Positions 1-25,682 of a DNA stretch of 25,682 nt are shown here, piece by piece. Each line of letters begins with the position of its first letter. The stretch's first letter is position 1. The notes beneath the pieces were generated by a model. The model saw nothing but the letters and a program-made list of their open reading frames with translations. It was not told where the DNA came from and made no database searches. A program made the position numbers and the translations under genes. Source of the stretch: a virus; IMG/VR virus record IMGVR_UViG_3300027805_000079, positions 1 to 25,682 of that record; one strand, given 5' to 3'.

Positions 1-26
1 GATACTTTTAATGCTTGTAATGACAT
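1..26 (-). CDS. Start of next head/tail gene, cut by window edge
   Basis: Only the first eight codons (MSLQALKV) are visible, from an ATG at 26 running off the left edge. The start is supported by a GGAG Shine-Dalgarno at 35-32 with a 5-base spacer, and by an extended -10 promoter just upstream. Its position directly after the major capsid gene suggests a head-completion or head-tail connector protein. That is inference from typical phage gene order, because eight residues do not allow any family assignment. Confidence 0.5.
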
Positions 27-49
27 TGTAACTCCGTTCGTTTATAACA

Positions 50-58
50 ATTATAGCA
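50..58 (-). promoter_or_regulatory. Extended -10 promoter for the genes left of the capsid gene
   Basis: On the minus strand the sequence reads TGCTATAAT, a perfect extended -10 (TGn plus TATAAT). It sits between the capsid-gene hairpin and the Shine-Dalgarno of the next gene. No good -35 hexamer lies 16-18 bases upstream, which is tolerated in extended -10 promoters. Transcription would begin near 43-44, giving a leader of roughly 17 bases. Confidence 0.5.
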
Positions 59-75
59 TTTTGCACACTATAAGA

Positions 76-111
76 GGAAAGGGATCCCCTTAAAGAAGGG
101 GACCCCTTTCC
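76..111 (-). terminator. Strong hairpin after the major capsid gene
   Basis: Two 16-base arms (76-91 and 96-111) pair around a 4-base loop. The single imperfect position (84 opposite 103) is an A-C mismatch in plus-strand RNA but a G-U wobble in minus-strand RNA, so the structure is fully paired only in the orientation in which the genes are transcribed. It starts 23 bases after the capsid stop codon. The bases after the stem (UCUUAUAG) are only moderately U-rich, so it may be a partial terminator or a 3'-end stabiliser of the capsid mRNA. Confidence 0.65.
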
Positions 112-133
112 AAACTTTGTCCTAAAATTTAAA

Positions 134-1210
134 TTATGGACGGTTTGCAGGTAGTGCGTTGTAGCTTCCATTTGAGATGTAAGCTGCTGCACGATCTGGA
201 TTATCGTATCCTGCTGCAACCTTGACGTTCTTCACGACAACGAATGCATCTGGATTTTCGATTGCTGTTCCTACACGAAGGAATAGAGTGTACTCAATTG
301 TATCCTTCTTAGGCTTGAACTCACGGTGCACAACGATGTCACGCTTAACACCCACGATAACGTTATCTGGGAATGTTAGGTGGATATCTCCATGTGAACC
401 TGAAGCTCCTGAGTGTGTTCCTGTCTGTACTTCATCAAGAAGTGGAACCTCAACAACTGGAATACCGAATGCGTAAGGGATTACGCCTCCTGGTGCTCCG
501 TTGTTAGCAACAACATCTCCACGGACGATTCCTGAAGCGATATCTTCTGGAGTTCCTGGAATTGTTGTCAAGCTGTATAGGTAATCCTGGATCAAGTTTG
601 AACCTGATAGGAAGCGTAGCTGGTTACGGCGCTGCTTGTAGCGACGTGGCATCTTCTTAAGTGCATCGTTAAATACACCCTTTGAAATTGTTGATCCGCC
701 TGCATCTACAACGTGACCTTCGTCCTTTGCGATGTTAACGACACCCTTAAGTGCCTTCAATAGTGGATCAGAGCCTGTTCCAACTCCGTTAAGGACGAGA
801 TCCTCAACATCGTTTCCGACCTGTGTAGCCATCATACGTGCGATGTGGTCTTCAAGGTCTGCGCCCTCAATGCCGTCTTCTAGAGACTCTGAAGAGAGTT
901 CCCAGTCAAGACGTAGCTTCTTGGTAGCAAGAGAAATCTTAGCGAATACAACGCTCTGGTTTGCAGCTGTGTCTGTAGCTTCAGTTGCAACCTTGAGAAT
1001 TCTTTCGCCAACACCGATCTTGTCAATTTCTTGAATGTCAGAACGCATGCGAATGGTTCTGGCAAACTTTGTGACAACTGTTGCATCGAACATGTAGTCG
1101 ATGAAACGGTTAGACTGTTCTGGCTTTAGCAAACCACCACGAGCTGAGTCAGCTGCGGATGTACCAAGGTCAGTTGTCTGAATTGCCTTTTCTAATAGTT
1201 CATTGCTCAT
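134..1210 (-). CDS. Major capsid protein (HK97-fold type)
   Basis: Probable major capsid protein, the shell subunit of the head, 358 residues. The length, the acidic and helical N-terminal segment, the mixed alpha/beta body with long basic stretches and the position right after portal and prohead protease all fit an HK97-fold capsid protein. I choose the ATG at 1210 (MSNELLEK). A GTG four codons upstream at 1222 is also in frame, but the AGAGAGGTG ribosome site ends about nine bases before the ATG and overlaps the GTG itself. The N-terminal arm is short and there is no large delta domain, which agrees with a scaffold-like region being fused to the protease instead. A hairpin follows the stop codon. 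The family call rests on context and overall sequence character rather than one diagnostic motif. Confidence 0.8.
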   Translation of the reverse strand: MSNELLEKAIQTTDLGTSAADSARGGLLKPEQSNRFIDYMFDATVVTKFARTIRMRSDIQEIDKIGVGERILKVATEATDTAANQSVVFAKISLATKKLRLDWELSSESLEDGIEGADLEDHIARMMATQVGNDVEDLVLNGVGTGSDPLLKALKGVVNIAKDEGHVVDAGGSTISKGVFNDALKKMPRRYKQRRNQLRFLSGSNLIQDYLYSLTTIPGTPEDIASGIVRGDVVANNGAPGGVIPYAFGIPVVEVPLLDEVQTGTHSGASGSHGDIHLTFPDNVIVGVKRDIVVHREFKPKKDTIEYTLFLRVGTAIENPDAFVVVKNVKVAAGYDNPDRAAAYISNGSYNALPANRP

Positions 1211-1240
1211 TTTTATTTTCACCTCTCTCTTTATTTGGTC

Positions 1241-2575
1241 TTAGAGTTCATTGCGGACACCGAGGAATGTTCCGCCCCACTTGCTCTTATTAATGGGTTC
1301 ATCTTTAGACCCGCCGAGGTCTGCTGACTTCTTGATTGCAGTGTCTGATTCGACTGCATCAATTCTTTTCTCTGTTGCTACAAATCCCTCTTTGAGAGAA
1401 TTGATAACCTCAGAAATCTCGTTGTACTTCTTGTCAAGCTCAGCAATCTTTGCATCTGATGCCTTAACAAGCTCTTCTACGCTTGTGCGTACTGTGTCAA
1501 GACCTGCTGCATTATCTGCTGCGGTCTTTGTGAATGATTCAGTGAAGAATGACTTAAGTTCGTCAATCTTCTTAGAAATGTCAAGCTCTTCAACGGCGAC
1601 TTCTTGAACGTCTGCTGCTTTTTCAACAACAGTCTCTTCTTCTTTCGCCTCTGGAGCCTCTGCGACAGCTTCTGCTGCGTCAGCTGCTGGGGTCTCTTCA
1701 ACCACAGCTTCTACTGATTCAACAGCCTCTGCCTGAAGTTCTGTATCTGTCACTTCTGTACCTCCTTCTTTGGCTGCGTTATTTATAACGTCGCCGCTAG
1801 ATTCACGACGTTCTCCTGAAAAGTCTTCACCTTCAGAATTCTTTTTTAGATATGAATCAACAATTAACTTAATTGATTCTGATTTATTAACATCATTGCT
1901 TTCTACCCAACCAATTGTTTCCATTTCGCAACCGCATGTTTCGCATGAGCATGATGATTCAGTTGATGTTAGTGCAATGGAATCTGTCTTGCACCAATAA
2001 ATATTTTCTGGAACTACATCCGCTGCAATTCCCTTGATTACTGTTTTTCCATTTACTTTTTCAATTGAAAAAACATTTGCTAATTGATTAGCTGGATTAT
2101 CGACCAAAGAAAGTTCTACTAGATCGTAATCCTTAATTACTCTTACTGGTGTTTCTTCTCCGTCCGCCGACTTCGTAACTTCGACCTCAGAGTCATTAAT
2201 TGAACCGCCAATAGAAAAACCAGATAGAGTGCCATCCAATACTTTTTCCCAAGTATCTGGAGCACCCTTTGAAATGTATGATGTGACATAAACACCCTGA
2301 TAAACTTTTCCTTCATCTGGATTATAGAAGCTCTTAGGCTCAAATCCGACTACTTTGCCAACTGCTAATGGTTGGTGCATCTCTCTAAGATTTCCACGAA
2401 ATCTCTTAAATGCATTTACGCTTGCATCTGCAAGGACAATATCTCCGTGAGAATCTACGTTATCTAATGTTGCAAAACCAGAGACAGTTCTCTTTTTTGC
2501 ATCGACTTTTGAAAAGGGGATATTAAGCTTTACGCTATTCCCGCTTGTTGACCAATTTGCTTTAGAAATTTCCAT
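1241..2575 (-). CDS. Prohead protease (XkdF-like) fused to a scaffold-like domain
   Basis: 444 residues in three parts. Residues 15-180 are an XkdF/HK97-type prohead protease: it begins with the typical TVSGFATLDNVDSHGD, has candidate catalytic His67 in EMHQPLAVG, and Ser118/Ser121 in the LSGFSIGG motif. Residues 190-230 hold a cysteine cluster (Cys195, 209, 211, 214, 216) ending in IGWVE, which looks like a small zinc ribbon. Residues 275-425 are Ala/Glu/Val-rich, highly acidic and then coiled-coil, as expected for an internal scaffold that is digested during capsid maturation. No separate scaffold gene lies between this gene and the capsid gene, which supports the fusion reading. The ribosome site is weak: the nearest purine run, AAGAGA, is about 14 bases from the ATG. 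Protease assignment is firm; the roles of the Cys cluster and scaffold are inferred. Confidence 0.85.
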   Translation of the reverse strand: MEISKANWSTSGNSVKLNIPFSKVDAKKRTVSGFATLDNVDSHGDIVLADASVNAFKRFRGNLREMHQPLAVGKVVGFEPKSFYNPDEGKVYQGVYVTSYISKGAPDTWEKVLDGTLSGFSIGGSINDSEVEVTKSADGEETPVRVIKDYDLVELSLVDNPANQLANVFSIEKVNGKTVIKGIAADVVPENIYWCKTDSIALTSTESSCSCETCGCEMETIGWVESNDVNKSESIKLIVDSYLKKNSEGEDFSGERRESSGDVINNAAKEGGTEVTDTELQAEAVESVEAVVEETPAADAAEAVAEAPEAKEEETVVEKAADVQEVAVEELDISKKIDELKSFFTESFTKTAADNAAGLDTVRTSVEELVKASDAKIAELDKKYNEISEVINSLKEGFVATEKRIDAVESDTAIKKSADLGGSKDEPINKSKWGGTFLGVRNEL

Positions 2576-2621
2576 CGTGTTTAAATAATATCTCTTAGTA
2601 GATTAAAATGCAAGTATCTGT

Positions 2622-4193
2622 TTACTGGTTTTGACGCCCATCACCTTGGGCGTTTCTTCCTTCTCCAGAAATGTCTGGCTGATTAGACTGTCGTTGTTGA
2701 TCTCTACTTCTATTGCCAGTTGCCTGAGTTGTTTGCTCTGCAGCCGCCTTAGCGTTAAGTTCAACTGGCTGGTCTCCACCAGGTATTCCTTGTAGTCCCA
2801 TTCTAGCACGAATTTCATTAGGAACCACGACTTTCATACGAAGATAGCGCTCATCGATCTTAGACTGAGTATCTTCATCTGTAAGAGTAAGCTCGTTAAA
2901 CTTAAGAATAAAAATGTCTGTTTTCTCTGAAATTATCTTGCTTAGCCTCTTCTCAATATTTCTTTGAGCTGGACGGCATACCTGCTCCTTAAATGTCTTA
3001 TCTGCATCACGTGCATTAGCCAAAGAGACGCCCTGTGGGGTTCCGACCTTATTAATTGGAACTCTATGAGAAATCAATATCTCATCTCTATTGGCATTTC
3101 TATAAGTATTGAAAGATGAGTCCTGAATTCCGTTCTCAACCGCATCCATCTTAAACTCTACCTTTGAGTCTGGATTGTCTGCTGGAAGTGGAATATAGAG
3201 TGATCTATGATTCTTTCCCTTTAGGCCAGTCTGGAAGAACTCAAGCAACTTTCTTTCTGCATCGTTAGAAAGCTTTGCGCCCTTTACTGTAATGATATAT
3301 CTTGGGACCGCCTTATTTTCAAAGTAGTCCAGGTTATATCTGGCTGCAAACTCGTTTCCAGTCATAGCGCTCTTAGAAGCGATGATATCTGGAACACCAT
3401 AGTATCCATTTGTTGGTGTATAGTTCTTGAAGTGAATAATCTCATTTGGACGAGCATCTGCTGTTACTGGATTTGGAGATGTTGTATCTCCATAATTTCT
3501 AAAGTAGACAGATTGATTTCCAATGATTTGTACGAAGCCATCTCTTAATCTGCGAACACGCATTGATGCCGCTGGAACATGACCAATATAGCCAATCTCT
3601 CCAGTATTCTTTCTACCAATTTCTAGATATCCGTTACCAGTTGTTTCATAGTCTTTCCATACACGAGAAAGAGTTTCAACAAATGTCTCCTCTTCGTTTG
3701 TAGACTCGATCCATTCGTTTATTGCAATCTTCATTCTTTCAAGCTTGCGTCTTGCAAACTCTAATTTCTTTTCGTCATCAATATCAGCAAGTCTTTCTTT
3801 TGTTGCTTCGCTCTCAACAAAGTCATAGCCTAGGCCAACAATGTTTGCAACCTTTGCATTTACAGCAGCATAATGTGGTGCAGAAATTTCATAAATCTTT
3901 GCAAGGTAATCTATGTTGTATGGTGGTTGCACTACATCAAGGATGCTATATCCTGTGATCATGAATGGCTCAACAATTGCTGTTGATGCTACTCCGTCAC
4001 CACGCAAAAACTTTGAGAAGTCTGTTCTTGCAATTCTCTTCTTAAATGCTGTACTTAAACCATCTAGCTTTTTTGTTTTTTCTAGAGGTCTCATGAAAGG
4101 ATCAGAGTATGACTCTTTACTCTCTGAAAAATCAGTACCTAACTTGATATCGATTTCTTGAATATCGTTATCTTCTACAAACTCAGCGGCCAT
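2622..4193 (-). CDS. Portal protein (PBSX family)
   Basis: 523-residue portal, the dodecameric ring at the head vertex through which DNA enters and leaves. It is recognised by a PBSX-type portal core: the VVQPPYNIDYLAKIYEIS segment near residues 88-105, a YLEIGRKNTGEIGYIGHVPA stem-adjacent region, the GYYGVPDIIASKSAM motif, and the HRVPINKVGTPQGVSLANA motif near the C-terminal third. The last 50 residues are Gln/Asn/Arg-rich and look disordered. The start is well supported by AAAGGAAG seven bases before the ATG. The gene overlaps the end of the small upstream gene by 11 bases, implying coupled translation. Normally the large terminase lies directly upstream of the portal; here it is absent. 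Confidence 0.92.
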   Translation of the reverse strand: MAAEFVEDNDIQEIDIKLGTDFSESKESYSDPFMRPLEKTKKLDGLSTAFKKRIARTDFSKFLRGDGVASTAIVEPFMITGYSILDVVQPPYNIDYLAKIYEISAPHYAAVNAKVANIVGLGYDFVESEATKERLADIDDEKKLEFARRKLERMKIAINEWIESTNEEETFVETLSRVWKDYETTGNGYLEIGRKNTGEIGYIGHVPAASMRVRRLRDGFVQIIGNQSVYFRNYGDTTSPNPVTADARPNEIIHFKNYTPTNGYYGVPDIIASKSAMTGNEFAARYNLDYFENKAVPRYIITVKGAKLSNDAERKLLEFFQTGLKGKNHRSLYIPLPADNPDSKVEFKMDAVENGIQDSSFNTYRNANRDEILISHRVPINKVGTPQGVSLANARDADKTFKEQVCRPAQRNIEKRLSKIISEKTDIFILKFNELTLTDEDTQSKIDERYLRMKVVVPNEIRARMGLQGIPGGDQPVELNAKAAAEQTTQATGNRSRDQQRQSNQPDISGEGRNAQGDGRQNQ

Positions 4194-4515
4194 GGATTAA
4201 CTTCCTTTGCAAATCTAAACCTTCTCCAATATCATATGGGTCTGGTGTAAGTCCTAACTTTAATCTTGTTTCCTGAAGAGAATATTCCTCGTCAGTAACC
4301 TTTCTTCTTCCAGCTAAAAATACTGGTCCGCCTTCCTCGATCCCATATGACTTAGCAGCATCTGTTATAGCCTTTATGCTGTCCTTATCACCCTGAGTCG
4401 CTGGCACAAGCATGTAGTGACCTTCGTCATCTCCAACCCACTTGCCGTCTGGCATTTCCCAGACATAGACGCCGTATTTGGTCTCTTGGACTTCTTTAAC
4501 TCTTTTATTGTTCAT
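4183..4515 (-). CDS. Small conserved phage protein of unknown function upstream of portal
   Basis: 110 residues, soluble, with no signal peptide or membrane segment. The N-terminal half contains a compact beta-rich segment (YGVYVWEMPDGKWVGDDEGH) and the C-terminal half is helical and charged, ending DPYDIGEGLDLQRKLIHGR. I do not recognise a characterised family. Its 11-base overlap with the portal gene suggests it is made together with the portal and may be a head-assembly accessory, but this is only context. The ribosome site is poor (no clear GGAG within 12 bases of the ATG), so expression could be low or depend on RNA structure: two competing hairpins lie just upstream at 4546-4576. Confidence 0.75.
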   Translation of the reverse strand: MNNKRVKEVQETKYGVYVWEMPDGKWVGDDEGHYMLVPATQGDKDSIKAITDAAKSYGIEEGGPVFLAGRRKVTDEEYSLQETRLKLGLTPDPYDIGEGLDLQRKLIHGR

Positions 4516-4545
4516 AGTTACATTTTACCATTTTCTGTAGTATCA

Positions 4546-4576
4546 GGCGGAATTTGTCCGCCATAGTGGACAAATT
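4546..4576 (-). other. Two mutually exclusive hairpins between LamG gene and portal operon
   Basis: A perfect 9-base inverted repeat (4551-4559 with 4568-4576, loop of 8) starts at the stop codon of the upstream gene. It overlaps a second inverted repeat, GGCGG/CCGCC (4546-4550 with 4558-4562, loop of 7). The two share bases 4558-4559, so they cannot both form. No U-tract follows either one. This could be a weak terminator or attenuator, an RNA processing site, or chance. Confidence 0.35.
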
Positions 4577-6227
4577 ACTGTGTTGAGTGTACTAATACGT
4601 CAACGTTAAAGCCGTTATAGGAATCTGAGCCTATACTTATGGAATCTGAAGAAGAAGCAATATATGGGTTGCTAACTATATTATTGAAATGCTTAGATGC
4701 TAATCCTGAAGCATCGTAGTCATAAATAGCAATATTAGAATAGTTACTGTTGCTTCCAAGCATGGTGCCAGTCTGTGTTTGGTTAAAGAATAGATCTGCC
4801 TGCTTGTTCGAAGAAAATGTTATTAATACGTGATACCAAATACCGATGTCAAATATATCCGACATTGTAGTAGATGTCTGATTTATACCATTTACGTAGA
4901 ATGAGGAGATATTACTTTTTGTCACATTTCCAGCAGCACTCCAAGAAACTCTAGCGTCTCCACAATCTACCAAAGAGGTCTGTCCTAGGCCCATAGGACG
5001 GTACATAAACTCTACTGACCTTACATCCCCAGAGTTATATCTAAAGCCCCCAGAAAGCGGTATTATGCCTTTATTAGAGGCATAGTAGAGTACGGATGAG
5101 TTTCTTTTTCCAACCAAAAAATTATAGTCTGTTGTTATTTGTCCTATTGAATTATCTGAACCTATTGTTTTAGATTCGTAGCAGATAAAAGATATTCCAG
5201 AAAATACTGGATCGTTAATTGTTGTGTCTGAAGATGCTAATGTGACCTTATAATAAAAATAGCCACCAGAAAATCCAGGTACATTAGAATTATTTGTTGC
5301 TGGATAATACGTCACATCGTCAAAGCTGTACTCGAAGGATGTCCCAGAATTATTAAATAGCCACTCAATTTGATTGTGGTCTGGGTCAGCAACTGGAGGG
5401 AAGAAGTAGTAATCTTTTAAATACCCAGAAGTCTGACCTTCAATCAACTTTATTTCTCTAGAGTCAGTTATATATACATTGGAAAGCTCTGCTGTAGATA
5501 CATCTTTATTTACTCCATAGATCATGGCATGAGATATTGGCTTTGAGTCTCTAGCCGCCTCAAAATAAATTGGGTTATCCATTACAATGTTTCTATTTAT
5601 ATTATTAGCTAAAACTCTATGCTCTAAGATTTCCGATATATATCTAGATGAAACCTTACCCTTAAAGACCTCAATCTTATCCAAAATAATATAGCCAGAG
5701 GTTAGTGTGGATACTAAATCTACATCTATCTCCGCAGCAAACTTAAATGAGGATCCGAGGTCGTAGCTCGCTTTATTTTCTCCATTGATATATAGAGACA
5801 TTCTATTTTCAGAATAAGATCCTATAATGCTATAAGCTTCACCCACAGAAGGAAGCTTATAGTAAATCTTTTTAATGACGTCAGCAGAGTCTTTGATTGA
5901 AAATATTATATTTCCGTCTTTTACTGAAAAGCCAATATCATGAGTTAGGTCATAGAGAAACTTTTGCTCTGTTGAGTATGCATCTGAGAAGAAAGCATAA
6001 AAGGATATGAAAAAGTTTTCTTTCTCATAGCTGTATTTCCCTACTCCTAGATTCTTTACTGATATCGAACTTGTTTGAGTAAGCCTTATTGAGCTATTTG
6101 AAACCGCTGTTAATGGGGTAGTATACTCAAGCTGTCCAGTACCCTGCTTGATAGCAAGGGCGTTGAAACCGCATGGATTTGAGAAAGTCTGGGCAGGCTG
6201 ATTAAATACAGCATCTAATATCTTCAT
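4575..6227 (-). CDS. Large LamG/concanavalin-like virion protein
   Basis: 550 residues with no signal peptide. Two jelly-roll (LamG/concanavalin-type) regions can be seen. The first, at about residues 45-210, contains NFFISFYAFFSD, a central RMSLYINGENKASYDLGS strand pair, and ILDKIEVFKGKVSSRYISEI. The second, at about 390-550, contains VRSVEFMYRPMG, IGIWYHVLITFSSNKQADLFF and SISIGSDSYNG. A beta-rich linker joins them. Such proteins occur in phage tails and fibres and bind carbohydrate. It follows the glycosyltransferase gene by 7 bases and precedes the portal operon. The ribosome site is weak, so translation may be coupled or driven from the TGGTATAAT site at 6234-6242. It may be a head fibre or tail protein; its place next to the portal does not decide which. 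Confidence 0.65.
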   Translation of the reverse strand: MKILDAVFNQPAQTFSNPCGFNALAIKQGTGQLEYTTPLTAVSNSSIRLTQTSSISVKNLGVGKYSYEKENFFISFYAFFSDAYSTEQKFLYDLTHDIGFSVKDGNIIFSIKDSADVIKKIYYKLPSVGEAYSIIGSYSENRMSLYINGENKASYDLGSSFKFAAEIDVDLVSTLTSGYIILDKIEVFKGKVSSRYISEILEHRVLANNINRNIVMDNPIYFEAARDSKPISHAMIYGVNKDVSTAELSNVYITDSREIKLIEGQTSGYLKDYYFFPPVADPDHNQIEWLFNNSGTSFEYSFDDVTYYPATNNSNVPGFSGGYFYYKVTLASSDTTINDPVFSGISFICYESKTIGSDNSIGQITTDYNFLVGKRNSSVLYYASNKGIIPLSGGFRYNSGDVRSVEFMYRPMGLGQTSLVDCGDARVSWSAAGNVTKSNISSFYVNGINQTSTTMSDIFDIGIWYHVLITFSSNKQADLFFNQTQTGTMLGSNSNYSNIAIYDYDASGLASKHFNNIVSNPYIASSSDSISIGSDSYNGFNVDVLVHSTQ

Positions 6228-6233
6228 ATACCA

Positions 6234-6242
6234 ATTATACCA
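6234..6242 (-). promoter_or_regulatory. Possible extended -10 element before the LamG gene
   Basis: On the minus strand TGGTATAAT lies immediately before the start codon at 6227. It has the extended -10 pattern, but the upstream -35 region is poor. The distance to the ATG leaves almost no leader, so it would give a leaderless or near-leaderless mRNA. It may equally be chance. I list it because the same hexamer recurs in most of the other gaps. Confidence 0.3.
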
Positions 6243-7200
6243 TTCTACCCAGTAGCTCTATACTTGGAGCCACTTCGCTGTCTATAAAGCACTCCTCATA
6301 TCTTATTCCCAAGCTGTTTAATATATCTGCATAGACAAATACGTCGTAACCCTCTACATACTTTATTGCTTTAACCGACGACATTTTGTCCATAAGCATA
6401 CAATTTACTAGAGCTGATCCATACTGGCAAACCAGGCTTTCTGATGACATAACAGCTTCAATTTGATCTATCCACCTCATATCTTCAAAGTATGTGATTG
6501 AGTATCCAAGGTCTTTCATCAGGTTTTCCATTTCATCTACATACTTATATGGCCTGTCTACTGTCTTTTTCCTTGAAACAAAAAGCTTCTTTCCGCCGAT
6601 CAAATCCCCTTGGGTAAAAAGCGATCTTATCAGGTTTACGTTCTTCCTCAGTATATGAATTTTTGGAACCTGTAGGAAATGAGATATCTTGTATGAAGAG
6701 TTATTATAAAAATATGAAGGGTCGTTAATTAAATAGTTACTATCATCATAATATAAAAATACGCTAGAGAATCTAGAATTAATTAATTCTTCTGGGCTAA
6801 GACACAAATATTCTACTCCGACAAAATCAAGGAAATCTTTTATGTGAGATGCGTTTTGCTCTGCTTTAGGACTTCCATAAATTAAAGAATTAAATATTCC
6901 TTCTTCATTTTTACTACCAGGATATACTAAAACTACAGTAAAATTTTTTTGATTTCTTAAATTTAATATTTTTGGAAATATTTCTAAAAAGTTATGAAAA
7001 TATTGTTGGATTACTGGGAATACTAGAACAGCTCTATTTTCATTACTATAGGAAGAATAAGATGTAACAGTAGGCTGAAATGACACGCCGTAAGAATTTC
7101 TAACAGAAAAAATAGGATTAGAAACTTCTATAGCAATTTCTGATTCATTAATCTCTATAACATTAATTATATTCCTTAACTCTGTATCTAAATATGACAT
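6235..7200 (-). CDS. GT61-family glycosyltransferase
   Basis: 321 residues resembling glycosyltransferase family 61 (DUF563). N-terminal signs are QQYFHNFLEIFPKILNLRN, matching the family HN..hE...l...l pattern, and a following VVLVYPG strand. C-terminal signs are GGKKLFVSRKK, VDEMENLMKDLGYSITYFED, and the conserved SESLVCQYGSALVNCMLM block, where families usually have hGAgL.N. GT61 includes enzymes that act on proteins (animal EOGT and POMGNT2) and on plant xylans. Here it would transfer a sugar in the cytoplasm, perhaps to a virion protein or host glycan. I choose ATG at 7200, one base after the upstream stop; a TTG at 7212 is in frame but overlaps that gene. It closes the modification cassette. 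Confidence 0.78.
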   Translation of the reverse strand: MSYLDTELRNIINVIEINESEIAIEVSNPIFSVRNSYGVSFQPTVTSYSSYSNENRAVLVFPVIQQYFHNFLEIFPKILNLRNQKNFTVVLVYPGSKNEEGIFNSLIYGSPKAEQNASHIKDFLDFVGVEYLCLSPEELINSRFSSVFLYYDDSNYLINDPSYFYNNSSYKISHFLQVPKIHILRKNVNLIRSLFTQGDLIGGKKLFVSRKKTVDRPYKYVDEMENLMKDLGYSITYFEDMRWIDQIEAVMSSESLVCQYGSALVNCMLMDKMSSVKAIKYVEGYDVFVYADILNSLGIRYEECFIDSEVAPSIELLGRMV

Positions 7201-7201
7201 G

Positions 7202-8059
7202 TTAGTATCCAATACTACTTAGAATCTTATCACACTTATTCATAAACAAAGCTACTCTGTTTCCGCTGTCTACATGTAGGGGAGCCATAGAAAGAAATAG
7301 TGATGCTTGGTATACTGATAAAAGATCTATAGAAATTTCATTCTTTTTAAAAAACTTTATAAGCACATCCGACATTTCTTTTGAGTAGAAATTTTTTCTT
7401 AGCAGAACATTATCATATCCATTAATAACTGAATGAGCTAACTTTGCCATGTCATAATACTCATCCATATATATATCTTCTTCTTTTTTTGCACCACGAG
7501 GATCTATAAATTTAATAAGATTTATTTCGTCTATCCATAAAATATTAGAAAGGCATAGATCTCCATGCGACAGCTTTCTATCCCATACTGACCTATCTTT
7601 TACAAAATGCTCATAGGCATTACACACTCTTTCAAAAAGCTCCATGGACTCATCATACAATTTAAAAGTTTTTATTCTATTAAATGTTTTGTCAAGAACC
7701 AAGTATTTGGACTCTAGGTATGAGGACTCATAATCGTAGTCTAGCGGTTTTAATTCGGATTTAAAATCTTCTACTCTAGAAATCATTCTTTTAAATGATG
7801 CTAAGCTCATTTCCCCATTGACCATAATCTCACCAGCGTTTTGCGTGTCAATTCTTTCCATTTTATAGCTGGCTAAGCCATCAACATATTGGAAGCTAAA
7901 TGGCTGCACAAAATATCTTTTTATACTGTCTGGTAGATAATAGTAATAGTCGTATTCAGACTTTATTTTTTCAAGATCATCTGATGACTTTATAACTATG
8001 TTATCTACAGCTATCACATCATTAAAATATCTTGAGCTGTAATGGTCTGTGTTAAACAT
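7202..8059 (-). CDS. APH/choline-kinase-fold phosphotransferase
   Basis: 285 residues with the aminoglycoside-phosphotransferase/choline-kinase fold. The catalytic loop is LSHGDLCLSNIL (His165, Asp167, Asn172) and the metal-binding Asp is Asp186 in IKFIDPRGA. Family members phosphorylate small molecules, sugars or sugar residues on glycans. The N-terminal lobe is divergent and has no obvious glycine-rich loop, as in many APH relatives. Start ATG at 8059 forms a TGATG overlap with the upstream gene and has AAAGAG seven bases before it; a TTG one codon upstream is less likely. It sits beside a glycosyltransferase gene, suggesting a sugar or glycan substrate rather than antibiotic resistance. 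The substrate cannot be told from sequence. Confidence 0.75.
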   Translation of the reverse strand: MFNTDHYSSRYFNDVIAVDNIVIKSSDDLEKIKSEYDYYYYLPDSIKRYFVQPFSFQYVDGLASYKMERIDTQNAGEIMVNGEMSLASFKRMISRVEDFKSELKPLDYDYESSYLESKYLVLDKTFNRIKTFKLYDESMELFERVCNAYEHFVKDRSVWDRKLSHGDLCLSNILWIDEINLIKFIDPRGAKKEEDIYMDEYYDMAKLAHSVINGYDNVLLRKNFYSKEMSDVLIKFFKKNEISIDLLSVYQASLFLSMAPLHVDSGNRVALFMNKCDKILSSIGY

Positions 8060-8820
8060 CAAACAACTCTTTTTTGATGATCTTTATATAATGAATCGTC
8101 TGAGTATTTACCATTAAAATATCTTCTTCCAGACTGATGTGGCTTTGTTAAATCAGAACTATTTCTTTCTGCACTAAGAGCATGCAACTCCTTTAGCTCA
8201 TTATCTATAAGAGTTTTATCAAAATACTTTGAAACTAAATCTACATCAAATTTGTCGACAAAGTATCTAGGGACTGGTATAAATGCTCCCAAAGCATCTC
8301 CCTTTCTTACACTTACTTTAAAATTTGGAATTGTTATCTTAAGATTAAAAGTAAAATCACGTCTAATCTGGTCTGTTTCTATAACAGCCGTCATAGCAAC
8401 ACATCCTGGAATGAACATGTTTGGTGGCTGGATTGTCATTATATTTACTCCTGGAGGAGTCTTAAGAGCAAATCTATTTTGTATTGTAACTACGCCAGTG
8501 CTAAATCCAGACTTAATTGTTTGTTTGTCAGAATTATCGTCATTTAAAAATGTAAAGGTAATATCGTCTGCTTTATCATTTGATCCGTCCCAGACCATAT
8601 CAAAATCTCTTAATGACTTTATAACATATCCGTACTGATTTCCTATGTTTACTGGCAGACAATAATAAAAGTGCTCATTAAACCAATCCCTTTTTACTTT
8701 ACCCTTTAGGGAATCTATAATCTCGGTGTAAAATCCATCACCATAATCGTTTGGCACAACCAAAATTTTATCTTCTGGAACCTCATGACCTTCATCATTT
8801 ATGTAAACAAGATCTGTCAT
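8059..8820 (-). CDS. DUF6065-like protein, copy B
   Basis: 253 residues, soluble. It is homologous to the protein at 9383-10123: both have a KRDW/KRDF segment, a cysteine-proline segment (YYCLPVNIGNQYGY here, YICQPTTIINTHGW there), a following D(M/V).(I/V)VWDG strand, a central beta region with PN.F..G or PNYFVDG, and KITIPN.KVSVRKG / KITEPNKVVTFKKG. I recall this pattern as DUF6065, a family of unknown function often found near 2OG-Fe(II) oxygenases; the family name is from memory. Its direct partner gene upstream is a 2OG oxygenase. ATG at 8820 makes an ATGA overlap with that gene; an ATG at 8829 is the alternative. It is likely a partner or a second enzyme in the same modification. Confidence 0.7.
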   Translation of the reverse strand: MTDLVYINDEGHEVPEDKILVVPNDYGDGFYTEIIDSLKGKVKRDWFNEHFYYCLPVNIGNQYGYVIKSLRDFDMVWDGSNDKADDITFTFLNDDNSDKQTIKSGFSTGVVTIQNRFALKTPPGVNIMTIQPPNMFIPGCVAMTAVIETDQIRRDFTFNLKITIPNFKVSVRKGDALGAFIPVPRYFVDKFDVDLVSKYFDKTLIDNELKELHALSAERNSSDLTKPHQSGRRYFNGKYSDDSLYKDHQKRVV

Positions 8821-9383
8821 ATCTTCCATCCGTCAAAGTAATTTTTATCTCTTGTCCAAAACGTGGTGATAGTGTATCTTATTCCGCCTTCAACTTTTGA
8901 AACTCCATGAGTATGTTCCTTGTCACCACGATGAAATGCTAAAGATCCAGCTACTGGTGATATCTCAAAATCATGATCTGGGTAGTATGTTTTTCCTCCA
9001 GAATATTCATCATTTAAATAAAGAACTGATCCAAATTCTCTGTGATGAAACCACTCTGTACCATCAATGCTTTTCATGTCATCCCAATGTGGGTGCTGCT
9101 CCTGACCTGGAAACCAACGAACTATTTGCATTAAATCTGGGTACAGATCTTCTTTTATTCCGTAGAAGCCTTTGATTGCACTTCCAATTTCTTCTCTTAT
9201 GCCATAAAGAGCAATTCCCATAGATTTATCTATATTGTTATGTATATTAATAGCATTCAGACTTCTATTTTCCCAAAACTCTGTGCCGCCGTTTTCCCAT
9301 TTTTCTATACCCTTAACAAAATTTAAAATATAACTGCACTCATCTTTAGATAAAAAATTATCAATTACTTTTGGTTCAAACAT
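8817..9383 (-). CDS. 2OG-Fe(II) oxygenase B (prolyl-4-hydroxylase-like)
   Basis: 188 residues forming a complete double-stranded beta-helix dioxygenase of the prolyl-4-hydroxylase type. Visible metal ligands are His99 and Asp101 (HPHWDD) and distal His159 (HTHGV). Arg169, ten residues after the distal His in GGIRYTITTFW, would bind the 2-oxoglutarate carboxylate. YLNDEYSGGKTYYP matches the family YLN....GGeT.F motif. It hydroxylates an unknown substrate using Fe(II), O2 and 2-oxoglutarate. Start ATG at 9383 makes a TGATG junction and has GGAG five bases before it. It is the second of two such oxygenases; each is followed by a DUF6065-like gene. Confidence 0.88.
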   Translation of the reverse strand: MFEPKVIDNFLSKDECSYILNFVKGIEKWENGGTEFWENRSLNAINIHNNIDKSMGIALYGIREEIGSAIKGFYGIKEDLYPDLMQIVRWFPGQEQHPHWDDMKSIDGTEWFHHREFGSVLYLNDEYSGGKTYYPDHDFEISPVAGSLAFHRGDKEHTHGVSKVEGGIRYTITTFWTRDKNYFDGWKI

Positions 9384-10123
9384 CACGGCTCCATTAAATT
9401 TATTTTAAATACAGAATCTAAATATTTTTCATCATGTGGACCGACTCCCTTTTTATAAAAGTTGCCCCATGTCCAGTCTTCATTTTCTTCATAAAACTTA
9501 TGTCTTTTTTGAGCATAAGCATCAATTTTTGAAATAAGGTCTTTGTTTTCTGCCAGGTTTTCTATGGAGATACTTGTTGACTCTAAGAGATCTTTTGGAT
9601 AGTTATATATAAAAGCTATCGGAGTTCCCTTTTTAAATGTTACTACCTTATTTGGCTCTGTTATCTTCCAGCAAAAGTTCGCTTCTCCGTATGTATAGTA
9701 ATCAGATCTCCACAAAGCATTCATTGGCTTAACGCCATCTACAAAATAATTTGGAGAACCGCTCATCATAATATAATGATCTTTGTCTGTTTCAAAAAAA
9801 CAATTTAACTGAAAAGTTATTGTTCCACTACCAGTAAGTGTGCTTGCTATTCTCATTCCATCATAATACTCGCCACTTATAATCTTTACATGGCTTGGAT
9901 CTGGACTAATTACTCCATCCCAAACAATTTCCACATCGTGTGGCAACAAGAATTCCCATCCGTGTGTATTAATTATTGTTGTAGGCTGACAAATATAGCC
10001 GTGTGATTTATGCGTTTCTGATAAAAAATCTCTTTTTATAGATCCTTGCTTTACTTGATATGGAAATCTATTCGGATCTTGAGTCCACAGTTTTATAAAT
10101 TGGTGAGTCTTTTCTGTGTGCAT
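9383..10123 (-). CDS. DUF6065-like protein, copy A
   Basis: 246 residues, soluble, rich in Trp and Tyr, and a paralogue of the protein at 8059-8820 (shared segments described there). The C-terminal tail ends in a Trp-rich stretch, ENEDWTWGNFYKKGVG, absent from copy B. ATG at 10123 has a good GGAG with a 5-base spacer; the GTG two codons upstream is unlikely. The start lies 56 bases inside the preceding 2OG oxygenase gene, in a different frame, so the last 18 or so residues of that enzyme share DNA with this N-terminus. That is a long overlap for this genome and suggests the pair is co-translated. Function unknown; the repeated pairing with 2OG oxygenases is the best clue. Confidence 0.7.
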   Translation of the reverse strand: MHTEKTHQFIKLWTQDPNRFPYQVKQGSIKRDFLSETHKSHGYICQPTTIINTHGWEFLLPHDVEIVWDGVISPDPSHVKIISGEYYDGMRIASTLTGSGTITFQLNCFFETDKDHYIMMSGSPNYFVDGVKPMNALWRSDYYTYGEANFCWKITEPNKVVTFKKGTPIAFIYNYPKDLLESTSISIENLAENKDLISKIDAYAQKRHKFYEENEDWTWGNFYKKGVGPHDEKYLDSVFKINLMEP

Positions 10124-10715
10124 AATCACTCCAATCTGTCATGCATACAATTGAATATTTTATTCCAGACTTAACTGGAACAGAAGCATGAGAATAAATA
10201 TACGAGGATGGAAATAGTATCAAATCACCAGCTTCTGGCTTAATATTTAAATTAAAATTATCAAAGTACAGTTCTCCGCCTTCATAGTCGTCATTGACAT
10301 ATCCTACAGTGGAAACAGTACATCTATATGGCTCTCCATCATCAGTATGAACCTCAAACTTTTCTCCAGGACCATACTTTACCATATTTAAAGCACCAAT
10401 AAACTTAACAGTTACTGAAAACATGGTTTCATAGTCATTAAGACATTCTCTTATTGATGAGTGAACTAAGTCATGCATATCCATAAGATCTGAATTATCA
10501 TTATTTTTTTCACCTAGTAGTTCTTTTGTGTAAATAAAATCTTGACAATTTCTGCTATTATTATCTGTCTGGAAATATCCAACTCTTGCACCACGCCACT
10601 TAAATTGCTTTGAATCGTCACCTAAAGATTTTTCAAGTCTTTCTACCATATTCCATTCTTTTTTAATTGCATTTTTATATGCAACAATTCCTGGACCAAG
10701 GATTGTCTTTTCCAT
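10068..10715 (-). CDS. 2OG-Fe(II) oxygenase A (prolyl-4-hydroxylase-like)
   Basis: 215 residues with the 2OG-Fe(II) dioxygenase signature: His123 and Asp125 (HTDDGEPYR), distal His176 (YSHASVPV), and Lys186 exactly ten residues later in SGIKYSIV. Most bacterial relatives have Arg at that site. Lys is what animal collagen prolyl-4-hydroxylase uses to bind 2-oxoglutarate. YVNDDYEGGELYF matches the family GGeL.F motif. The N-terminal 90 residues contain YKNAIKKEWNMVERLE and an asparagine-rich loop. Start ATG at 10715 follows AGGAAAG. It overlaps the next gene by 56 bases. Related enzymes are common in cyanophages, where substrates are unknown. The substrate here is also unknown; a protein proline or a glycan/lipid are possible. 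Confidence 0.88.
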   Translation of the reverse strand: MEKTILGPGIVAYKNAIKKEWNMVERLEKSLGDDSKQFKWRGARVGYFQTDNNSRNCQDFIYTKELLGEKNNDNSDLMDMHDLVHSSIRECLNDYETMFSVTVKFIGALNMVKYGPGEKFEVHTDDGEPYRCTVSTVGYVNDDYEGGELYFDNFNLNIKPEAGDLILFPSSYIYSHASVPVKSGIKYSIVCMTDWSDYAHRKDSPIYKTVDSRSE

Positions 10716-10716
10716 A

Positions 10717-10941
10717 CTACCACTTTCCTAGCGGGCATTTAGCTGCCTCTAATTTTGTTTTTACAGTCATAAAACAACCGCATTTTTGACATCTATTTGT
10801 ATGAGCTGTTAAAAATTCACATGACTTGCAGGTATCAAATCTGGCACTTGAGACTTCATCTGTTGTTTGTCTTGTTGCTGGATTTAATAAATCTAACGGA
10901 GTAACTCCATTTTTTGCTTTATACTCAGACCATCTGCTCAC
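10717..10941 (-). CDS. Small zinc-ribbon protein
   Basis: 74 residues. Six cysteines in the pattern C-x2-C (38, 41), C-x2-C-x-C (51, 54, 56) and Cys69 in CPLGKW form a probable zinc ribbon in the second half; the first half is a short helical arm. I have seen similar tails (CGCFM, CPLGKW) in phage proteins beside 2OG oxygenases, but I recall no tested function. The start is GTG at 10941, directly abutting the TAA of the upstream gene. The stop is one base before the next start, so it is tightly co-expressed with oxygenase A. It may be an adaptor or a metal-binding regulator; no DNA-binding motif is visible beyond the ribbon. Confidence 0.75.
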   Translation of the reverse strand: MSRWSEYKAKNGVTPLDLLNPATRQTTDEVSSARFDTCKSCEFLTAHTNRCQKCGCFMTVKTKLEAAKCPLGKW

Positions 10942-11331
10942 TTATTCATACCATTCTGGATATCCAGTCATATCCCTATTAGTTATAATAAACTTTTCGC
11001 CATCAAATTTAGCATATGGCGATTGAACATATCTTCCATATGGATATTTTTCTAGATCAACAACTTGAGGCTCGCTTAGCAATATACTACCAAAATACTC
11101 TGTTGTTTGCAAGTCTTCGAGTACCTCGCCGTTTTTCATGAACCTTACTGTAAGTCCATCATGCTCAGGGTACTGATCTGATATATCTATAACCTCATCA
11201 GATTCTGTAAACATTGGTACATACTGAATATCTACTGCTATGTCATAAAGACAGTCACCGTCTATAACCCACACAAGGGCTGCGCCGTCTGATCCAGCAA
11301 TAAATTCATCTAATTTTTCATCTGTAAGCAT
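10942..11331 (-). CDS. Hypothetical protein, first gene after the consensus promoter
   Basis: 129 residues, acidic (many Asp and Glu) and soluble. The middle has SDEVIDISDQYPEHDGLTVRFMKNGEVLED and the end has an aromatic tail, YAKFDGEKFIITNRDMTG, that resembles the small beta-hairpin repeats (..yaKFDGekF..) found in tail-fibre chaperone-like proteins. I do not recognise a family. The start is firm: AAAAGGAAA precedes the ATG by five bases. It is the first gene downstream of a perfect TTGACA/TATAAT promoter, so it and the modification genes that follow are probably one transcription unit. It might be a chaperone for the PASTA-PPVFT protein encoded just upstream. Confidence 0.7.
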   Translation of the reverse strand: MLTDEKLDEFIAGSDGAALVWVIDGDCLYDIAVDIQYVPMFTESDEVIDISDQYPEHDGLTVRFMKNGEVLEDLQTTEYFGSILLSEPQVVDLEKYPYGRYVQSPYAKFDGEKFIITNRDMTGYPEWYE

Positions 11332-11351
11332 ATAAGTTTCCTTTTTATTTT

Positions 11352-11381
11352 ATTATATCAAAATTAACCAGATATTGTCAA
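11352..11381 (-). promoter_or_regulatory. Consensus sigma-70 promoter of the modification cassette
   Basis: On the minus strand there is TTGACA (11381-11376), an 18-base spacer, and TATAAT (11357-11352). Both hexamers match the consensus perfectly. The -35 begins three bases after the stop codon of the PASTA gene and the whole promoter lies in the 52-base gap. Transcription would begin near 11345 and give a leader of about 14 bases that is mostly the AAAAGGAAA ribosome site. A fully consensus promoter inside a structural-gene run suggests the cassette is also expressed early by host RNA polymerase. Confidence 0.78.
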
Positions 11382-11383
11382 TT

Positions 11384-12853
11384 TTAAATGTATAAGCATC
11401 TGTATGAAGATCCACTACAAGCGGCTCCAGAACCACAATATCCTGTATCGCATCCACGAGAACCACATGCTCCAGTTCTAGTATCTAGAGATGTACATGT
11501 AGTACCGTTTGTAGACGTAAATACTGGAGGCGCTGTAAATACTGGAGGAGCGGTGAAGACTGGAGGAGGAGTAAATACTGGTGGAGGAGTAAATACAGGT
11601 GGTGCTGTAAACACAGGTGGTGCGGTAAACACAGGTGGTGCGGTAAACACTGGTGGTGGGGTAAACACTGGTGGTGGGGTAAATACAGGAGGAGCTGTAA
11701 ACACTGGTGGGGCGGTGAAGACTGGAGGTGTAGGTGTACATGTAGCCTGAGTTGGTGTTGATGGATATCCAGTTCCGTAAATAATATTTACATTTGAAAG
11801 AGATCCACAATTATCTCCAAACCACTCCTGGACCCTTGCTGCAGAAACAGTGCTTGAATAGTTGGTAGCAACACCGTCGCAGCATGCTCTTCCCCAATAA
11901 CCCTGGACTGTAGTAAATACAGGCGGAGGTGTAAATACTGGAGGAGCGGTGAAGACTGGAGGCGCAGTAAATACTGGTGGGCTAACTGTAAATACAGGTG
12001 GTGCAGTAAATACAGGTGGTGGACCTGTAAAGACGGGAGGAGGTGCTGTGAATACTGGAGGTGCAGTAAATACGGGAGGTGGACCTGTAAAGACGGGAGG
12101 AGGTGCTGTGAATACTGGAGGTGCAGTAAATACGGGAGGTGGTGGAGTAAAGACAGGTGGTGGTGCAACATAAACAATCTTAGTTAAATAAACTGGAGAT
12201 GCAAATGGGTGCAAAGTTGTGGGTATTGGAACCTGTGAAGAAATTAAGCCATTAAGGTCAATGTATGTTTGTGATGATCCAGTATTATTTGTAACTGATA
12301 TATTTGTAAATAAAGCGGAATTAAGCAAAAGCCTTGCTTCTGCTTCAGTTTTATTAATTACATCTGGCAATAAGCCTTCAGTGGCTGGAATATAGTTTCC
12401 TACAGTAAGAGTTACATTACTTCCTGCTGGAAGTTGAACTGGGGGTTCTGGATTTTGAGATAAAACTATATCCTGATTGTTTACATTTTGAGTGGGAACG
12501 GTAATAATAGTATATGTAAGTAGTGATGATGTAAGTGTTGCTGCCGCTACATTTTTATTTGTGCCAACAACATATGGAACAGTTACTGCCGCAAGGGTTC
12601 GAACTGTGTATTCGATCTTTGTTTTAAATCTGATTCTTTTTCCAGAAGGAACTGCCTGTGAAATGACAACTCCGCCAGTTCCAGATGTATCAACAAAATA
12701 TTTTTCATCTGGTCTCAAACCTTGACCATCAAGGGTAGCTTGTGCAATAACATTGTTTAGACCAACTAGATTTGGTACTATTACACGAGCATACGGAACA
12801 TTTAAATGTTCTACCTGTTGATTTTTATCCTTGGGAAAAGACTGGACGGCCAA
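11384..12853 (-). CDS. PASTA-domain, PPVFT-repeat virion protein
   Basis: 489 residues. Three PASTA-like repeats occupy about 24-86, 90-152 and 158-228 (VIVPNLVGLN, VTVPYVVGTN and LLPDVINKTEAEA starts; SQ..P.G ends). PASTA domains bind peptidoglycan stem peptides or muropeptides in PknB kinases and PBPs. Then come 13 PPVFT repeats (230-314), a cysteine island (318-372, with Cys324, 325, 349, 372), 12 more PPVFT repeats (375-446) and a Cys-rich tail (six Cys in 447-489). No signal peptide or membrane helix is present. The start is TTG at 12853, supported by GGGAG six bases upstream; no ATG occurs nearby. It ends the fibre block. Probable role: cell-wall-contacting fibre or spike. The PPVFT segments may be stiff polyproline rods and are plausible hydroxylation or glycosylation targets. 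Confidence 0.8.
   Translation of the reverse strand: MAVQSFPKDKNQQVEHLNVPYARVIVPNLVGLNNVIAQATLDGQGLRPDEKYFVDTSGTGGVVISQAVPSGKRIRFKTKIEYTVRTLAAVTVPYVVGTNKNVAAATLTSSLLTYTIITVPTQNVNNQDIVLSQNPEPPVQLPAGSNVTLTVGNYIPATEGLLPDVINKTEAEARLLLNSALFTNISVTNNTGSSQTYIDLNGLISSQVPIPTTLHPFASPVYLTKIVYVAPPPVFTPPPPVFTAPPVFTAPPPVFTGPPPVFTAPPVFTAPPPVFTGPPPVFTAPPVFTVSPPVFTAPPVFTAPPVFTPPPVFTTVQGYWGRACCDGVATNYSSTVSAARVQEWFGDNCGSLSNVNIIYGTGYPSTPTQATCTPTPPVFTAPPVFTAPPVFTPPPVFTPPPVFTAPPVFTAPPVFTAPPVFTPPPVFTPPPVFTAPPVFTAPPVFTSTNGTTCTSLDTRTGACGSRGCDTGYCGSGAACSGSSYRCLYI
11516..11731 (-). repeat. PPVFT-coding repeat block 2
   Basis: Twelve in-frame units of 6 residues (A/P/T-P-P-V-F-T, 18 bases each) encode the second polyproline rod of the PASTA protein. 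Codons vary between units (ggc, gga, ggt on the plus strand), so most copies are not recent. The four core units PPPVFT-PPPVFT-APPVFT-APPVFT occur twice in the block. Confidence 0.85.
11912..12166 (-). repeat. PPVFT-coding repeat block 1
   Basis: Thirteen units of 6-7 residues (for example APPVFT, GPPPVFT, VSPPVFT) encode the first polyproline rod of the PASTA protein. The right part of the block includes a perfect 60-base tandem duplication, listed separately. The units are less regular than block 2, with extra prolines giving PPP and PPPP. Confidence 0.85.
12021..12140 (-). repeat. Perfect 60-bp tandem duplication within the PPVFT block
   Basis: Bases 12021-12080 and 12081-12140 are identical. 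The unit codes 20 residues (three PPVFT-type motifs), so copy number can change without frameshift. Perfect identity, against the divergence of the neighbouring units, indicates a recent duplication by slippage or unequal recombination. Confidence 0.95.
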
Positions 12854-12867
12854 AGTAGTCTCCCATT

Positions 12868-13203
12868 TTATTCTGTACCGTCTTCAACGATTCCAGATAT
12901 TGTAATATTAACCGCTCCAGATATTGATGCTCTTGCATGTAGCTTATCCAAGACATTCAAAACCTGAACAATATCTGCTACTAAAGTTGAGTTGGCTTCA
13001 ATTTCTACATCCTGCATAATAGCATTTGTTGATGATGGGGTTCCAGAAAATGGGGTTATTGCAATTCTAACGCTTGCTGCAGTTCCAGTAACATTTGAAA
13101 GCAGGATCTGCTTAACAATTGTTTTTTGCTCGGCAATATAAATAGACTGATATGCATCAATCAGGTTATATGGACCAACTATTCTGGTTGGTACGTATGC
13201 CAT
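12868..13203 (-). CDS. Small beta-rich fibre-associated protein, copy B
   Basis: 111 residues, predicted almost all beta strand, with no signal peptide. It shares a strand pattern with the 105-residue protein at 18038-18355: a Y.....(t/d)IV... opening strand, a .(L/F).N.T..AA.V.(I/V) strand, a middle ..(I/V)....S..A.D...VLN segment and a terminal ..(V/I).ISG(I/V)V strand. The start has TAGGAGAT before the ATG. It lies between the LamG and PASTA genes, while its relative precedes a glycine-rich adhesin. I read it as a small beta-sandwich decoration or collar that joins a fibre to its tip. Function is inferred only from composition and position; homology between the two copies is remote. Confidence 0.65.
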   Translation of the reverse strand: MAYVPTRIVGPYNLIDAYQSIYIAEQKTIVKQILLSNVTGTAASVRIAITPFSGTPSSTNAIMQDVEIEANSTLVADIVQVLNVLDKLHARASISGAVNITISGIVEDGTE

Positions 13204-13215
13204 TTTATCTCCTAA

Positions 13216-13947
13216 CTAAACTACTTGCCACTTAATAGCAAGTGAAGTTTCTACAAGTGTTATTTCTGCTGGTGACAATACTCTGTTAAATATAGCAATC
13301 TCTCCAACTGATATATTAGAGAAAGATGAAAGATAACGTGCAATTGATTGTCCAGTCATTGAAGAGATTGATGCTGTTCCAGCACCAGATGCTTCTTCAA
13401 CTTTATTTCTTCTCAAAAACTTTTCTTGGCTAAGAGAATCATATGTCATAACAAACATTTCTGTTGTTCCAGTTGAAACGTTAGGAATAATTGCGTTGAG
13501 ATCATCTGAACCAAAACCAAATTTGAATGAAGTTGCTGAGTTATATCCTATCTGAAGGTTTGTTCTTGCAATTCCGCCTTGACCTCCAATAACCCACTTT
13601 TGAATTGGTGTATCTGGTCTATTACAAACAATAACAATTGTCATTGATGATGTGTTTAGGAACGATAGAGTACCATCTCCCATAAGCATAAAGTCATTTG
13701 AGCCATCGTGTACAACACCGACTTTTCCACCTACTGTATTGAGTGTATATTTTGGTTGCTGATTAGATGTTGCTTGAGCTGCGTGTCTTGAAAATCCTGA
13801 ACGATCTCTCCACTGAGAAACATCATTTGTTGCATTTTTTGTAAATGTATTTCCAGCATCGCCATCATAGTGCATCTGTAAACCAGTAGTTACTGGAAAT
13901 GATGCTCTATTGTTTGTTCTAAAGTTAAATAATACGTGAGGAAGCAT
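13216..13947 (-). CDS. LamG/concanavalin-like fibre protein
   Basis: 243 residues forming one LamG-type jelly roll. The opening LQMHYDGDAGNTF, then VSQWRDRSGFSRHAAQ, GVVHDGSNDFM, SSMTIVIVCNRPD, TEMFVMTYD and the closing VGEIAIFNRVLSPAEITLVE are all classic for LamG-3 domains, which bind glycans in many phage fibres. There is almost no N-terminal extension (25 residues), so it must attach to another fibre part. GAAGGGGG lies five bases before the ATG, and the stop of the chaperone-like gene upstream abuts the start. It probably forms a receptor-binding head of the third fibre array. Confidence 0.8.
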   Translation of the reverse strand: MLPHVLFNFRTNNRASFPVTTGLQMHYDGDAGNTFTKNATNDVSQWRDRSGFSRHAAQATSNQQPKYTLNTVGGKVGVVHDGSNDFMLMGDGTLSFLNTSSMTIVIVCNRPDTPIQKWVIGGQGGIARTNLQIGYNSATSFKFGFGSDDLNAIIPNVSTGTTEMFVMTYDSLSQEKFLRRNKVEEASGAGTASISSMTGQSIARYLSSFSNISVGEIAIFNRVLSPAEITLVETSLAIKWQVV

Positions 13948-14382
13948 TTAAGCCCCCTTCACAGGATCCTTGGGCCAGACAACATCTGCAGGTGTTTTAG
14001 CTGATGTAATGTCACGAAGTGCAGCACGATACTCTGCATACTTCTTAGTCATTGCTGGATCAAGAGTATCTGCTAGTTGAGTCCAATCGGTCTTTGTTAG
14101 CAAGTCATTTCTTTTTACTTTGATTCTAGCCCACGCTAGATCTGCTGATAGTGCCTTTACTTCTACTCCTACTACTTTATTTCCCTTGAGAATCTTTGGA
14201 GTTTCAAGATAAACAAGCTCTTCTGTGTCCTCATTGTAATCTAAAGTCATCTGTACTTCTGTAACATTATTTAGAGTTAGCCATTCCTGGTCTGGACCAG
14301 TTGCTGCAAAAGAGACTGAAGGGAATAGCTCTGTTAGTGAACCTGCCTTTGATACTTTTCCATCTTCTAGAATTGCGTACAT
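13948..14382 (-). CDS. Tail-fibre-assembly chaperone-like protein
   Basis: 144 residues. The N-terminal part contains SLTELFPSVSFAATGPDQEWL, matching the FP..SF...GP...wl pattern of phage fibre-accessory proteins. The C-terminal 60 residues contain RIKVKRNDLLTKTDW, a Y..YRAALRDIT helix and a terminal VVWPKDP, which is the usual layout of phage tail-fibre-assembly proteins (R..LL..tDW....Y..YR.aLRd......WP..P). Such chaperones help fibre subunits trimerise and often sit just after the fibre they serve. Here the preceding genes are a fibre tip and two glycine-rich adhesins. GGAG with a 5-base spacer supports the start. A similar C-terminal domain occurs in the protein at 18727-19119. Confidence 0.75.
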   Translation of the reverse strand: MYAILEDGKVSKAGSLTELFPSVSFAATGPDQEWLTLNNVTEVQMTLDYNEDTEELVYLETPKILKGNKVVGVEVKALSADLAWARIKVKRNDLLTKTDWTQLADTLDPAMTKKYAEYRAALRDITSAKTPADVVWPKDPVKGA

Positions 14383-14390
14383 TATATCTC

Positions 14391-14819
14391 CTATGCTGCG
14401 TTAATATCTGCGAATGCTACTCCGCCGTAAATTGTTGTTCCCTGGTTTGGGGTAAAGAAGTTAAGTAGGGTTACGTTTGCAGATAGCGTTGGAGCTGATG
14501 CAGATGAATCCCACTTAATTGCTGCTGGCCAGTTGATAGTAAATAGTGATCCACCCTTTACCTCTACCTGCCAAAAATACCCTGTTGAAACTGCTGGGAA
14601 ACCAGTAAATGATACTGTTGTAGTAGCACCTGGTTGAAATCTATGAATAGCTGCTGAAGTTACGTCTATCGCAAGTGTTCCTGCTGTGATGGATCCATAA
14701 TTTGTTCTCTTTACAGCTGTATTAAAATAGTCATAACCATTACCGTTAATTGGGCTTTGTACAAAAGTATAAGACCAAAGAGGTGGTGTGACTTGTGTTG
14801 GTATTGATGTTATAGGCAT
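14391..14819 (-). CDS. Fibre tip / receptor-binding-like protein
   Basis: 142 residues, beta-rich. The second half, with TTVSFTGFPAVSTGYFWQVEV, FTINWPAAIKWDSSASAPTLS and a final TTIYGG, matches a C-terminal motif seen in many phage fibres and side-tail proteins (a WP..vkW.....Pt......d.l.f.t.....w.G pattern). It is therefore probably a fibre tip or a free-standing subunit of the third fibre array. AGGAGGAAATA before the ATG is a near-perfect ribosome site. A TATAAT lies in the gap before it. It precedes the chaperone-like gene by 8 bases. Confidence 0.75.
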   Translation of the reverse strand: MPITSIPTQVTPPLWSYTFVQSPINGNGYDYFNTAVKRTNYGSITAGTLAIDVTSAAIHRFQPGATTTVSFTGFPAVSTGYFWQVEVKGGSLFTINWPAAIKWDSSASAPTLSANVTLLNFFTPNQGTTIYGGVAFADINAA

Positions 14820-14836
14820 TATTTCCTCCTTGTTAT

Positions 14837-14842
14837 ATTATA
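14837..14842 (-). promoter_or_regulatory. Possible -10 element before the fibre-tip gene
   Basis: TATAAT on the minus strand, in the context TTAAGG-TATAAT-ATAACAAGGAGG. An almost identical block occurs at 18709-18720 before another fibre gene. No -35 is visible at 16-18 bases. It may be a phage late promoter or a conserved translation leader. Confidence 0.35.
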
Positions 14843-14844
14843 CC

Positions 14845-15804
14845 TTAAGTTGTCTTCTGCCAGTATGTGATAATACATATTCCTGTACCACCAGATCCAG
14901 ATGTTACGTTATCATTTGATCCTCCGCCGCCTGAGCCAGAGTTAGGACGTGCATCACGACCCTGATCTCCGTGTGTTGATGATCTTCCTTGTCCTCCACC
15001 GCAAGAACCGTTACCGCACATTCCACGAGCTCCTCCGCCGCCACCGCCAGCTAATCCATTAATACCATTTCCACCATTGCCAGCATTCCATGCTTGACGT
15101 GAATCTCCTACACCAGATCCTGCTCCACCAGCTGAAGAACCTTCAGAGGTTAAGCGACCTCCACAACGACCTGCGTATTGGTTATTTTGAAAGTTACCAA
15201 ACATTCCAGCATGTTCCCCAGGACCACCAGCTCCGCCGCCACCGCCAGCAGCACCCCAGTTAGTTTGCCAACCAGAACCGCCGCCACCGCCTGAGCCGTA
15301 GCCAGTTATGTTATCTGCACCAATTCCACATGCTCCACCATTTCCATTGTTTCCATTATTATTTCCATGTCCACCTCCGCCTCCGCCGTAGGCTACCATG
15401 TAGAATGTATTTATAGACGTACCAAAAGCTGAGTTGGCACCATTGTTACCATTTGTATTTCCAGTAACACCAGAGCCACCATTTCCAATAGTAATTGGAA
15501 TAACTCCCAGTGCTGCGACAGAGTTAATATTAACGATTCTTCTTAAGTATTGACCTGCGCCACCGCCACCGCCAAAGTAATCTCCGCCAGACCATAGTCC
15601 ACCTGCGCCACCGCCAGCAACAAGTACTACTTCTATGAAGTCGGCAATATTCTGTGGACGTGTCCAGTTACCAGTAGAGGCAATTATTGATTGTGCTTGT
15701 ATAAATAGTGGAGTTGGAGGAGTAACACCTCTTACAATAGTTCCAAGTGTGTCTTCTAGACCAGGAACCATTATCTGCTGTTGATTATTTAAAAATGTTG
15801 GCAT
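14845..15804 (-). CDS. Polyglycine (Gly-rich domain) adhesin, copy 3
   Basis: 319 residues. The N-terminal 75 residues are ordinary beta-rich sequence ending with the signature ATGNWTRPQNIADFIEVVLVAGGGAGG. Residues about 75-310 are packed with GGGGG blocks separated by short polar loops, the mark of glycine-rich (polyglycine-II sandwich) phage adhesins like Salmonella phage S16 gp38. The last 20 residues (CIITYW) close a beta strand. It is very close to its upstream neighbour at 15804-16772. Differences concentrate in loops between glycine blocks, as expected of receptor-contacting loops. Its start overlaps that gene's stop by one base (TAATG). Confidence 0.85.
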   Translation of the reverse strand: MPTFLNNQQQIMVPGLEDTLGTIVRGVTPPTPLFIQAQSIIASTGNWTRPQNIADFIEVVLVAGGGAGGLWSGGDYFGGGGGAGQYLRRIVNINSVAALGVIPITIGNGGSGVTGNTNGNNGANSAFGTSINTFYMVAYGGGGGGHGNNNGNNGNGGACGIGADNITGYGSGGGGGSGWQTNWGAAGGGGGAGGPGEHAGMFGNFQNNQYAGRCGGRLTSEGSSAGGAGSGVGDSRQAWNAGNGGNGINGLAGGGGGGARGMCGNGSCGGGQGRSSTHGDQGRDARPNSGSGGGGSNDNVTSGSGGTGICIITYWQKTT

Positions 15805-16772
15805 TATGCATTCACCTTAGCCCAATAATTAATTATGCAAATTCCACTTCCGCCTGCACCTGAAACCGTTCTATCATTTGTTCCGCCTCCGCCTGAGCCT
15901 GAGCTAGGACGTGCATCACCACCTTGCCATCCATGAGTATAGCCATAACCCTGTCCTCCACCACAAGAACCATTACCGTTTCCACCTCTAGCAGATCCAC
16001 CGCCTCCGCCTGCTAATCCGTTAATACCATTTCCACCATTGCCACCAGGCCATGCCTGTCTTGAGTCACCGCTTGGAGACATTCCTGCTCCACCAGCTGA
16101 AGAACCTTCAGAGTTTAAGCGTCCGCCACAGCGACCTGCGTATTGATTTGCTTGAAAGTTACCATTCATTCCGCCATGTTGTCCTGGACCACCTGCTCCG
16201 CCGCCACCGCCTGCTGCTCCCCATGCGTTTTGCCACTCTGAGCCTCCGCCTCCGCCTGAGCCGTAGCCAGTTATGTTATTTGCTCCTGGACCACAGGAGC
16301 CACCGTTTCCATTATTTCCGTTTGCATTTCCATGTCCACCTCCGCCTCCGCCGTAGGCTACCATATAGAATGGTTGTCCAGAGGTACCGAAAGCAGAGTT
16401 TCCACCATTGTTACCATTTGCTGTTCCAGAAACTGCTGAACCGCCATTACCAATCGTAACTGAAATTGTGCTTCCAGATGTTATAGAAGATATATCAAGA
16501 ATTCTTTTAAGGTACTGTCCTGCGCCTCCGCCTCCGCCAAATCTTGCATCGTTTCCATAAGATGCTCCAGCTCCACCTCCAGCAACCAAGACAACATCTA
16601 TGTAGTCAGCAATATTTGCTGGACGTGTCCAGTTACCAGTTGCTGATATAACAGAAGCCTGTCTAACAAATAGTGGGGTTGGAGGAGTAACTGCTCTTAC
16701 AACTGCACCTAAAGTTTCCTCTAAGCCTACTGCAATCGCATTGCCAGTTGTAGATGTAATTGTAATAGCCAC
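15804..16772 (-). CDS. Polyglycine (Gly-rich domain) adhesin, copy 2
   Basis: 322 residues with the same plan as the neighbour at 14845-15804: an N-terminal attachment segment, ATGNWTRPANIADYIDVVLVAGGGAGA, and then a glycine-rich domain with blocks such as GYGSGGGGGSEW and AAGGGGGAGGPG. Cysteines recur at matching places (for example AGRCGGRL, NGSCGGGQG, GICIINYW). The start is GTG at 16772, supported by AAAAGGAG five bases before. High identity with the next gene at both protein and DNA level indicates tandem duplication. Probable role: one of several alternative receptor-binding adhesins. Confidence 0.85.
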   Translation of the reverse strand: MAITITSTTGNAIAVGLEETLGAVVRAVTPPTPLFVRQASVISATGNWTRPANIADYIDVVLVAGGGAGASYGNDARFGGGGGAGQYLKRILDISSITSGSTISVTIGNGGSAVSGTANGNNGGNSAFGTSGQPFYMVAYGGGGGGHGNANGNNGNGGSCGPGANNITGYGSGGGGGSEWQNAWGAAGGGGGAGGPGQHGGMNGNFQANQYAGRCGGRLNSEGSSAGGAGMSPSGDSRQAWPGGNGGNGINGLAGGGGGSARGGNGNGSCGGGQGYGYTHGWQGGDARPSSGSGGGGTNDRTVSGAGGSGICIINYWAKVNA

Positions 16773-16783
16773 TATTACTCCTT

Positions 16784-17059
16784 TTAATTTTCTGGATTTA
16801 GTCCAGGTACTACTTCTACCTGATTTATTGATCTATCTTCTTCTTCAATTACTGGAGGAAGAGGTTCAGGCATTGGATCCTTAACAAACTCTCCGTCCTT
16901 GTAAGTCCATCCAGATGGACTTGGTTTTTCTGTCATATCAGTAACATCGATTACTTCATAAACTTTATAATCTTCGTGCTCTGCAAACCATTCTGGTGAA
17001 CCACCATATACAACATTGATGATTTCTTCTCCGTTAACTAATGCGTATGTTCTTTCCAT
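16784..17059 (-). CDS. Small tail-fibre-assembly-like chaperone
   Basis: 91 residues (MERTYALVNGEEIINVVYGG...). The opening matches the first domain of phage tail-fibre-assembly chaperones (ALV.nG.viNVv), followed by WTYKDGEFVKDP and an acidic, proline-rich tail (PEPLPPVIEEED). It lacks the C-terminal YR.aLRd domain found in its relatives, so it is a short form. The right start is ATG at 17059, which overlaps the upstream stop by one base (TAATG) and has AGAAGGG seven bases before it; a TTG at 17092 would overlap the adhesin gene. It sits directly after a polyglycine adhesin and is probably its chaperone. Confidence 0.7.
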   Translation of the reverse strand: MERTYALVNGEEIINVVYGGSPEWFAEHEDYKVYEVIDVTDMTEKPSPSGWTYKDGEFVKDPMPEPLPPVIEEEDRSINQVEVVPGLNPEN

Positions 17060-18021
17060 TATGATACCCTTCTGTAATATTCTATCCAGCAAAGTCCGTT
17101 TCCGCCCTTTGCTCCTCCGCCACCTGACCAGTAGCTTCCTCCGCCGCCTCCACCAGTTCCGTCCATTCCAGCGTTTCCAGCATTTTGTGTTAAGTTGTCT
17201 CCACCTGTACCGCCACCATTACATCCTGGGCCTGCGTTTCCGCCGCCTCCGCCGCCGCCGCCAGCTAATCCATTAATACCAACTCCACCAAGTCCTCCCC
17301 AAGTATGATACTGTCCCCAACCATTTGAGTTTCCAGTTCCACCATCAGATCCACCATTTCCGCCACCACGACCTCCGCCGTAACCAGTATATCCAGTTCC
17401 TGCAGAGTAAGTTCCTTGATAAGCGTGTCCTCCTGGACCACCTGCTCCTCCGCCACCGCCAGCTCCATTGTACTGATTTTGCCAGTAGCCTCCGCCACCT
17501 CCGCCTGAGCCACCACCTGATGTAACTGCTCCTGCACCGTTTGATCCGTATCTACCGTTTCTTCCCCAACCTTGTGCGTATCCGCCTCCGCCGCCACCGT
17601 AAGAGATTAGATAGAATGGATTACCATTCACTCCAAATGTAGAGTCTGCTCCGTCATTTCCAACAGAGTTACCACCGACAGCGGCTCCACCCGTTCCAAT
17701 TGTAACGGGAACGTTAGCTCCAGCTGCAACTGAAGATATATCAACATATCTTACCAAATATTGTCCAGCGCCGCCTCCACCTGCGCCAGTATAGTTCCAT
17801 GAAGTTGCGGATCCACCTGATCCGCCTCCTCCAATGAGTGTAACCTTTATCCAGTTAGCAATGTTTGTTGGTCTTGTCCAGTTACCAGTAGAATAAAGTC
17901 TTTGCTCTACTGGAAGATAAGCTCCACCATTTACAATAAGGTTTGCTGAAACAATACTTGTCAGGGTTGCTGTTAATCCTGGCAAATATGTTTGACTAGT
18001 TGTTGTGCCAACTGTTGACAT
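17059..18021 (-). CDS. Polyglycine (Gly-rich domain) adhesin, copy 1
   Basis: 320 residues. After 45 residues of N-terminal attachment sequence comes YSTGNWTRPTNIANWIKVTLIGGGGSGG and then a domain dominated by GGGGG strands to the end (final LCWIEYYRRVS). It has the same plan as copies 2 and 3 but is clearly diverged, with mostly different loops (rich in Trp, Tyr and Asn). GGAG with a 6-base spacer supports the ATG. It is followed, with a one-base overlap, by a short chaperone-like gene. It is probably a second receptor-binding adhesin with its own chaperone. Confidence 0.85.
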   Translation of the reverse strand: MSTVGTTTSQTYLPGLTATLTSIVSANLIVNGGAYLPVEQRLYSTGNWTRPTNIANWIKVTLIGGGGSGGSATSWNYTGAGGGGAGQYLVRYVDISSVAAGANVPVTIGTGGAAVGGNSVGNDGADSTFGVNGNPFYLISYGGGGGGYAQGWGRNGRYGSNGAGAVTSGGGSGGGGGGYWQNQYNGAGGGGGAGGPGGHAYQGTYSAGTGYTGYGGGRGGGNGGSDGGTGNSNGWGQYHTWGGLGGVGINGLAGGGGGGGGNAGPGCNGGGTGGDNLTQNAGNAGMDGTGGGGGGSYWSGGGGAKGGNGLCWIEYYRRVS

Positions 18022-18037
18022 TAGTTACTCCTAACTA

Positions 18038-18355
18038 TTAAACTTCGTTAACTTTTACACCAGAAATAAATACTGAGCATGCGTTTGCTGTATTCTGGTA
18101 TACGCTGATTGTTTCTGTTGTGTTCAATACAACCTTGAAATCAAGGGCGATTAGTGATCTAGGCGGAACATCTAGGTTCTTTACTAGAAATTGTCCAGCC
18201 ATCTTTACGTTTACCTGAGCTGCTGAATCTGTTAAATTGTCAAATGTCAGGGATGTAACAACATCGATTTCTGATGCTGGAACAGTGTAAACTGCTACAT
18301 CTGATGTTCCTGGGACATTTGCATAAAATCGTACTGGCGTTACTACTGTTGCCAT
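18038..18355 (-). CDS. Small beta-rich fibre-associated protein, copy A
   Basis: 105 residues, nearly all predicted beta strand (VRFYANVPGTSDVAVYTVPA; TSLTFDNLTDSAAQVNVKM; RSLIALDFKVVLN; CSVFISGVKV). It appears to be a diverged paralogue of the protein at 12868-13203, with the same strand order and length. The start follows GGGAG and lies one base after the upstream stop. It sits between a helical fibre-anchor gene and a polyglycine adhesin gene, suggesting a collar or linker of that fibre. Function is inferred only. Confidence 0.65.
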   Translation of the reverse strand: MATVVTPVRFYANVPGTSDVAVYTVPASEIDVVTSLTFDNLTDSAAQVNVKMAGQFLVKNLDVPPRSLIALDFKVVLNTTETISVYQNTANACSVFISGVKVNEV

Positions 18356-18356
18356 A

Positions 18357-18689
18357 TTAAATTACTCCCATGTGTGAATAGACTGTAAAATTGCTTAGTG
18401 TAGCATTTACTGATGCAATCGCCGCTACTCCTGCGCTTTGCACATTAGAAACCTGAGTTGAACCAGCATTTCCAATTTGTACAACAGCTCCAGAAGAAGC
18501 TGTTTGTATTTCATTAATCTTAGAGGCAGTTGCTGCAAGAACGTCGTTAACGCCAAGCAGGTTACCCATAGATTCGATGGCTTTAGCCAAAAAGACTAAA
18601 TCCTGTGTATTTAAAGTTGAACCCGACAAGGCGTTGACCTTAGTCTTAAAAAGGTCAATCTGTGTCTGTAAACTATCATAACTTGGCAT
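18357..18689 (-). CDS. Helical fibre-anchor protein, short form
   Basis: 110 residues. The first 70 residues (MPSYDSLQTQIDLFKTKV..., ending LGVNDVLAATASKINEI) are helical and align without gaps to the N-terminus of the protein at 19998-20666. The remainder is Ala/Ser/Val-rich coiled coil without a beta-structured head. It probably docks a fibre to the tail and forms a short stalk. AGAGGTGAGATAA precedes the ATG. A TATAAT and a shared TTAAGG leader lie in the 37-base gap before it, so this gene may begin a transcription unit (fibre array 2). Confidence 0.7.
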   Translation of the reverse strand: MPSYDSLQTQIDLFKTKVNALSGSTLNTQDLVFLAKAIESMGNLLGVNDVLAATASKINEIQTASSGAVVQIGNAGSTQVSNVQSAGVAAIASVNATLSNFTVYSHMGVI

Positions 18690-18708
18690 TTATCTCACCT
18701 CTTGTTAA

Positions 18709-18714
18709 ATTATA
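18709..18714 (-). promoter_or_regulatory. Possible -10 element before fibre array 2
   Basis: TATAAT on the minus strand in the context TTAAGG-TATAAT-TTAACAAGAGG, nearly identical to the block at 14837-14848. No recognisable -35 precedes it. The duplicated leader argues for a functional element, either promoter or translation leader. Confidence 0.35.
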
Positions 18715-18726
18715 CCTTAAAATCCT

Positions 18727-19119
18727 TTAAGATGGCGGCACTGGCCATGAAAGATCTGTGCCTGCCTTTGCCATCTCTAATGTTATATTAGAAGGCAAAT
18801 CTCTTAGAGCTTGTCTGTAGGCTGACCAGGCTGCTGCCTTTTCTTCAGAAAGAGGAACCTGCGGATTAACAGTCCAATCTGAATCTACTAGCAATTTTGC
18901 TCTTTGATCTCTAACTCTTTGCTTAACTCCATTGAAAATAAGCAAATCATTTTCAGATTCAATTTCTTCTGAAGTCATTTCTACGACTTCTCCATCAACG
19001 AATTTAAATCTTTTACCTACTATATCGTCTCCGACTTGATACCATCCATCACCAGGATCTTCAGTTACAAGCATGGATTCGGTTTGATTTCCCAATTCGT
19101 CAAATTTTGAGTAATACAT
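18727..19119 (-). CDS. Tail-fibre-assembly chaperone-like protein
   Basis: 130 residues. The N-terminal part (MYYSKFDELGNQTES, GWYQVGDDIVGKRFKFVDGEVVEMT) is beta-rich as in fibre-assembly proteins. The C-terminal part carries RDQRAKLLVDSDWT, AAWSAYRQALRDLPSN and a final LSWPVPP, matching the assembly-chaperone C-terminal domain; it pairs with the similar domain at 13948-14382. The TAATG overlap and GGAG spacing support the start. It follows the Trp/Tyr-rich protein at 19119-19997 and is most likely its folding partner. Confidence 0.78.
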   Translation of the reverse strand: MYYSKFDELGNQTESMLVTEDPGDGWYQVGDDIVGKRFKFVDGEVVEMTSEEIESENDLLIFNGVKQRVRDQRAKLLVDSDWTVNPQVPLSEEKAAAWSAYRQALRDLPSNITLEMAKAGTDLSWPVPPS

Positions 19120-19997
19120 TATCTATCTCCAAACAGTTCGGCTGTTCTGCGCCAGATTCTATAAGAGTTTCTTACGTTAAACTCATTATTTTGATCATTA
19201 TATGTATGTGCTGCATGTGTCATTTTGAGGTCTGGCTGTACCCAGAAATTGCTAAATGTAGAATCTAGGTTATAGAACATGTTTGAGTCAAGATACCAGT
19301 CTACATATCCGTTCTGCCAGTAATACATTGTATTTGTCTGAGTAACGGCAACTGTAGTTCTTGCTGGAATTGTTATTCCCCATGACCACTCATAATATGA
19401 GTTTCCGCCAGTTCTATTTACTGGTACAGACCAGTTAATATCTGTGACTGCATTATATGAGCCATTAACATTTGGATAACCAACACATACACCTGAGCCG
19501 TCGTAGCCAGAGCTCCAATAGTTAGAATAGTGACCCCACATGCTTACAGATTGTGCTGCGGTTGGGTGATGATTTCTTAAAAATATAGTTCTTAATCTAA
19601 ACGGAGAATAAGATCTGTTTCTAGCATGTGCAATATGGACGTCATCATTTCCTACCTGAGAGTTTTTTGCATAAACAAGCTTATTATTCTCAAATGACAT
19701 TGATGAGTATCCGACAGTATTTTGACGGTTATTTGTTCCTAAAGAATACCAGAATGCTCTTTCTGAGTCAGCATTTGATCCAGCTCCAGTCAAATAGTTA
19801 TGGTAGTTTGTCCAGCTTTCTCCAGCTGCCCATATTTGCCACCAGGACTGGTTTCTTTCGTTAATAGTAGTAATTGTTGGAATCATAAATGGACGTCGAG
19901 ATCCGTCTGTTACTTCCTTAAACAATCTATCTTCAGCCTGTGCAATATTTAAAGAAATACCAGACTGATTAGTTTTTATTGTATTTAAATTAGCCAA
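19119..19997 (-). CDS. Trp/Tyr-rich putative fibre head protein
   Basis: 292 residues, very rich in Trp, Tyr, Asn and Ser, with no signal peptide or transmembrane segment. After a short helix (KTNQSGISLNIAQAEDRLFKEV) the rest looks beta-structured (for example SWWQIWAAGESWTNYHNYL, MWGHYSNYWSSGYDGSGVC, TTVAVTQTNTMYYWQNGYVDW). Such composition is typical of carbohydrate-contacting fibre heads. I know no family for it. The start is TTG at 19997, three bases after the stop of the preceding gene, with GGAG ten bases upstream; the next in-frame Met is residue 38. It lies between a helical-anchor fibre and a chaperone-like gene, so it is probably a receptor-binding subunit. Confidence 0.65.
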   Translation of the reverse strand: MANLNTIKTNQSGISLNIAQAEDRLFKEVTDGSRRPFMIPTITTINERNQSWWQIWAAGESWTNYHNYLTGAGSNADSERAFWYSLGTNNRQNTVGYSSMSFENNKLVYAKNSQVGNDDVHIAHARNRSYSPFRLRTIFLRNHHPTAAQSVSMWGHYSNYWSSGYDGSGVCVGYPNVNGSYNAVTDINWSVPVNRTGGNSYYEWSWGITIPARTTVAVTQTNTMYYWQNGYVDWYLDSNMFYNLDSTFSNFWVQPDLKMTHAAHTYNDQNNEFNVRNSYRIWRRTAELFGDR

Positions 19998-20666
19998 TTA
20001 GAACACTCTCCATCCATAAGTTGAACCTGCAAAAACCATTGTAACATTTCCACCATTTACGTTAAATACTAAATCTTCTGCAACACCGTTTATCAAGGAA
20101 CCGTTTCTTAACACGGTGAAGTTAGTTGTTGCTGAGGTTCCCACAGCGTCTACAATCTGAACATTAGCTCCAACTGTAGGTGTTATTGGAAGTGTTACGG
20201 TTTGTCCAGCAGAGGGAATAACAAGTAGTCTATCCTTGTTGGCAATTGTATATGCACTATCTGTAATTACTTTCCATGTTGATGGAAGGTTTGGTGCTAG
20301 CTGAGAATTAATTGTATTTATTTGAGAAGACAAACCGCTAAAATCTGAAAGACTAGTTGATACAAAGTTTTCTACGTTGTCTAGTCTTGATTCTTGATCA
20401 GCCTGGCTTGTTTCTAGGTCTGTAAGTCTATCACCATTAACTGAAGAGTTAATTGTTGCAATTGCAGCAACCTTAGCCGCCTCAATTGCTGCTATTCTAT
20501 CTATGGTAGCCTGGAGAATATCATTAACACCCAGAGAGGAACCTAGAGCATTTAAAGCAGACGCCAAAAGAACTAGGTCGTTTGCATCCATCGTTGTTGA
20601 CGTTAATGCATCAACCTTATCTTTAAATAACTCTATCTGAGTAGATAGGGTAGTATAGTCTGGCAT
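19998..20666 (-). CDS. Tail fibre with helical anchor and beta tip
   Basis: 222 residues in three parts. Residues 1-70 are the helical anchor shared with the protein at 18357-18689 (MPDYTTLSTQIELFKDKV..., LGVNDILQATIDRI). Residues 70-128 are coiled coil (heptads in LETSQADQESRLDNVENF and LSSQINTINSQLAP). Residues 130-222 form a beta tip (KDRLLVIPSAGQTVTLP, GANVQIVDAVGT, NFTVLRNGSLINGVAEDLVFN, ending YGWRVF), a motif common in phage fibres. AAAAGGAG precedes the ATG. This is the classic layout of a trimeric tail fibre; it likely uses the first 70 residues to attach to the tail. Confidence 0.78.
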   Translation of the reverse strand: MPDYTTLSTQIELFKDKVDALTSTTMDANDLVLLASALNALGSSLGVNDILQATIDRIAAIEAAKVAAIATINSSVNGDRLTDLETSQADQESRLDNVENFVSTSLSDFSGLSSQINTINSQLAPNLPSTWKVITDSAYTIANKDRLLVIPSAGQTVTLPITPTVGANVQIVDAVGTSATTNFTVLRNGSLINGVAEDLVFNVNGGNVTMVFAGSTYGWRVF

Positions 20667-20677
20667 TTATTCTCCTT

Positions 20678-23600
20678 TTATGCCTGAGCTTCTGTCCACG
20701 TTACACGAGCTGAAATATTTGCAGCTGCTGTACCAATGTTAGTTGCTACGATTGTAAGAACATCTGGACCATTAGGGAATGATGGGTTTGTCTGAGATCC
20801 ATTTCCATTTAGAATAGAGTTACCAAGGTCACGGATCTTCTGTGCGTTAAAGTTTGTTACAGAGAATGTACCACCTGTAGGAGCTTCTGTATAGAATGCG
20901 AATACACGGTCACCACCACCAATTGTATTTGTAGGAGATGTAACTGTTGCTCCCTGAGTACCAGTGTTATCGTGGAAGATAACTTGAGCTAGAGAACCTG
21001 CTCCAACACGAACTGTTTCCCATGCTGTAGGCAATGTTGGTCCGTTCATAGACGCTGGATTTAGAATTCCTTCAATTAGGAACTGACCTGAAGCCAAAAC
21101 TCCAATCGAGTCAAGCTTTAGCTGCATTCTATTTGCTAGTTCACGTACGCCAAAGTTTCTTGCAATACCGTTATCTACGGAAGGTGCAATTCTTAAAGAA
21201 ATAAGTGGACGTGGAATTGGAGTAGATCCAAGTGACTGCTGAACAGTACCATTTGGAATAACAGATGTTTGTGGTTCATCTGGTCCAGTATTTGAATATG
21301 TTAGTGTATTTCCTGAAGCTGCAGTAAGAGTAAATACTCCATTGTATGAAGTAGAAACTGTTGCAGTTCCAGATGCTGCTGCATAAGAAACGTTTGGCTG
21401 ACCAACTCTTGAATATGTAAGAGTATTATTGTTTGGAACAGACGCTACTGTGTATGTTCCGTTAAATCTTGAATCAAGTCCTGTAATTGTTACCTGATTT
21501 CCAATAACGGCATCGTGGTCTGACGCCATATAAATTGTAGCAACTCCAGAAATAATTTGTCTACCAGTAATAGTAGATAGCTGTAGAATTCCAGAAATAG
21601 TTGCTGAAGATCCAACCTGCAATCCGTGATTTGTTGATGTTGTTAGTGTAACAATATTTGAGGCACGTGAGCGGTTTGTAACTGTTGCAGAAACTGTACC
21701 AGATCCACCAACCTGTAGATATCTTTGCATACCTGCGGTAAAGAGGTAGAATGAGTCATCATTAAATCCACCGTCCATAATTACCGATGATCCCCAGTGA
21801 GACATAACTGGAGCACAGTTTTGAGAAATTGTTTGAACAGAAACCTGGGCGTTTCCAGCACCACCAGGAATTGATAGATCTGGAACAAAGTTTACAAGGC
21901 TGGAAGTTCCACTAAGGGTGTATGACTGCCCTCCATAGACTAATGTTTGAGGAGCTCTTCTAATTACTGTAATTGGATAGCCACGAACAACACTATTATA
22001 TTGACCAATATTAGTATATTCACAAATTTCAAAGTTTGTATTATCTGATATTCTCAAATGTCCTTGTGCTGGCCAGCGGTCAACATTTTCAACATACATC
22101 AGAGTTTGTTGTGGGAATAGTGTTGATCCAGAAACTGCATCTCCACCAGATATTAATCTTGTTGACTCTAAAGGCTCATTGATTGTTTCATAACGAGCTG
22201 GCAGGTTACCAGAGCGCATATATGCTGCTGTATTGATATTGTTATTTGAAATCTTGTGACCCCAAGCAATATCTCCCTCTGTGGTTCTAAGACCAAATCT
22301 AATGTATCCAGCACCGTACCAAGAATAATCGATGTAGGTCATTTGCATCTTTGAAAGATCAATTTTAAATCCTGATGGACCAGTTCCATCAAATCTATCT
22401 ATATTCCATTGCTCTAGAGGAATCTTTTGAACCTGAGTTACCATATATCTTGCTGATGTGTTTGATGTTCCACGATATGCAGGAGAAACGTACATTTGTG
22501 TATCAGAATCAATTCCAATAACACGGTATGACTGTCCACGAATAACAATATATTGACCAACAACAAGCTGCTTACGGAATCTTGTTCCTTGTCCTGTAAT
22601 TAAGTTAGAATATTGAGTACATGTTAATTTTCCAAAAAGCTCTTTGTTAGAGAATCTTTTTACAGCATAAAGCTTTGTTCCATCGTATTCAAAATAGAAT
22701 CCATTCTGATCGTCATACAAGCCAGCACGTGTTGCTGAACCCTTCCACTTATATGCTGTCATAAACGCATTAACACCACCTGGATATTGATCCAGTCCAG
22801 TAATTGTTTGTGTGAAAACTGTTTGAAGTCTAAGCTGTGTATTGTTTATGACTTCGTAAACAATGTGGACTCCGTTGTATGGGTTATATCCAATTGTTTC
22901 AATTCCTTCGAGAAGAACTTCAGCACCTGGCTGTAAGTTGTGATCTTGAAGTGTTGTAATGTTAATATAGTTTGATCCTGCTGCTGTTGATGTAGCATAA
23001 ATATCTGTAATATCAAATGTCGGTGTGAATTTAGTTCCTGTTGAGAACTGAATTGATTTACCTGACTGATAGCGGAAATAACGACGTGTTTGACGTATTG
23101 TTTGTGTTCCGCAAACGTTGTTTGCTGTTGAAAGAATAACACCGCCGTCAAACGGTCTGTGGTCCACATAACCTTCTGGTCTTACATAAAATCCTAGCTG
23201 GTCAGTATTAATCGGATTCAAAACCTGATTTGGTGACTTAAATTGAAGTGTAGTAGCTGTTGGAACTTTTGTTACCAAGAAGTTTCCGTCAATTGTTGTT
23301 GCAGAAGATCCAGCAAACAATACAGTTACTCCAGCATAGAGTCCATGCGGTCTTTGTGTCTGGATTGTAATTGTTGATCCGCCTGATAATGCAGATGCTT
23401 CATCTGAAACTGCTGAAAATGCGTTAAACTGTCCTGGAATTCCACCTGGAATATGTGCGTTATCAAAGATACCGCCACCATAGATTGTTGTTAGTGTTCC
23501 ATCGAGTAACTCTCCAGCAGGAATTATTCCTTTTGAAACATATGTGAATGCATTTGAATTTAAAACTTGAATAACAGATGTTCCGTCTGCTAAGGCATTC

Positions 23601-24175
23601 AGTGTTTCTTGAACAGAAACAATATCACCGCTGTTAAGTCCGTGTGGAGCTAATGAGTTTGTATTTACAGTTATTAGAGATCTAGGAGAAGCTCCATTAG
23701 ATGTTACTGAAACTAAATCGAATGAGTTTCCACCAGTTCCTCTTGAGAAAAATGATGGGTAGTTGTTTTGCAGAGTAAGTGTTTCCCATTTAGAGTTCTG
23801 AACTGAGTATTCAAAGTCTGTATCGATAAGAGACTGTGGGGTAGAAACACGCATTTTTCCAACTGCGTCAATCATTGTCTCTGCTGGCAAGAATCTCTCT
23901 ACGACGTCATCATAGATAATCGATAGGTCATCTGTAGATGCCATATCAGCAGTATTATATTCTAAAGTAATTGTTGTATCTGGTGATGTTGGGTGGTCGC
24001 TGATGGAGTAGCTGAGTGCACCTAAGTTTTGATCTGAGAAGTTATAGATAACCTTATTACGTGTTACGTTTGTTATCAGCAAGAGTCTCTCTCGCTGAAT
24101 TGGTTCTGGAATTACAATTGTTCCTGTTACTGGATTAAATGTGTAATCTCTGTTTACTAACGTTCTTCTAGCCAT
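20678..24175 (-). CDS. Large structural protein with HGL..G repeats (cyanophage-type)
   Basis: 1165 residues with no signal peptide. MRVSTPQSLIDTDFEYSVQNSKWE (108-131) is a sequence I associate with large structural proteins of T4-like cyanophages. At least four beta repeats of about 40 residues follow, each with (P)HGL..G..V...G.....NG.F.V..V....L.Y: around 178, 277, 412 and 850, and a fifth, degenerate one near 885-920. Such repeats are often auto-annotated as E1 FCCH-like. The C-terminal 180 residues (RPLISLRIAPSVDNG..., RELANRMQLKLDSIGV, RVFAFYTEAPTGGTF) match the tail of the same proteins. Probable role: long tail fibre or baseplate-associated spike, the largest virion component here. 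GGAG and a 7-base spacer support the ATG. Confidence 0.75.
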   Translation of the reverse strand: MARRTLVNRDYTFNPVTGTIVIPEPIQRERLLLITNVTRNKVIYNFSDQNLGALSYSISDHPTSPDTTITLEYNTADMASTDDLSIIYDDVVERFLPAETMIDAVGKMRVSTPQSLIDTDFEYSVQNSKWETLTLQNNYPSFFSRGTGGNSFDLVSVTSNGASPRSLITVNTNSLAPHGLNSGDIVSVQETLNALADGTSVIQVLNSNAFTYVSKGIIPAGELLDGTLTTIYGGGIFDNAHIPGGIPGQFNAFSAVSDEASALSGGSTITIQTQRPHGLYAGVTVLFAGSSATTIDGNFLVTKVPTATTLQFKSPNQVLNPINTDQLGFYVRPEGYVDHRPFDGGVILSTANNVCGTQTIRQTRRYFRYQSGKSIQFSTGTKFTPTFDITDIYATSTAAGSNYINITTLQDHNLQPGAEVLLEGIETIGYNPYNGVHIVYEVINNTQLRLQTVFTQTITGLDQYPGGVNAFMTAYKWKGSATRAGLYDDQNGFYFEYDGTKLYAVKRFSNKELFGKLTCTQYSNLITGQGTRFRKQLVVGQYIVIRGQSYRVIGIDSDTQMYVSPAYRGTSNTSARYMVTQVQKIPLEQWNIDRFDGTGPSGFKIDLSKMQMTYIDYSWYGAGYIRFGLRTTEGDIAWGHKISNNNINTAAYMRSGNLPARYETINEPLESTRLISGGDAVSGSTLFPQQTLMYVENVDRWPAQGHLRISDNTNFEICEYTNIGQYNSVVRGYPITVIRRAPQTLVYGGQSYTLSGTSSLVNFVPDLSIPGGAGNAQVSVQTISQNCAPVMSHWGSSVIMDGGFNDDSFYLFTAGMQRYLQVGGSGTVSATVTNRSRASNIVTLTTSTNHGLQVGSSATISGILQLSTITGRQIISGVATIYMASDHDAVIGNQVTITGLDSRFNGTYTVASVPNNNTLTYSRVGQPNVSYAAASGTATVSTSYNGVFTLTAASGNTLTYSNTGPDEPQTSVIPNGTVQQSLGSTPIPRPLISLRIAPSVDNGIARNFGVRELANRMQLKLDSIGVLASGQFLIEGILNPASMNGPTLPTAWETVRVGAGSLAQVIFHDNTGTQGATVTSPTNTIGGGDRVFAFYTEAPTGGTFSVTNFNAQKIRDLGNSILNGNGSQTNPSFPNGPDVLTIVATNIGTAAANISARVTWTEAQA

Positions 24176-24189
24176 TCATTTTCTCCATC

Positions 24190-24753
24190 TTATAGAATAA
24201 AGCTTGTTGCTGAAATTGTTCCAGTAACAGTTGAAAGATTTGCAAGGGTATTATACTTTGGAAAGTATATACCTAAGTTTAGCAGAATATCCAATTCATA
24301 TGCGGATACTCTTCTTTCAATGTCCGCCACAACTATTTCACCAGTTGGGCCTGTAGGTCCTGCTGGACCTGTTGGGCCTGCTGGACCCATAATATTGTCT
24401 GCGAATGCCCACGCTGGTGTTGGCAATGCGCTAAATGTAAATAAATCACCAGTTGTTGTATTTAAGAACTGGTCTCCAGTAAAGTATCCAGCTGTAGAAA
24501 CTGGATTTACTGATCCAGTAAAATACTTAGATCCTCTTTCACCAGTAGGTCCTATTGCACCCTGATTTCCCTGAGCACCCGCTGGACCTGGAACGCCTTG
24601 TGGACCTTGAGGTCCCGCTGGACCTGCCGCTCCCGCTGGGCCTGCCGCTCCCTGTGGTCCTGTTGGACCCGCTGGGCCTGCTGGACCTGTAGGGCCTGGA
24701 CGTGAACCAGCAACGGTAACCCATTGCGTTCCATCATAGCGTTTTAATGACAT
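24190..24753 (-). CDS. Collagen-like tail fibre protein
   Basis: 187 residues. The opening MSLKRYDGTQWVTVAGS is the usual start of phage collagen-like fibres. Residues 20-74 are 18 uninterrupted Gly-X-Y triplets, residues 75-122 a globular insert with GDQFLNTTTGDLFTF, and residues 123-138 five more triplets. Residues 139-187 form a helix and beta end (IERRVSAYELDILLNLG...) that may trimerise the fibre. Collagen triplets form a rod-like triple helix. In most triplets proline is in the X position (GPA, GPT, GPQ), with only one clear Y-position Pro (GVP), so it would not be a standard animal-type hydroxylase substrate. AGGAG precedes the ATG by nine bases. Confidence 0.88.
   Translation of the reverse strand: MSLKRYDGTQWVTVAGSRPGPTGPAGPAGPTGPQGAAGPAGAAGPAGPQGPQGVPGPAGAQGNQGAIGPTGERGSKYFTGSVNPVSTAGYFTGDQFLNTTTGDLFTFSALPTPAWAFADNIMGPAGPTGPAGPTGPTGEIVVADIERRVSAYELDILLNLGIYFPKYNTLANLSTVTGTISATSFIL
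24532..24696 (-). repeat. Collagen Gly-X-Y coding repeat
   Basis: Fifty-five codons encode 18 Gly-X-Y triplets, dominated by GPA, GPT and GPQ. The 9-base periodicity is plain in the DNA. Codons vary enough that the tract is not a recent simple expansion. Confidence 0.9.
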
Positions 24754-24773
24754 TAGCTCACACTCCTTATAGA

Positions 24774-24782
24774 ATTATACCA
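24774..24782 (-). promoter_or_regulatory. Possible extended -10 promoter before the collagen-like gene
   Basis: TGGTATAAT on the minus strand is a full extended -10 match. It lies in the 35-base gap after the cupredoxin gene, about 10 bases before the AGGAG site of the collagen-like gene. No convincing -35. It could start the long fibre transcript. Confidence 0.42.
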
Positions 24783-24788
24783 AATTCT

Positions 24789-25682
24789 TTATAATAATCC
24801 CATATAACCAAAGACCTCTAGCTGGTCTTTTCTATTATTAGGGTATAGCTTTTCCCAAGAAGAAGTAATATTAACTGTTCCTGAAACTGTTATTGAACCT
24901 GTCATCATAGAATGATATTGACAGATATAAAATAGATTATCTGGGGCATTATATGGAACATTAAATATTATTGTTCCATTATCTATGCCATTATTTTGAA
25001 CTCCATAGTACCAATCAAATCCTATGCCAGTCTTTTGCTGCGTTTTAATCCAGAATGGATGTCCTGGAGCATTTACATTAAATACATACTTTTTGCCACG
25101 CTGGAATATAAGCGGAGCATTTGCAACTCCATTTATTGAGTAGCTACCCATTCCATTATTTGTTACATTGTAGGTTGCAGCCAAAGTATACTCTGGGATT
25201 ATAACTCTTGATATATACAAAGATCTATTATCTTCAACATAAGCTATCATTCCGCCGTGGGTAGCTGCATTTGGAAGTTCTAGAATTGTGTTGTAAACAG
25301 ATCTATTTCCTTCATAAACGTTTGCAACTGTAAATGTCTCTAGACCTTCTTCTGTAGAAGTATCGATCCAAAGCTCTGACTCTGCTGGGAGTGGTGCTGT
25401 TTCTCTTACGGTTACAAGTTGTCCTGCAAGGTCATCTATATCTACCCAAAAATCACCTTCAATTGGTGTTTGTGATGGTGGCTCTTCATCAGAATAAATT
25501 AATGGAAGCTCTGGCTCATCTGTATCAACCCATAGAGTTCCAGAACCATAAGTATCTGGAGCATCTGGACCAACATGTATAAATTCTGTATCTCCAGCAT
25601 CATCATCTATGTCTATCCATAGATCTCCAATATTTTGTGTTCCACTTGTTGGAGCAGAAGCACCAAAGAAGATAATTGCTGG
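24789..25682 (-). CDS. Fibre protein with GDLW repeats and cupredoxin-like domain (5' end off window)
   Basis: The frame stays open from the stop at 24789 to the window edge (297 residues), so the Met at 25250 is internal. Four repeats about 28 residues apart carry G-D/T-L/F-W-I/V-D cores (Trp at visible residues 22, 51, 79, 105), a motif common in phage fibres. The C-terminal part (about residues 165-266) is a cupredoxin fold: SYSINGVANAPL, RGKKYVFNVNAPGHPFWI and GTIIFNVPYNAPDNLFYIC. Candidate ligands are His208 (GHPFW), Cys254, His257 and Met260 (CQYHSMM), a complete His-Cys-His-Met type-1 copper set; the HSMM spacing resembles CuA-type loops. Similar domains occur in marine phage structural proteins. 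It could bind copper or simply keep the fold. It is a virion component by context. Confidence 0.8.
   Translation of the reverse strand, partial: PAIIFFGASAPTSGTQNIGDLWIDIDDDAGDTEFIHVGPDAPDTYGSGTLWVDTDEPELPLIYSDEEPPSQTPIEGDFWVDIDDLAGQLVTVRETAPLPAESELWIDTSTEEGLETFTVANVYEGNRSVYNTILELPNAATHGGMIAYVEDNRSLYISRVIIPEYTLAATYNVTNNGMGSYSINGVANAPLIFQRGKKYVFNVNAPGHPFWIKTQQKTGIGFDWYYGVQNNGIDNGTIIFNVPYNAPDNLFYICQYHSMMTGSITVSGTVNITSSWEKLYPNNRKDQLEVFGYMGLL
25362..25628 (-). repeat. Four GDLWID-type protein repeats
   Basis: Four degenerate units with cores GDLWID, GTLWVD, GDFWVD and SELWID, spaced 26-29 residues. DNA similarity is modest, so they are old duplications. More copies may lie beyond the window edge. 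Confidence 0.75.

Follow-up and report, generated by a model that had tools for sequence, protein, structure and literature searches.

Plants, algae and a few protists, amoebae among them, are known to glycosylate proteins through hydroxyproline. In the extensins of plants and algae, Pro-rich polyproline-II repeats are combined with P4H-like enzymes and glycosyltransferases, and the Skp1 pathway, known in Dictyostelium and Toxoplasma, runs from a cytoplasmic 2OG prolyl hydroxylase (PhyA, a P4H) to Gnt1 (GT60). The latter, the Skp1 hydroxyproline GlcNAc-transferase, glycosylates the hydroxyproline of Skp1 (PMC6939170). Virus-encoded hydroxylases that serve a viral repeat protein occur in mimivirus (L230) and chlorella virus (vCPH), and in mimivirus both the hydroxylation and the glycosylation of collagen have been noted (PMC8968730). 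Mycobacteriophages encode glycosyltransferases that glycosylate their virions (Freeman et al. 2023, via PMC12619734 and PMC11256854); the targets there are capsid and tail-tube C-termini, and hydroxylation and Pro repeats go unmentioned. Finally, the 2OG-Fe(II) oxygenases of marine cyanophages (PHROG 61) are prolyl-hydroxylase-like by structure (Phold paper, PMC12774648). In cyanophage S-MbCM6 a zinc ribbon adjoins the 2OG genes, and the stretch read contains no Pro-repeat protein.

The window analysed here is the whole 25,682-nucleotide stretch of the 25.7-kb virus contig IMGVR_UViG_3300027805_000079, whose portal shows 62% identity to Streptomyces phages of the Stanwilliamsviridae. The features relevant to the argument are the following:

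4575-6227, minus strand: LamG-like protein of 550 aa at the end of the variable segment, kept in sibling phages
6235-7212, minus strand: GT61 glycosyltransferase (PF04577, 6.6e-12)
7202-8062, minus strand: APH-fold kinase (PHROGs match, catalytic motif)
8059-8829, minus strand: DUF6065 protein B (Pfam, AF2 model)
8817-9386, minus strand: 2OG-Fe(II) oxygenase B (Pfam; invariant H100, D102, H160, R170)
9383-10129, minus strand: DUF6065 protein A (Pfam)
10068-10715, minus strand: 2OG-Fe(II) oxygenase A, H...D...H...K type (Pfam; H, D, H and K conserved)
10717-10941, minus strand: DUF6171 zinc ribbon, CxxC...CxKCGCFM...CPLGKW (Pfam PF19668)
10942-11331, minus strand: 129-aa protein (ORF; the same slot is filled in most related loci)
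11352-11381, minus strand: sigma-70-type promoter, TTGACA-18-TATAAT with extended -10 (12/12 consensus positions)
11384-12853, minus strand: PASTA and PPVFT protein of 489 aa (PASTA 2.5e-19; 25 PPVFT units)
24190-24753: collagen-like gene, 12.9 kb from the cassette

All eight ORFs of the cassette were verified on the minus strand, from 11331 down to 6235, in agreement with the preliminary description of eight co-directional, mostly overlapping genes; by rising coordinate the junctions comprise overlaps of 11, 4, 13, 4 and 62 bp and gaps of 1 and 0 bp. The consensus promoter that had been placed ahead of them ranks first among 22 candidates, and the region as a whole contains fewer candidates than shuffled sequence would lead one to expect.

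With the Skp1 pathway the cassette would have in common the scheme of a hydroxylase followed by a transferase; sibling phages of the same backbone have PF11397/GT60 homologues beside prolyl-hydroxylase-like enzymes. Yet in Skp1 a single proline is the target, whereas the window combines GT61 with a proposed target that is a long repeat rod in a phage protein. The likeness to extensin-type glycosylation lies in the Pro-rich repeats, the P4H-like enzymes and the glycosyltransferases, although the motif there is Ser-(Hyp)4 and here PPVFT, and the plant Hyp arabinosyl- and galactosyltransferase families were absent among the cassette genes scanned. The mimivirus and chlorella virus hydroxylases belong to eukaryotic viruses and to collagen, whereas here tailed phages, non-collagen Pro repeats and exchangeable cassettes are involved. 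The cyanophage oxygenases share their enzyme superfamily with those of the cassette, and the mycobacteriophages offer a parallel for phage-encoded transferases that decorate virion proteins. No published account of such a cassette was found in the open-licence papers searched, and neither at the DNA level nor with DUF6065 or the PASTA part as protein queries did 50,697 phage records yield a cultured relative that carries one.

The protein encoded immediately upstream, said earlier to hold 25 PPVFT repeats, contains exactly that number, in two blocks, with 82 Pro in its 489 aa and a Cys-rich tail at the C-terminus. Three PASTA domains, which the preliminary description had left unnamed, cover its N-terminal ~225 aa ahead of the repeats (Pfam). 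Gene order and the PASTA/FN3 domains suggest that the protein is part of the virion.

2OG-Fe(II) oxygenases adopt a double-stranded beta-helix with an HxD...H iron triad and an Arg or Lys for 2-oxoglutarate. Both oxygenases reported for the cassette match 2OG-FeII_Oxy_3 above the curated Pfam cut-off (1.1e-9 and 1.4e-11). The four residues listed for oxygenase B are invariant over 36 sequences, and prolyl 3- and 4-hydroxylases were the only matches of its sequence in the PDB. The best Foldseek matches of its AF2 model (pLDDT 95) were P3H1 (TM 0.79), the viral collagen prolyl hydroxylase vCPH of PBCV-1 and the P4H of B. anthracis; as modelled, the fold is like that of prolyl hydroxylases.

The zinc ribbon scored above the PF19668 cut-off (2.3e-6; 28.3 bits against 27), and its Cys pattern is kept in 33 sequences. 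The profile used for counting was built from short sequences, which kept out a second oxygenase family (OGC). The zinc ribbon alone was rejected as a cassette marker, as the matches in Stenotrophomonas phage Moby fall in a non-structural region. The two DUF6065-like proteins were likewise recovered by Pfam above the curated cut-offs (2e-33 and 8.6e-38). The DUF6065 sequence had no significant match in the PDB, and the AF2 model of copy B (pLDDT 87.6) has a weak likeness to dUTPase (beta-clip; Foldseek E 2.4e-4, TM 0.35/0.66). Between the Pro-repeat gene and the zinc ribbon most related loci encode a protein of ~110-160 aa, often with a WDGxxF-like motif at the C-terminal end. Our guess is that DUF6065, the zinc ribbon and the 129-aa protein could be adaptors or chaperones.

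The call of an APH-fold kinase is borne out by the APH-type catalytic pattern HGDLCLSN...IDPRG and by a PHROGs match (1e-21); Pfam gave no significant match. The GT61 assignment holds too (46.3 bits, cut-off 27). EOGT and POMGNT2 are GT61 members with a protein acceptor; for such an acceptor here, the linkage of GT61 to Pro-repeat genes is indirect evidence. In the POMK/POMGNT2 pathway the kinase works on a protein-bound O-mannose glycan. The analogy to POMK drawn earlier found no support: phage relatives of the kinase carry fused NDP-sugar pyrophosphorylase (NTP_transferase) domains, which points to sugar activation; they also adjoin epimerases and a NodZ-like fucosyltransferase. The enzyme probably acts on a sugar or small molecule. 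These kinase relatives also fit a rival reading, in which the substrate of the oxygenases and transferases is a host surface glycan or small molecule, modified for superinfection exclusion or receptor masking, and the adjacency to Pro repeats reflects a shared hypervariable host-interaction locus. Polysaccharide pathways often include GT61 enzymes and APH kinases, the GT61 and 2OG_3 families act on polysaccharides and small molecules too, and the content of the cassette differs between siblings. The likeness of oxygenase B to peptidyl prolyl hydroxylases argues against such a substrate.

The search of related phages for co-occurrence of the cassette with PPVFT-type proteins, proposed in the preliminary description, was strongly positive in both directions. 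Among the loci fetched by DUF6065 alone, ~35 of the 40 informative ones (32 scored automatically, 3 added on reading) have a Pro-repeat protein just upstream; among these loci the cassette is thus not common without one. In 85k genomes DUF6065 was found only on two small freshwater MAG contigs (L353/L354), where a 2OG gene is paired with DUF6065 and a Pro-repeat protein is absent. When contigs were fetched by repeat only, all 15 informative PPIIAVT contigs had the cassette downstream, as did 3/3 in-frame PPVFT proteins, one of them on an unrelated backbone (the PPVFT pattern matches in L111 and L112 were judged out-of-frame chance). In PPVT contigs a cassette within six genes always lay downstream and never upstream. 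It accompanied 27/30 unique PPVT loci with dense repeats versus 4/18 with sparse ones, a split made post hoc and with kinship ignored, and the 17 of 48 loci without any cassette member within 8 genes had mostly sparse repeats and long proteins. The order Pro-repeat protein, ~140-aa protein, zinc ribbon recurs in 44 unique loci that sit on 5 to 7 upstream-gene groups of 30-50% identity; in the recurring arrangement the 2OG oxygenases come next. The zinc ribbon and the oxygenases form the constant core, and the sugar-transferring genes vary most.

Control loci with collagen repeats bear on two alternatives. The zinc ribbon was found in 0/62 of them versus 27/48 PPVT loci (p=6e-13), and GT61 in 0/62 versus 13/48 (p=7e-6). 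The preliminary description had left open whether the cassette serves the PPVFT protein or the collagen-like fibre; the fibre gene does exist, collagen is the classical target of prolyl hydroxylases, and a 2OG gene lies near 17/62 collagen-repeat loci, from which it follows that such genes are common beside fibre genes in general. The distance of 12.9 kb, and the fact that in the control comparison the zinc-ribbon/GT61 cassette adjoins Pro repeats and not collagen repeats, make the fibre a very improbable substrate, and the PPVFT part of the claim is the one favoured by the linkage in many phages. That the zinc ribbon is missing beside collagen fibres in comparable regions, and that the presence of the cassette varies with repeat density, also speak against a host glycan or small molecule.

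Siblings of the same backbone, with portals 97-100% identical and a PASTA part at ~70%, carry PPIIAVT, PPIIATP or TAPTVTP repeats, and their enzymes differ too, including GT60, or an epimerase with a weakly O-FucT-like protein. In the tree of oxygenase B, repeat types are clustered (12 changes versus 29.4 in shuffles): sibling L006 is found among PPII phages of other backbones and the window among Phe-repeat phages. The oxygenase phylogeny thus tracks repeat type and not phage backbone, which again counts against a host glycan or small molecule, a reading we regard as unlikely. Close relatives of oxygenase A occur beside Phe-containing repeats, the link to aromatic repeats (7/15 loci versus 0/57) having been seen post hoc with kinship ignored. 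Physical linkage alone could move repeats and enzymes together, so that sibling swaps and tree clustering are no proof of an enzyme-substrate relation.

The variability of the sugar-transferring genes beside constant zinc ribbon and oxygenases would also fit hydroxylation only, with GT61 and the kinase acting elsewhere, or a sugar on the Thr of PPVFT, as PPVFT, PPVT, PPIIAVT and PPTT all include Thr, a normal O-glycosylation site. However, the cassette also accompanies Thr-poor repeats, such as a 50-residue polyproline run with GT60 (L069) and Pro-Pro-x-Phe-Phe (L013), and the known hydroxyproline GlcNAc-transferase belongs to GT60; we hold these variants to be slightly less likely still than the host-glycan reading. 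Pfam found no GT60 within the window, but siblings L006 and L007 carry the family near prolyl-hydroxylase-like enzymes, and related cassettes have it too. There were 19 unique GT60 (PF11397) sequences in Pro-repeat or cassette-type loci and 24 unique GT61 sequences in such cassettes, with none of either in the collagen controls. The 50,697 phage records gave one weak GT60 match. The GT60 of Xanthomonas phage XacN1 was dismissed as part of the same system, its genomic context being different.

The adjacency in many phages, the prolyl-hydroxylase fold, the GT60/GT61 neighbours and the tracking of repeats by oxygenases are most economically explained by hydroxylation and subsequent glycosylation. 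We therefore consider it probable that the cassette serves as a protein-modification module with a specific substrate, in which the 2OG enzymes would hydroxylate, and GT61 glycosylate, the 25 PPVFT repeats; the substrate, modified residue, glycan and virion display in this model are what we infer from the genes. The two oxygenases would hydroxylate the PPVFT rod of the PASTA protein, most likely at Pro and possibly at an adjacent residue too. GT61 would then place a sugar on the hydroxyl so formed or lengthen an initial one, and the kinase probably has a sugar or another small substituent as its target, for activation or phosphorylation. This would yield a stiff, glycosylated polyproline-II rod with a PASTA head at one end, possibly a cell-wall binder, and a Cys-rich tip at the other, and the tail is the probable site of display. 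A wider reading seems to us a serious possibility, if short of an expectation: many uncultured tailed phages may carry swappable substrate-enzyme modules, in which prolyl-hydroxylase-like enzymes and GT60/GT61 place hydroxyproline-linked glycans on Pro-repeat virion rods, with a repeat-to-enzyme code and oxygenase A reading Phe-containing units.

Dozens of other phage contigs show this partnership too, and both its repeats and its enzymes are interchangeable. If the model is true, this would be a phage counterpart of plant and amoeba hydroxyproline glycosylation, and, with oxygenases and transferases of its own for each repeat, it would provide a defined enzyme set, expressible in bacteria, for hydroxylated glycoproteins. 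Some of the 2OG oxygenases that are common in aquatic phages would gain a substrate, the company that DUF6065 and DUF6171 keep with them would have a suggested reason, and the swappable decorated rod would be a mechanism for host recognition or tail protection.

The portal encoded by the window, a virus record of 25.7 kb, is 62% identical to that of Streptomyces phages of the Stanwilliamsviridae, and on this basis the host is probably an actinobacterium. The features considered are:

11384-12853: 489-aa protein directly upstream of the cassette, comprising three PASTA domains, 25 PPVFT units and a tail rich in Cys
11381-11352, minus strand: promoter match (12/12)
11331-6235, minus strand: cassette, in the order 129-aa unknown protein, DUF6171 zinc ribbon, 2OG oxygenase A, DUF6065 A, 2OG oxygenase B, DUF6065 B, APH-fold kinase and GT61
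9383-10129 and 8059-8829, minus strand: the two DUF6065 genes
14845-18021: three glycine-rich paralogues of 319-322 aa near each other, strongly divergent between contigs with the same phage backbone (siblings)
24789-25682: protein among the tail genes with, by eye, a cupredoxin-like segment, FYICQYHSMMTG

ORFs, family matches and the promoter confirm eight genes behind one promoter, as proposed in the preliminary description. Overlaps of 4 to 62 bp join six of the eight to a neighbour; the remaining two junctions are gaps of 1 and 0 bp.

The same description had hydroxylation and glycosylation act on the PPVFT repeats or on a collagen-like fibre. Co-occurrence of the cassette with PPVFT-type proteins was found from both sides. 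Among 80 loci fetched by DUF6065 alone, 40 had at least 2.5 kb upstream and were scored; 32 of these scored positive for a Pro-repeat protein within a distance of seven genes, three were added on reading (L082, L084 and L085, where it lies upstream of an extra zinc-ribbon block beyond the start used by the script) and five had none upstream. Conversely, the cassette was present in all 15 informative PPIIAVT contigs, 14 of them already among the DUF6065-fetched contigs (a sixteenth stretch, ending within the repeat gene, was left out), and beside 3/3 in-frame PPVFT proteins, including one on an unrelated backbone (L021). For PPVT, 48 unique loci had 2 kb or more of downstream sequence; a zinc ribbon lay at most four genes away in 27 of them, and a cassette member accompanied 27/30 dense-repeat versus 4/18 sparse-repeat proteins. 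The positive loci are far from fully independent of each other. Their upstream genes form between 5 and 15 groups, according to the threshold chosen; the association is therefore not that of one clade. The collagen-like fibre is a poor candidate substrate: the unique collagen-repeat control loci contained a 2OG gene in 17/62 cases and a zinc ribbon or GT61 in none (0/62 each), so 2OG genes are frequent near fibre genes in general and it is the zinc-ribbon/GT61 module that accompanies proline repeats. Within the control set (L233-L352), the 2OG oxygenase of these 17/62 loci lay at most eight genes downstream. A separate count over six genes placed a 2OG oxygenase downstream of the collagen-repeat gene in 18 loci and upstream of it in 1; collagen and its hydroxylation may thus form a pairing of their own.

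The siblings have common flanks (portal 97-100%, most tail genes 76-95% identical) and differ at the cassette site. L003 and L004 carry PPVFT and the window's enzymes as far as both contigs reach; the repeats are PPIIAVT in L006, PPIIATP in L007 and TAPTVTP in L092/L093, each behind a PASTA part ~70% identical to the window's. L006, L007 and L092 keep the zinc ribbon and oxygenases, with GT61 and the kinase replaced by GT60 in the first two and, in L092, by a sugar epimerase, a weakly O-FucT-like protein (below the Pfam cut-off) and two further genes. The exchanged unit therefore takes in the enzymes and also the half of the Pro-repeat gene that encodes the repeats; this linked swapping is shown, as are gene content, fold and linkage. 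At L092:4551-8495 the epimerase (Pfam 1e-41), the O-FucT-like protein and two proteins that look SGNH-like by eye adjoin the TAPTVTP repeats, and this cassette may make an unusual glycan.

Across loci the constant core runs: Pro-repeat protein, a protein of 110-160 aa, zinc ribbon (second after the repeat gene in 44 unique loci), then oxygenases. Scanned against Pfam, 51 further cassette genes gave GT61 (9), GT60 'GlcNAc' (5), JmjC/Cupin_8 hydroxylases and single matches to a sugar-nucleotide dehydrogenase, a carbamoyltransferase and an arylsulfotransferase. All 19 unique GT60 and 24 unique GT61 sequences came from repeat-set or DUF6065-set loci, none from the collagen-repeat set, and cultured phages almost entirely lack GT60 (1 of 50,697). 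In Toxoplasma and Dictyostelium, the GT60 enzyme Gnt1 attaches GlcNAc to hydroxyproline that a prolyl hydroxylase has formed (PMC6939170).

A sequence search of the PDB with oxygenase B returned prolyl 3- and 4-hydroxylases only, and its model (pLDDT 95) best matched P3H1, the PBCV-1 collagen prolyl hydroxylase and B. anthracis P4H; oxygenase A is nearest to PiuC, B. anthracis P4H and LH3. The tree of oxygenase B relatives required 12 changes of repeat type versus 29.4 in shuffles, with L006 among PPII-repeat phages of other backbones (98/92) and the window among Phe-repeat phages (90/76). Close relatives of oxygenase A occurred in 7/15 aromatic-repeat loci versus 0/57 others, a comparison chosen after the data were seen. 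Physical linkage between neighbours can account for part of this pattern. At L013:4352-9132, three consecutive oxygenase A-type enzymes accompany a Pro-Pro-x-Phe-Phe repeat protein.

A POMK-like role, suggested earlier for the kinase, is less likely than sugar activation: its phage relatives form the C-terminal part of proteins with an N-terminal NDP-sugar pyrophosphorylase. DUF6065 gave a confident model, putatively of beta-clip fold, with weak similarity to trimeric dUTPases; by eye, its consensus segment GVIETDNIRRDF...KKGDPLGAFIP resembles dUTPase motifs. In two freshwater proteobacterial MAG contigs (L353:1101-2493 and L354:3695-4946) a 2OG-DUF6065 pair adjoins, by eye, a phosphoethanolamine transferase-like gene, and no Pro-repeat protein accompanies it.

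The mechanism proposed here is inferred as to chemistry, acceptor residue, virion location and benefit. In the cytoplasm, the 2OG enzymes would hydroxylate the rod of PPII repeats, sugar would then be added by GT61 in the window and by GT60 and others in siblings, and the finished rod would join the PASTA head to the Cys-rich tip. As known for this domain family, the PASTA head may bind peptidoglycan. Some Pro-repeat proteins (L040:2999-4093 and L015:2176-3279; by eye also in L032, L037, L052 and L056) end in a HINT/intein-like domain (Hom_end_hint or Intein_splicing matches below the Pfam cut-off) where others have the short Cys-rich tail; such an end suggests that the rod processes itself or is ligated at its C terminus. 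No description of phage modules of this kind was found in the open-licence papers searched. The component families are already known; the novelty, as far as could be checked, lies in the predicted phage-borne, repeat-matched hydroxylation-glycosylation module.
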